Source: Halichondria panicea
Lineage: Eukaryota > Porifera > Demospongiae > Suberitida > Halichondriidae
NCBI RefSeq assembly: GCF_963675165.1
Contig: NC_087393.1
Span: 2,981,502 to 3,045,501 of the forward strand
DNA length: 64,000 nt
Direction of reading: 5' to 3'
Shown here: positions 1 through 64,000 of the stretch, one piece after another
How positions within the stretch are numbered: position 1 is the stretch's first letter
How the letters are laid out: the number at the start of each line of letters is the position of its first letter
Position numbers and translations under genes: made by a program
Notes under the pieces: generated by a model
Databases searched by the model: none
What the model was told of the DNA's origin: nothing
What the model saw: the letters and a program-made list of their open reading frames with translations, nothing else

Positions 1-59
1 TAACCTGGTTCCTTTAAGAATGTTTAGCTTCCCGATGTAGCACTAAACTCGCTGCTAAA

Positions 60-1020
60 ATTTCTCTACGCCTTCTTGGTCGCTATGAGTTTGTTGGAGG
101 CATGGTAACAATGTTCCCGAAAAGCCTGCATCATCTACGGAATTTCTTCAAACTAACGGAGGAATTTACAAGTCTGCCGAAAGTGTTGCTACAGTGTTCA
201 TACAATGGAGTCTTGTGTGGAGCACCATGTCACTAGTAACACCATGTCACTAGTAAGCTTAGTAAGCTTTGTTCTTATCACACCCATCCAAATTGTCGTT
301 CTGACTGCCTCTTGAAAACAGTTAAATTGTTGGGTAATAAAGACAAACTGTATCCGTTCAAGGTTTTCTGCTACTTGGGTTTCCGTCCTAATTTGTGTGA
401 CCATTGGCGCTCTAGAACAAATATTGACAGCACATTTACGATGGACAACTGTGGAAGGACTTTCAACATCAAAATGGCCAGCCATGTTGCCATATACCAA
501 TCTTCTGTTGGAGCTATATATCTGACTGTTATGAACTATCAAGAGCGATGGAGAATGTTATTCTGTTAGGGATTATTCCTGGGCCACGAAGAGAATACCT
601 TAGACCGTTTGTCAAAGAAATGCTGCAGTGTACAATACTGGTGTTATGATGGCTGTAAAATGTATTCTTTTTGGTGTAGCTCTTGTGGATTATTGGGGCA
701 CTCCGCTGGTGCTAAAAATGTTTCCTGGTTCAGTTGGATTCGATAGAAACAACTGGAAATTGAGAACTAAGTCTGATCACCGAGTAAACTTATAAAAAGC
801 AAAAACTAAGACGATGAGTGTAGGTACAGCATTTTACTGGATGTTGGTGATAGATCCCAGTGTGGAGTTCGAGCAATGTCCTTGATCTTTCTAAAAAAGT
901 AGTTCGTGAAAAGATACAAAATACGATAGACAGTCCATCAGTTACTGGGCGAATTCCACGCAAAATTCAAACCGCTGATCAGTACAAGAACTGGGTTACC
1001 ATATATTCTGTGCGCGACAC
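60..1020 (+). pseudogene. CACTA/EnSpm-like transposase relic (Tnp_2 type)
   Basis: Broken coding sequence spread over several frames. Readable pieces in order are FPKSLHHLRNFFKL near 110-155, a LLKTV...YPFKVFCY segment with CDHWRSR at about 303-420, a tract reading ENVILLGIIPGPRREYLRPF at about 553-610, GLLGHSAG / FPGSVGFDRNNW at about 685-760, and VTGRIPRKIQTADQYKNW at about 935-1000. This order matches the Tnp_2-type transposase of CACTA/EnSpm elements as I recall the family (VILAGIIPGP, CGFLGHSAKLGC, FPGSVG, GRIP). At least four frame changes and several stops separate the pieces, so it cannot make a protein. No termini were found; the 5' part may lie left of the window. The family call is memory-based but rests on several ordered motifs. 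Confidence 0.62.
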
Positions 1021-1039
1021 TTATTCTTTGCCTCACTTT

Positions 1040-1376
1040 AACTTAGTTGGTTTATTCTTGTCTACCTTTGAACTTTATCATTGCTTCATCTAGCTGTGGC
1101 TGGGATTCAAATTGGGCAGAAATTAGATCAAGCAGCTCACGAGCTTTGAAAAGCTTGTCGTGCCCCGGCTGCCCTCTAGGTACCTGATGATCTAATCTTA
1201 TGCGCGACACAAAACCAACGCGGGTGCTTAGTAGTCCAGTACAGGTCTAACTGAGGTAGTTTACAATCCCTAAGCATTCCAATGAAGGCTTTCATGTCCT
1301 CAATGGTCCATGGCCTACTGTGCTGGCTAAGGTTTTGTCTGCATCTGGCGGTTAGTTTCATGTCGCCACACTTCAT
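1040..1376 (-). pseudogene. piggyBac transposase fragment (DDE_Tnp_1_7 N-terminal part)
   Basis: The minus strand reads RPWTIEDMKAFIGML, then KLPQLDLYWTTKHP, then after a frame change RGQPGHDKLFKARELLDLIS and DEAMIKFKGR. These are ordered landmarks of the piggyBac transposase domain: the 'MKAFIG..' block, the 'HDKLFKVR' block, and the 'DEAMI.FKGR' block holding the first catalytic Asp region. Only about 110 codons remain. The fragment faces the CACTA relic and nearly touches it near 1,020-1,040. The piggyBac-like TTAA-flanked ends elsewhere in the window (5.45, 16.1, 17.4-18.2 and 25.8 kb) may belong to the same family, but the link is inferred. Confidence 0.66.
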
Positions 1377-1379
1377 TCG

Positions 1380-2144
1380 TAAAATACCGGTAAAAAAGGT
1401 CAGATGCAGACATGCTGGTATCTACAGGCACAGATCGACCAGCCACAATACTTTATTGTTCTGTACGTTAAGTATACATTGTAGCCGTAAGTTAGGAGCA
1501 TTAAATATAAAAACTCCACGACGTTGTCTTCACAAAGCCCATGGCTTCACAAAGCCCATGGAGTGGTAGAGCTATATTTTCCTATAAGTGCATGCTACAT
1601 CTGGTGTTCTTGCATCTCCTTACCACAGAGCAGACAAGGTGGACAGACCAGGACTGCCTATTTTCGGAGGATTTATTCAATCAGGGTTCTGCCTGTGGTG
1701 CGTACGATAATGCACTTCGCTACCAAGAAACGAACAGCTTACCAACCAGCCTCTAAAATTTCTTCAAGGTGTACTGGTTGTAGTAGCAAAGCCTCTACTG
1801 CACTTGTGGAACAGAACATCAGTCAAGACTCTCGTCAACAATAAGCATGTATTAATTGTGATAATTATTGTGCGTACCAGTTCCTTGTATAAGTCAAAGT
1901 TTGCCATGTGAAAGTCTGCACTAAGAGGCTACTATTTGAGAGCGGCTTTTATCGCACTGAAGATGAGGATTAATTTTAGAGGCTACTATTTGAGTGCGGG
2001 CATTTATACAAGGGCAGCCTCTGATCAAGCATAATTTTATTCGATCAAGCCTACTTTTGGAGGTTGAAAAATTATGTTGAAGTCTTGGTGTTGCATATTT
2101 GATCATAGTTTGACCTCTGTTAACACAGCAGTCGCTACAGTATA
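1380..2144. other. Noncoding stretch with short duplications
   Basis: No recognisable gene. It holds a perfect 17-bp tandem duplication at 1528-1561 and a decayed cysteine-containing reading frame at about 1,700-1,844 that I cannot assign. It may be remains of the piggyBac element whose transposase fragment ends at 1,376. Confidence 0.3.
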
Positions 2145-2205
2145 GTACCATTGTTTCCTGGTTGCCCAGAAACCCCCCCAGTGAGAAAAGTGGGCAGCTA
2201 TTAAA
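2145..2205 (+). repeat. Fragment of the hAT element terminus
   Basis: About 50 bp here (ATTGTTTCCTGGTTGCCCAG followed by AAACCCCCCCAGTGAGAAAA) match the left subterminal region of the complete hAT element at about 29,043-29,108. The duplication seen at 29,059-29,092 is absent here. The fragment lacks the CAGGGGCGTAGC terminus, so it is a truncated relative or a solo fragment of a non-autonomous copy. Confidence 0.6.
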
Positions 2206-2261
2206 AATGATGTCCTACATGGTTCATGCATGTAGTTGATTCTTGCCAATTCTATACAAGC

Positions 2262-3010
2262 TTAACTCGGGCTTCAACACACTGCGTGTTGAAGCCTGAG
2301 TTTAAAATACAGAAGCCTATATATGTACGCTCAGCAGTGTTGCAATGTAAAAGGGTTATCATATCATTGATTTGCCATTGATCTGGTGGCCTAGACACCG
2401 GAAAGTTTGGGCCAACAGATTGGTTGAGATGGTGTGAGTACATGTGTGTGTGTGTGTGTGCGTGTGCGCTTGTGTGTGTATCTTTATGTTGTGTGTGTGT
2501 GTGTGTGTGTGCCAGTATATGTGTTCCCACGCGAGTGTATGTGTGTGTGTGCCCGCGTGTGTGTGGCTACACGTGCACACGCGCGCGCTTGTGTGTATCT
2601 GTGTGTGTGTGTGTGCTATTGGTGCCCGTGTGTGTGTGCGTGCGTGTGTGTGTGGTGTGTGTGGTGTGTGCCCCCTGTGTGTGCTTTATACGGTGCTAAC
2701 AATTTACATTATCAGTGCTGCCAAAAGTTAATTCTTGAAGTTTCTCAAGGTTACAATTCAATTAGGCTCACTACTCAATCAGCTCACTGCATAATAATGT
2801 TCTGACCGGAAAGCGGGCTTGGGCTTGTACTGTTTACTTGTGTAAGGACATTTTCTTCATAGCTAGGATTAGGTCATAATTTGTCATTAGTTGGCTTAGT
2901 TGGCTTGTGTGTTTGCTGTGATATGCATTGTAATTCTGTGCCCAAAGTTGAATCTTTTTATGAACTCCCAGTTTGTTGTAGGATCACAATTGCCATTGCA
3001 TGTAAGATTT
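2262..3010 (+). repeat. Dispersed TG-rich repeat, copy A
   Basis: Contains a long TG/TGTGTGCG array (about 2,442-2,680) with unique flanks that recur elsewhere. GGGCCAACAGATTG just before the array recurs at about 44,284, and ATGCATTGTAATTCTGTGCC followed by GAACTCCCAGTTTGTTGTAG after the array recurs at about 44,735-44,795. The array gives artificial Cys/Val-rich (plus) and His/Thr-rich (minus) reading frames that are not genes. Copies or partial copies lie at 15.6-15.8 kb (minus), 27.5-28.0 kb and 43.9-44.8 kb. Confidence 0.65.
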
Positions 3011-3257
3011 TGGATCGATAAACTATTACCGAAGTTGGAATAATAGCCCAGTTCATGCGTTCATGCGTTGATTTAGTCAATAAAAATGTATAAGATAATT
3101 ATCTATTCAGTATCGGTACTTTGGTACTTACTTAAATCTTAAATCATCAGAGCAGTGTGTCTTCTACGCATGAATCAGATTCTAGATCTGCCTCTATACA
3201 GCTAGAAACTAATGGTGGTTCAAAATTACTCAAGTAAGCACAAACACAAACAATCTG

Positions 3258-3860
3258 GTTAACAAGACGTGACTAGGTATCGTTTGCTTGCAAATAGCAT
3301 ACTTTTTTAGCCTGCCTTTCAACATGGATTCTTAGAGACGCAACATTTGAAGGTGACATCTTCCCATCTTTTAAGAATGGGTCTAATGTCCTTGATGGTA
3401 AACCCTTTATCTGCCCTTTATCTGCCATTATCTGGATACCTGAGGAATCTACCTGAGGAATCCTGACACTTTTGTTAATTGAAATCAGAAATAGAAATGA
3501 AACACACCGCTCCATTTGGTGTTCATGCAACTTCGTTGTGTTATGGTGTTTGTAATCACTCCAGGATGACGACTGTAAGTAGAGGTAGTTTCAATAAAGA
3601 AATCAGATCCATCGCATACGTATTTGGATATTTCTCCTTAAAGGATGGTGGAAAGGATGGTGGAAGCGTTCCGACCTGTTCTAGGTGGTAAATGAAATCC
3701 ATGTGGTATACCTGGGTAACACCAAAACGAATCTTTGGTCTTTAGATTCTGCCGTAGTTTTACTAGTGTCAGAAACAATAGCACCCCAATACGGTCCAAG
3801 AAACTCAAAAAAATTAAGAAGCACTTCGTAAGATATAAATCCTGTGTAGAAGCGAATTTT
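3258..3860 (-). pseudogene. PIF/ISL2EU-like transposase relic (DDE_Tnp_4)
   Basis: Minus-strand pieces read FKEKYPNTYA, then in another frame SSWSDYKHHNTTKLH, then MADKGQIKGLPSRTL followed by PFLKDGKMSPSNVASLRIHV. This is the familiar end of the DDE_Tnp_4 domain (pattern ADKGF..., NIPPFL, ...IASLRIHVERAI) in Harbinger/PIF and ISL2EU transposases, recalled from the family. Frame changes and stops between blocks show it is dead. The usual N-terminal THAP or HTH region was not found. No terminal repeats were identified. Confidence 0.62.
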
Positions 3861-4847
3861 ATCGATGTAAAATTTTTTCTCTGCAGAGTTCTTTCTTAAG
3901 AAATTCTTAAGAAATTCACACCCACCACACTAGTCTCTCAAAAAGCACCGCAGCCTCGGTGGAGGTGCCAAAGCTACATAACATAAAACTACTACTTTTA
4001 TACACACATCATTGATTATTAATATCATGATGAACATTTTTTATTTTGCTGCATGCAAATCAACCAAATAGTGGGTAATGATCGATCATGATTGTTGTTA
4101 AAAACGATCGATGCCAAAAGTTCAAGTCTAAAATTGAGTCACTCTTGCAGCTAGCGTTCTAGTGCAGTAGTAACACTCAGTGAACAAGTTTTGCTGCTGC
4201 AATGGCAAAGCAAAACTAGGCATAACTCGAGCATTATTTTGCAAATCCACGAATTAAAATCCAAGTAAACATGACTAGAAGCCTATAGAAACAAACACAC
4301 TACCGTACATAATTACGACATTACTTTGCAGTTGTTCGACTTGCTCATACTCATACCAGGGGTAGACATACCAAACACAATTCGTCTTTCATTAGACCTA
4401 TCGTTACTTGGGTCCTTTTTAGCAGTTTTTACCAAGTGTGTAGTCTTTGTGTGCCAACCAATCTCTTCTCTTCTCTTTATCAGAGATCTGGGGATCTTTA
4501 GAGTCTTCACTTTTTAATATTAATTTATCTCTACTTCTACACGGCTGGTTCAAACTCCGTGGAAATTATTACTGCAATGAGCTCTGATCAAAGCGCATGC
4601 AGTGCAATTTTTACCTTGTCTTTCCGGAGCAGTCCAATCGTGACGTCACGGTTAATTCGTCACGGTTAATTAAATTCCTTATGCAACTGGTCTATTATAT
4701 TGAATTGCTATAACAGAAGCCAACAAACCTAAAGAAGTATACTGAGTACAGTACATCTCATACAAGAAAAATTATGAATCATGCAAACTTAGACATAATT
4801 ATGTATAGGAGTACGAATGTCCTCCTTTTTGGGTAGGTATAATTATA
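3861..4847. other. Noncoding stretch
   Basis: AT-rich sequence without a supported gene. An approximately 25-bp string around 4,529-4,552 (ending in CACGGCTGGTTC) recurs at about 5,420-5,446, so it lies on both sides of the MITE at 4,848-5,251. Confidence 0.3.
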
Positions 4848-5251
4848 TGTGACAGGCTCTGGGAAAACAGACCAATTGGAGCAGATATTGGTATAGCAAT
4901 AGCCAGATTTATAGTATAATCTCAAAATGTTTTTTCTTGGCTATTTTTCTTGGCTAATAGTTATCTACAGTCTTTCTACTACCTCTCTGCAAAATCTGAT
5001 GCTCTGAATCCGACTCTTTCCATCAAAGCGCTTTGTCTAAGCAGCCACCATTACCCAATCTTTGAGTGGGCGTTTCTCAATACTGCTGTTTTACAACTTT
5101 GAGTTTCCAACGCGCATAACCCAGGCATGGAACGAGGTATGTGCAAACTAAGCATATCAATGCGTAGGCAATTCTTTGCTCTATCATCTGGTATATAGAT
5201 CGCAAAATTATAGCTTGCGCCAATTGGTCTGTTTTCCCAGAGCCTGTCACA
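4848..5251. mobile_element. MITE with ~32-bp terminal inverted repeats and TA flanks
   Basis: Left end TGTGACAGGCTCTGGGAAAA (continuing to CAGACCAATTGG) is repeated in inverted form at the right end (CCAATTGGTCTG to TCTGGGAAAACAGACC on the opposite strand). Both ends are bordered by TA. The 404-bp body encodes nothing. A second, left-truncated copy in the opposite orientation lies at about 22,330-22,675. TA flanks suggest a Tc1/mariner-superfamily or similar helper; this is inferred. Confidence 0.75.
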
Positions 5252-5452
5252 TATTACGAAGTCACACCATTACTTCTTTCAGTTCAATAACGTTTGTGAA
5301 AAAAAAATGCTTTTGTTGTTCCTCTGCACAGCAACCTAAATCTCAGAGCATGCACGCAGCGGTTGTACTACTGAAAGTAGCCATTTCTCTCTCTCTAGTA
5401 ATTCTTAAATAATTTCTCTATATCTCTACTTCTACACGGCTGGTTCTCCACA

Positions 5453-6160
5453 TTAACCCTTTCCCGGCTTTAGCCGTCATATGACGGCAGCACTACCGAG
5501 ATTTTTTAAAAATGCTGTAAGTACCTGCACATGCTATTGAGCAGCTCTTCCACGTGGTATTTTTATTATATATTTCTAAGTACCGTACTTTTTTCAATAT
5601 CGTCGAAGCAAAGATAGACGATGGCTTCAAGATCGAGGCTTCAAGATCGAGGTACTAGAGCAGCTAGACAGCGAGATCCTTGATGAATCAGAAGACAGCG
5701 AGATGTAGGTCCAACCAGAAGCCTGAGGAAGAAGTGATGGAGATGGACGATGTTCCTGGAGCTGGTAAGCAAACAGTCTAGCAAGCAAGCTGTTTTATGT
5801 AGTTAGTTACCTTTGTGTAGGTGCTGCTGTAGGCGATGAAGGTGATGACCGTCTACACAGCCCCTCCCCCACCCCATGTCTCACGAGCTGTATCAGTCTG
5901 ATGACTCCATGGACTTGTCTCTCCCTGCTGGCTCCTCCCACTCCACCCCCGGGTCGGCTGCTGGCTCCTCCCAATCCACTCATAGGTCGTCTGCTGGCTC
6001 CTCACCCATTCGTACACCCCCACTACGCAAGCTTGCCACCCCGCCACACGTCTACTCCTACCTCACAGTGGCCCCCTGCTGGTCCTCGTGGTGGAGCTAG
6101 AGGAGGCAGAGGTAGAGGACGTGGCAGCGGCCACCCATCCATAGAGTCGAGGTAGTTGTT
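5453..6160 (+). mobile_element. 5' end of a piggyBac-like element with transposase N-terminal exon remnants
   Basis: Starts TTAACCCTTTCCCGGCTTTA, the TTAA plus CCC form typical of piggyBac termini. From about 5,621 an ATG opens a decayed acidic N-terminal region (reading LEQLDSEILDESEDSE in a shifted frame after a 14-bp tandem duplication at 5624-5651), with a possible donor near 5,762. A second possible exon at about 5,820-6,155 ends in a Gly-Arg-rich tract (ARGGRGRGRGSG). No 3' terminus or DDE domain follows, so the copy is truncated. Copies of this end occur at 16.1, 17.4-18.2 and 25.8 kb. Confidence 0.6.
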
Positions 6161-8381
6161 GGGCCAGTTGTCGGGCCCCTACTGCACCGGGGGCAAGAAT
6201 GGGGCTATCTACGGCCCCCTGACCCGGGCCATCTTTGTCTTACCATAACATAACACTGCGTACAGAACAATGATCCATTAACTTATCCATTAACTTACAG
6301 TGAGGGTGGGTTCGAGCTGGTGGGAGAGGGTGGGTTCGAACATAGCTATACAACCACTATACTGTAACTGTTCTGAGAATTTCTATATACAGCTATCCAC
6401 AACTATACAATTAATGTACTGGATTGTACCATCAATTCCACTCCACTAGTGTCGATAATGACACAAGAACATAATACCACAAGAACATAATACCTTTGGA
6501 TCGTGTAACACGCATACTTTTTTTGGCTTAGTCCAAGCTTAGTCACTCCAAAGCAAAATGGGTGTGGTGTAGAGTTCAAGGTTACATCGGACTGGGGGTT
6601 ATTGTTCCCGCGTCTTTGTATAAAGCTATGGGTGAAGTAGTTTTTTGTTCCTGCGTCAGGTGAAATAGTGATATTATGTTGTTTTCCGAAGCCATGTTGA
6701 ACATGGTACTAAAAGTTGCCCTCACATTAATATGGCTAGCTAGTCCAATCGACCAATCGTTGTGTGAATTGTGACGATCAAGAATGGTATGAAATGGAGG
6801 TCGGAGCTTATTTTTTCTTTCAACCGTTCAGGGGCAATATATATGGTCAGTTCTCACGTGCATGACGTAGAAATAAGAATTGCTTTGCTTCACTTTCCTG
6901 TGACAGAAGAAGATTCCTTGGGCATTTCGTTGGTAGTCAGGGTTTGATAGGACCATGCGAGATGTGATACCTTGTGCCTCGGAAATCAGCGATGATTGAA
7001 TCGATGAATCATAATGTAACCTCCAGAGTCGATGATGTATGATCAATCACAATGTTATGATCCATGTTGATGTCTCGATGATAGATAGTGATGTCAATGT
7101 GTACATGAATAATTAATAGATGGCTGCTGTAGGTATAAGTCCATGATGTGACGTGCACGAGTGAGGAAAGGCCTCTCAGAATGCCAGTGCTCGTATTCAG
7201 AGTATATTCAGAGTATATCACTTTAAAGTACTTTAATTTAGTACGGTTTTTTATTGTTTATGTTTACCCGTGACTGGGAGGTTAAGTGTATTAATTCACG
7301 AGCACATTTATATTAAAGCAAAGCAACTAGCGGTTATTTTTTGAGTGTAAAATGTTCTTAACAAAACAAATTTGCATACATGCTCCACGAAAAGTACGCA
7401 AAAATTTATACGCTATACAGTATGACATGGGTATCTTATCAGCATTTTTATGTGCTGCTGTCCTCTTGGCCTGGTTTCGAGGCTACCGCGGTAAAATTAT
7501 TATAACAAAATAGTGAGAGTGACAGAAAACCTAAGCTGTGGCTTTAAGTTAAGAAATGTTTATTGAGCGTAATACACTATCCCTATCCCGACAAAGAACT
7601 CCTGCAGTAGAACTCCTGCAGTACAGAGCGACTCAGTATCGGGTAGGTTGGTGTGTGAGCTGACCAATGCAGTAGGGTAGTGCCTGCTATAAAATGTCCT
7701 GTGTAAGTGTATCTACAACTAGCATCTATCTTCAAACAAATCTCTCAAGCTGTGGACGACTTCAAAGTGTACGCTTCGAACTCATGTTTGATCGTAAACG
7801 AATCCGTGAATGGGACGATCAGGCAAGACTATGCCAAGAGCTCGGTGTTTTGAATTTCTGGAGCTTGCTGTTTCAAATATATAGTACTTCGCTCTGAAAT
7901 TTCCGGGGGTTTGAGACTACAAGGATTCAAGGGTACATCAGGCTGGAGGTACAACGTTGGCTACAGACGTGGCACCAATGTGTCCCAGAAAGTACCAGCT
8001 TGACTGTGCTCTACAAGTTTGAAAGTCTCGCTACTCTTAAGAAGCTGATCATCCCAAGCAATGTTTTGGTAACTGCAATTCCGAGTTACTATACCTGTAT
8101 ACAATGCTTTAAAAATTTACGGTGCATTTCATTATTTCATTTTATTATCATGCAGGTGAGGGCCACAGCAAATGGCTGGATGACACGAGTCACCACTGGT
8201 TGCAATGTGTGTTAGGCTAAGCGACGCATCGACAGCTGCAAGCGCTTGCTAAGAGGAGATGATATGATGTCATCATCATTCCTGGAGGCTGTACATCGAT
8301 CATCCAGCCCATGGACAAATGTACAGGGAGGAGGCAACCCACCAGACAAGACTGGGTGGCGATCACAGTGCATTCTTTATA
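6161..8381. other. Noncoding stretch
   Basis: No supported gene. Contains a 12-bp perfect duplication at 6273-6296 and AT-rich sequence. Confidence 0.3.
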
Positions 8382-9787
8382 TTATTCAAGAGCGTCGATA
8401 TTATGATAAAGACCAAGAAAACCAGGACCCTTCAGACTCAGATGTAGACAGCATGGGGGATCCCTTCTCTGAGGACGCTTTTTTCGAGGAGGTGGTGGTT
8501 GTGATTTTGCAGACTTGGTGCACTCCTCAGACTTGACTTCATGAGGGCAGTTAGATATCGTTTGATAGTACGTCGAGTCGGTTTGCATACTGTGTGACAG
8601 GCTGCCAAGGCGCTGTCCTCTTGACGAACGCCGCTGTGGCTGCCACGTGTGATGGAAGACAGACCTTGCCTTCTGACTGTATTTTTTTCCGGCCAGAACG
8701 ACGTGGTCTTGTATCTGCTGTGGGCGTATTGAGCGAACGTACACCTTCACCCTGGCGACACAGTCAACAACTCACCATCAGTGTTGGTGTACGTTTCCCA
8801 CTCGTCATGTTGGCGACTGCCCCCAGCCTCTGCAACGATCTGTACGGGTTAAGGTGAGGTTAAGGTGAGGAAAAGTACTGACCCTGTAACACAGTGTGAT
8901 TGCCATGAAGGTGGTGCACAATATTCGTGTGTGAACATCTCCCACATCTTGGGGCACTCTATGAGAACGTCCTTCATCTCGACCCCATCACCGGCCTTGT
9001 CCTTCCTACAGGTGGCCCTCCATTGGCTTAGAACCATGCCCACTTCCGTCATGTAGGCCAGCAGCAAATTCCAGGCCCAGTGCAAAACTTTAGGAACTTG
9101 CTCATGTCCACGACCATTAATTTCGTTGGCCACGCTCTGCAGCCATTTCTTGAAGAGCTCAAAGCAAGGCAGAGTAACGGAAAACTTATAGCTGAGTCAC
9201 AGACCTCTCATGGCGCTAGCTCTGAGTCAGGCACCTCCACCGTCTGGTCGGGCGACGTTCAACTGCGGCACTCCTGCCTTTGCTCTCACAGCTTGCAGGT
9301 CCAACCTTTCCCTTGAGTACTTAGGGTGCATAGTCTTAATGTGCGGTTTGCTGGTGCAGAGGGCACTTTCGGTGGTCCGCCCTCACCCTGACTGCTACAT
9401 GTGTATAGTTAGTTAGCATGTGTACGAGTGTGACTAACCTCCAGGTGGTTTTGATCGAGTTCCCCAGTTTGTTCGACAGTCTGGTGGTTCGGAGAAAGTG
9501 GCTATCCTGTATTGATACGATGTTTAGCAATGCTGTGTAACTAACGTCTAACTAATGTCTTCATCGTCCGCATCATCATCGTGCTCATCGTAACTGTCTG
9601 GTATTTGTTTGTATAAACTAAACGGTATGCATTCCCTGAAGAAGTATTTGCGGTTTCGATAGCTTCTCCACCACCAGTCCCTTGTGTCGCACAGTCTGTA
9701 CAGTCGGTCTAACTTCCACTCCATAAGGGACCAGTGACTAAATTCTATCTGAGAAGTAGTTTTTTTAGTATCTTTGTTTGAAATCAT
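8382..9787 (-). CDS. Possible multi-exon gene, unrecognised
   Basis: Several minus-strand blocks read as sensible protein and could be exons. They are 9,787-9,548 (SHWSLMEWKLDRLYRL..., ending in an acidic tail), about 9,497-9,438 (SHFLRTTRLSNKLGNSIKTT, with a GT donor after it), about 9,330-9,210 (HPKYSRERLDLQAVRAKAGV), about 9,185-8,870 (FELFKKWLQSVANEIN ... LHWAWNLLLAYMTEVGMVL), and a basic, Pro-rich block at about 8,560-8,480 (PPPPRKKRPQRR). Reading frames are open only block by block and I cannot prove the joins. I do not recognise the protein. It could be part of a transposon or a decayed host gene. Confidence 0.3.
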
Positions 9788-10155
9788 AGTCTAGAATAGT
9801 TTTCTTTTTATTCTTATAAAATAATGTTGAGCTCTTTATCTTGGGACAGGCTAGACAAATTAGCTAGAGACAGGTATAGGCAATAACAACTAGTTATAGA
9901 CAAATTGACTTCACAGTGTAGCTTAACCAAATTCTTAGATCGAGGAGCAAAACATCAACTGACAATACAGGTAAGGTGAGAGTAAAACGACAAAAAAGGT
10001 AAACAAACCCTTAAATACGTGGAGCAGGGCCCCAGAGGCTCGCACAACAACAAAGGGAGGAAGTGGAGCACTAACAATGAGAATTGTTAGAGAAGAGTAT
10101 GATATCAACATCAATCATGGTTAAGGTAGTAGTAAATATTACATAACATAAGGTG
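9788..10155. other. Noncoding stretch downstream of BEL/Pao element
   Basis: No gene. It could contain the unidentified 3' LTR of the minus-strand BEL/Pao element, but I found no matching sequence beyond its 5' side. Confidence 0.25.
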
Positions 10156-10248
10156 TCACGCTCAATGTACCTTACTTTAAATTAACATTTATTAGAACTA
10201 ATAAGGTTCTAATAAATGTTAATTTAAAGTAAGGTACATTAAGCGTGA
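10156..10248. repeat. 93-bp near-perfect hairpin
   Basis: Two 43-nt arms (10,156-10,198 and 10,206-10,248) are reverse complements with one mismatch, separated by the 7-nt loop TAATAAG. The left arm begins TCACGCTCAATGTACCTTAC. It lies about 80 bp past the end of the BEL/Pao coding region. It may be a foldback MITE or a structured 3' region of the retroelement. Confidence 0.8.
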
Positions 10249-10324
10249 ACATACCGCCAGCCAAGACCGGATGGTCTTACAAAACAAAAGAGGTGAGAAG
10301 ATTTAAAGTATTCAATTGTCAAAT

Positions 10325-12130
10325 TGTTCATCATTCGGCAGGATTACTGCGAGTTTGGTTATTGGCCGAGTATAGGTTCCGTTAGTGGTTCTAATCGTTG
10401 CCACGCGTACTAAATTGTCTTTTCCTGGGTGAATTTCGAGAATCTTCATGGATTACAACTAAATCACCAGGTTGAATGTTTCGAGTGGGGTGCCGCCATT
10501 TGTTAAAGCGTCCAAGTTGGGAGATGTATTCTAAGGACCATTGCTTCCAGAAGTGTATGAGTAGAGACTTGCACAGCTGCCAACGCTTGAGGAGGGACCT
10601 GTGTGGGTGACTTCTGGGAGAGCTGTCAGTGGCTTCCCGGTGAGGAAATGACCAGGTGTGAGAGCTTCAATTCCATCATCATTATTAGGGAGTGGAATGA
10701 GAGGTCGACTATTGAGGCAAGCTTCAATTTGGGTCAAGAGGGTGGAAAGTTCTTCATACGTCAATTTTACATCACCTAGAATTCGTCAGTCTTTGTAGAT
10801 TTGACTGCTGCTTCCCAGATGCCGCCAAAGTGAGGTGGTGCTGGGGAATGAACTTCCAGTTAATCTTCTTATCACTGAGGTAGTGACTGACATTTTCTGG
10901 AGTGGATTGCATTTGTAGGAATTGGTAGAGATTCTTGAGTTCTCGAGCAGCTCCAACGAAGTTTGTGCCGTTATCACTCCAAATGAGCGAGGGGAGGCCG
11001 CGTCGAGAGATGAAGCGTTTCAGACACGCAATAAATGCGTCTGAGGTGAGGTCAGTTACTAATTCAAGATGGACTGCCTTCACTGTTGGAGAAACAAACA
11101 CACAGATGTAGGCTTTGACTACTGTGGGTTTACGAACGTGTCCATATTTGATCATCAAAGGACCAGCATAGTCAAGACTGAGCCAGGTGTGATCCTTTCG
11201 ATAGGGAGCATCTGAGGTTTGGGTCTTGCTGTGTACCTGCGGCAAATAATGCATTTCCTAGCAACTGATCTGACTACCTTACGTCCACCAACAATGTGAT
11301 AATGTCTGGATAGGGAGGCAGAGAGTAGAGTAGGACCTGCATGTAGTAGTCGCTGGTGTTCATGTCGTATCATCAAGTGGGTGAGAGGATGTTTTCCATG
11401 TAAAATGGCTGGGTGTCGAGTCGAGATTGATAGTTGGAGGTTTGAGAAAGTTGTTTTCTACCACCTACTCTGAGAATATCAGAATCATCAATAAATGGTT
11501 GCAGAGACAATAGTGAACTGGAGTTGGAGAAAGTTTGTTTTCTTTGGAGTGAATCCAGGTCAGCTGTGAAGTGAGTTGCTTGAATAACCAGTAATTTTCT
11601 GCTGCTTGCAATTCAGTGGTTGTGAGATGAGTCTTGATCCGTTCTGCTATATTCTTGGTTTGAGAATTTCGATTGAAACGAAGGGTCCAAGCAGTAACAC
11701 GTTTCAAGTAGTCATAACTTGAAAATTGATCCATAGGGATGATGGGTGAGTGAGTACAAGTAGTGACACTTCTTTTTCATCAATTTCAGATTTGTTTGGA
11801 GGGATTTCAGGCCAATTAGTTGGTGGTTCTTTAAGCCAAGTGGGTCCGTTCCACCAGAGAGAGTGATCAAGGAGTTCTGAGGGGTAGAGTCCTCTTGTCA
11901 GGAGGGATGAGATCGACTATGGTTGAGATTCTGTTTCCAACATATGTCTTGTAGCGTCTAGGACTTCCATCCAGCCAATTTAGTACAATTGTGCTGTCGG
12001 TCCAGGCATGTGTGAGTGAGAGGGGAATATTGAGTACTTGTCTGATATAGTCGAGCCAGTAGTTGAGCTCCACAGAACTCTAGGCGAGGGATAGTTAGCC
12101 GCTTGATGGGTGCCACCTTGCTCTTAGACA
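10325..12130 (-). pseudogene. pol: BEL/Pao RNase H end, integrase and DUF5641-like C-terminus
   Basis: Contains AWTDSTIVLNWL at about 12,005-11,970, the integrase zinc-binding part (CIICRR at about 11,255), the integrase core with LDYAGP (first Asp, about 11,180), WSDNGTNFVG (second Asp, about 10,975) and GGIWEAAVKS (Glu, about 10,820), then CLNSRPL and LTPGHFL at about 10,700-10,640, and a terminal block with WRHPTRNIQPGDLVVIHED at about 10,500-10,440. Each block is in a frame that breaks before the next, so at least four indels are present. The order is diagnostic for BEL/Pao integrase. Confidence 0.8.
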
Positions 12131-13857
12131 TCACCAAAGCAATGTGGGTACGGTGTCTGTGATGCGTAGATAGACTACAGCTGCATAAGCAAGTTCAGAA
12201 GCGTCCGAGAAACCATGGATTTCTGTTGAGAAGGGTTTGGACTTCTTGTCAAAGTAGCATCGGGGAATGGGTATCTGTGAGAGTAGGTGCAGTTCTGTTC
12301 TCCATTGTAGCCAGGCATCATGGACATGTTCAGGCACAGAGTCATCCCAGTCAACCTTTAGCTCCCATAGCTGCTGCATGAGAATCTTGGCTTGATAGTA
12401 GAGGGAGAAACCAACCTAGGGCATCAAAAGTCTTGGCAACATCTGAGACAATACCACGTTTCGTTAGAGTTTCCAGTGGTGTGGGAGAAGGTACAGACAG
12501 TTTGAATCCTTGGGAGCATTCCACTGAATTCCAAGTGTCTTTGTGTATTCTTCCGTCGAGGGCATTTCTTGAATAGACTTGGGGTCTTTGAGGTTTGCTG
12601 GCAAGTGCTGGATAGCTTGTAGATCGCTAGAGTTCCACTTTCTTAGGAGAAATCCTCCTGCAGAGAATAAGTCCTGGAGTTGCCGTTGAAGCTCAATAGC
12701 TTCTTGAACAGTATCAGCTCCTGTGAGTCCATCATCAACATGCTCTTGGCTGCAAGTGGGTATTCCATAGCGTGGTCGATAGCATTTTGCTTGACAGCCA
12801 TGTTAGCTGCAAATGAGGAAGCAGATACTCCGAAGGTGATGCGAGTCATCCTGAAGTCAAGCAGAGGGTCCTTTGGGTTGTTCCGCCACACAAAGCGATG
12901 GAGATCGCGATCGGCAGTGGTTAGTTCGATAGCCCGATACATTTTGCTAACGTCTGTGGTGAGAGCAATTCGATGTGTACGGAATCGAAGGAGAACATCA
13001 ATAAGAGGGGGGTGAATGGTAGGTCTGATTTGGCAGAGGCGTCAAATACAACTCGGAGTTTCGTTGTCGTACTTTCTTCTTTTCTCACAGCATGCATGGG
13101 CAAATAGAACGTTTCTTGAGAGGGTTTGTGCATGTCTGCTTCTGGTACACATTCAGCGTGTTTGAGATCCATGTTTGAGATCCATGACAGTAGCAAATTC
13201 ATCAAATTGATCCTTTGAGTGGAGAGATCGCTCGAGAGAGAGGAATCGGCGTACAGCAGATGATCTTGACTCTCCAAGAGGTTTTGTCCGAGGGTTTTTT
13301 GGAAGTGGTACGACAAATCTACCATCTTCACTTTTCTTGTGGGTTTCAGCAAAATGACGAACAACAGAGCGTTCTTCTGGTGAGTCTTCTGGTGAGTGAT
13401 TTGAGACATCTCTTGGGCATTCTTCAATTTCGCGGAGAATGTCGTCACCAGAGAGTGTGATTGCATGGTTAGCTGCAACATTGTCTGTTTTGCCAGTGAG
13501 TACCCATCCAAACTTAGTTTCAAAGGCAGTAGGCGTACCAGGGGGTCCATTCCGCCGGCCTTGCAACAGCACATCAGCGTAGACGTCTACTCCCAGGAGT
13601 ATGTCAATTTTGTTAGGTTGGCCGAAGTCGGGATCTGCAAGGTTGAGGTGACTCCATTTGGCATTTAAGTGCACAGGTTGAGCAGGTTGAGTGGGTAGAT
13701 CACAAGTGACACGTGGGACAATAATTGCAGATATTTGAAGCCTTTCAACGGGTGGGCACAGAGATGAGATTGACAAGGGAGATCCGCGAGACATACCAGT
13801 GATGCCAGAGATGCGAATGTTCTGAGTTGACAATGGTAGTTGGAGAGATTGAGCCAA
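12131..13857 (-). pseudogene. pol: BEL/Pao protease-RT-RNase H region
   Basis: Continues from the protease in pieces: DILLGVDVYADVL at about 13,600-13,560, then FGWVLTGK. RT follows, with KLRVVFDASAKS at about 13,065-13,030, FRMTRITFGVSASSFAANMA at about 12,860-12,800, and the catalytic VDDGLTGA motif at about 12,740-12,720 in a different frame from the block before it. RNase H is visible as FSDASELAYAAVVY at about 12,215-12,165. Frameshifts at 13,160-13,186 (13-bp tandem duplication) and near 12,745, plus others, inactivate it. RT would copy element RNA into DNA in cytoplasmic particles. Confidence 0.8.
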
Positions 13858-14481
13858 TCACTCGGATATGAATGAAGTAGAAGAGCCTGAGTCAAGTAGG
13901 CTGCGTGCTCGGACACAAGTGCCATCGGGTGCGTTTACAAACATTTGACAAGTCATGAGTAGTGTAGTTCCAGAGCCAGACTGAGCATAACCAGACTGAG
14001 CATAACTTGAGACCATTGGTGCTACTGCTAGAGCAGAAGATTCGGTAGAGGGAGGCTCTGACTGTTCTTTGTTTTCTGCAGACTCACGGTGAAGCAACGT
14101 GTGATGTGGCTTCTGGCATTTCCTGCAACGATTGTTGCTTCCGCAATTCTTTGCCTGGTTTGAGACAATTAAGACATACATTGCTTGAGCGGACAGTGGA
14201 CAACATCTTGTCGTGAGGGAGCAACTTGAACTGCGGACAAGCATACAAGGGATGTTTCTGAGTCTTACATATCGAACAATTAGGTGCATTTGGTGATTGT
14301 GAATTCGCCACAAAGGAGGCTGCTGATTTGGGAAATGGTTTCCGTATCTGGTGATGATGTCTTCTAGGTTCACTTGAGCAGGTTTTTGAGGAAGTATACT
14401 ATAGGAGTGAAAAAGTACTCGCACCCTATTGTTAAGGTTGTTAAGTGTATTCATGGCCTTAAATCTAACCTCATCTACCAC
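13858..14481 (-). pseudogene. gag: BEL/Pao gag C-terminal part and start of protease
   Basis: The fragment starts in mid-gag. Zinc-knuckle cysteines appear in two overlapping frames (CSICKTQKHPLYACPQF at about 14,280-14,230 and CRKCQKPHHTLLH at about 14,125-14,090), so there is a frame break between them. A spacer with a duplicated YAQSG segment follows; it comes from a perfect 15-bp tandem duplication at 13976-14005 and stays in frame. The protease active-site region LLDSGSSTSFI is at about 13,895-13,865. Gag would package the element RNA and the protease would mature the polyprotein; this copy cannot do either. Confidence 0.75.
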
Positions 14482-14490
14482 TGCACCAGC

Positions 14491-15589
14491 AGCCTCTTCA
14501 CTATGTGTAATCTATAATCATACATCCTTCCTCTGGTCCTCTGGTCTCGAGCTGCTCCTGTATGTTCTATAATTATGTTTATTCTATAATTATACTTATC
14601 ACTTCCTCACGGGTGACTGACGGTCTCTGCATATTAATCCTGCATCATCATGTAACCTTGTCATAATTATATAACTTCTGTGTTTTTCTTGTTGTATAGA
14701 GAAAGGTCATTGACAGATGAGGGGTAAGTCTCGATATCAGCTGTGAGTAGTTGTACTTAAATGTAAATATCTTTTGATTGGACCCGTGTGTAGATGAATG
14801 ACTGTGACTGAACTACAGTAGCTTTTCAGTGTTATCTCAGCAATTGAATAAAACTTACTGCTAAGCTATTAATTTTTCAAAAGTTATTGAAAACCAGTAA
14901 ATCATGACACTGTGAACATTTGTAACACGGATGGCCAGGATACCTTAACTGTACAAGATACTGTTTTATTACTCTAACACTATAACAATTTGCTGTTCTA
15001 TTAATCACCACAAACCCACCACCTTATCATTTTTGGATATGTTGTAGTTCAGTCATTCATCTACACACGGGTATCAACACCATTTAAGTACAACTACTCA
15101 TGGTAATCTACTCTCTAGACTGTACAGAGTCACACAGTGAGCCCGTCCTGGTCCATAGCGCTAGCTGCATGTCTGGCATACTTTTCAAGCACATCGACAC
15201 AAGCCTAGCACTGAGTAATAAAGATGCATGTCATTATAGAAACTATACTATAACACTAGAGCGAAAGCGGCGAGAGGCATTAGCAAGCGCACACTCGTTG
15301 TTATAATTGTAATTCCCACAATTCCCTGTGTATATTTGTTTTCACATACAGTCGAGTTGTCTGACGAGGTGACACTACATGAAGTACTTGTCAGCCGTTT
15401 ATTATCAGCCGTTTATGATAATAGTTTATTTTGTTTCTGTGCTTCCCTTTGTGAGTGTTCAATATGTTTGAGTGTTCACAGTGTGTGCGCTTTTGTGCAA
15501 GAGAAAAAAAGAGCTCGTTACTAAGGTTTGAATGAGGGGTCAAAGGTCGCGCCTACGGCAGCTCTTTTTACACTCAGTGACTGGCACGC
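14491..15589. other. Noncoding stretch
   Basis: No gene. A string near 14,990-15,030 (CACAAACCCACCACC) recurs at about 54,416-54,432 inside the nested transposon, with partly similar flanks. A BEL/Pao 5' LTR was looked for here and not found. Confidence 0.3.
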
Positions 15590-15800
15590 ACATAAAGATA
15601 CACTGCGCGCACGCACACACACACACACACACACTCCATCGACTCCCACCGTCCAACTCCCACCGTCCATCACAGCTGCATTCATCACAGAGAATACATT
15701 GTGGATGAGACCAGCAGATAGCTAAGCAAATCACCCCGGCTTCTGTATTCACTTCAACACACTGCTGGAGCCAGTACACTACGTAGCTAAGAGCACCATG
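15590..15800 (-). repeat. Dispersed TG-rich repeat, copy D (CA array)
   Basis: Inverted partial copy of the TG-rich family. The minus strand has a run with CAACACACTG relatives, TCATCCACAATGTATTCT as at about 44,246, and a (CA)n tract at about 15,613-15,634. Noncoding. Confidence 0.5.
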
Positions 15801-15867
15801 TACAAGCAGCATCGCTATAATCATACGCATACCTCTGAAGTACTACAGCCATAAGAGTACTACAGCC

Positions 15868-16113
15868 ATAAGCATCGTTGTTCTCACTGTCTAGCCATTC
15901 TCACTGTCTAGCTGCCCTAGAAGGTTGTACTACAAAGATCTTGTAGCCATTATCAAACGGTCACTTTTCTTTCGACAGTATTGCGTACCTCGAGGCAAGA
16001 TATTAAACAGATACCACGTGAAAGAGCTGCGTGGGCATAGCTCCAACACAGCGCCCAGATTTTTTGAAAATTATCACTACCGCTGCCGTCAGCTAAAGCC
16101 GGGAAAGGGTTAA
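15868..16113 (-). mobile_element. piggyBac-like MITE end, copy 2
   Basis: On the minus strand it starts TTAACCCTTTCCCGGCTTTA and then parallels the 5' end at 5,453, including CACGTGGTAT, CTCGAGGTACGC and a decayed start of the same N-terminal region (GGGCAGCTAGACAGTGAG). The TTAA is at 16,110-16,113. A short internal duplication containing TCTCACTGTCTAG lies near 15,875-15,910. No other end was found. Confidence 0.6.
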
Positions 16114-17426
16114 GGAAAGTTAAACACACTTTTTCATAATTAAAAATTTAATTATACTTTTATACTTTTTTGGCTAGAAATTTCACTGTCAACATTAATT
16201 GAAACACGAGTTATGGAGATGCTATTACTGTACCTGACGCTGGATTAACAGCAGGAGACTGCTCTGATATTTAATGATCGCTTGAATACAACACTTGACT
16301 CGGACTTTTGCTTTCTTCGGTTTATTCGGTTTATCTTCAAAACTTGGTCCATAAAACCTCATGACTCGAGGTGAAATAGTAACCCTTTTCTCAAATTCCA
16401 AGCAAGCATATCTTCCTCCAGGCCAATTGAACTTGCTTCAGTGTAAAGTTTTTTCCAACAACATCTCTTGCCACGCTGTTCCACGTCATCTGTGGTACTT
16501 GCTCGTGGATTCTCCGATGGCTGTCAATAGCCTGAACTCTGTAGTTTCAATATCAGCAACGAGTGCCATTGTCTGGTAAATCCACACACAGTACTGACTG
16601 ACAGGGTAAACATATCTAAACACACACATGCACAGTGATGACTAAAATAAAAAGGTCAAACTTTCCTGCTGACTCATCAATAATTCTCAATGGGTGTGGT
16701 CATGATAGTAGCTACATCATAAGTAATTTCTTAAGAGGGGGGGAATATGAGCCCCCTATTCCATACCCCTGGATCCGCCCCTGTGACATATGTCTTACCT
16801 ATTTACTTCCATAGTCATAGTGCCATGGCATCAAGTCATCCAAAATGTAATTGAGGAGCTCTTCGCCAACCATCGCCAAGGATTCACAGCACGAAATGTA
16901 TTCCGCCTGCAGCCTTTTCCAAGCCTTTTCCATCCATAAAATCCGCAAGGGGCAAGGAAAACATTCGTTCATTCCTACTAATGCAGGATAAGAGTCCAGC
17001 CATCCGCTACATAATACATCCGCTACATAATACCGATATAATTTTACAGGATGATAAATTTTACAATTTTACATACCTTCAAAATGTGTACTGGGTCTTC
17101 TCTTTCATACCAGATTCGGATTTGAATGGGACTCCTTCGCACAGTTGGATGATCTCTGTCTCCAGATATGTACTTCACTAGACCCATATACAACGGGGAT
17201 TTGTTAAAAGAGGAACAAACTCAAAATGTCCGCTAGGAAGATGGTCAGGGAGGGAAATCCCTAGTTCTGTTATGCTTGCTTCTCTTTTTTTGCGATTAGA
17301 AATGATGGAGTTCCACATTCAACAGAATGTTATCAAACTTTTATATTGCGAAACTGAAGCCAATAATAGTGACAGGGCCTACCCTTATGGAGCAAACTAA
17401 TTAATTGTATTTTATTGCTTTATTGC
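16114..17426. other. Noncoding stretch
   Basis: No supported coding sequence and no clear repeat ends. Confidence 0.3.
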
Positions 17427-18162
17427 TTAACCCTTTCCCCGTTTTAATTAAAAAAAGAAAATACAGAATAAATACAGTTTTTCTTTAAAAATTCATATAA
17501 TATCATGAACCATACATTGAAATGACTTGTAAATATTTCCTATAGGTAGCGCAGACCCCAGAGGTATCTTGACACCATCATCGTTACCTAGCAACTGACC
17601 ACCCCCCTAATTAGCGATTGTTTACAAACATTTACAATTATGTACACAAACAATATTGTATGAAGGCCGTGTTTTCAAGGAGACATGGTTCAAGCAGAAA
17701 CTTGTCTGTGAGGTCACATCGGCAGACGCCATTTTCCCGGGAAATGTTTTCTTCTACAAGTTCAATGGTGGCTCATGATGTCCACTGCCTAAATACAGTT
17801 ATACTGAAGCTATCAAAAAGCTACTCTAGACCCAGGAACTTAGTCGATCCCAAGAGCTTAGGTTCTTCAGGCTCTATATTTTCTAGCTTGAGGTAGTTTC
17901 TTATCTAGCTATGATCCCAGTCACTGTCCTCTCACTCAACAAGGCATTGTTCTCCTCACTGTCTAGCTGCCCTAGAACCTCACTGAGGTTGCACTAAGCC
18001 ATTATCAATTAGTCACATGCGGTCACTTTTCTTTCGTGCGAAGCGTACCTCGAGGCAAGATATTAAAGATACCATGTGAAAGAGCAGCATGTGCTGGTAC
18101 CTACAGCGCTAGCATGGACAAGTGCGGCCGGAAAAAGACGGCTTCAGCGGGGAAAGGGTTAA
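17427..18162. mobile_element. Complete piggyBac-like non-autonomous element, copy 3
   Basis: Bounded by TTAACCCTTTCCCCG at 17,427 and its inverse CGGGGAAAGGGTTAA ending at 18,162, giving 736 bp including TTAA on each side. From the 18,162 end it parallels copies 1 and 2 (CTCGAGGTACGC, GGGCAGCTAGACAGTGAG), so it is a deletion derivative of a transposase-bearing element. No intact ORF. TTAA target plus CCC termini fit piggyBac. Confidence 0.7.
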
Positions 18163-18688
18163 TTAAATAAAGCAGTGCTTAAGCTTCAATGTGCTTAAGC
18201 TTCACACCTTCCTACCCCATGCACCTTCCTACCCCCAAAATATTTTCGGGTGAAAGGGGGACAGTATTGACCTACCGCTTTGAGAAACTTATGTTCGAAG
18301 TTCTATCCGCATACAAAAACAGCATGAAAAAATTCAATGGCTGCCCCCTACTGCCCCTATACAAAAAAAATTTCGGATAAAAAATTTTTTTTTTAGTTAG
18401 AGGAGATATTGAAGTTACTTATGAAAGAAAACCAAAATCTAAAATCCTTAGCTCTAAATATTTTACTTTGTAGTGTACTGAACATATTAGTTTGCTCTAT
18501 CCTAGGCTTTCAATGCGGAGATTCAAGTTAAAGGTTGTCCCTGAACCCGAATGCTATGCTGTTGAGGGGGCGTGAGGGGGCGTGAGTGACAAAAATTCTG
18601 TGACAAAAATTCTGCTCGCTCACTACTTTTCCTTGACCCCCCCTTTCAGAAATTCTGCATCCGCCACTGTACGTTGCTATGGGCTCCA

Positions 18689-18725
<37 letters not shown>

Positions 18726-20339
18726 ACTCTGAGGCAGTGGGCAGGATGTCGTCAAGCTTTCTCTGGGCATAGCTGAGAACAACCTAGCTCCTCATAGCGC
18801 ATTACCTTGACCTTGAGAGAGGACACTGGCGACTAGGGGGCACAGAATACAGAATGATTAACCCACTAACAGACGAATTTAGTTAAGAATAGAATTTAGT
18901 TAAGTCATAAAAAAGGTGTTTGTATCAGACATCTCGAAAGCGGTAAAATCAGCTACCACCTAAGACTACCACCACAAAGCCCTTAATTGGGTTGCAGCTA
19001 GACTGTACAGTGTAAGAACACAGTCATAGAAGACTGGAGAGATCCCAGTCCTCTGGTTTCTCGTGAGAAGCTTCCAAGCGCGCTCGTTACCCATTACCAG
19101 CTGATGGGTTGTGAAATTGTCAAACAGTTTCCAGAGTGCAAGACGCGTACGATTACAGACCAATCAGATTTTATAGCCCTTATGTAATGCTTATGCAGCA
19201 AGCTGGTAACTCACTCAAAATAAGGCCTTCTACAAGTGATTGTGCGCATGTGCTCCGTTTGTAATCCCTCTCCCTTTCATAATTTGGGCACACGTAAGCG
19301 CGTCGCAAAATGTTTGGCTACGCTATACCGTATTTCGAGGGTATAATATTTCGATGTTCGCGGATTGAGCCTCTACCACGAAAATTTATACCCACGAAAA
19401 TATTTATATCTTTATTGAATAGTAGGACCTATCAACAATAAGAGGTGCCTCACCGTTAATAGGGCTAACGGTGTGGAGGTACAGCTGCATGTTGATGTGC
19501 GCATGCGTCGAATAATGTGAGAGTATTCCAACTGTGCTGCTAAAATAGTATAATGATAATTATTAGGTCCGTATAATTATTATTACCGATTATTACCAGA
19601 TTTCCAGGCGTGGCAGGACCGTAGAGACGGAGCCTAAAAATCACACCGGCATTGCACTGTCTTGAGTAGCCAAACTTCACACAGGAGTCACAGGTTTTTC
19701 ACAGCTGATTGGAGTTCATGTAATCATTATTTTTATACATTTTATTGTTACCGTTTTTGGAGTTAGCATAGCCAGGCATTGTGCTTTTTCGGACAGTCGG
19801 GCATACTTTCTTTGCACGAACGAATGAGAAACACAGAGATAGGTCTGGTATACCGTTGAATTCACCGTAAACCTATATACGAAATATAACAATTTTCATT
19901 CCTAGGGACCTTTACTCCTTTACTACCTCACCAATCAGAGCTCGCATGATGTTTTCATTAACAGATTTATAAGGTGCATGCATACTCGCTACTGATCATC
20001 ATCACGTAAACGTTGCTGGCTGGATGTCGTTAAAGCGAGTACTCTGGGACAGATTGATTCCAGGAAGAACAGTCGACAAGGAAACCATTGATATTGACAG
20101 TGACGTTTTGATCTGTAGCTCCCCCGTCCATCCTGCAGAGAACAACTGACAACTTTTATCAGAGCTTTTCCGTGCATTTTCTGAGCATTCTTGATTGCTA
20201 TGCAACAATAATTATAATTATACATAATATACTATAACAATTAATGTAAGCATTCGGTCTGCTGTAATACTTCAACTTGGCTGTGTTGTAACTAAATCTG
20301 ACCTTGAGGGGGGCCAGGTTTTGTGGTGGTAGTAGTATC
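18163..20339. other. Noncoding stretch with CA microsatellite
   Basis: A perfect (CA)n tract lies at about 18,690-18,720. Near 19,335-19,410 partly inverted strings (GAGGGTATAATATTTCG and ACGAAAATTTATACCCACG) look like a small eroded foldback element. A 41-codon frame at 20,023 (starting MSLKRVLWDRL) reads sensibly but has no other support. Confidence 0.35.
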
Positions 20340-21340
20340 TGACACTATTATGCGTGATACTATTATGTGTGTGTGCGTGTTGTGTGTGCGTGTGTGTGTG
20401 TATGTGCGTGTGCGGATATATAGTAGTGTGTTTGTGGGTGTGTTCTCAGGTGCATTAAGGACTGGGACCTTCAATTATTGCTGAATTTGCAAATTATAAG
20501 CCCTGCCCACACGGTTGCCATGGTTCCGCCCACGCGTTCATTACTTCAACGTACCACTCCCTTTTCATTTTGCAGTAATTCAGCTAGTTTAGAGAAGTGA
20601 CGTAGTCGGCGTTTAAAACACCCTCTAGTAAAGCTTGCGAGGCAATAGATGACTTCCATAAGCCTTCCTTAGCTGATTTATCCTTGTACTTTGTCAAAAA
20701 ATTGTTGACCGTGTCCCTGGGAAGCCTACTATCCAAGATGAGACTGCTACATCAAACAACTTTCTGTTATTTCTCCCTTGCAAAGACCAGGAGGGCTAAG
20801 CGCTAGAGTGAGTTGTTAGCTTAGATAGAACTAAGTATAATGAGCAGCAGCAATAGCTAGTAGACTTAGTGTTTAAACGCCGATTTTTCAATAGAAAAGT
20901 GAAATAGTGCTTCGACAAAACGGACCACCCCCACTGATCAATTAGTGGGCGGGGCTTCATTTTAATATTTTCCTAGAGAATGGAAGCCAGTGTTTCATTT
21001 CATCATAAAAGTTTTACACAGATTAATATACACAGTAAACAGCAGCAGGTTGAAGTGCCTCTTATAAATGTCTTTTTTATGTTGGTCCCAGTCCTTAATG
21101 CACCTGAGTTTGCCCCTGTGTGTGTGTGTGTGTATGTACGCCCTCTGTGCGTGCGGACAAAACACTATATATAGTAGTGTGTTTGTGTGTGTAGGTGTGT
21201 GTGTGTGCGTGGGCCCGTGTGTGTATGTGTATGTGTATGCCAGTGTGTATGTGTATGCCCCTGTGTCTGTGTGTGCGTGTGTGTGTGTGCGTGGGTGTTT
21301 GCCCGTGTGGCGTGCACTGGACCAAATGTAGAATTTCTTC
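20340..21340. repeat. Two TG arrays bracketing an inverted repeat
   Basis: TG-rich arrays lie at about 20,365-20,440 and 21,115-21,310. The string GGTGCATTAAGGACTGGGAC at about 20,450 is inverted at about 21,083-21,105. Both arrays are associated with TATATAGTAGTGTGTTTGTG. The roughly 600 bp between them has no gene. Confidence 0.55.
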
Positions 21341-21779
21341 ATGTAGGATTCGCACATGATATGTCTAATGTCTACTAAATTTCATATAAGTTGGAAATTA
21401 GAAATTTCATAGGATAGGGCGGAATTTCTGATATAGGAGGCTGTGTTGGAGGTCTGTGAATTTGGTTCAGTTTGTCATTGTTCTCGACATCTTTTCATTT
21501 CGCCTGCTGTCTAGTCTTACTTTGATTGCGCAAATTGCATTAGATACCCTTCATAAGCTAAGGAATAAACTTGATGGAATAAAAACTTGATGTGACCAAG
21601 CAACCACAAATTGTGTTGGCCTGATATCGATGCTGGGGGCCAGAATTTTTCTTCATCAAGGACGTACTTTTTTGCTCTCCTTGGTAAGTGAAGAAAGGGG
21701 AAAAATCAAAAAGGTACAACCATACAACCATGATTCATCAGATAAATGTACAGTTATGTAATGATTATACGCCTGTGTT

Positions 21780-22296
21780 TACAGATGATGAATCATCACA
21801 GTCTGAATTACAAGCAGCACAAATGAATATGAGTTCCAATTTGACCTAGGAATGAACAAACCATCGAACTCTTTGTTTATGAAGAACGCCCTCAGCTGAC
21901 GCAGTCTATGACATGTTTCCAGCAACATTTTCTGCATCTGGAAGGACGATTTCCTCAAGGTAACTTCTTAAAACAACTTTCAACTAAAAATAACATACTC
22001 TATTATTTGCAGATGCAAATGGATCTGTGGTTCAAATTTTCACTAGGAGTACCCACCGTTGGGATTTGTGCCTAGATTTCACAACCTATGATTTTCCCAC
22101 TGCCAACACATGTTGCAATGTCATCTATCATCTATCTTCCACTTCACTTGAAGAGCACCTCTGCTTTGGTATTCAAAATTCGACCGGTTTCGGAAAGTTT
22201 AACTGCCCTCATCATGTCACTTATATATTATTCTTGTGGTCTGGTCACTGGTCTGGTCACATCTCATTACTTGCAATTGTATTATTATTAATTTAA
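21780..22296 (+). CDS. Possible exon pair, unrecognised
   Basis: Two blocks read as protein: about 21,850-21,958 (NEQTIELFVYEERPQLTQSM ... HLEGRFPQ, followed by GTAAC) and about 22,014-22,210 (DANGSVVQIFTRSTHRWDLC ...) preceded by TTGCAG. The GT-AG spacing would give a 55-bp intron, similar in size to the introns of the integrase gene at 51-52 kb. I do not recognise the protein, and stops lie upstream of the first block. It may be a decayed gene. Confidence 0.25.
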
Positions 22297-22329
22297 TAAC
22301 GCATTCTAATTACAACAAGCATAATTAGC

Positions 22330-22675
22330 CATATTGGAGCAGGCTACAATTGTTGAGCAAAGAATTGCCTATGCATTGATATGCTTAGTTTGCACATACC
22401 TCTTTTCATACCTGCGCGTTAGAAACTCAAAGTTTTGAAATAGCGGTATTGAGAAACGCCCACTTAAAGATTGCTAAATTGGGAAAAGTAAGGTAATGGT
22501 GGCTGCTTAGACAAAGCGCCTTAGACAAAGCGCTTCGGTGGAACGCGTTGGATTCAGAGCATCAGATTTTACAGAGAGGTAGTAGAGATAGATTATACAC
22601 TGTAGTCTATAAATCTGGCTATTGCTCAATACCAATATCTGCTCCAATATGGCCTTTTTCCCAGAGCCTGTCACA
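22330..22675. mobile_element. Inverted, truncated copy of the MITE at 4,848
   Basis: The reverse complement matches the internal sequence of the 4,848-5,251 MITE (for example AGCAAAGAATTGCC, GCATTGATATGCTTAGTTTG, CCAATATCTGCTCCAAT). The right end keeps CCCAGAGCCTGTCACA followed by TA. The left terminal repeat is missing. A small duplication of TTAGACAAAGCGC lies at about 22,507-22,532. Confidence 0.7.
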
Positions 22676-24117
22676 TATTATAGGGAACTCCTTAATTGAG
22701 CACACATGTTGTGCAACTATTTTGCAAATGACGGCCAACAATCCTAAGTCATCAGATGACGATGGACATGGACGAAAAATAACACGGGTACATGTAGACG
22801 GTAAGCTGGCCTTAACTAAGATAGTAGAGAATAGTAGAGAACTTGTTTCCTGCTGCGCAAGACAGAAGCAAGAAAGTTAAGAGGAGAAATCAGGGACGTA
22901 GCTTGTTGTTTGTATAGATCTGCATCAGTATTATGTTCTTATTTTGTTAATTGGTCACATGATAATCACATGATTTTTAAGGAAACTTAAATTTTTATGT
23001 AAAAAACAAAGTGTCAAATTAATAATAATTTATATCGCACACTTTTCAATGTATGTGATGTTGGCGTGCCTTAATGCACACACCACACACACACACACAC
23101 ACATACTTAGTTACATTCCAGACTCGGATGCTGAGGTGACCAAAGGCCAGTGACAAAGTCCCCCGGAAATTTTTAAATTTTGGCATTCTACATTCCCGGA
23201 GATAAATTCTGAGCAAATTTGGTATAAAAATAATTATCAATTTGCCAATTCTACGTGAGTGTACCTGGCCTATATACTTTTATACTACTAGAATCTGTTA
23301 AGTGGGCAATAAAAAAAAGAGGCAGTTCATTCCATCTGCATGTGACTGTCTAGCTGCAGATTCAATTATTTAAGTGTTTCTGGTGATAGAAATTGATTAG
23401 TTTGCCTGAAAATATAGAAATACTGAACTCTTATGCTTGTAACTTAGATTGTAACGTAGATGGTGTTGCAATAGAAATGCTGCTTCAGCCACTCTTGTGT
23501 ACCGATCTCCAGTTATTAGGCTACATGTATCCCCATCTAAAAAGCTTTAATGTACACTAATTCACGCTTCGTCATGGTTATTCTCAGCTAGTGCTCAGCT
23601 AGTGCACGGTACTCTTATAGACCATGTATATTGCAATAGCCTAGCACCAGAGCGTGTTCATACAAAGGTTACTGATGCTACTCGGATCACGTCTCTGCTC
23701 ATCTCACGTCTCTGCTCCATTCCCAATTTAAGGTTAGCTATGTCTGTAGAACCTTAATTAAGTATTGTGAATTTAATGTCTGTTAGTCTATCGGATCACC
23801 TTGAACCCTTCATACATTGTGTTTTCCATGCGAGATCATAACTCAAACTTTTTTTTGTTACTACCTTTGTACAGTGGCAAAATTTGTGCACTCTTGTAAG
23901 TTGAATAGGTATCTGTAATAATTTATGCACGGCTTCAATAATGTGTATGTAACCGTAACCGCCCATATGATGTCACCGCCCATATGTTTTGAGAGCTACA
24001 TTTATGCTAAACAAGGGGTGGGCGGATGGATATTTGATTATGTGGCTACTGAACCAACTCAATTAACACCTTGTCAGTAATAACAGGATACATGTATGCA
24101 AGATAAAAAACGACTTT
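22676..24117. other. Noncoding stretch with CA microsatellite
   Basis: (CA)n at about 23,075-23,104. No supported gene. Confidence 0.3.
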
Positions 24118-24357
24118 GTGATTCCAAAGACAAGCTACAAAGAGTCAGAAGACTCTGACTCTGACTCTGACTCACCACCTGTGAAGAAGGCACCACATCC
24201 AAGACAATTCAGAAGAGAAGAAGAAGAGAAGAAAACAACGTACACGAATGAAGAGACGGAGACAATCTTTCTGTACTCAACACCCAGCCTGCTGACATGT
24301 CAACAGTTTCTGCTCGACCACAGGAGCAAGCAAAATATACTATACGAGATAACTTAA
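24118..24357 (+). CDS. Short acidic/basic reading frame, unrecognised
   Basis: About 79 codons with low-complexity composition: a Ser-Asp repeat (SEDSDSDSDSPPVKK) then a charged RREEEEKKTTYTNEE stretch. It resembles a nuclear-protein linker exon rather than a domain. No splice partners or homology are recognised, so it may be fortuitous. Confidence 0.2.
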   Translation: MIPKTSYKESEDSDSDSDSPPVKKAPHPRQFRREEEEKKTTYTNEETETIFLYSTPSLLTCQQFLLDHRSKQNILYEIT

Positions 24358-25394
24358 TTAAGTATAAGAACAATTAATCAGCTGTAAGAACAATTAGCTG
24401 CCATTCATAATACAATTTCATGGTTGTTGTGAATTGTACCTATTAAGTTCGTTTTAAAACGCTGGGATTGCTGACATTTTTATTACAATAAATCGTTTTC
24501 AATTCAAGTGAGCCATTAAATTAACCAGTTACCATTAAACATTGTGGTTGAGTTAGTAAACGACTTTAATGAGTTCTACCTGCTGAAAATGAAAATGAGG
24601 AAGTTTGTTGTCAGAGATGTTCTGATTCTGTCCTTGAGTAAAGTATGTCCGTATGTTGCTATGTGTCATGCTATGTGTCACATAGGTCATGTGACAAACT
24701 ACCAAGGGTGCCCCTGAACCTGGATGTGAGTTTGTGTTGCTATGTGTCACATAAAGAAGGAGGTGGTATGTAAAGAACTACCAAGGGTGGCGTCTAAACT
24801 AAGATGAACATTGAATGAATGAACATTGAATGAAGTTGAACGAAGTTGAACATTGAATGAAGTTGTTTCACTGTTTGAATACGCCTTCAGCTGTACGTCT
24901 CCAACGATTTTAAAATTATGGTGTCTGTAATTCACCGTTTTTGGAATCTGTTGCTGACGAATTAACTACTTCTGCGACCTCCCAGATGGTTGATACTGTC
25001 GAGCGACGATACTTATTCTTCGGTCAGGGGAAAATTGTGTGTGCCCATCATGAATGAGAGTTCTACAGATAAATTGCGATTGGTCATCACACGCCACAGC
25101 GGCTGTCGTGTTATTGTTTATTGTGGGGCGTAACGAGAGTTTTGAAGTCGCAGATCATGATTTTACGAAGTTTGGAATAATTCCCTCGGTGTCGGTGTCG
25201 GTGTCGTTCCGTCGTTCCCTGAAGAATCATGGTATGATGGCCGTGTGTTCGTTGGAATGAAAGTGAAAGAAGTTGTGTTTGAACCTTCTTCGGTATTGAG
25301 ATGAAATGTGCATCAACAAAAACAAAGACAAAGACATGAAAATGGCAGACCAACTAAAGCTCTGTTTATGAGATATCACTGCCCACAGACAATC
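24358..25394. other. Noncoding stretch
   Basis: No supported gene. Contains short repeated motifs (CTATGTGTCACATA at about 24,670-24,690 and 24,738-24,752; GAATGAAGTTGAA-type repeats near 24,810-24,865). Confidence 0.3.
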
Positions 25395-25789
25395 AATTAT
25401 CAAACGGTCACTTTTCTTTCGACAGTACTGCACAAAGCGTACCTCGAGGCCTGACCTTTGTTGTGTCTATCCAATACTGTATAAACTTTCAGCGGTGTGT
25501 CATAGAGAGCGTATCAATTTTCTCAGCTGTAGGTAATTGATGGATTTTTGTACCTGTTAAACAAGTGTGGAAGTGTGGGTGGGTGTGTGTTTTGTTTGAT
25601 CAATTTTATTCTGATCATAATGAGTTGTGGGTAAATACTATAAGTAAATACTATAAGTATGTTTGTTATAGTTCATTTCGTGTCGTGACCTCGTGTCGTG
25701 ACGAGCCCATTTTCATTGCGCAATGCGCATAGCTCCAACACAGCCCACAACGTAAAATTATCATTACCGCTGCCGTGGGAAAGGGTTAA
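25395..25789 (-). mobile_element. piggyBac-like MITE end, copy 4, interrupted
   Basis: Ends TGGGAAAGGGTTAA with TTAA at 25,786-25,789, and keeps GGTCACTTTTCTTTCGACAG, GCGTACCTCGAGG and GCATAGCTCCAACACAGC as in copy 2. About 250 bp of unrelated sequence (about 25,460-25,725) separates the two conserved halves, so either a later insertion or a rearrangement split this copy. Confidence 0.55.
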
Positions 25790-27519
25790 TGCAGACAGTG
25801 ATCTTCAAGTATGACCTTGGGCCATCACCTGAGCCTCTCCATTAAATGTGGTGTTCCCCCCCCCAGTTTAACGTTCATATATAGCGTCTGCATTGAGATA
25901 GCATCTGCATTGAGATAGCGTCTGCATTGAGGCCGGCTTCTTCATATGTGATAGTGCGTTATCGAATATGCTATCTTATCGGTGTATTTCTTTTATTAAC
26001 TTGTTTTATATTTAGTTGTTTTATATTTAGTTCATTTTCCCAGTATCCTTCCGACTGGTGCCTTCCGACTGGTGCTCAAGATATACCCTCGCCAAGTATC
26101 CATCCACCTCACACCTGTCCCCAATGAAATGAAGATTCTGGTGTACTTTTACATGGGTGTACTTTTACCATTTCTTAAGAAACTGTCCAAGTGTGTCCAT
26201 CAACTCACAATAAAATGTCCTCAATTACATCTTCCCGATCATGTCCATCTAAGTACACACGAATTGGCGAAAAGAAAATTGTGTTGAGTATCATCGACCA
26301 CAGGCCCTTTTGGTAGCCATTTTTTCTTGATTATGACGTAACCCACCCCATGTTTGAGGACAGTACCTGCTCAAGTTCAGCGTCTTCTACATTCTCAATA
26401 CAACATGAAAGACCTGCGAAAAAATCACTAAACACAAAAAATCACTAAACGCTACCATTGCCAATGACTTCCGGACAGAAGTTGGTGAATTTAGCAGCAG
26501 CAAATGCCTTTTGTATACAAGCCCCTTTGTGTATATACAAGCCCGTCATTAAAAATGTGCAGCATCGATAGACTTCAGTGTATTTGTAGATAAGTCATTA
26601 TTAATTACTTTTAGGCCTGGTATATTTGACATCCCCTCTTGGAGCATTCATCATTGTCTGATTGTCTGTTGGCCAATGGACTCCTGGGCTTTGCTGGTAC
26701 ACTGCCTCTTAGATTTTGTATCATGTTGGTAAGGCTCTTGTCAACAGATAAACCTCTCCTTGGGATAGGGATAGACAGGTGGCATTTGTACTGGAAAACA
26801 TCTTTCGCGGAGTATACATGCATGGGCACATGACATATCACATATCAGATACATCAAACTAACTAACTGTCTCTGCGCCCGGGTCCAGCTGTATTTTTTG
26901 CTGTATTTTTTGCTGCATCAAAAATTAATGATTCAAAATGAAGCTCATTGTTTTCTGACATCATGCGAAACACAACGGTGCCTGAGTAGTATTCTTGAGA
27001 TACTACCGATACCTAAACCATTAATGTGTGAAATAAATATTGTGTGATGAAAGTCTTACTTATATTATCAGCCCCTACCCCTAGCAAAGATGTCAGTCCC
27101 CACTACCGGTCCCCACTACCGGGGGTTTTATTGGGAGTACATGCGGGATAGTTTGACTTCCTCAACAGTAACATCCGGAAAAGTATAGCACATGCACATG
27201 CACGCATGTAGTCAAATCCCGGGGTGAGGAGAATTAAGTGGGGATTTGATTTAAACCGGGGTGGGGCAATTGATATTGCCCGACATAGCAGGGACTGAAT
27301 TGATAGGTGCAGGTTGCAAACTAGTCTAGTTTCGTCTGCCAGTTTCGAACGGAGGATTACACCAGCCAAGGCTGAATAGCGATCTTCATTTTCCTAGTTC
27401 AGCAGCTGATTTAATATGCTTGTCCAGAGGTTTGTCCACCTACCTCTGAGTGTGTGAAATAGACTATTCAATTATTTTCTCTTTTTCAGCATTCGCCTCT
27501 AGCAATCGCCTCTAGCAAA
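25790..27519. other. Noncoding stretch rich in short tandem duplications
   Basis: No recognisable gene. Several perfect or near-perfect short duplications occur (near 25,885-25,930, 26,425-26,450, 26,892-26,918, 27,096-27,120 and 27,493-27,518). Confidence 0.35.
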
Positions 27520-28025
27520 GAAAGATGCATAACTTGGAAGCAGTGACAGTTTTCTTTATTCAACTTCGTAGCAAAGTATCTCCTGGTTTCCAAAGAAACA
27601 GTCAACCAGCCAGAGCAAGCCTTCATAAGCTGATTTAATACTTGCTTAGATATGAGTGTGTACTTGTGTAGAAGCTGAGTTAGTTTAGAGCCTGTTTTTA
27701 GAGTGTAGTGTACAGTGTTTCTACAGTACTGCTGAAGCCTTTACAGGTAAGCGTATAGTATTATCAGCTAGCTAATAATCATACGCACACAAAGCTTACC
27801 TCTCGCTCTGTCCTTGGCTGACTATTCGACTGTTCAGATAGGACTGTTCAGATAGAACTACAAGGTAGCACTGTTACGGTTACTATCTTTTTTTGCCACA
27901 CTGAAACAAATAAATTGAAGCCCGAGTTTAAAATACAGAAGCTAGCTATCTATTGGTCTCATCCACAATGTATTAGAATGGACACCAGGCCAACAGATTG
28001 GTTGAGTGTGTGTATCTTTATCCCT
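27520..28025 (+). repeat. Dispersed repeat, copy C
   Basis: GTGACAGTTTTCTTTATTCA and the following ACTTCGTAG, CTCCTGGTTTCCAA and GAGTTAGTTTAGAGCCTGTT match 43,929-44,075, and the GAGTTTAAAATACAGAAGC and CCAACAGATTGGTTGAG blocks match copy A at 2.3-2.4 kb. The TG array itself is nearly absent here, replaced by a CCCTTTCC tract. Confidence 0.6.
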
Positions 28026-28561
28026 TTCCCTTTCCCGTTCAGCGCACACAATCTCGACACAATCTGGAACAGTTCAATCACTTTAGTTTGCCAACCCACC
28101 AAATTATCTCCGCCCACAATAAAGTTGTGGGCTGTGCACAAACTAACCATCGACCTTGCTGCTGCCAGTATGTGTGGCCTTTAAAAGCTGCACTCTGGTC
28201 AACCAAGATGCTTAGCAAGCATGTAGACTATTGTAGAGCTTGTGTCCACTTGTGAAGAAGTGCTTGCTGCTTCCTCTTCGAAAATATTCTATGGCTACCA
28301 ACATAGATACTACTTGAAACGCCTATAGAAAGGTAACGAAACTCAAAAGTACTTGTGTTTCATCCCGTTGATCTGCTCTCTATATCGTCCCAGAGCTACA
28401 CTCAAGCTGTCCGGGGCACAAAAAACACAGGTGTTGTTTGGAGAGTTGGGATTGTGCACATTACAAATTTGAGTTCATCTCCTATCTTCTCACTATCAGG
28501 TACGTGCCAAGTTAGGCGGTGAACACTACTGTACTGAATAAAACTACATCATTTATACTAA

Positions 28562-28890
28562 TTAGAATGTACCCATACCCTCGATTTTTTTCCATAGCTC
28601 TACAAGATATGCTATCGGTACATTTCGAACTTCAAGATGTTTATCTTTGGAGAATGTGAAGGGAGTAAGCTCTGCACGAAGATTGTCCCCGCTGATGTAC
28701 TCCTTGGCTTCTGCTCTCATCTTGCCCTCTGATGCTATGGCCACACCCAGTTCCTTGTACCACCTACGTACAACGCAAAGGTACACATATACAGGACATG
28801 TATCTGGAGGTCTGCCTTCATGGCCAAACTCTGTTGAGGAGATATTGTCACTCGTATGGCATCGTCTTTGAACAGTGAGTCCTCCTTACC
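28562..28890 (-). CDS. 3' exon of an unrecognised gene
   Basis: Open minus-strand frame of about 100 codons ending at a stop at 28,562. It reads FGHEGRPPDTCPVYVYLCVV, then RRWYKELGVAIASEGKMRAEAKEYI and a TPFTFSKDKHLEVRN block. Composition and continuity look like real coding sequence. A possible upstream exon lies at about 29,015-28,925 (SASRRNQQHRLLLSGGDH before a GT donor), immediately next to the hAT insertion. I do not recognise the family. Confidence 0.35.
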
Positions 28891-29027
28891 AGTGTGCTGA
28901 ATTTAACTAGCTAGCTGACTCACATGGTCACCACCACTCAGCAGCAACCGGTGCTGCTGGTTCCTACGGGAGGCACTTGCCTTCCCACTCGGAATACGAG
29001 GTGTGGTGACAGGTACCAAGGTGATTG

Positions 29028-32000
29028 CAGGGGCGTAGCTACCATTGTTTCCTGGTTGCCCAGAAACCCCCCCAGCCCAGAAACCCCCCCAGTGAGAAAA
29101 GTGGGCAGGGCTCTCATAGAAAAATTAAGCAGCCCTGCCCATCTTTTCTGCAATATTCACGTGGCTTGCAATCAGTCTGCAACACTCTGAGTCTGCTATC
29201 ATGAAGCGTTTGTCATCCTTTGGCTTTGTCCCAGTGTCTTCCTTAGGCTTAGATGCACCTCAAACAAAGAAGACCAAGACTACTCAATCCTGCTCTAGTA
29301 TATCTCTAGCACAACTTGATTCAGAGAGTACAGATCTACCACAATCCCAGCCACAGGAAACCTCTCAAGGTATTTAATTGTGCTCAGGCTAGACTAGCAA
29401 TACTTTAATCCTTTTAGTGTCTCTCTGTTCTGCTTCTCCTGCTTCATCAGCTTCTACTCCCAGTCATCCATCCTTCGACTGCAGTAAGTCTGACACCAGT
29501 GAGTCTGACACCGAGCGTGTAGATCCAGATCCATCAGTGGTGAGGAATGACCTTGGCACGTACAGCCTAGCTCAGATCTCTAGTATTCCACAAGAGGAGA
29601 AGCTATGGCTTCTGAAAAATGCGTTCAGGCCTAAGAGTACCAAAGTATTCCCTCAGAAGGAAGAGTACAGTAAGAAGAGGTCATTTCAGCACTCATGGCT
29701 GAAGCAGTTCTCCTGGCTATGTTACTCAGAAGCTAGAAATGGTGGTTACTGTGTACATTGTATGCTGTTTGCTAGGCGCACTCTACCACTCGGTCAGTTA
29801 GTTACATCTGCAATGACAAATTTCACACGAGCAAAGGTTACACTTAAAGAGCATGAGAGACAAACAACACACAAAACTGCCACAAAATGTGTAGTTGATT
29901 TTCTAAATCACATGGAAAAAGGTGTTCTATCTGTTTCACAACAGCTACTAATACAGTCTTCTGTCACTATTGCCAAAAATCGATCCATTATCAGATCTAT
30001 TTTGAAAACGATCGTCTTTTGTGGCAAACAGATGATTTCTCTTCGAGGCCATCGTGAACATAGCGACACAAATCCAGGAAATTTTCTTGCTTTACTTGAC
30101 TTCTGAAAAGATGCAGGAGACATGATCTTGGAACAACACTTCCAGACAGCCCCCCAAAATGCACGGTACAATTCGCCACAAATTCAGAATGAGCTCATCT
30201 CATGTGCTGGAGAGTGGATACAGCAGCAAATCCTCAGTGAGATTAAAGATGCAACATTCTTTTCTGTTTGTGCTGATGAAGCAGCTGATTGTTCAAACAA
30301 GGAACAACTACCTCTTGTGCTACGCTTTGTTGATAAAGTAAACACTATTCGTGAGGTGTTTGTCGAGTTTGTTGTTTGCGATACTGGCACTACTGGACAA
30401 GCCATTGCAGAGAAAATACTTGAGGCTTTGAAAAGGTACGGTCTTGATATTAGCTGCCTCCGCGGTCAATGTTATGATGGAGCAGGAAACATGGCTGGTA
30501 AATACAAAGGGGCTGCTAAGGTTGTTCAGGATACCTGTCCAAAGGCTGTGTATGTGCACTGCGCAGCCCATGTTCTGAATCTTTGTGTTGTGGGTGCTTG
30601 TAAAGTTCAACTAGTTAAAAACATGATGGGCACAATGGTAGAGATTTGCTTGTTTTTCTCAAATTCACCCAAACGACAGAGTGAGTTAGAAAAACAGATT
30701 ACTCTAGTTGACAGTTCCAGAGCACAAAAATTGGTAAGCTTGTGCAAAACAAGATGGGTTGCCCGTGTAAATGCCCTGGAGGTGTTTTTTGATCTTTTTC
30801 CTGCAGTTGTTGAAACATTTTCAATCATTAGCAGTGGCAGTTCGAGTGGCTGGAATAGTGAGTCTTGTCGTGCAGCAGAGAGTCTTCTAATTTGCATCAC
30901 AAGATACCAGTTCATTATCTCTTTTGTGGTTGCAAAAGAATGCCTCCAGTACACAAAGGGCCTCACAGTGTCCCTACAGAAGAGAGCTAATGATATTTGC
31001 CAAGCATATTCTGATGTCAAAACTGTGATTGCTACTCTTCAAGATGTGCGAAAAAACATGGTTAGCAAGCATAGGACCTGGCATGAAACAGCAATTACTC
31101 TCGGGGAAAAGGTGAATGCATCTCAGCCACAACTGCCTAGGCGCTGCTCAGTACAAACCTCCAGAAGCAACACACCTGGCGAAACTCCCGAGGTGTACTA
31201 CCGCCGTATTGTTTCCATTCCCTTTCTTGACGAGCTGCTTGCTGCTTTCTCATTTAGACTACAGATTTTCTGAAATTCAGGAAAAAGCTCTCATAGGAAT
31301 GAAATTGGTTCCAACTGTTCTCTGTGATTCCTCTGTGATTCCTCTGTGATTCCTCCATTCCAATTTGCACTCATGACGAGCTTCTAGCCAGCTATGCTGA
31401 AGACCTCCCTTCTCCCTCGTCTCTTGAAGCTGAACTTGATCTGTGGAAGCATAAGTGGATGCCACAGTCATCTAACCCTAACATGCCTGACTTACCATCA
31501 AAAACCCTATTCATGGCTAGATTCAACATGTGGCCCAATATTAACACCATTCTGCGTCTTATTTGCACAATTCCAGTCACAAGTTGCGAGTGTGAGCGAA
31601 GTGTCAGTGTGCTACGTCGTCTTAAGACTTATCTCCGCTCTACAATGGGACAAGAAAGACTCAGTGGACTAGCATTACTACACACACAGTATGGAATGAA
31701 GCTGAACCTGGATGAAATAGTCAACATGTTTGCAAGAAAACATTCCCGTAGAATGGAACTCATGGACATACTTAGTGAATTTGATGAAGCTGATGAAGAT
31801 TAACCATTACACTTTAACTAAGACATTATTATTAATTTACTGTCTTACACCTTTTTCTTTTTCTGTTTGCTGTATCATAATCATAGCCATAGCCATACGT
31901 ACTACGTACATACATATAAACTGTATTACATTTAGTAGGTGTGGCTCAATGTAGAGGGTGTGGCACCGGGGAAGTGGGCGTGGTCTCAAAAAATTTTGCG

Positions 32001-32063
32001 GCGCTATGCGCCGCAAGTTGTTTTTTTGGAAACCCCTGTCTCAAAAGTCTGGCTACGCCCCTG
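29028..32063 (+). mobile_element. Complete hAT-like (ZMYM1/DUF4371-type) DNA transposon
   Basis: Left end CAGGGGCGTAGCTACC and right end (opposite strand) CAGGGGCGTAGCCAGA are inverted repeats of about 13 bp. Both sides are flanked by GATTG (29,023-29,027 and 32,064-32,068). Subterminal hairpins occur at each end: GGGCAGGGCT/AGCCCTGCCC at about 29,103-29,140 and GCGGCGCTATGCGCCGC at about 31,998-32,014. Length is 3,036 bp. It carries one spliced transposase gene, now broken. A 5-bp target duplication is short for hAT, where 8 bp is usual. Confidence 0.8.
29201..31803 (+). pseudogene. hAT transposase (TTF zinc finger, DUF4371, hAT dimerisation)
   Basis: Exon 1 is 29,201-29,369 and ends at a GT donor; exon 2 starts at 29,418 after TTTTAG. 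The N-terminal region is Ser/Thr-rich, followed by a TTF-type zinc finger (SWLKQFSWLCYSEARNGGYC to HCMLF, about 29,695-29,770), a DUF4371-like catalytic core with FFSVCADEAADCSN (about 30,260-30,300) and CLRGQCYDGAGNMAGKY (about 30,457-30,510), and the C-terminal hAT dimerisation region with CECERSVSVLRRLKTYLRST (about 31,588-31,648). It is broken by an in-frame TGA at 30,104-30,106 and by two tandem duplications: a ~7-bp CTGCTTG/CTGCTTT repeat near 31,233-31,246 and an 11-bp triplication at 31,320-31,352. Together these exactly account for both frame changes. A functional enzyme would cut and paste the element in the nucleus. Confidence 0.85.
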
Positions 32064-35000
32064 GATTGGCTGTAATTTACATAAATTCTGTATATATATA
32101 GGATTGTAGTACTTACCTGTCCTCCTGTTTTCACTAGTAGGGGAGACACACTAGTAGGGGAGACACACTGCTGGACGGGCTACGTCGCAGTAAAGATAAC
32201 TGTATCTCCTTTTCTATTGGTGTTAGCGGAGATTTTTGTAAGATGTCGATGTCAAAATGATGTCTATGATGTCAGGGGGTCTCTTAATGGTATTGCAGTA
32301 GGTGGCACGACAACGACTTGGACTGCTCACAGCAGCATGACGCACAGACGTAAGTACGACAAGTTGTCAACTCGATAGGTTGCCGCAATAGGTTAGAGCA
32401 TATTGGGCACTGAAATTCTGGCGGTATATCTTGGTATTGGTGGCTATGGCAATAGCGGCTTAGCGGCTTGATATGAGATTGTTGGTGGCCTTCCCATTCT
32501 CACTACATTTTTTGGCTTCGAAGGTGGCGGCGAACATATCAAGCAGCCTCCCAATCATATAGGGATCTTACTTCTTTGCCGACTTTTTTTGTTAAAAAAA
32601 AGCATTTTTACAGGAATGGCTGAATTGTGTGGGATGCCTTTGTGGCTCATCCAGGCGAACGTCAATGGAGATCTAAATCTGCTGTATCTTCTGGCAGCTT
32701 TACCTAAATTCCCCCCCCCCACAAACCCTTCTTCTCCAGCTTAGAAGTGTGTTGCTCAAATTATGATGCAAGACAATACAGCGTATGCATTTCAACCTCC
32801 TGCCGAATTTCAAGATGATTGTGGGGACCTTTGCTCCCTGAAGCAAAGGTAAGCAAAGGTACACTGTTGCGAATGTCACAGCATACATGTAGTAATCAAT
32901 GGTGCTCCCTTCGGTTTGTACAAGGCATAAGTTTTCAGAAGATGAACAGGATATGTTGAAAAGGTTACTGTTAAAATTTTGATCAATTGCACTATAGATA
33001 CAAATTTGTACTTATCAATGGATCAAAGTGAAAAGTTCCACCCTAAAAAAATGTCAGTTGTAATGGCCGAATCATATTCTGGTCATACATCATCTGTGCT
33101 GCTAAGACCATTCCTGAAAATCCTTTACTTCGAGCGCAAATTCTATGGCGTATGTATGGAAAACCAGACCTATTCGAAAGTCATTCTTTTCTTTTCTGTC
33201 ACTAGACCTGCGTCAGTGTGTTCACTATCATAAATTGTCAGACACCGAAGAAAATCTATTAGCCACATGTAATACAGCCATGTAATTATTAAAATAATTG
33301 GTTCTATTGCATAACAATAATTTTTTGACCTCTCTGCTATGATGATAATTTATTATACATCGAACTTAACGTTGCTCATGTGTTCTGAAATTTTCAGCGT
33401 TATACACGATATCTCGATATCTATGACATTTCATGTGTTCTGAAATTCTCCATGCATATAACATTTCAGCGTTATACACGATAGCTAAAGGTACCTCATT
33501 TCGTGACCTCATTTCGTGTACATTTCAGTGCTTGGCCACAGTCTTGAAATTTCTTTTTTTTTTGTAGTGTTCATGATGCTATCCAATCTGCCACAGAATC
33601 CAATGTTGATAGCACGCTCCCTGTTGTTGTAAACAACTTGACCTAATCTTTACAACAATGGGTACGACAAATGGGTACGGATCGTCGCCCACCCTCTACC
33701 ATGCCCACTGGGTTGGTTTTCGTAGTAATATTTCATGTTTAGTGCAAAATAATGAGACTTAAAAACAACATGTACACAATTAATATTCGTTCACACCTAG
33801 TCTGGTTTAGTCCAATAATAGCATGTTCATGGCAGATTCGGAAGAGTCGATACGACGGGAGCACGTCACTACAGGAGTTTCAGCGACCCCCTCTCTTCTC
33901 TTCCCCCTGCTAATTCAATGCTGAAACGAATAACGAATGTAACTAGCGAATGTAACTAGTGTGGGAGCAGTGGAATGAGTGTGGGCAGTGGAACGAGTGT
34001 GTCGTGACCTCACTTGCAATGAATAACATTAAGAAACATTAAGATCTAAATGTTGGCAATGAATAAAATTAATCTGCCGCTTACATTCGACACCGCGAGA
34101 GAAAATATTAGAAAATATTCTTAAAATTGCTTTGACTCGATGTCTTTCAATTTTTTTCTTGTGCCATCTCTAGCGCCATTTCTCCTTGAGTGTTAGTGAT
34201 TGAACACTCACACCCCTCTTGAACTCAGATCGAAACTATATTGGATTTGAAAAACAACAACGAGCAATCAGGCTAACGACAGGTATAGTTTAGCACCTTG
34301 CGAAGTTTCAAAGAAGGTTGAGACTGATGACTGTGCTGTCTGTATCCATAAGAGTTGAGACATCATGATGACTGTGCTGTCTGTATCCATAAGAGTTGAG
34401 ACTGATGAGTGTGTTGTCTGTGTCAGGCTCTGTACGGCTCTGTACTGTGGAAATACTGCGATCCCTTCTGCCGCTTAGTCATCACGTTTTCACCTGTATT
34501 GGGTGCTTTTCTAGAAATTTAAACCTGTCCCTAGGTTTTTTCTTCCAAAGAGTAATGCGTTTGACAGACAAACAATTGCTTGCATAGTTATTTTTGCCGT
34601 GTAAATCCTTCAGTGTGGGATTGGGATAGGTTGCTTCAAACAAAACAGTGGTCACCACCTGGTATAAGTTCGGACCCTAGGATACCATCCGTGAACACAG
34701 AAAATGCTACAATGCTGCGGAATTACAATGCTGCGGGAATTACAAAAGCCTGCCACTTCGTATCCACAGGATGTAGAACGGACAGGCGTAACACGGAGGC
34801 CCTGGATACAAAACACAAACACATGATAGACACTATATTGCATGCTAGGCTTGCAACATAGATCTAGCTAGACCACACAAGTGTTTCCTTTGAAGTGCTT
34901 CTGAGAGTCATACAACAGCAACAGGTAATTGACTACTTTTTGGTAGCTGTATAATTAGGTCTGAAATCTGACAAAATAAGGGGTACATATTTAATGCACA

Positions 35001-35079
35001 CGCACACATTATAAATCAAGTAATAAGCATAACCCCTTCAGGAATGAGTCAAGAGCATTCCTAAGCACTGTGGAAATCC
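32064..35079. other. Noncoding stretch with many local duplications
   Basis: No supported gene. Examples of duplications are 17 bp twice at 32,133-32,166, a partly repeated ~90-bp block at 33,380-33,490 (TTCAGCGTTATACACGAT twice, CATGTGTTCTGAAATT twice), and a ~40-bp unit repeated at 34,326-34,405. A possible minus-strand exon end with donor GTAAGT lies near 32,115. Confidence 0.3.
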
Positions 35080-36490
35080 GTTCACAAATTTCCACAAAGA
35101 GGAAAGGCGTTGGGGATCGGACTCTCTAGAACGATGTGTTTGGTCGATGACGATTTAGCGACAATATCAGCACTCACAGTGTTGGGGGAAGGCCGAAAAA
35201 ACAAGTCCAACATGTGACGTCAACTGCTCCGCTTTCGTTCTGTCAACAAGAAACAGCAATCTCACGATTTTTGACTGCCCAGTTTGCATGGAGATTGTCG
35301 ACAGACCAATTGAATTGACGAAACGTTTCTCAAACCACCTCATGCTTCATGCTACGAAAATCATCTCAACGATCTCGACTCAATCCATCCTCCTTCAGAA
35401 ATTACAAGGCACTAGGTTACGTGCTATCTGCTATCGTACCACAAGTCTCACATTGAGAGCATGCGCTAACTTTAGCCATGCCCCTACTGAGCAGACTAGA
35501 GGATGCGGCGAGGCTGCAGCAACTCACACTTTGGAAGTAAAGACAGGTGGACAGTATAGGTGTCTAGTGGAACAGCCAGTCAACGCACTCTAAGACGCCG
35601 CAGTGGTGACATCAGGAAGTGGCGGCCAGGAAGTAGTGCAGATGAGCAACGAGGTGACACTTGGAAGACCGGGACAAAACTTATTGAGAAACGACATCAG
35701 ATTGCTTCCATGTTAAATTCTCAGTGACGGAGAGCTTGGGGTGTCCTAACGATACCACACTATAAATTACGGACCCCTAGCATGTTGGTACCAAACATAA
35801 AAATCGCTTCGGAGAAAAAGATTGAGATCTGAGGCGTTGAAAACCTCAAGTTGGAGTATGCTACACGCCAAGTAGAAAATTGAAAGCATGCTCGATACGG
35901 TACAATACAAGTACATACGTACAGTTGAATTAAATTTTATTTAGAGTGCACCGACCAAAAATGAGTAAGCTTGGAGGGGACAAGGGAGGGGGATTATGCA
36001 ACGTTGATCACCCCCAAGATTGGACTACAGAGATTTCAAGACAGCAAGACATGATCTGTATTTGTGATGTGTATAGGGGAAAGACAATCCGAGTATTTCT
36101 TAGTGGAGATTATGATGCAACATACACTGTCAGTAGGCATTAAGCATTATTGTAGCTAAAGATCGGCTTGTGGTTTTTCTGATAAAGAACCCTCCAGCCC
36201 ATCCTGAGAGACGAGAGTCTGAAAAATGTTAAAAACTTTAACAACGGAACCAAGTGCATCCCTTTGAACCAAGACATAATTAATCACACACACACCTTAT
36301 TCTTAAACATGTAGGTTTCCCTCCTGGTCATGGAAGCCATCAGATTGACTTGTTCGTGTCATGGACGAGATGTCAAGGATGGTTACTATTAATTATTATT
36401 ATAATTATGTATATTATTTTATGTATATGGCTCTCCTTGGCCAAAATGCCAAAATGAAGAGACAGCTGCAAGCCCTCCGCTCAGAACTCG
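35080..36490 (+). pseudogene. Relic of a RING-bearing transposon-like gene
   Basis: Pieces in order: GGRPKKQ at about 35,190-35,210; half a RING finger, FDCPVCMEIVDRPIELT, at about 35,265-35,318, with the rest of the zinc ligands lost; LGGDKGGG at about 35,970-35,993; IRVFLSGDYDATY at about 36,085-36,125; then faint KNFNN...IPL and FPPGHGSH blocks to about 36,340, and a coiled Lys/Glu block near 36,450-36,500. I recall long uncharacterised invertebrate proteins with this order (RING, GGDKG.G, VRVFL.GDY.FLC). In their complete forms they end like the relic at 61.8-62.5 kb. Function unknown; this copy is dead. Confidence 0.42.
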
Positions 36491-36833
36491 AACACAGCAA
36501 ATAAACTGGTGTGCACTAATTGGTACACAACTACTATACAGCCTATACAATTATCCCACTGTGTCATGCCATGTCATACTACATGTGCCCACCTCTCAAG
36601 TGGAATCAAAACAGTGTGGTTAATTACAGCACACTAGGCTAGCTCTTGCACAAAATGAAGAAAAGCAAAGAAACATGAACACAGCAAAGCAACTGTGATA
36701 GAAGTTGCCAAAAAGCTTGCTATTGAATAAAATAATCTAGCATTGGTGAGAAAATTAACTGAAGAAGTAGAGAAGCTACCACAACTAGAGATGTACCCTG
36801 AGAGAAAACAGGTTTTTACTCTTGGTGAAGCTT

Positions 36834-36904
36834 GCAGACTGCCTGTGCAATCAATACACTTGATGTAAAATTGTTTGTATTGATTGCACAGGCAGGCAGT
36901 CTGC
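36834..36904. repeat. 71-bp hairpin
   Basis: GCAGACTGCCTGTGCAATCA at 36,834 pairs with TGATTGCACAGGCAGGCAGTCTGC ending at 36,904. One extra GGCA lies in the right arm and the loop is AT-rich and short. Confidence 0.7.
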
Positions 36905-37689
36905 ATATACATGCCCTATATAATGTACCTTGTTTTTACCTTGTTTTTACGTCCTAGGTGCATTTTACCGGCAACGGTCATACCCAAAATGCACATGCAT
37001 GTACTGAAATGTAACACACACCACGATGTAACACACACCACGTTATTGACATTCGTATACATACCACATTAGCATGTCATACAGAAAATTCCCGTCATTC
37101 CTTGCTCTAAATGCAAACAGCAACAGTCGTCTGGGTGCATTCCACAGCCACCACAAGTAGTTGAAACTAGTTGTTGAAACTAGTTGTCCTATAAAACACG
37201 GAAAGGAATGCACAAGGAATGCAACAAATCAGTTGTTACACAGCTCACTCGTGCGCACATTGGTGCCTTTGCCCTCGAGGCCTGCGCAAATATATCCCAT
37301 GTGGCACTAGTGCATGTGTCACAACTATAACATGTAGGAGTTGAGACAGCAAGGGTTTTACTGCTGGGTTTTTACTGCTGGGTTTTACTGCTGCGCCAAC
37401 ATAATTCACAAGTTTGTCCGCCATGCGTGGAAACATACGTAGAATTATGTATAATATCTACCCCAATTCCTGTGTTTCCCATCATTGAACGGGAGCTCAA
37501 CGGAACACCCACAAAATTAGGAAAAGTCATCGTGATACGCTCCCCAATGATTTGTCTTTGGAACGACTCCAGACTCCACACTTTACTACCAGGCCCTACA
37601 TTGACTTTAATACACTTGAAACACTGCCACATGCAGTAGTCTCGCAGTCCCAAATGTTTTCTATTTTAAGGCAACATAGATTTTACCGA
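36905..37689. other. Mostly noncoding; possible minus-strand frame at 37,372-37,653
   Basis: A minus-strand frame of 93 codons (with VNVGPGSKVWSLESFQRQII) reads fairly naturally but no family is recognised and splice signals are unclear. Duplications occur at about 37,008-37,040, 37,153-37,180 and 37,351-37,392. Confidence 0.2.
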
Positions 37690-37830
37690 CTGTGAACTGC
37701 CAACTCTCAACTGCCAACTGCGAAATACCAACTGCCAACTTCCAACTGCCAACTGCCAACTGCTGCGAACTACCAGCTGCCAACCAACTACCAACTGCCA
37801 ATGAACTATCAAGTATGAACTACCAACTAA
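37690..37830. repeat. CCAACTG-rich minisatellite
   Basis: Degenerate tandem repeats of an approximately 7-14-bp unit (CCAACTGCCAACTG type), visible about a dozen times on the plus strand. Confidence 0.75.
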
Positions 37831-37899
37831 AGTAGCATAGATGTAATGGGAAGTGTGTGTGATGCTTTCCAAGCCACCCAGGAGGTAGCTCGTTTTTTT

Positions 37900-38230
37900 T
37901 ATAGAGTCGTGCTCTCCACTTACAAATCAAAACTGAAAGCTTGAGTATAGTGAGTCGTGCTCTCCACTCACATACAAAACATACAAACTGAAAATCAAAC
38001 TGAAAATAACCAGAACGTTCTTTTTTTTATAGTGGTGTCGGCAATCACCCCTAGTGAGCAGTCGTGCTCTCCACTTTCAAACAAACTGAAAATCAAACTG
38101 AAAATAACCGGAGCGTTAGTTTTAGTGGTATCCCCTAGTGAGCAGTCGTGCTCTCCACTCAAACTGAAAATAACCGGCGTTAGTTTTTTTAGCAGTAAAA
38201 CAAACTGAAAAAAGAAAACGAAACTGATAT
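37900..38230. repeat. Tandem repeats with GTCGTGCTCTCCACT core
   Basis: The core GTCGTGCTCTCCACT followed by an AAACTGAAAATAACCGG-like block recurs at about 37,906, 37,952, 38,062 and 38,144 with variable spacing (about 46-110 bp). Noncoding. Confidence 0.7.
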
Positions 38231-38384
38231 ATCTTCCAGCAGTTGCGCTGTCTGCAGCCGGACATTACACGCGTCTCGTGCCTCCCTGGTGAGCTTCTTT
38301 TTACACCTGACAGCATCATTGTGCTGGTAGTATCGAGTCCCTCCTTCGTCTACCTCTGTTGGCTCTCTTGCGGTAGTTACCTAT

Positions 38385-38800
38385 GACTCGCGTTACCTAT
38401 GACTCGCGTGACCAATGCTTTCGTGCAAATTTCCATAGGTGGTAAGCATTGAGGATGCTGGTCTCTAGCAGGTACGAAAACACACGCTTCCACCACTTCT
38501 TGGAGCGCCTACCCAACACCATCCATACACGTCGGCATAGGCATGTAACCAAGACTACTTCACTTGGGCTACAGTCGGGCCGTCGTCATGAAATAAATGG
38601 GACGACTACGGTGATGTTAAGAACTGGGATCGATAGTCATAGTGTAGGGACCACTAAGTCACGGGGGAAATTCTTTCGTGTATAACGAGCAGCACCAACA
38701 CCCTTGTTATACAGTGTCAGATCCAATCCATTGATAAGGCTGTACACCACTCTAGCTGTCGCGTCATGCGCTGCGGCAGGGCCAACCAGTGCAGCACCAA
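38385..38800 (-). pseudogene. piggyBac transposase C-terminal relic
   Basis: The minus strand reads YSLINGLDLTLYNKG, then ARYTRKNFPRDL, and after stops KKWWKRVFSYLLETSILNAY followed by HLWKFARKHW (about 38,515-38,425). The KWWKRVF...NAYHL block is a clear piggyBac C-terminal landmark. It ends in a 16-bp perfect duplication at 38,376-38,407. The central part is missing, probably by internal deletion. Confidence 0.6.
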
Positions 38801-40009
38801 CCAGTAAACAAAAACTTTTTTGATGTCAATCTTGCTGACGTACTACTTTTACAATTTTGTCGTAGAGTTGAACGGATGACGGATGTATGGTAACGATGTT
38901 ATCACCCAAGGAGGTGTTGCTTGATGACGGACCTGTGTATGGCTTCTGGCTTTTGAAATTTACTGTCTACGTGAAGGAATTTCCATATTGTTAATTATTT
39001 TTAACAAATAAAAGATGACAACTTGTACAGGACTATTTCATCAGCCCAGTACTTACAATCATCAAGAGGAGCCGGGTATATTATAGCTTAACTAGAAAGA
39101 GCAGCTATCTAGCTAGCTAGCTAGCTTGGCATAGATCCACTCTTGTTTCTTTAGATGTACGTATCCCGTGCCACTTGTCACTCCATAACAACCTACAGAT
39201 AAGTAGTAAGTTAAGATAGACACAATATGAATGTCACTTACATTCTAGCCAATAGACTAGCGTTTCTCAGGCCTCTGACACTTACCACCGCCTGGGGGAA
39301 CCATCAATAACCATCAACATAAATGTTATACGACAATTCCACGCAGTTTCCTGGGCCCATGATGTGATCACCCATCCCATAAGGCCTGTTACTAATGACA
39401 GTGATACCAGTACGAGGAAAGCTTCTTATAAGGCTACTAATAAGTTGGATCAAGCCGACACGGACGAATACTAAGTGAATAATAGATCACTTAGGCTTCC
39501 TTTAAGGACACTTTCTGTAGGCTCCATACAAGTGAGGGATCTTTTATAAGACGGATACCAGCTACATAGCTATACTAGCTAGCTAGAGAGTCCTAGAACG
39601 CCTAGCCTTTATCTAACAACTTGTCTTCTCTTTTACGAATTTTACGAAGCTTTATGAGTATGCGGAAGTGCGAACTTCAATTATTCATGACGTTTGAGCG
39701 TTTACTCAAGAGGGTGTTGCAATACCTTCGTAGCGTTCCCTCGAACATATCTCCGGATAGAAAATAGCTAGGAGGTCGATCTTGGTATCGCTTAGATTGT
39801 AGATTGTTATCCGATAAAAATAAACTCGGCGTTAAGGGGTGGTTTCCTAGGCCCTGTCGTCTGTACGATTCTTCCTCTTTTGGAGTTTCATTTTCCAATC
39901 CTATTCATTTCCAATTCTATACCGGAACAAACGTTAGACGGATCATCTTCACGTTCCAACTCAGTGTATGCAATGTAATAGCACATTGAATTTACTTGTA
40001 AATGTAGGA
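38801..40009. other. Noncoding stretch
   Basis: No supported gene. An AGCT-type short run lies at about 39,108-39,126. Confidence 0.3.
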
Positions 40010-40147
40010 CCTCGATTTAAGGCGACCCTCTAAATATGCGACACTGGACATTTCGCCCATATAAATTCATTTTCATTAAAACTCTTTCATTAAAACTCTA
40101 CTTTCGCAAAACGTAATTATTTGAAAGTGTCGCCTTTTAAATCGTCT
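40010..40147. mobile_element. Small eroded MITE or foldback
   Basis: CGATTTAAGGCGAC at about 40,013-40,026 is answered by GTCGCCTTTTAAATCG at about 40,130-40,145, an imperfect terminal inverted repeat around about 110 bp. It contains a short duplication of CATTAAAACTC. No target duplication was assigned. Confidence 0.5.
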
Positions 40148-41838
40148 ATATCATGTTCCAAAGTTGACCGAGATATTTCATCTTCATCATTAAACTCAAA
40201 CTGGAGTAATATATACGCGCGTAGTGAGTATACATGAAGGTACGTACGTATTATACGTACACGTACAATATCAACCCAGGCGGTGTCAGGCAAAACGAAA
40301 ACGAATATAAGCTATAAGCTATAGTGTAAAATCTCTGGGGATGGTGATCTGCTGTCCTGTTGCGTGTGTGTGACTGTCTCTTGAGTTGGGCGGGGAGTTG
40401 GGCGGGGCCCAAAATATTTGGTGGGGCCTCCTCCAGCTTAGCTGCTTGGATTCGAGGCTATACGTCTTGTGACTCGCGGATTGGCTGAAAGCTACAAGCA
40501 GCTGTCAGTCAGAGGCTGTCAGTATTGAAGCAATACTGTGTTGGATTTATACTCCAAGGGCAGCTGAAGATGTGGGCCTGCAACTCCATTGTACCAACCA
40601 AGAGAAAGCCTATATGGTGGCCCTCAATCTTGTATGTATGGGTCTAGTGACGAAGATAGAGAGCCTAACCCCTAACCGCCAATACAGAATGTTACGTCAG
40701 GATGGAGCCTAACCGCCAATACACGAGCACCCCTCGATCTAGAATGTTACGTCAGGAGCGAATACAACCCCCAAATTTACTCGCAACATCTTTTGCAATC
40801 CTTTTAAACAAACTAAAATAAAATGGAGGCACAACAAACTAAAATTGAGAAGAAGTTGACATCAGAGTTCAATTCTTCCCTCAAAAGAAAGATTATACGT
40901 GAAGTTTTTGAATCCTGTAATTCTAAATACTAAACACACCGAAGAAGAGGTTAAAGGTAGAAATAATCAATCCGGTTAGTTTTAGCTGCCGACAGTGGAA
41001 AATGGAAGAGGACGATATTGTAGAAATACACAGGCTGTTTCAAGAAAGTATCGAGCTAGGCGGAAGAGGGTAAGAGGGTATTTGTGCAGCAATTACATGG
41101 ATTTGCAGAAATTTGAAAGTCGTTCTCTGGTTGTAAAACCTGAAGAGCTGGTGCAGGTGTCGGAAACAACATTATCGTGCACAAGTTCATGTGGTGTTCT
41201 GAAGGTATGTAATTGGTCCGTATTTCTTCGCACCACTCTAATAGAAGCGGCAAGTCCCTTACTCTTGTTGTTTTAATGTATTAACGTGTATTAACGTGTG
41301 AACATGCATGCGTCACTTCTTCACCAAGATGAACCAAGATGAAGGACACACTTGAATGAAGGACACACTTGACTTAAAATATTCAGAGAAAAACAAAAAA
41401 GAATGTGTGTTAGTGGCCAAGAAAACGGAAGGACAGCTGCACAGTGGATTGTGAAAACAACAGGTAAATCACATAATTCTGTGGACTCGTTAACAGTTTT
41501 TTTCACTTGCAGATGCACTGTACACAAAACTTTGAAGTGCTTTTGTGATGATGTTTCGTTTTAATTTTCAATAATAATTAGTAATTGGATAGTCTTGGAT
41601 AGTCTTGTAAACACCTAGAGGGTTTCCAAATAATAATATCTCGGAATATACATTATACGCAACACGTAATCAAACTAGAGTGTAAACATGGAGTAAACAA
41701 GATCGTTTACAACCCTTGCGGCATTATCTGGCTTGTAAATAAAGAATGTACTGACTCCTAGTTTAAGAGGAAAGTTTCAGGTAAGGGAGAGTGCATATTG
41801 AATGTCACTGCATACTTACATGTATAATTGCTATAATC
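40148..41838. other. Mostly noncoding; possible short exons near 40,823-41,201
   Basis: An ATG at 40,823 opens 36 codons (starting MEAQQTKIEKKLTSEF). An ATG at 41,001 opens MEEDDIVEIHRLFQESIELG and is followed by a possible donor, with an acceptor TTTGCAG at about 41,108 before KFESRSLVVKPEELVQ. There is no known domain, so coding status is doubtful. Duplications occur at 41,270-41,300, 41,323-41,370 and 41,588-41,608. Confidence 0.25.
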
Positions 41839-42377
41839 AATCCGACTAGAAAAACATTTGCAATGTGAAAAATTGCTAGGATTGGCCAGGGGAACCACAA
41901 AAAAGCGTGGGAACAAGAAATCAGACGAGAGCATAACTCCAATCCGTTACAACGTCAATCACATGTATACTGGTAGTTTTCCCAGCCAATATGCCACGCA
42001 ATTTTTACTGGTGGAGTGATGACCAATCCCTATATATATTTATTATACATCCATTTTAGAATGTGGGGCACATAATCATGATGATTTGTGATGAATTGAT
42101 GTTCCTAATACATGCAGTGTTGAGCACAGGTACACACAGTCCATCCATGCGTAGTAACATGCACGGACCGTACTGGTGAATGATGTGGTGGATGGAAGCT
42201 GATAGGTGGATCTGGAACACAGTCTATTATTTAATATACTATGTATTGTACATGTTCATGACGTTGTAACGGATTGGAGTTATGCTCTCGTCTGATTTCT
42301 TGTTCCCACGCTTTTTTGTGGTTCCCCTGGCCAATCCTAGCAATTTTTCACATTGCAAATGTTTTTCTAGTCGGATT
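41839..42377. mobile_element. MITE with ~125-bp terminal inverted repeats
   Basis: Left arm about 41,839-41,962 and right arm about 42,255-42,377 are reverse complements with very few mismatches, beginning AATCCGACTAGAAAAACATT. The inner region of about 290 bp is noncoding. I cannot assign the target duplication, so the superfamily is open. High arm identity suggests a fairly recent copy. Confidence 0.8.
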
Positions 42378-43919
42378 CCCTTTCTTTTTCAGTACAGTTT
42401 ACGTATCATGACATGCATAAGTGGAACGTCAAGAGGCAGTACAAGAAGAGAAGACAGGACTAATCAGATATCTTCTCGAATATCTCTGGACTAATAATTA
42501 GAGTAATAATTTATTGCTTGATAATTATGTTGAATTTGCGAATCAGTATTAAATGACAGCCATTTTAAGAGCATGATATCTAGCCAGTGCATATAGCATG
42601 CCTGTCAGAGAAAGGGAGCTAGAGCTGAACAGTGTGAAGAAAAGGAACACCTCAGGCTCTGGAAAAGCACTGCTGCACTGATTTTAGGCGCACGGTTTAT
42701 TAGCCACGCCTATCTATTATTGGCCACAACACAATTGCTGAGTCATTAAAGATGGCGGAATTGTCTAGGTAAGAGAAATAGAGACTGAGAGGTCATCTGC
42801 CTCGTGGAAGCAATCGCAAATCTGAAGAAGCGCTTTGTAATCCAGGTTGTAGTCGTTTGGAAACCCTGTGCAGAATGTCCTGGAGATGGCTGTACTTGGA
42901 GTAAATGCTGGGCAAGAAACTTACTTACTTACTTACTTACTTACTCACTTACTTACTTAGTCAGTCAGACAAAGAGCGGTGAAACGTCGAAATAGTGCAA
43001 TTTTTAAAATGAAAATATTCATTCATTAAAATGTTTATGGATTATGAAAGGAGAGATACAAAGAGAGAAAAGGCTAAATAAACTATCTGTTCAGCCAGTT
43101 TCTTGATGTGGCCTTTCCCTGCAGAGATAGAACAGTTTGAACATGAGTCAAAATAATTGAAATATTGCTAAACACGGGCAAACCCACTGCCAATCCTATG
43201 TAAAACCTACTGGTTTTACTAATTTATATTCTCTCCTGTAAGGAGAACGTGATTAATTAGTGGCGTGGCACATCAAAAGGGGGCGTAGAATTTCACCCAG
43301 GTGTTATGCTGAGTTTGGTAATATGCTGAGTTTGGTAATTATAATTGTCCGGCAAGGTGTTGGGTTTGGATAGGGATAGCCGCGGTTATCATAGTACCGC
43401 CCACCACGGAACTAATTTTCATTATCAGCTCCTAGCCTTCCATATGGTTTGTCACAATAGGTGCTGTCAAGTAGTTTTTATCAGGAAACATTATGAATCT
43501 CATTAACATCTGGCAATGAATAAAATTAATATTATCAGTGCCTGACCCAGGCCCAGAGCTACTATTCATCTATGTGCTGACACCAATGCTGACACCAAAG
43601 CAGAAGAGGTACAAAGAGATCTGTGGTCTAAATGTAGATAAGTGCAAGACTATGCGAATGTCCCTAGTCTGCAGCAAACACTTCTCCAGCAAACTCTTCA
43701 CAAACAGCAAACTCTGCAATTTGTATTTTCTTTTTTTAATGGAAAGGGTTAAACATAAATTATCGTGGATGCTGTGCTTGATTTAGAAAAGGTACGTAGT
43801 GTGTACATGACATTAGGTCGTGGTACTGAGATGGCGCTTCGAGGCACTATCACAGCTGACAACAAGGAGCTTCAAGGATCTCGGTAGGGGGTACCAGTTT
43901 TGTCTAGCTGTTATTATTT
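42378..43919. other. Noncoding stretch with tetranucleotide repeat
   Basis: Contains a (CTTA)n tract at about 42,918-42,960 and a TTAA next to AAAGGG at about 43,743-43,752 that may be one more eroded piggyBac-like end. No supported gene. Confidence 0.35.
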
Positions 43920-44830
43920 TCGCAAACAGTGACAGTTTTCTTTATTCAACTTCGTAGTCTACAGTAGTCAGGATCTCCTGGTTTCCAACGGAAAAGTCAT
44001 CCAGCCAAGGCCAGAGCGAGGTATCTCTTCCCTAGATAGTGTGTAAAGTAAACTGAGTTAGTTTAGAGCCTGTTGTGTACTATTCAATTATTATTCTTTT
44101 CAAAGAAAGATGCACCCAGTAACAGTTCTCTTCAAGCTAGCTAGTTACTCTGTCAGGACGTCAACCAGGGCGAGATTTTAATTCAGAGGTAAGCTTTGTG
44201 TGCATATGATTATAGCGATGCTTAACTGATATTCTTCGTGTTCTCATCCACAATGTATTCTGTTATCAGTGAATCAAAGTTTGGGCCAACAGATTGGGCC
44301 AACAGATTGCTTACAGTAATGTGTGTGCGGGGTGTATCTTTATGTGCGTGCGTGTCTGTATGTGTGCCCGCGCGGTGTGTGTATCTGTGTCTGCCGTGCG
44401 GGTGTATGTGCACACGCGCGCGCTTGTGTGTGTGTGTGTGTGTGTGTGTGTGCCCCCTGTGGTGTGCCCCCTGTGGCCCGTCAGAGGTACTCTGTAAATT
44501 GCAAGAAATCACCCATGTATAAAATGGTACTTTATACCATGCTAAATGCCAAAAGTTATGCCTAGGCTTGTGTGAAGTTCCTGCTTGCTTCGTTGCTTGT
44601 TACAATTCAATTGGCTCACATGTACAGAGTACAGAGGTTGATTGCATAATAATGTTCTGACCTTTTCAGGGGGCTTATGAGTGTACTGTTTATGAGTGTG
44701 CTGTCTACTTCCCAAGCTTTTGTGTGTTGATATGCATTGTAATTCTGTGCCTAAAGTTAAATCTTTTTATGAACTCCCAGTTTGTTGTAGGATCACAATT
44801 ACTTTAATTGCATGTAAGGAGCCTATATAA
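43920..44830 (+). repeat. Dispersed TG-rich repeat, copy B (longest)
   Basis: The fullest copy in the window. It combines the 5' part shared with copy C (43,929-44,220), the TCATCCACAATGTATTCT and GGGCCAACAGATTG blocks, a TG/CG-rich array (about 44,318-44,452), and the 3' part shared with copy A up to GGATCACAATTACTTTAATT at about 44,790-44,810. A 13-bp duplication of GGGCCAACAGATT is present at 44,283-44,309. Frames over the array are Cys-rich artefacts. Confidence 0.65.
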
Positions 44831-45648
44831 TTCCCTCGAAAATATTTAGGAAGGTGCAAAGTGAGTGATATTGTAATCAATTTGAACTGCTTTATTTAAT
44901 TAAGCAATAAAATACAATTAATTAGTTTGCTCCATAAGGGTTGTTCCCTGTCACATAATTGAAATAATTATGCTTTACTCGTTTGTATGTAGGATAGTAT
45001 GTAGGATATCTCGACGAGCGCCCTTTCCAGTATCTCACTCAGGTCAGAAGACAATTGGAAATGACCGAGAATGATGCTAACACCAGGTGTCAAAAATTGC
45101 AGGTGCTCTAGTGGTGTCATGGTGACACTACAATAATTGTACACCAGCACAAACTGTCAAGATTCAATGTCAGATTTACTCCTAAGGATACAGAACCGGT
45201 AAAGTAGTAGAAATATTTGGGCTCAGGTCCTTTTGCCGAACAAGATAATGTTGACGGGAAGATGAAGAGAACGAGACAGTGAAGAGAACGAGACAGTATA
45301 TGCATGATAGTGTTAGTGTTAGTATCCATTAGTTCCATTAGTTCAATTTCAAAAAAGACAGTAAAATACTAGTAAAATTCCTTGTGCAGTCGTTGAGAGT
45401 GCATTTAATAGTAAATCCAGGATCACATGAGTAGTGAGAAGAAGCTTCTCTGAAGGTGCAGAAAAATCTCCTGAACAATATGAGCATATTGTGCGATAAC
45501 AAGATCCAGCCAAAACGTCAGAGAGGGTACATAGGTACTAGGTATCTGTGTGTACAGGAAAAGTGCTTCTTGGTAACTCTATTTAGTGCTACCCTAAATC
45601 CTAATTAGGTGATAATCACATGATCGGCCACATGGGTCTATATTAAAA
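44831..45648. other. Noncoding stretch
   Basis: No supported gene. A GTAGGATA-type and a GAACGAGACAGT-type duplication occur near 44,990-45,010 and 45,267-45,298. Confidence 0.3.
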
Positions 45649-46880
45649 ATGGCAAAGCGTTTGGAGTCAAGCCAGGTGTGCGCCTACCTTCAGCAAGAGA
45701 TACCTAACATCTCAAAGGATGTACTAGACAAGCTAGAGGAGTACGAATTGAGTGAGGAATAAGTAGCACCACTACTACTGGGTGATCGCTTAAAAATCAG
45801 GAGAATAACTTCAAATGTAAGTATGTAAAAAATGTAAGTATGTAAAGTTATATCTATAACAATTTATCAGGTGTACATTTTCTTGTTCAGCTGTTCAAAT
45901 TCTCCTGTACATTCTCCTGTACCATCTTGCACTTCTACTCCAAAACGTAGTGTAACCTCAAGGTACCATGGAAGTGTCAATAGTGAATTGTAAGTAGTAG
46001 GTATCCTTGTTTAATAGTTGTTGTATATAAGATATAAGTAGAATCATGTACTTCTATTGTTGTATATCCGTGTGTAGTGATGATGATGATGACTCTCTGG
46101 ATGACTTATCTTCGTCAAGCACTTCTTTTGGACTTGGACTGTCTGTGAAGGCTGCCATCCCGTGTATAATTACTATTTCATTCATTTAGGGATGTGACGC
46201 GTGAGTGTTTGCTTGATTTCTCCGACTTTTCAGTTCTTATTTGTGCAGACCAATTGACAAGAAGCCCGATAATAAAGAATCAGAGATGGATTAGTTATTC
46301 CTGTTTGCTTCTCTACTTCTACTAACAAAGTCCTCGAGACAGGGTATCTTACAAAGAAAGCAAAGCACGCGTGGAGATTACTACTTCTTTATCGACTCTT
46401 GTACTCGTGCACAGCCCACTCCCAGCACGGTATGTCAGAGACTAGTCGAGAAGCATACAATTCTGCGGGACAAAGTGGATAATGGCTTGTGATGAACCGT
46501 TTTTGCGTCAACTTCGAAAAATCGGCCAGATAGAGCTGATATCACTGTTCCTCCTGTCCCTCCTGCTACAAGGAAGGCAGAAACCACTTTGTCATCAATG
46601 GCTAACGTCACATTTCATTCTTGAAGCGGTCATACCAAAGTGGTCTCTTCCAAGTATGATCACTCTCATGGAGCTAGGGAGTGGATCAAGACGGAAGGAC
46701 CAACCGTAAAGCAGATCTTGGAAAAATTTCCCTGTTTGGGCGAACCAAGAATTGTAAGATGATTGTGATTGTGTGTGACATGTTCTAGTTTTGCCAAATC
46801 ACTGGAGCTGTTGAGGATGACTTTCAGCAGAAATGGATGAGTTTAATAACTGAAGTATTCTCACATTGAGGAGAAAAGAG
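45649..46880 (+). pseudogene. Decayed multi-exon gene with SAM-like N-terminus
   Basis: Exon 1 (45,649-45,816) starts MAKRLESSQVCAYLQQEIPN and continues with a helix-rich block ending LLGDRLKIRRITSN before a GTAAGT donor; an in-frame TAA near 45,760 breaks it. Exon 2 (45,891-45,989) follows TTGTTCAG and precedes GTAAGT (Ser/Pro-rich). Exon 3 (about 46,078-46,160) is acidic (DDDDDSLDDLSSSS). Later pieces include DEPFLRQLRKIGQIEL at about 46,489-46,536, DHSHGAREWIKTEGPTVKQI followed by LEKFPCLGEP at about 46,660-46,750, and FCQITGAVEDDFQQKWMSL at about 46,789-46,845. The start resembles SAM-domain-like proteins common in invertebrate transposon-rich genomes, from memory. Stops and frame changes mark it as a pseudogene; function unknown. 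Confidence 0.42.
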
Positions 46881-47239
46881 CTCTAAAGTAGCTGTTGTCG
46901 GAATATGCTGCTATCGAAAGTGAATCAGCAGGTATTATGTACTAAGTGCGTACAATTAGCTATAGAGTAACTACATTTCAACACTCATGAATTATACAGA
47001 TCAAACTGCATCATATATCCACGTCTGCTTTGCTTCTACTGAGTTACGTCTCATTCTGTTAGTTAATTTCCACGAGCAACAACAAACTGCATATTTTTTT
47101 GTGATTTGTGATTTGTGATTCATTTTGTTGTTCACATGACCTTTGAAATCATTTATACCGTGAAATTATACGCAACAGTTACTATTTGTCAATTTGACAT
47201 GGTAGAAAGTATACTATAGTGTTATGGCAGCACCACAAT

Positions 47240-47335
47240 GCCTTGACAGAGGGTGTCAATAACTTGACACCCCTTGATAGGATAGGGTGTCAGTATGGCA
47301 CAATTCATTGACACCCTATTTTTTGGTGTTAACCC
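47240..47335. repeat. Short inverted/direct GACACCC repeats
   Basis: AGGGTGTCA and TGACACCC alternate four or five times within about 90 bp, forming potential small hairpins. Noncoding. Confidence 0.5.
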
Positions 47336-47344
47336 CCTTTTTTA

Positions 47345-48250
47345 TGTATGAATACCATTATGGGAGCGCTCCGACCACATAATAGCACATAATAGCACAC
47401 ACACACAGAAACGGGAGGAGCCTAATACACCACAGAATATCATTATAGGAGCGCTGCGAACACAGCTATTAAGTGCCGGGGGTACAGTACAGCAGCCTAA
47501 TTAACCACACGACACGACAACTATGAATACCATTATGGGAGCGCTCCAACCAATGAATATCTGGGGGGGGGGGGCACAGTACAGCAGAGGAAAAGGCTCG
47601 TCCACATCAAAGCGGTGCCTAATTAACCACAAGACAACTATGAATACCATTATGGGAGCGCTCCGAACACATAAGAATATCATTAAGTGCTTGGGGGGAG
47701 ATAGTACAGTACAGCAGAGGATGTAGAGGAAAAGGCTCGTCCACATCAAAGTGGTGTCCTAATTAACCACAAGACAACTATGAATACCATTATGGGAGCG
47801 CATAATAGTGCTATGAATAGTGCTGGGGTGAGGGGGGGGCAGTACAGTACAGTAAGTAAAACAGTACAGCAGAGGAAAAGGCTTGTTTAAAACATCAAAA
47901 CATCGTCCACTTCAAACAACGTGGGAGGAGTCTAATTAACCACAAGAAACTATGAATACCATTATGGGAGCACTCCGAACACATAATAGTGCTATGAATA
48001 TCGCAGTACAGCATAGGAAAAAAGGCTCGTCCACATCGAAGGCCGCTCACACAGTGTGGGAGGAGTATTACAGGAGAGCACTATGATATCATTAATGACT
48101 GGGGGTACAGTACAGTGAGGAAAAGGCTGCAATAAACCACACGAACCTTGAATAAAAATGAACCTTGAATGTGGAGGAGCCACCAGTGTGGAGGAGCCAC
48201 CAGTGTTATGAATTAAGGACTACGAATACCATTAGGCAAGTAAGCAAAAA
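47345..48250. repeat. Degenerate tandem array of a ~80-170-bp unit
   Basis: TATGAATACCATTATGGGAG recurs at about 47,346, 47,522, 47,639, 47,779 and 47,951, with weaker copies at about 47,442 and 48,220. Copies share CCTAATTAACCACAAGACAA, AAAAGGCTCGTCCACATCAA and GTACAGTACAGCAG blocks. The array ends about 85 bp before the left end of the 8.56-kb element. No gene. Confidence 0.75.
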
Positions 48251-48333
48251 AGCGACCATAGAGAACGACAGTGTGCTAGGTACACACTTCAGTAGGCAGC
48301 ATGTGGTAATCTACAGTTAAGTGCCTTCAGGTA

Positions 48334-48884
48334 CAGTGCAACAACCAAAGAGAGTAGATTTTTTTTTTGGGTACTCATTTTTCACATTTTGTGGCATATC
48401 TTCTGAAGTAAAAGTGATATGATCTATTTGAGTGCAGGTACTGAAAGTTCAACTATTGGCGCTTCCATTGGACCACCACCTGTTACATCATATGACATCA
48501 TCACTATAAAATGGCTGTCTGAAAATGTGTACCTCCGAAAATCGCTTAGGAATAGAAGTAGCTTATTTGTTTGAGTTAAGATCTGAAATTTATTGTGTAT
48601 GTACCTGACTATATTGCTCATCTTTTGAGCTTCAACGGAAGTCTGGGCTGCTAGTAAGTTCTGAGGAATACTGAATTTTGTTGTTTTTTGGTGGCAAATA
48701 TGTTAGGAATACAACTTTCGATTTTATGCTAGTTAAGGTCTGATTTTTGAGGAGCATGTACTACAATAGCATAGAATTCATCTGTACTAACTTACAGGAG
48801 CTAGACAAGTCTCATCTTTGCTCGAGCGGCCCTTCTTGTCAAAAACGGTGATTTTGGCTGATTTTTCAGCTTTTTGTGACGTAT
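48334..48884 (+). repeat. Left terminal inverted repeat of the 8.56-kb element
   Basis: 551 bp, paired with 56,371-56,894. Starts CAGTGCAACAACC. It includes a poly-T tract at about 48,360 and ends near GTGACGTAT, about 30 bp before the transposase ATG. Confidence 0.88.
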
Positions 48885-48912
48885 CACTGTAAATTGCCAC
48901 ACCCTGTGACGC

Positions 48913-50932
48913 ATGGATGTACTTCGACCCCATAAATTTCCCGCGCTGAGCTTGCAGCTGCAGATTTCAATGTCCTTCAAAGATTTCAAAGCGATTTACA
49001 GCGATCAACTTCAACTATCAATGGATTTTCCAGGAGCTACTCAAAACGGTTCTTTTCAGAACCAAACTCAACCCAACCATCCTCTCACTCAACCAAACCA
49101 GCCTCAGCCTCTCACTCAACCAGACCAGCCTCAGCCTCAGCCTCTCACTCAACCAGACCAGCCTCAGCCTCTCACTCAACCAGACCAGCCTCAGCCTCTC
49201 ACTCAACCAGACCAGCCTCAGCCTCTCACTCAACCAAACCAGCCTCAACTAACCTGTTCTAACCAGCAACAACCTGCAGCAGTCACCTCTGTAACTGGAC
49301 CCCATAAGAGAAGGAGAGGAATAACAACAGTGTTGGCTGACAGAACCAATGGGCAGGAGAATATCCCGGAGGAACAACCAAGGCACAGCAAGAGACAGGC
49401 CCTACATATTCTGAAGGAGGCAGTTCTGAAGGAGGCAGCTGAAATCAAACAGAAGCCAAGAGGAGACAGTGCTTCTGGTGGTGGAACAAGGTGGGCCAAA
49501 GTAAAACTAGCGCCTGAGACCGAGTCAGCCTGTCAGTACCCTTAAGCAGCTGCTCAAGCACTGCCCTGATGTTTTTGAAATAGGAAGCAATTCCATAGAC
49601 AACTACTTCGAGCGCAACCAACATCAGCCCTGAGCTAAACAAGGCCACTGCACTTAAAGTTTTCAGTGTAGCTATAAATGTATGGGGAGATGGTATAGTT
49701 GATGCGTCCAAAAGGGCAGCTGATGTAAGTGGTGCTAATGCTGAAACGGTACGTAGGTGGGCAGCTCATTATTATCTGTCATTGGTTCATGTACAACCTT
49801 CTGCTATTGATGACGATGCCATTGATACTATACTAGCATCTTGCCGAGGTAAAAGTGTTAAAAAGCCGTATAGCTTGATAAAGAATGATAATTTTTGTAC
49901 TAGCGCTAGAAAATTTGTAAAAGAAAACGCATGTAGAAAAGGCATGCCTAATTTAACTGTAGAAATGTTCCGTTCGTGGATAGATAATGAACATGAATGT
50001 ATTGTAAGTAAAGAAACAGCTCGTAAATGGTTGCATGTATTGGGATTTAAACAGGTGAACCATCAAAAAGGTGTCTATTTTGATGGGCATGAAAGGGATG
50101 ACGTAGTAGCATATAGAAAACAATTTCTTGATAAATTAACTGAATTAGATCGTAGATGTATATACGGTGACTCCCATTTTACTTCCGGGAGAGTTGCCCC
50201 TTGTTGCCATCCACCATGATGAGTCCACATTTTTTGCTAATGCAGACCAAGATTATTACTAGGGTGATGATTCTATTACTATACTAAAACAAAAAAGTTT
50301 GGGGCAGTCTATAATGGTGTCCGATTTCATAGAGGAGGCAAGTGCAGATTTTTTACAGCATGATGGTGTTGAAGCATGTTTGCTACTAGAGACTCAAAGT
50401 GAGGGATACTTTGAAAGCAATAGATTTTTAATACAGGTAAATAAAGCTATTGATATATTTAACAGTAAAAACCCTGGTAAACAAGCTCTGTTTATATTTG
50501 ATAATGCTCCGTCTCATCGTAAATGTAGTGATGAATCTCTTAATGTAAAAAAAATGAATGTGGGTCCTGGTGGAAAGCAACCTGTCATGAAAGATACGGT
50601 GTTTGATGGGAAGGTTCAAAAATTGGTTAATGATAGTGGTAGTCCTAAGGGTATGAAATTAGTTTTACAGGAGAGGGGGATAGACACTTTGGGGATGAAT
50701 GCCTTAAAAATGAGGGAGGTGTCGGGAAGTCACGAAGACTTTCAAAGTATCAAAACACTTGTTGAAGAACTGGTGGAAAGCAGGTTCCACATATGTTTGT
50801 TTTTTCCAAAATTTCATTGTGAATTGAATGCCATTGAGCAATGCTGGTGTCATGCAAAGAAGTACAGTAGACAGTATGTTAATGGTTCCATAATACGACC
50901 AAGAAAAGTTGTGCCTCAGTTATTGGCAACAT
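48913..50932 (+). pseudogene. Long-spacing DDE transposase (fungal-like Tc1/mariner relative), 5' part
   Basis: Likely start 48,913. The N-terminus has a Pro/Gln repeat (PQPLTQPDQ, 27-bp DNA unit, about 49,080-49,250) and a basic GPHKRRRG patch. After frame changes near 49,540 and 49,630, the frame runs through ARKWLHVLGFKQVNHQKGVY and FDGHERDDVV (about 50,010-50,110). Catalytic residues: DES at about 50,218 (after another frameshift near 50,195), the Asp of FIFDNAPSH at 50,500, and the Glu of ELNAIE at 50,836, which gives D-x(111)-E, far longer than the D34D/E of classic Tc1/mariner. A TAG near 50,262 interrupts it. I recall basidiomycete transposases with the same KGVYFDGHER, HDEST, FDNA, GMKLVLQERG and KFHCELN.IE order. 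The coding sequence is cut at 50,932 by the nested element. Confidence 0.82.
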
Positions 50933-51200
50933 GATCAGTGTATTAAAGCGGCCATTCTAGAATGTCTGTGTTTTTTGCCAAAAAGTCAGGAAATTAGGGA
51001 GTGCTTGCATTTACCAATTTCTGGATTCTTAAATCTTTAAATTTCCATTAATGCGAGTTTCCAGAACCCAACGTTTCCTGGTATTTTGAAAACACGAGGG
51101 GGAGATATTTTAATATTACAACCCCTGGCAGTTAACTTGTAGTACTCAGTTAATGTTAAACACTCTATAATGATTATGAGCAAGTAAAATGGCTCTTAGA

Positions 51201-52674
51201 CTATAGATAAGCTTCTAGAGAGTTCGTTATTCTAATGAACTCAGCAATTGCATATGAATATGCTTGTCCATTTCCTGATACCACATTACTAAAGATGTCC
51301 CCAAAACGACAGCGAGAGAGGAAATATTGCTCCCTTTTCATAATTAGATCCTGTCGATCCTTGAGTGGATCGCAACCAAAAAGTCCAAACTCTCTTAGCT
51401 GACCACCTTGAGAACGGTATGCATCTGCAGCTTCATCAGTACCCGGTACTTCCCCATCTGGAATGGGTATAGTTTCATAACGCTGCACCTGCAAATGATT
51501 GGGTACTCCTCGACCTGTATCACATATTATAATAGCGCATGTGTCATCAATAATAATGTCATTACATTTACCTGGTATAGAATGATGATTCCAAGCTGCA
51601 ACAAACAATGATAATCCATGATAAGCAACATTGCACGTAACAAACGAAACACAAAATTTTGTAGTTTCATCACTCATGTTAATCAGATTAGTAGCTTCCA
51701 TTGATATCAAGTGTCGCTTTAGGGGGTAGTTAATACGAGAATTTACTTCAACCCAAATGCGTTCAACAGTGTGGTTCTGTAGAGAGAAAAGTTAATGCAT
51801 GTAAGCAATATCAGTACCCTTACTTCTGTTGAAGGAGATTGAACGTAAGGAAGAATATCCCGAGGGCCAACACGACAACGAAGTGCTTCTTGTACATACA
51901 AAAGAAGATAAAATTCTCTTCCATGGTCGACTCGAATTTGCTTCCAAAGACCATACGTTTTAGTAGATGACCTGATATGGAAATTATACGTGTTACTGAT
52001 GCAACTATTATTCAATGAGTTGAACAATACCTCAAAATACTGTCGTATATAGCCAAATTGTTCTTGACTGGCATTGTACAGTAAGCAATTATCTTGCCTG
52101 AATATCCATCCCTTGCAACTATGTGGGTAGCACCAAACATTGTGATCTTTTCATTTTGGTCAATATGAAGTTTATGCCCAAAGTGGAGAGCCGAGTATTG
52201 CAGTGGATTAGTACGGTCTAAGGTGTCATTCCGCCGCTGATCATATTGCAAAGGGGCCACTCTCTGTAAGGACTCTGAAACTCTTTTCTCAGATACCTTA
52301 ATACCTTTAGACTCAAGCACACCCTTTAACATTCTCCGGCCATACACATGTCCAACCTGCAAGTCATAATTAATTTAGAAATGTTTTTTGTGGTACTTAG
52401 CTAATTACGCACATGGACTGTATTCTCCGGTGCTACGGTAATATTCTTAGTATTAAGCCCTATACTACGTTTAGCTTACTTCAGTAACAGCACATTCGAC
52501 TACAGCATCTACTTGAGCAGAATCTGGTTTATGAATGCCATTTTCAGAGCAGAATCGCCGAACACTTCTTGCAGAGAAGCCTCTTATTCCTGGAAAGCGG
52601 GTCTTGAGTGTATTACTTATATCTTCGTGGGTCATACCACTTGTAACCATTTCAAACACTTCATCCACATCCAT
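51201..52674 (-). CDS. Integrase-core DDE transposase, four exons, intact
   Basis: Exons 52,674-52,480; 52,356-52,031; 51,971-51,824; 51,776-51,201, all with GT-AG introns of 47-123 bp. Lengths sum to 1,245 bp, giving 414 residues with an unbroken frame. Residues 1-65 form an HTH-like region (FSARSVRRFCSENGIHKP) and about 66-110 a second one (YGRRMLKGVLESKGIKVSEK). The rve-like core has HIDQNEK (first Asp), IRVDHGREF (second Asp) and NHTVERIWVEVNSR (Glu), with D-x(38)-E. A C-terminal domain of about 180 residues has WNHHSIPG and GRGVPNH. I recall related proteins in fish and cnidarians annotated only as integrase core domain. It should excise and insert the element in the nucleus. Confidence 0.88.
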
Positions 52675-52794
52675 CCTTCTTAGCCTCGATACACGCCTGG
52701 ATTCGAATTAGCCGCACCCTAGCCTAATAAATATTTTGCGATTGCTTTTTAAATAGATAAATCTACATGTAGATCAACATACGGTCAAAAGCAC
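52675..52794. promoter_or_regulatory. Divergent intergenic region
   Basis: Only 120 bp separate the ATG of the integrase gene (minus) from the first ATG of the RING gene (plus), or about 200 bp if the second ATG at 52,876 is used. Expression of both must be driven from here, presumably by a bidirectional promoter. No clear TATA box was identified. Confidence 0.4.
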
Positions 52795-54090
52795 ATGGCC
52801 TGGGCACAAAATTGCAAGTGTCCTCTCTATTTAGCTCTATGCTGCGCTGATACCGTGAAAGAAGGGCCTAGGAACATGAGTTCGAGTGTAAGCAACTTGT
52901 ACAACTACAGCCTGTATACCATAGAGAAAGATGGCAAAACCGTGAAGCTCAAACCATCACAGCTAACTACTCAAGTTATTGGTAAAGTGTTTGGACTGTT
53001 CCCCGATTCCATTATTTTGATTTCTGACGATGGGTTTGTGGAAACACCAGACCATGAGGGAAAGTTTCTTGATGTAGATGACCTATCAAAGTGGGTTGTG
53101 AACGGGGATTCGCTCAAGGCAGATGGTTTGCCTCAAGACCAGCAAGTAGCCTCTTTCTCTTACCAGCCTCCTTCACAAGCAACATCACAAGCAACATCAC
53201 GAAAAAGAGGACGACCGCCAAAATGGAGTCCAAAGTTCACGTCAGCCTTGCTAGGTGCAAGCTCTGCCTCAGGACAGAAGCCACCTGGAGTTCGAGCTCG
53301 AGCTGAACCGAGTGTTGATGGTGCAGGCCCTTCCACAATGTCTTCAAGTTCTAGCAGCCGTCCCGAATGGAGAAAGTATATTGAGGTGTGCAAATGGAAT
53401 GAAGCTGATAAACAATGGAAGAAAGTGAGCAATGTCCCCATCGACCTTTCTGAGGAAATTGCCAGCGTTCCAAATGTGTCGAAGATGGTTAGTGACGAGC
53501 TATTCAATGGTGAAGAATGCGTACTTATGGACATAGACTACCTGAAGATACCGAATACTTCTACTACTCGAGGTAAGAAGCTCGATGTATTCATTGTGCT
53601 GACTCTTTAATAACTTGTTAATTCAGCAGTTACTGATTATGCCATTACTAGTGCTTACTTTCTCTATCCAGGATCAAGGTTTTGGAAAACCTCCAAACGT
53701 ATTCGAGCCGTTAGAAAATCTGAAGTAAAGAAAGGAAGGGTTATTTCCTTGGACTCGAGCTCTGATAGTGATTTTGATTTTGCCCCACAGCACAGAGCAA
53801 AAAAAATGTCTCTACCATTGGCACCATCTTCCCTAGGCACTATGGATAAAACTGTATTCGAATGCCTCGTATGCAAGTCTCAGACATCATTCCCAGCTGT
53901 GGTGTCTCCCTGTTGTAATGTTATTTTGGGGTGTGAGGTGTGTGTGGCACAATGGCTGGAGGCCCAGTCAACCTGCCCACATTGTCGTGCCTCTTTGACT
54001 CTCAAGGACTGCCCAAAGTTACCCCTTGTAAGAAGCTTCCAAGAATTTCTTCGAAAGCATACGCCTTCTCCATTGTCAAGCTCTGACTAA
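52795..54090 (+). CDS. AT-hook/RING-finger protein of the nested transposon
   Basis: Exon 1 52,795-53,572, exon 2 53,672-54,090; donor GAG|GTAAG and acceptor CCAG|GA keep the frame, giving 398 residues (371 from the ATG at 52,876). An N-terminal globular region is followed by an AT-hook-like RKRGRPPKW, a Ser-rich linker, and an acidic DSSSDSDFDF patch. The C-terminal zinc finger begins CLVCKSQTSF, continues CCNVILGCEVC, and closes with CPHC. Spacing is RING-like, but Asn stands where C3HC4 has His, so it is a variant. RING domains usually act as ubiquitin E3 ligases; here it could stabilise or regulate the transposase or bind element DNA. That role is inference. Confidence 0.78.
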
Positions 54091-54159
54091 TGAACATTTA
54101 TTGGTGAACTTGTATCCCTGTTGTGTTTTCATCAAGAGTATATGTATACTCTTGTTTCA

Positions 54160-54210
54160 TGCATTTATTCTTATTCTTATTCTTATTCTTGTTATTATTA
54201 TTATTATGTG
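54160..54210. repeat. TTCTTA / TTA microsatellite
   Basis: (ATTCTT)n followed by (ATT)n, 3' of the RING gene within the nested transposon. Confidence 0.7.
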
Positions 54211-54742
54211 AACTTCACAGCCTTTCAACTGAAACGGGCTAACAATTTTGAGCACTGCGGGGGATGTGTAGATATGTAAGCAAGATTGAACCTTGCATAA
54301 TTATAAGATAGCCAAACTCTTATAGACATTGTGACAAAGTCCCAGACCTGGCTGGAAACCGTTGCATGGTCTTTTCTCTCCCTATAACTGATTACCAATT
54401 TTTTTTGCTGTTCTACCACAAACCCACCACCCTATGTTGCTATGGAAATATACACAATGGTATCAGCACATTATCTTAGAAATGTTCCAAACAGGAGATA
54501 TGACTGGTATACAATTATTCACCTATTGCACAAACTTATAACTGCCACAGGGGTTGTAATGTTAAAATTTCTCCCCCTCGTGTTTTCAAAATACCAGGAA
54601 ACGTTGAGTTCTGGAAACTCGCATTAATGGAAATTTAAAGATTTAAGAATCCAGAAATTGGTAAATGCAAGCACTCCCTAATTTCCTGACTTTTTGGCAA
54701 AAAACACAGACATTCTAGAATGGCCGCTTTAATACACTGATC

Positions 54743-54894
54743 CAACATGTCAAAAAGAATTAATACGTAAATTTTTTGATAAATGTAGGTCATATTTGAG
54801 GGGGTATAATAGCGGCTGTGATTGTAGTAATGTCGATTCATTTGTTAAGCTATATAAGTCACATCGAAGAGTTTCCATAGCGAATCTCTCTTAA
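54743..54894 (+). pseudogene. 3' end of the interrupted transposase
   Basis: Directly after the nested element and its target copy (54,743-54,748), the frame that was open at 50,932 resumes in phase. It reads KELIRKFFDKCRSYL and then KLYKSHRRVSIANLS to a TAA at 54,892-54,894. The YKSHRRV ending fits the C-terminus of this transposase family. The last nine or so codons coincide with the first unit of the downstream 40-bp minisatellite. The phase continuity proves the nested copy landed in an exon. Confidence 0.82.
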
Positions 54895-55212
54895 TACCAT
54901 CTTAATTTAGTAACGTTTAACATAATTAAATTTTGGAAGAGTTTTCACTGCGAATCTCTCTAATACCATCTTATGGAAGAGTTTCCACTGCGAATCTCTC
55001 TAATACCATCGTATGGAAGAGTTTCCACTGCGAATCTCTCTAATACCATCTTATGGAAGAGTTTCCACTGCGAATCTCTCTAATACCATCGTATGGAAGA
55101 GTTTCCACTGCGAATCTCTCTAATACCATCTTATGGAAGAGTTTCCACTGTGAATCTCTCCAATACCATCGTATGGAAGAGTTTCCACTGCGAATCTCTC
55201 TAATACCATCTT
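54867..55212. repeat. 40-bp minisatellite
   Basis: Seven near-identical 40-bp units at 54,932-55,211 and one separated unit at 54,867-54,902. The unit contains GGAAGAGTTTCCACTGCGAA and TCTCTCTAATACCATC. Successive units alternate T or G at one position (TTATGG/GTATGG), giving an 80-bp higher-order period. The first unit overlaps the end of the transposase coding sequence. Confidence 0.9.
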
Positions 55213-55665
55213 CGTAACACACTTTTAACATGATATCCTTGCGCCATCACCATATTATCATAAATTATTTATGAAAGCACAATCATTTTAACTTTGTCAT
55301 TCACAATCATGTACTTTTACTGCTATACATGTATGTATGTTTGATTTGTGCAATGTGTGTCTCAGGTGAAACGTCCCAGCTGCGGCTAGAGGGACTGTGA
55401 GTTAATAACTTGAACACACTGGTTTTTCTAAAAACCACCACCTGGCAAAAGAGTTCACTGGAAACGAGTCTATATTTTTGTGTGTATGTTAGTGTATGGT
55501 GTATGTTAGTGTATGTTAGTGTGCAATAATAATAGTGTAATTGCATGTACACATGTACTTAGGTAAGCAACACCTTTGAATTATGATAACAGTAGTACTG
55601 TGTGTATAGTACAAGGCAACTCATTTGGAAACTTGGTGGCTTTTAAAAAAGCCGGGGTAGCGGAT
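55213..55665. other. Noncoding part of the 8.56-kb element
   Basis: No gene seen; a short TGTATGTTAG repeat lies near 55,480-55,520. Confidence 0.3.
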
Positions 55666-56262
55666 TTAGGACCTCCGCTCTAGTCTCCTGTCTCCAAGGC
55701 CATCGTCGTTCCCCAAGATGAGGCCGTCGAGGTCACTGGCAGCTCCCACCAAGGCATCTCGGACCTTAAACTCCTTACTGAGTGGGCCAACGATGGAGAC
55801 GGATACTGTGATAGCCCTGTACCGCCAACTCCGACTAGTAGAACTAGTGGAGTGTTCGTCGAATAGCACCATCCTGACAAAGAATAGATGGAATGATGTT
55901 GTGCTGTAGTATTTACACTCAATACATATAAATACATATAATATTATAATGTAACCACTTGGTGCATTGTACGTTGAACATCGCGATCTATTTTATAGAA
56001 GCTCACCCAGCTGCAGAGAAAGGTCCGAGAAGCAGTGGAGAGAGCCACCTAGCAGCCTCAGCAGCAACATGCCCGAGAACGACTCTGGAACCACTGAAAC
56101 CACTGATTCGGGTGAAACACAGCACAGCATTACGATCTTGCTGGTTCGTTGGTTCAGGCTCAAAGAGGACATCAGCATTGCCTAGCCTTCGACCTTGTTG
56201 CTCATAGAACTCACTCCCTTCACCTCGCAAGTGAAAAACGCTACATCACAAATATCCTCCAT
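55666..56262 (-). pseudogene. HIRAN-like domain gene carried by the 8.56-kb element
   Basis: Probable exon 1 56,262-56,007 and exon 2 55,873-55,666, with donor CTGG|GTGAGC and acceptor TCAG|GA in matching phase. Exon 1 starts MEDICDVAFFTCEVKGVS, shifts frame once near 56,210, then reads LFEPEPTNQQDRNAVLCF and VVLGHVAAEAARWLSPLL. This is the HIRAN pattern (EP.N..D.NAV ... GH..RE.A..LSPLL) known from HLTF/Rad5-type DNA-binding modules. Exon 2 adds AITVSVSIVGPLSKEF and ends at a stop at 55,666. It lies just inside the right TIR, antisense to the transposase. It may be a captured host gene or an element-encoded accessory protein. The frameshift makes this copy a pseudogene unless sequencing is wrong. 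Confidence 0.5.
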
Positions 56263-56370
56263 CGCTATCTTAATGCAGCTGTATAATTTAGCGGGCTATA
56301 TCACGTGAACCTGTGGAGGCAGCAATAATGACAGAAAGATCGTGATGTCAGAAGTTGGAATAAACATTTC

Positions 56371-56894
56371 ATACGTCACAAAAAAGCCAAAAAAGCAGGA
56401 AAATCAGCCAAAATCACCGTTTTTGACAAGAAGGGCCGCTCGAGCAAAGATGAGACTTGTGCTATTGTAGTACATGCTCCTCAAAAATCAGACCTTAACT
56501 AGCATAAAATCGAAAGTTGTATTCCTAACATATTTGGCACCAAAAAACAACAAAATTCAGCATTTCTCAGAACTTACTAGCAGCCCAGACTTCCGTTGAA
56601 GCTCAAAATATGAGCAATATAGTCAGGTACATACACAATAAATTTCAGATCTTAACTCAAACAAATAAGCTACTTCTATTCCTAAGCGATTTTCGGAGGT
56701 ACACATTTTCAGACAGCCATTTTATAGTGATGATGTCATATGATGTAACAGGTGGTGGTCCAATGGAAGCGCCAATAATTGAACTTTCAGTACCTGCACT
56801 CAAATAGATCATATCACTTTTACTTCAGAAGATATGCCACAAAATGTGAAAAAAAAAAGAAAAAAAAAATCTACTCTCTTTGGTTGTTGCACTG
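56371..56894 (-). repeat. Right terminal inverted repeat of the 8.56-kb element
   Basis: 524 bp inverse of 48,334-48,884 with scattered substitutions and without the ~33-bp segment. Ends GGTTGTTGCACTG then TA. Confidence 0.88.
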
Positions 56895-57508
56895 TAAACT
56901 CAGGTAAACACATTGTTATGTTGTATCATAGAAAGGAATGTATCATAGAAAGGAAAAACCTTTTTGTAGGAATTAAGACATTGCTGTCTCTGGCTGTCTC
57001 TGGTGCCTGACGACACAAGACTGTCTCCCAATCCACTCTCTCAGAACGACACAGAGTATTTGCAGTGACTACACCAGATTTGTGTCGAATGGTGCTCACC
57101 TAAAAAAAGCCAAGATGTTCAACAATGCCCATAGACCAGGTACAATAATTATATTATACTTACAGTAGTAGAGCACTTAGCATCTTCTTTTGTCTCTTTA
57201 CCTTATTGGAAAATGAGTGTCACCAGCTTGATCACCAGCTTGATCTTAGGGTCAGGGACAGTGCTCTTGAGGGTGGAGCCAGCTATGCACATCAGCCAGA
57301 GTGAAACAACTCAAACTTGAAACAACTCAAACTTGAACTAGATACGTGAGTAATTACGGTAATACGGTAATTACCGTAATACAAACTTAATTATAAACGA
57401 TACATGACCAGGCTCAACGAGAAATCGGACCACCTTGTTGCCGTTTTACTAACGATCCCCAATTGTTGGATCTAATAAGGCTTCTAAACTTGTAAGCTAT
57501 ATGACATG
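56895..57508. other. Spacer between two mobile elements
   Basis: No gene. Contains a small palindrome around TACGGTAATTACCGTA at 57,363-57,378 and a few duplications (GAAACAACTCAAACTT twice near 57,302-57,336). The target copy ACATG of the Ty3 element is at 57,504-57,508. Confidence 0.4.
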
Positions 57509-57677
57509 TGTAAGGACTAGAACTGTGAACTATGAACTATGTATTATTATTATTATTTATCCATTATGTCATGTTTATTGTTTCCTGTGTTCTGAGCGTG
57601 CGCCGCTCGTTATCTTGAGTTATGTAACCTCCTCGTGTTCTTGATTATTTTTAAGTAAGCTAAAGCTAGCAATTACA
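57509..57677 (+). repeat. 5' LTR
   Basis: 169 bp, TG...CA, one mismatch to the 3' LTR. Very short for an LTR. Contains (ATT)n at about 57,541-57,557. Confidence 0.95.
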
Positions 57678-57714
57678 TTGGCGACGAGGATCCGACCTAC
57701 CCATTCTACCTGCC

Positions 57715-58899
57715 ATGGCTACACATGGCACTCTGGGACCCTTCGACCTCGCTTTGGGCGACTGGAAGTCGTACGTCGAAAGGGCCGAGCTGTATTTTAC
57801 AGCGAACGATGTGGACGACAATGGCAAGATGAGGGCCATCCTACTTAGCTCCTGTGGTGATGTAACTTACCGACGCATTAAGGATGTTCTCTCCCCGCGT
57901 ACACCAGCTGAAGTGACGTTCAGGGACATTTGTACTGCCATGTCCACCCATTTGCAACCTCAACCCTCAGAAATAGTGCAACGTTTTCGTTTCAACACTC
58001 GAGTTAGGCAGCCCCAAGAGACAATAGCAACTTATGTTACACAACTCAAACGTTTGGCGGAGAGCTGCAACTTTGGTGACGCAGCCAGGCTCAATGAGAT
58101 GATAAGGGACCGCCTAGTATGTGGCATTGCTAACGGGAAATGGCAACAAAGGCTCTTGGCAGAAGAAGGCTTGACTTACGACAAAGCATATAAACTCTTG
58201 CTCAGTTTAGAAGCCTCAGAAAAGGAAGTTAAGGATTTAACAATACCAGATGCCACTGCGGTACATCAACTCCGTCCATTCCGAAAAACCTCGGCTCCTA
58301 CCTATACCGAGAGAGGAGAAGCACAACCTTGCTACAGATGTGGAGGAGAACATTCCCATAGTAGTTGCAGGTTCAAAGACGCAGAATGTAGGTACTGTCA
58401 CAAGAAAGGCCATATTGCTGCAGTTTGCCGCCAGAAGCTGAAGAACAGTAAGCCATCGTCTCGACAGATTCACACTGCAGCGGGACAGCAAGAAGAGGAA
58501 GAAGATTTTCCGGAGTACTCAAACCTGATCGATCGTATTACGACACGTACACCCCTGGGTGACCCCCTAATGGTCACTATCGAGATTGAAGGGATTCCTG
58601 TTAAGATGGAAGTGGATACTGGAGCCACCCTGTCCATCATGAGCTACTCAACATTATCCTCTACCTGGCCAGAAGCCCTTACTCCAGAAATCAAGCCAAC
58701 TCAAGCCAAGTTGCGTACGTACACTGGCGAAAAGATAGTGGTAAAAGGGGCAATTGATGTGAAGGTTAAATACGGTGGGCAAGAAGCAGAAGTGTCTCAT
58801 CATAGTGGATGGACAAGGCCAAACACTGCTTGGAAGAGACTGGTTACAATATTTACGGCTGGACTGGGCCACGCTCAACCAAGTAACACAAAAGACTAG
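57715..58899 (+). CDS. gag: Ty3/gypsy gag and N-terminal protease
   Basis: Starts MATHGTLGPFDLALGDWKSY 38 bp after the LTR. The capsid-like region (about residues 10-190) contains YVERAELYFTAN and MSTHLQP. Two zinc knuckles follow at about residues 206-240 (CYRCGGEHSHSSC, CRYCHKKGHIAAVC). The protease active site MEVDTGATLSIMS is at about residues 300-312. The frame leaves the protease near residue 360: the remaining protease segment (IIVDGQGQTLLGRDWL) continues in the next frame. The last ~35 residues are therefore out of frame. Gag forms the particle and binds the RNA. Confidence 0.9.
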   Translation: MATHGTLGPFDLALGDWKSYVERAELYFTANDVDDNGKMRAILLSSCGDVTYRRIKDVLSPRTPAEVTFRDICTAMSTHLQPQPSEIVQRFRFNTRVRQPQETIATYVTQLKRLAESCNFGDAARLNEMIRDRLVCGIANGKWQQRLLAEEGLTYDKAYKLLLSLEASEKEVKDLTIPDATAVHQLRPFRKTSAPTYTERGEAQPCYRCGGEHSHSSCRFKDAECRYCHKKGHIAAVCRQKLKNSKPSSRQIHTAAGQQEEEEDFPEYSNLIDRITTRTPLGDPLMVTIEIEGIPVKMEVDTGATLSIMSYSTLSSTWPEALTPEIKPTQAKLRTYTGEKIVVKGAIDVKVKYGGQEAEVSHHSGWTRPNTAWKRLVTIFTAGLGHAQPSNTKD

Positions 58900-61675
58900 T
58901 GAGTTGGAAACATTGGTGCACGCTCACTCTGCTCTGTTTTCTGAAGAATTAGGGCTCATTAAGGGTGCCACAGCTCAGCTCTACCCCAAGGAAGGAAGCA
59001 AACCTCGCTTCTATCGGGCTCGTCAAGTACCGTACGCGATGAGAGAGCCAGTAGCCAGAGAAATTGATCGTCAGGTTGCCTTGGGCATACTAGAACCTGT
59101 GAAGTTTTCGCCCTGGGGCACACCTGTCGTACCGATACGCAAGAAAGATGGTTCCATTCGATTATGCGGCGATTACAAAATCACAGTCAACAGGGAAACA
59201 ATCACGGAGACTTTCCCCCTACCTCGAGTAGAGGACTTGCTGGCGTCCCTGGCCGGTGGAACAGCTTTCTCTAAACTTGACCTCAAACAGGCCTATCAAC
59301 AAGTTGCCCTGGACGATGAGGCAAAACGAATGGTCACGATTAACACTCACAAAGGGCTCTATCAGGTGAATCGACTGCCTTTTGGAGTGGCCTCTGCACC
59401 ATCCCTTTTTCAGCGGATTATGGAAAACCTCCTGCAAGGTATTCCGGGAGTGTTGATCTATCTGGACGATATTCTTGTCACAGGAAAGACAATTCCTGAA
59501 CACCTTCAAAACCTGGACGCTGTCCTCACCCGGTTAGAGGAAGCGGGAGTGAAACTGAAGCAAGACAAGTGTTCCTTTTTGCTCCCCTCAGTCGAATTCC
59601 TCGGACATCGTATCTCTGCAGAAGGCATCCAACCCACCACGGAGAAGGTCGAGGCTATCCACAAGGCACCTGAACCTCAGGATATTACTCAGCTTCGTTC
59701 GTTCCTGGGGGCTGTAAACTACTACCACAAGTTCCTTCCAGACCTATCCACGGTTTTGGCACCCCTCTATCATCTGCTGCAGAAAAACACCAAGTGGTCC
59801 TGGGGCCCTAGCCACAGCAAGGCTTTCGAAAAAGTTAAGAATCTTCTCACATCCGATCGTGTACTGGCACACTATGACCCTTCGGAAGAGCTTGTCCTTG
59901 CATGTGATGCTTCCCCCTACGGAATAGGGGCAGTCCTGTCACATAAATACTCCAACAGCCAAGAGAAACCAATCGCTTTTGCATCCCGCTCACTTGGGGC
60001 GGCCGAAAGAAACTATTCGCAGTTAGAAAAGGAGGGATTAGCAATTGTGTTCGCAGTGAAGAAATTTCATCAATATTTGTACGGCAGGCGATTTACCATC
60101 ACATCAGACCACAAACCACTACAACATATTTTCAAGGAGACCTCCGCAATCCCACAGATGGCATCAGCACGTATTCAACGCTGGGCACTGTTGTTAGGAG
60201 GTTATGACTACTCGATATCCTACAAACCGGGACGAGAGCATGCCAATGCCGATATGCTAAGCCGTTTACCGAGTGCAGCAGCACCATCCTCAGTTCCACC
60301 CACTCCAGAAACAGTTAACATTTTGGAAACTTTGGATGCGTCACCAATTACCTCCTCTCACATCAAACAGTGGACGTCCCAAGACCCCACCTTAGCCAAA
60401 ATTCGGGATTCCATTGTGTCCGGTGAACGCCCAAGAGAAGAGATTGCAAAGCCCTACCACAAGGTCTGGTCAGAACTGTCGGTGGAACAGGGTTGTCTCT
60501 TGAGAGGAAACCGAATCGTGATTCCCCCAAGAGGACGTACGGCAGTCATGGATTTGCTACACGAAGGACACCCCGGAGAAACTCGCATGAAAGCCTTGGC
60601 CCGATCGTTCGTGTGGTGGCCAGGGGTAGATGGAGATCTGGAAAACACTGTCAAAGAGTGTGATCAGTGCCAACGAACACGGCATTCCCCAGCCCAAGCT
60701 CCACTTCACCCATGGGAGTTTCCAACCCTTGCCTGGGAACGTTTACATGCTGACTTTGCGGGACCATTCTTGGGTCAGATGTTTCTGGTGGTGATAGATG
60801 CCTACTCAAAGTGGCTTGAAGTTGTGCCCATGTCTACAGCCACATCATTCACGACCATCGAGAAGCTCCGTACTATCTTCGCAACTCACGGTTTGCCTCG
60901 GATATTTGTTACCGACAATGGAACACAGTTCACTAGCACTGAATTTCAAGCATTTATGAAAAGTAATGGAATCAAACATATTTGCTCATCCCCGTACCAT
61001 CCCTCCACTAACGGCCTCGCTGAGAGAGCAGTTCAAAGTTTCAAAGAGAACATGAAACGACGGTCAAATGGGACAATTGCCGAGAAACTCTCCCAGTTTT
61101 TACTCTGGTATAGGTTAACACCTCATTCCACCACTGGGGTACCCCCGGCAGAACTTCTATTGGGAAGACGACCTAGATCTAAGTTAGACCTCCTCAAACC
61201 GAATTTGACGGAAAAGGTCCAATCAAAAATTGAAGTGCAGAAAAGGAACCACGATTCCAAGACAAAATTACGATCTTTCAAAATTGATGAGAAAGTGTAC
61301 GTCAAGGATTTTCCAAATGCAAAGAAATGGTTGCCTGGAAAGATTGTGGATGTTCGAGGTCCACTGTCGTATCATGTTGAACTTAATGATGGAAGAATTG
61401 TCAGAAGACATGTGGATGCTGTTCATGATCGTGCAGCTCCAGAGTCGGTGGAGGAGGACCAAAACGATCAAACAATTCCCCCTGTACAATTCCCCCTGTA
61501 CAATTGGGAAACACCGATACCGAGACACTGGACACTGATACCGAGGCACTGGATACCGATACCGAGAGACAGGCCGAAACCGAACCGCAGGATTCCCCAC
61601 CGATACGTACGTCTAGTCGTATTCGAAGTCCGCCAGATCGTTACAGTGTCTAAACCTAAGGGTGAGGGAATGTAA
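58775..61675 (+). CDS. pol: Ty3/gypsy pol: protease end, RT, RNase H, integrase
   Basis: 966 codons in the +1 frame relative to gag, overlapping it by 125 bp. Protease end with LLGRDWL (residues 18-24). RT about 70-280 with catalytic YLDD at 229-232. RNase H about 370-490 (LACDASPYGIGAVL). Integrase zinc region from HEGHPGETRMK to CDQCQ (about 593-631), then core Asp in HADFAGPF (about 658), Asp in VTDNGTQF (about 714) and Glu in NGLAER (about 750) with D-x(35)-E. The tail from about residue 905 is in a shifted frame because of a perfect 14-bp tandem duplication at 61,473-61,500. Another frame there runs open to a stop near 61,652. RT and integrase look intact. Confidence 0.92.
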   Translation: MGKKQKCLIIVDGQGQTLLGRDWLQYLRLDWATLNQVTQKTSELETLVHAHSALFSEELGLIKGATAQLYPKEGSKPRFYRARQVPYAMREPVAREIDRQVALGILEPVKFSPWGTPVVPIRKKDGSIRLCGDYKITVNRETITETFPLPRVEDLLASLAGGTAFSKLDLKQAYQQVALDDEAKRMVTINTHKGLYQVNRLPFGVASAPSLFQRIMENLLQGIPGVLIYLDDILVTGKTIPEHLQNLDAVLTRLEEAGVKLKQDKCSFLLPSVEFLGHRISAEGIQPTTEKVEAIHKAPEPQDITQLRSFLGAVNYYHKFLPDLSTVLAPLYHLLQKNTKWSWGPSHSKAFEKVKNLLTSDRVLAHYDPSEELVLACDASPYGIGAVLSHKYSNSQEKPIAFASRSLGAAERNYSQLEKEGLAIVFAVKKFHQYLYGRRFTITSDHKPLQHIFKETSAIPQMASARIQRWALLLGGYDYSISYKPGREHANADMLSRLPSAAAPSSVPPTPETVNILETLDASPITSSHIKQWTSQDPTLAKIRDSIVSGERPREEIAKPYHKVWSELSVEQGCLLRGNRIVIPPRGRTAVMDLLHEGHPGETRMKALARSFVWWPGVDGDLENTVKECDQCQRTRHSPAQAPLHPWEFPTLAWERLHADFAGPFLGQMFLVVIDAYSKWLEVVPMSTATSFTTIEKLRTIFATHGLPRIFVTDNGTQFTSTEFQAFMKSNGIKHICSSPYHPSTNGLAERAVQSFKENMKRRSNGTIAEKLSQFLLWYRLTPHSTTGVPPAELLLGRRPRSKLDLLKPNLTEKVQSKIEVQKRNHDSKTKLRSFKIDEKVYVKDFPNAKKWLPGKIVDVRGPLSYHVELNDGRIVRRHVDAVHDRAAPESVEEDQNDQTIPPVQFPLYNWETPIPRHWTLIPRHWIPIPRDRPKPNRRIPHRYVRLVVFEVRQIVTVSKPKGEGM

Positions 61676-61839
61676 GGACTAGAACTGTGAACTATGAACT
61701 ATGTATTATTATTATTATTTATCCATTATGTCATGTTTATTGTTTCCTGTGTTCTGAGCGTGCGCCGCTCGTTATCTTGAGTTATGTAACCTCCTCGTGT
61801 TCTTGATTATTTTTAAGTAAGCTAAAGCTAGCTATTACA
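61671..61839 (+). repeat. 3' LTR
   Basis: 169 bp, preceded by a polypurine tract and followed by the target copy ACATG. The pol reading frame stops 5 bases inside it. Confidence 0.95.
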
Positions 61840-61844
61840 ACATG

Positions 61845-62494
61845 TATGCGCAATTACGAGATTAACAGATTGGAGATTTCTGTTGCCGGGGGCTTTAAAA
61901 CTCAAGACGGTCCTTTTGTCAAGACACTAGACACGACTCTGGCCTCTTTTAATGTCCACAGACAGGCATACTACAGTGGCACATTTGTAGGGAATCATGT
62001 TCACAGAACCCTAGGATTTGTGTAACTCAGTTACCGTCCATGCTCAGAATTAACATAATTGGATTAGCAGAAGGAATTACCAGAAGGAATTACGAGGAAA
62101 TTATTTTTTGGTTGCTTTCCATCTCTTTGAAAAATGCGACCGAGGGGCAACATAATTTCTGAAAGTGAAATTGATATTTTAGGTAAGTATTTACACTGAG
62201 TGTACTCTACTTCTATAACTCTACTTTCCTACAGAGCAAGATATCAGAGCCTTTGTGTCCTTTGTGTCCTTCTACAAGACACAGTTTCCCACGGCTTTCC
62301 CAAACTGCACATACTAGAGAAACATACCGCTGCGTAGATGGCTTTGGGAGAGCAAGGTGCAGAATCCACCCACCGGTGGTTTACGAGTGTACGCAGATGG
62401 AGTTGAGCAACTTGGCTGCATAATGAAAGAGCACTTCATTCACGTGGCTCCTACCAATCTGGCTCTTGAACCAAGGAAGAAAATTAAGAACTGA
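61845..62494 (+). pseudogene. C-terminal exons of a transposon-like gene
   Basis: Begins at the ATG right after the Ty3 target copy. Block 1 (61,845-62,026) reads VKTLDTTLASFNVHRQAYYS then GTFVGNHVHRTL. A short exon ends before GTAAG near 62,182. The last block (about 62,236-62,494) reads EQDIRAFVSF, then after a frame change and a TAG, LGEQGAESTHRWFTSVRRW and MKEHFIHVAPTNLALEPRKK. I recall many uncharacterised invertebrate proteins ending in FNVQRQAYYGGTFVGNHVH ... LGEQGAESIHA...EH...AP, often with an N-terminal RING as in the relic at 35-36.5 kb. Function unknown. The Ty3 element may have separated this end from its 5' part. Confidence 0.5.
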
Positions 62495-62860
62495 CGATAC
62501 GCACACATAGATCTATACACTTACGTACGTGTACGTATACACACACCTGATACAAACACAAGCTAAGCAGCTACTACTTGATTCAGATTCTATATCAGTG
62601 ATAAAAGTTATTGCTTTTACAAATGTACATATCTCCTTTTAAAAAAATAAAAAATTATTCTTTTTCACTAAGAATTGTTACACTGGAGGGTGGGGGTTGT
62701 GTAGCTGAACAAGCTACAACTTGGCTGTGGCTGGAACAATTTTTTTGTTTGCCCTTGAATTGCGTTTTTGGAAAGCCCCCCAGGCGTAAGTATGGCTTGA
62801 AATAGCATGACTTTCTTCCTGTGAAAGGCGTGGCCTAAGAATTGAAAAATGTTACATCTG
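62495..62860. other. Noncoding stretch
   Basis: No supported gene. A TACGTACGTGTACGTATAC-type purine-pyrimidine run lies at about 62,520-62,542. Confidence 0.3.
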
Positions 62861-62899
62861 TAGCCACTTCCTGTAGCCACTTCCTGTCAAAACTAAGTG

Positions 62900-63185
62900 G
62901 TGCGATTTCATGCTAACGAAACGTTGCAAAAGGCAAAAGTGTGAGGGTTGCAAAAGGAATGAAGATGGTGCTAGAGGAGCGTGGAATTTCCACTGGGAAA
63001 AATGAAGAATGGATGAAGCAACGACTCTCAGCATCAAGATTTCAAATTTGAAAAATCCGAAATCGAAAAGTTTCTACTTAGAAATTCCTCCCCAAGTTTC
63101 ACCCCGAGCTGAATCCTATTGAAAAGAGTATGGGCCCAGATGAAAAGATTCTCTCGATTTGTGCTATAAACTTTTTCATTGTCCA
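62900..63185 (+). pseudogene. C-terminal half of a long-spacing DDE transposase relic
   Basis: The plus strand reads AKGMKMVLEERGISTGKNEE (about 62,955-63,015), a KFEKSEIEKFLL block, then SSPSFTPS / FHPELNPIEK (about 63,093-63,122) with the catalytic Glu of ELNPIE. This is the same order as GMKLVLQERG ... ELNAIE of the transposase at 48.9-50.9 kb. Frame changes occur between the pieces. It meets an oppositely oriented N-terminal half at about 63,150-63,185. Confidence 0.6.
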
Positions 63186-63560
63186 ATAGCCCTCTAGGAA
63201 TTCTGTCGCATATTTTTTAATGTTGGGGTTGTTTTTTTTTGCGTCTTCGTACTTACCATCGTTCAAGGCAAGAAAGCGAAGTCTGATACCATAATACCAG
63301 CTCCTCTGCTTTTCTTTTTCATGATCTTCTCTCAAATTTTGGTCATCGTTGGAATTAAAAGTACTTTCATCACGAAAGAAAAAAACTGTTTTATTGCGCC
63401 TAGCAGCATCCGGTGGTTCAAGGGTATTGCCGAGGTAGAGATGTAAGAATCCTAGTTTAACCATTTTTCGTAAGAAAGAAGAAAGAAGTGCGAGCTTCAA
63501 CAACTCATGACCGTCACCTTTCCTTGCACAAAGCCATCTGCGGGATGTTGACACAGACAC
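63175..63560 (-). pseudogene. N-terminal half of the same DDE transposase family, inverted
   Basis: The minus strand reads VSTSRRWLCARKG, SFLRKMVKLGFLH, then FFRDESTFNSNDDQN with the first catalytic Asp, then FLALNDGKYEDAKKNNPNIK and a TEFLEGYWTMKKFIAQIERI block. This matches the N-terminal catalytic part of the long-spacing DDE family (HDEST.F.ANDDQ, GYW...KF..Q). It points left while the C-terminal half points right, so an inversion has joined them tail to tail. It is a different subfamily from the 48.9-kb copy (NDDQ versus NADQ). Confidence 0.6.
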
Positions 63561-64000
63561 CTTCCGAGGAAACCCCGGTTCTAATGTCAGAAGGGTGGAG
63601 TTAACCCAACGACAGAAGTCATGCGCAACTATATCTATTTAAACGAATGTGTAATCTACAAAAAAACGGAATTGGAGGCCAATACCACATTGATATGCTC
63701 GACTTCGACTTCACATTCCTCATATAATCCAGAATAGCTGGCGCCCACTTCGTGGGCTGAGCCATTATACGCCATGACGTAACGTTGTGGGGACACCCCC
63801 ACAGCCACAAAAAATGCACAAAATTTATTAGTCCGTAGGTAACTCGAAAGCGCTTCGACTTTTGATAGTACAAGTTAGGCTAGGAAGATATACCAGTCAA
63901 AGATCTACAAGATGATGCCTGAATCGCTTACTATCTCGAAGGATTGGCTGTGATCTGCTTCTGTCAAGCGGTAAGTAGTAGTTGCGTATAATACTGCTTT
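63561..64000. other. Right edge of the window
   Basis: A minus-strand frame at 63,619-63,873 could be 5' sequence of the transposase relic but shows no recognisable domain. Confidence 0.25.

Follow-up and report, generated by a model that had tools for sequence, protein, structure and literature searches.

A probable divergent IS3EU/GingerRoot-like transposon with a RING-finger partner gene, nested in a decayed Tc1/mariner-like element of Halichondria panicea

The window, a 64,000-nucleotide stretch of the Halichondria panicea genome (NC_087393.1, positions 2,981,502 to 3,045,501), contains a nested transposon of 3,810 bp at 50933–54742 (no strand assigned), which begins with GATCAGTG and finishes with CACTGATC, its termini being GATC..GATC. 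It is bordered by two perfect copies of the 6-bp target sequence CAACAT (50927–50932 on the left and 54743–54748 on the right, likewise unstranded), and both the length and the duplication agree with the original prediction. The terminal inverted repeats are 98% identical over a gap-free part of 195 bp (50933–51127 on the plus strand and 54548–54742 on the minus strand) and reach ∼202 bp with a 2-nt gap. Near-identical repeats of ∼208 bp had been predicted; the near-identity holds but the length does not, as the interval 50927–51134 takes in the 6-bp target copy. The insertion, flanked by its perfect duplication, is confirmed as genuine, and it is not a chance arrangement since each of the seven two-ended copies of the family bears its own identical 6-mer on both sides.

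The target of the insertion is an outer Tc1/mariner-like element (48334–56894, plus strand, 8,561 bp), whose transposase gene is interrupted, as had been claimed for an 8.56-kb element. As in Tc1/mariner (IS630-like) elements, TA is flush at both ends (48332–48333 and 56895–56896), corresponding to the Tc1/mariner TA duplication, and a DDE_3-like domain is suggested by a weak match (E 8.9e-5, 22.8 bits) lying below the Pfam cut-off of 28.6. The outer element differs from them in its ∼0.5-kb inverted repeats, an extra proline/glutamine-rich frame and its decay. Its transposase is recovered in three plus-strand pieces, one upstream of its own frame change (49782–50219), a DDE_3-like piece truncated at the insertion junction (50299–50934) and, identified with the paralogues, a C-terminal piece past the insertion (54749–54894). 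Besides the insertion, the gene carries two lesions, a frame change before 50217 and a TAG at 50260–50262, so that no working outer gene was demonstrably hit; judged from its sequence, the outer transposase is already decayed and a working gene as the victim of the insertion is unsupported. The outer frame does resume after one target copy, as predicted, and runs on to a stop at 54892–54894. The description of the insertion as phase-preserving was, however, mistaken. A TGA stop is created at 50932–50934 in the outer frame, and taking out any insertion, of whatever length, along with one copy of its target gives back the old frame; phase preservation is thus no real property. The exact empty site GGCAACATGTC, expected in other copies of the outer element, is kept in one paralogue, L041, and the insertion is also missing from four other paralogous places, where two letters are changed. 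The proposed relative ages, the outer element being older than the nested one, are supported. Nested transposons are commonplace and the nesting here is ordinary. Interest lies in the family of the element and the identity of its second gene, neither of which had been named.

The transposase gene of the nested element is predicted to lie on the minus strand in five exons encoding a 395-aa product: exon 1 (52480–52674, start codon at 52674), with similarity to the diverged relatives L046, L047 and L048; exon 2 (52031–52356), carrying the first catalytic Asp, D131; exon 3 (51824–51971), carrying the second, D189; exon 4 (51572–51776), carrying the catalytic Glu, E228; and exon 5 with the stop codon (51201–51514). 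The last two exons are separated by a predicted 57-nt intron (51515–51571, minus strand), whose 19 codons are absent from L046 and L047. A four-exon, 414-aa model was replaced because these relatives lack the 19-aa stretch, which has splice-like borders; Pfam and PDB searches with the early model took the 414-aa form. The 395-aa product matches Pfam rva_4 (E 5e-16, 59.4 bits, cut-off 26), and D131, D189 and E228 align with the D, D and E of L046 and of a TA..TA-ended family in the same genome, with a catalytic spacing of DD38E as against DD34E in the latter. The transposase is predicted to be of the integrase-like DDE type. An integrase zinc-binding (HHCC) domain ahead of the core was not found in a weak search, in which two Pfam families were listed up to E 1, and a PDB sequence search with the 414-aa form returned one chain at a meaningless E of 0.27. 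An AlphaFold model of the L046 transposase core was poor (pLDDT 58); the best 50 of 408 matches in a fold search with this model were all integrases, at weak values (best E 0.037, none at 0.001).

The second gene is divergent from the transposase and encodes a 371-aa RING-finger protein in two predicted plus-strand exons. Exon 1 (52876–53572, with an earlier in-frame ATG at 52795) holds conserved N-terminal and middle regions, and exon 2 (53672–54090) holds the RING-type zinc finger at about 53860–53988, followed by the stop. The zf-RING_2 match scores 28.0 bits for the C-terminal 113 aa and 25.2 for the whole protein, relative to a Pfam cut-off of 27.3. A CC pair is kept in all four aligned sequences, and the position of the usual zinc-ligand His is occupied by Asn in the window copy, His in L046 and Arg in L047 and L048. 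Against solved chains (E 0.01), five of the six matches are RING proteins, the sixth being MAK16. The N-terminal and middle pieces matched no Pfam family up to E 10, and the AlphaFold model of exon 1 was poor (pLDDT 58). An AT-hook-like stretch in exon 1 (about 53200–53235) is weak and below cut-off; it was rejected as a common feature, with no Pfam match in the L046 piece and no counterpart in the L047 and L048 alignments. Comparison of L046 with L048 over 307 codons, counting alignable parts, gave pN 0.257 and pS 0.808; synonymous sites are saturated, and these values are given in place of a dN/dS ratio, which was rejected for that reason. The second gene most likely encodes an E3 ubiquitin ligase, a candidate activity.

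Eight copies of the nested family are present in the 131-Mb genome, seven with both ends. The two-ended copies are nearly identical, with small indels in two, and a single base separates the window copy from the majority sequence. All seven are flanked by a 6-bp duplication, one having 5 extra bases at its right end, and both genes are open in five of them after allowing for the predicted introns. At E 1e-10, no similarity links the flanks of the six two-ended copies that lie outside the window, apart from 55 bp between C5 and C2. Judged by this near-identity, the flanking repeats and the five copies with both genes open, the nested element is young. The original claim of a young element with two open genes thus stands for its age, and for the genes once introns are allowed. 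Dating the insertion by divergence of its inverted repeats was rejected, since the three differences between left and right repeats (gap-free part) are invariant across the seven two-ended copies; near-identity of the repeats gives no insertion date, and copy-to-copy identity is the better clock. The nested element is probably autonomous.

Three diverged relatives, L046, L047 and L048, keep the RING gene. In L046 the two genes are likewise divergent, the ends are again GATCAGTG and a 6-bp repeat (CTTCAA) is present; the L046 transposase is 44% identical to that of the nested element. Termini of the form GATCAGTG..CACTGATC occur in the seven two-ended copies, in L046 and in the non-autonomous L053 and L054, and the left end of L048 conforms as well. 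A 6-bp target duplication is found in nine of ten examined elements (the seven family copies, L046 and L053), L054 having none. The TA..TA family (L049–L052), which served as a positive control, likewise combines an rva_4 transposase, 6-bp duplications (CTGGTA and AAGTGT at C7:6696291-6702308 and C7:6744314-6749600) and a second gene whose product has a ubiquitin-ligase domain. It differs in its TATGAGG..CCTCATA ends (2/2), an uninterrupted 388-aa transposase frame (rva_4 E 7.6e-79) about 23% identical to the GATC-ended one, a HECT-type domain (in pieces) rather than RING, and genes arranged tail-to-tail. A scan of viral contigs gave five stretches matching a pattern, none of which encodes a relative.

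Combined, these observations make it highly probable that the nested element belongs to a divergent IS3EU/GingerRoot-like lineage with a RING partner, young and probably autonomous, in a decayed Tc1/mariner-like target. Weighing against this reading are the GATC..GATC ends, at odds with the TA..TA rule of IS3EU, the RING score of the whole protein, which stays under its cut-off, the replaced zinc-ligand His, the poor fold model and the saturated synonymous sites. Its junctions are known from one assembly, but an assembly join in place of an insertion is extremely improbable given the perfect 6-bp duplication in the window, a paralogue that keeps the precise empty site, and six further two-ended copies elsewhere with identical ends. 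An ordinary IS3EU member whose end letters have drifted, forming no separate lineage, is a possible reading to which we give less than even weight: it is consistent with the 6-bp duplications, the rva_4 domain and the already variable ends of GingerRoot in the accessible text of PMC10045372, whereas the TA..TA family of the same genome scores far better on rva_4 (7.6e-79 vs 5e-16) at ∼23% identity. Moreover, the GATCAGTG ends do not represent drift in one family because they are common to a relative of 44% identity and two non-autonomous copies.

Alternatively, the RING gene could have been picked up from the host as a passenger that takes no part in transposition. Other RING frames of the genome, nine of ten on C6, are 32–43% identical to it over about the finger, and fungal IS3EU elements bear captured genes (PMC12730594, available portions). 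Such a passenger is nevertheless unlikely, as the gene recurs in the same divergent layout in L046 and L047 and, in L048, next to what is left of a transposase, has two additional conserved regions outside the finger, and shows coding-site change far below silent-site change.

For the divergent lineage with a RING partner, what was observed directly is its structure and copies, the target duplications and the empty site, the domain matches, and the return of the same gene pair in relatives. From the anatomy of the element and the known chemistry of DDE transposases we infer the excision and joining steps; activity today is also an inference, as are the ligase activity and its target. The transposase would bind the ∼200-bp inverted repeats, cut at the GATC ends and join the 3' ends at target positions 6 bp apart, repair then producing the 6-bp duplication; in this way the element would have entered the decayed transposase of the older Tc1/mariner-like element. 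The RING protein, as an E3 ubiquitin ligase, may have the transposase as its target, or else chromatin or repair factors of the host. In the integrase-type enzyme group a terminal A (CA-3' or TA-3') is otherwise usual. It is conceivable, though doubtful, that the GATC-ended elements form a deep, separate lineage, possibly of superfamily rank, that abandoned this terminal A and depends on a self-encoded ubiquitin ligase. If so, rva_4 transposons would have acquired a ubiquitin-ligase partner on two or more occasions, RING in the GATC-ended and HECT in the TA..TA elements, which would point to ubiquitylation as a general need of such elements. The GATC termini would also probe how strictly integrase-like enzymes require the 3' end that they join to be an A. 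Should the ligase be required for transposition, this young family, with nearly identical and seemingly intact copies and with both empty and filled sites known, would allow a direct test of what ubiquitin does in DNA transposition.

Comparison with known systems is limited to the accessible portions of the papers cited. There, complete IS3EU elements always end in TA..TA and GingerRoot, which groups with IS3EU, mostly in TA..TA and occasionally in TG..CA (PMC10045372); the nested family has neither form. It has in common with both the 6-bp duplications, an integrase-like DDE transposase and no HHCC domain found (PMC10045372), and differs in its GATC..GATC ends, predicted multi-exon transposase gene and RING partner. 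Ginger1 and Ginger2 make 4–5-bp duplications (PMC10045372), as against 6 bp here. PMC4255032 was rejected as a lead, its subject being retroviral integrases. Among the papers listed, from literature outside most subscription journals and judged by title and opening of the abstract, pairing of RING, HECT or ubiquitin genes with IS3EU or DNA transposons is unreported. Fungal IS3EU elements with TET/JBP and alpha-kinase genes resemble the nested element in 6-bp duplications and an extra gene opposite to the transposase, but the partner genes are others and the rust families end in TAYGG..CCRTA (PMC12730594). In RAG1/Chapaev a RING finger, which in RAG1 is a ubiquitin ligase, is also coupled to a DDE transposase system; there it is part of the transposase protein itself, in another superfamily (PMC4411706), whereas here it is a separate gene. 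The integrase-type transposons of this genome bring their own ubiquitin-ligase-like gene, RING or HECT depending on lineage, which may be compared with the RING of RAG1. The best reading of the GATC-ended, RING-paired element is a variant within the known IS3EU-like kind, an unusual branch with atypical ends.

The two-gene transposon at 50933-54742 spans 3,810 bp, with termini GATCAGTG..CACTGATC and inverted repeats that are 98% alike over 195 bp without a gap, or ~202 bp if a 2-nt gap is allowed. One copy of CAACAT lies on either side, in agreement with the target duplication originally predicted. The interrupted element (48334-56894) has inverted repeats of ~0.5 kb with a TA dinucleotide at each end, and its transposase matches DDE_3, albeit below the Pfam cut-off; it is therefore considered Tc1/mariner-like. 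A 40-bp tandem repeat is present seven times at 54934-55212, shortly past the C-terminal end of the outer transposase, and an open frame at 48913-49545 in the outer element contains tandem proline/glutamine-rich repeats for which no Pfam match was detected up to E 1.

The genome (131 Mb in 39 contigs) has the introns and transposons of a eukaryote. Searching it with the outer transposase DNA returned 10 matches, the window itself, five crossing the insertion site and four stopping short of it, and all five crossing matches are uninterrupted. The paralogue on contig C2 (L041) reads GGCAACATGTC, exactly the empty site that had been predicted, and GGCCACTTGTC stands at the other four uninterrupted sites, which are on C1 and fall in pairs into two similar loci. 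Nesting of the inner in the outer element is real and ordinary. In the region containing this paralogue (L012/L041, C2:5733671-5741441), a nested-family copy is situated ~270 bp from the outer-family element with the exact empty site. As anticipated, the host frame continues past one target copy, to a stop at 54892-54894. The insertion junction creates a TGA stop at 50932-50934, and the outer transposase carries two lesions of its own: its frame changes before the stop codon at 50217-50219, and the frame cut by the insertion is interrupted by a TAG at 50260-50262. The "phase-preserving" character assigned in the original prediction thus does not describe the nested element. The frame change and TAG may have arisen either before or after the insertion.

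The interior of the nested element is represented by eight genome copies, seven of which retain both ends and are flanked by CAACAT (window), ATTCCT, AATATT, TAGCTG, CAGGGG, CTCTGC and TGCACA. In the C9 copy (L011, TAGCTG), the element's right end is separated from the target duplication by an extra TGATC, which repeats the last five bases of the element. The eighth copy, on C6 (L040), has lost its left 239 bp and contains a 939-bp insertion (L040 5238-6176) with its own 6-bp repeat, ATAACT; this insertion has short CTTTCC-type inverted ends. Copies on C5, C9, C2 and C1 do not differ from one another in the aligned part, and a single base, within intron 2, is unique to the window copy. The C15 copy has one changed base and a 5-bp deletion, and the C12 copy two changed bases, 8- and 4-bp insertions and an 18-bp deletion. 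Both genes are open in five of the seven two-ended copies; the RING gene has a frame change in the C15 copy, and in the C12 copy the transposase is broken and the 18-bp deletion falls in the RING gene. The C12 copy (L014) lies within a local repeat, ~120 bp of its left flank recurring at 90% in the right flank.

Exon borders in the nested element are predictions from splice-like sequence and alignment with relatives. The transposase, on the minus strand, has five predicted exons encoding 395 aa, matches rva_4 (E 5e-16) and contains D131, D189 and E228 with DD38E spacing. The second gene starts ~200 bp away on the plus strand, its two predicted exons encoding a 371-aa protein with a predicted C-terminal RING finger and a weak, below cut-off AT-hook-like stretch. 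Six solved chains match this protein at E ≤0.01, five RING proteins and MAK16, the best being RNF126 (1.3e-4) and TRIM37 (2.7e-4). The chances are roughly even that the partner gene encodes a ubiquitin ligase needed for transposition.

Diverged relatives are present elsewhere in the genome. The divergent gene pair recurs in L046 (C10), whose transposase is 44% identical to that of the window element across residues 66-410 and whose RING protein is 33% identical across its first part; L046 also has GATCAGTG termini and a 6-bp repeat, CTTCAA. L047 (C9) contains both genes, the transposase being split across frames, and a search for a pair of ends found none. In L048 (C16), the RING gene is accompanied, within the 7 kb read, by the first transposase exon alone, and GATCAGTG marks only the left end. 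Two non-autonomous copies have GATCAGTG ends, L053 with TTTTAG repeats and L054 without a 6-bp repeat; transposase matches are no better than E 2 in either, and RING-gene traces of 16-18 residues are detected at E 0.004 and 0.024, respectively. With the seven family copies, L046 and L053 positive and L054 negative, a 6-bp duplication is therefore observed in 9 of the 10 two-ended insertions examined. A family of ~1.6-2.0-kb elements with GATCAGTGGACC ends, represented by C12:879243-880872, C4:980110-981869 and comparable sites on C4, C6, C12 and C14, is apparently non-autonomous; no transposase was found in the two copies read.

Comparison of the RING gene gave pN 0.257 and pS 0.808 (307 codons) between L046 and L048, and pN 0.425-0.448 and pS 0.787-0.830 between the window and the three relatives. 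Corresponding transposase values are 0.405 and 0.767 (window and L046), 0.439 and 0.781 (window and L047) and 0.367 and 0.844 (L046 and L047). For both genes, synonymous change is saturated and the counts cover alignable parts only. The similar pN and pS suggest that the two genes are constrained about equally.

A second lineage (L049-L052 and L055, on C7 and C1) likewise pairs an integrase-like transposase with an E3-type gene. The C7 family, which served as an internal control, comprises C7:6696291-6702308 and C7:6744314-6749600; its ends are TATGAGG..CCTCATA, and each of the two copies is flanked by a repeat (CTGGTA or AAGTGT). Its 388-aa DD34E transposase frame is open (rva_4 E 7.6e-79), whereas the HECT-domain gene is fragmented, one piece scoring above the Pfam cut-off (E 9e-6) and another below it (0.0025). 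L055, a second strong rva_4 family (E 1.7e-83), has a HECT piece on the opposite strand (E 2.1e-9); TA..TA ends are seen in the C7 family. Genome-wide, leaving out the 32 rows of the window family, 10 of 25 merged HECT places have at least one of the 64 merged rva_4 places within 8 kb, where chance would give 0.19; seven of these 10 represent one near-identical family, and the remaining 15 HECT places lie farther from any rva_4 place.

RING fingers were, in the account given in PMC4411706, found as of 2015 in no known transposable elements beyond RAG1 kin and Chapaev, and deubiquitinase domains are described in Helitrons (PMC9741609). Titles and abstract openings in the literature searched, Repbase lying outside the search, report no RING or HECT gene in IS3EU. 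PMC12730594 describes fungal IS3EU elements in which the transposase and alpha-kinase genes are oppositely oriented with TET/JBP between them. According to PMC10045372, complete IS3EU elements always have TA..TA ends, with usually 6-bp target duplications, and GingerRoot elements mostly TA..TA and occasionally TG..CA. Although the inner element appears to move in the manner of IS3EU transposons, it lacks their terminal dinucleotides, having GATC ends instead. We therefore class it as a variant, IS3EU-like lineage defined by these GATC ends and by a conserved RING partner.
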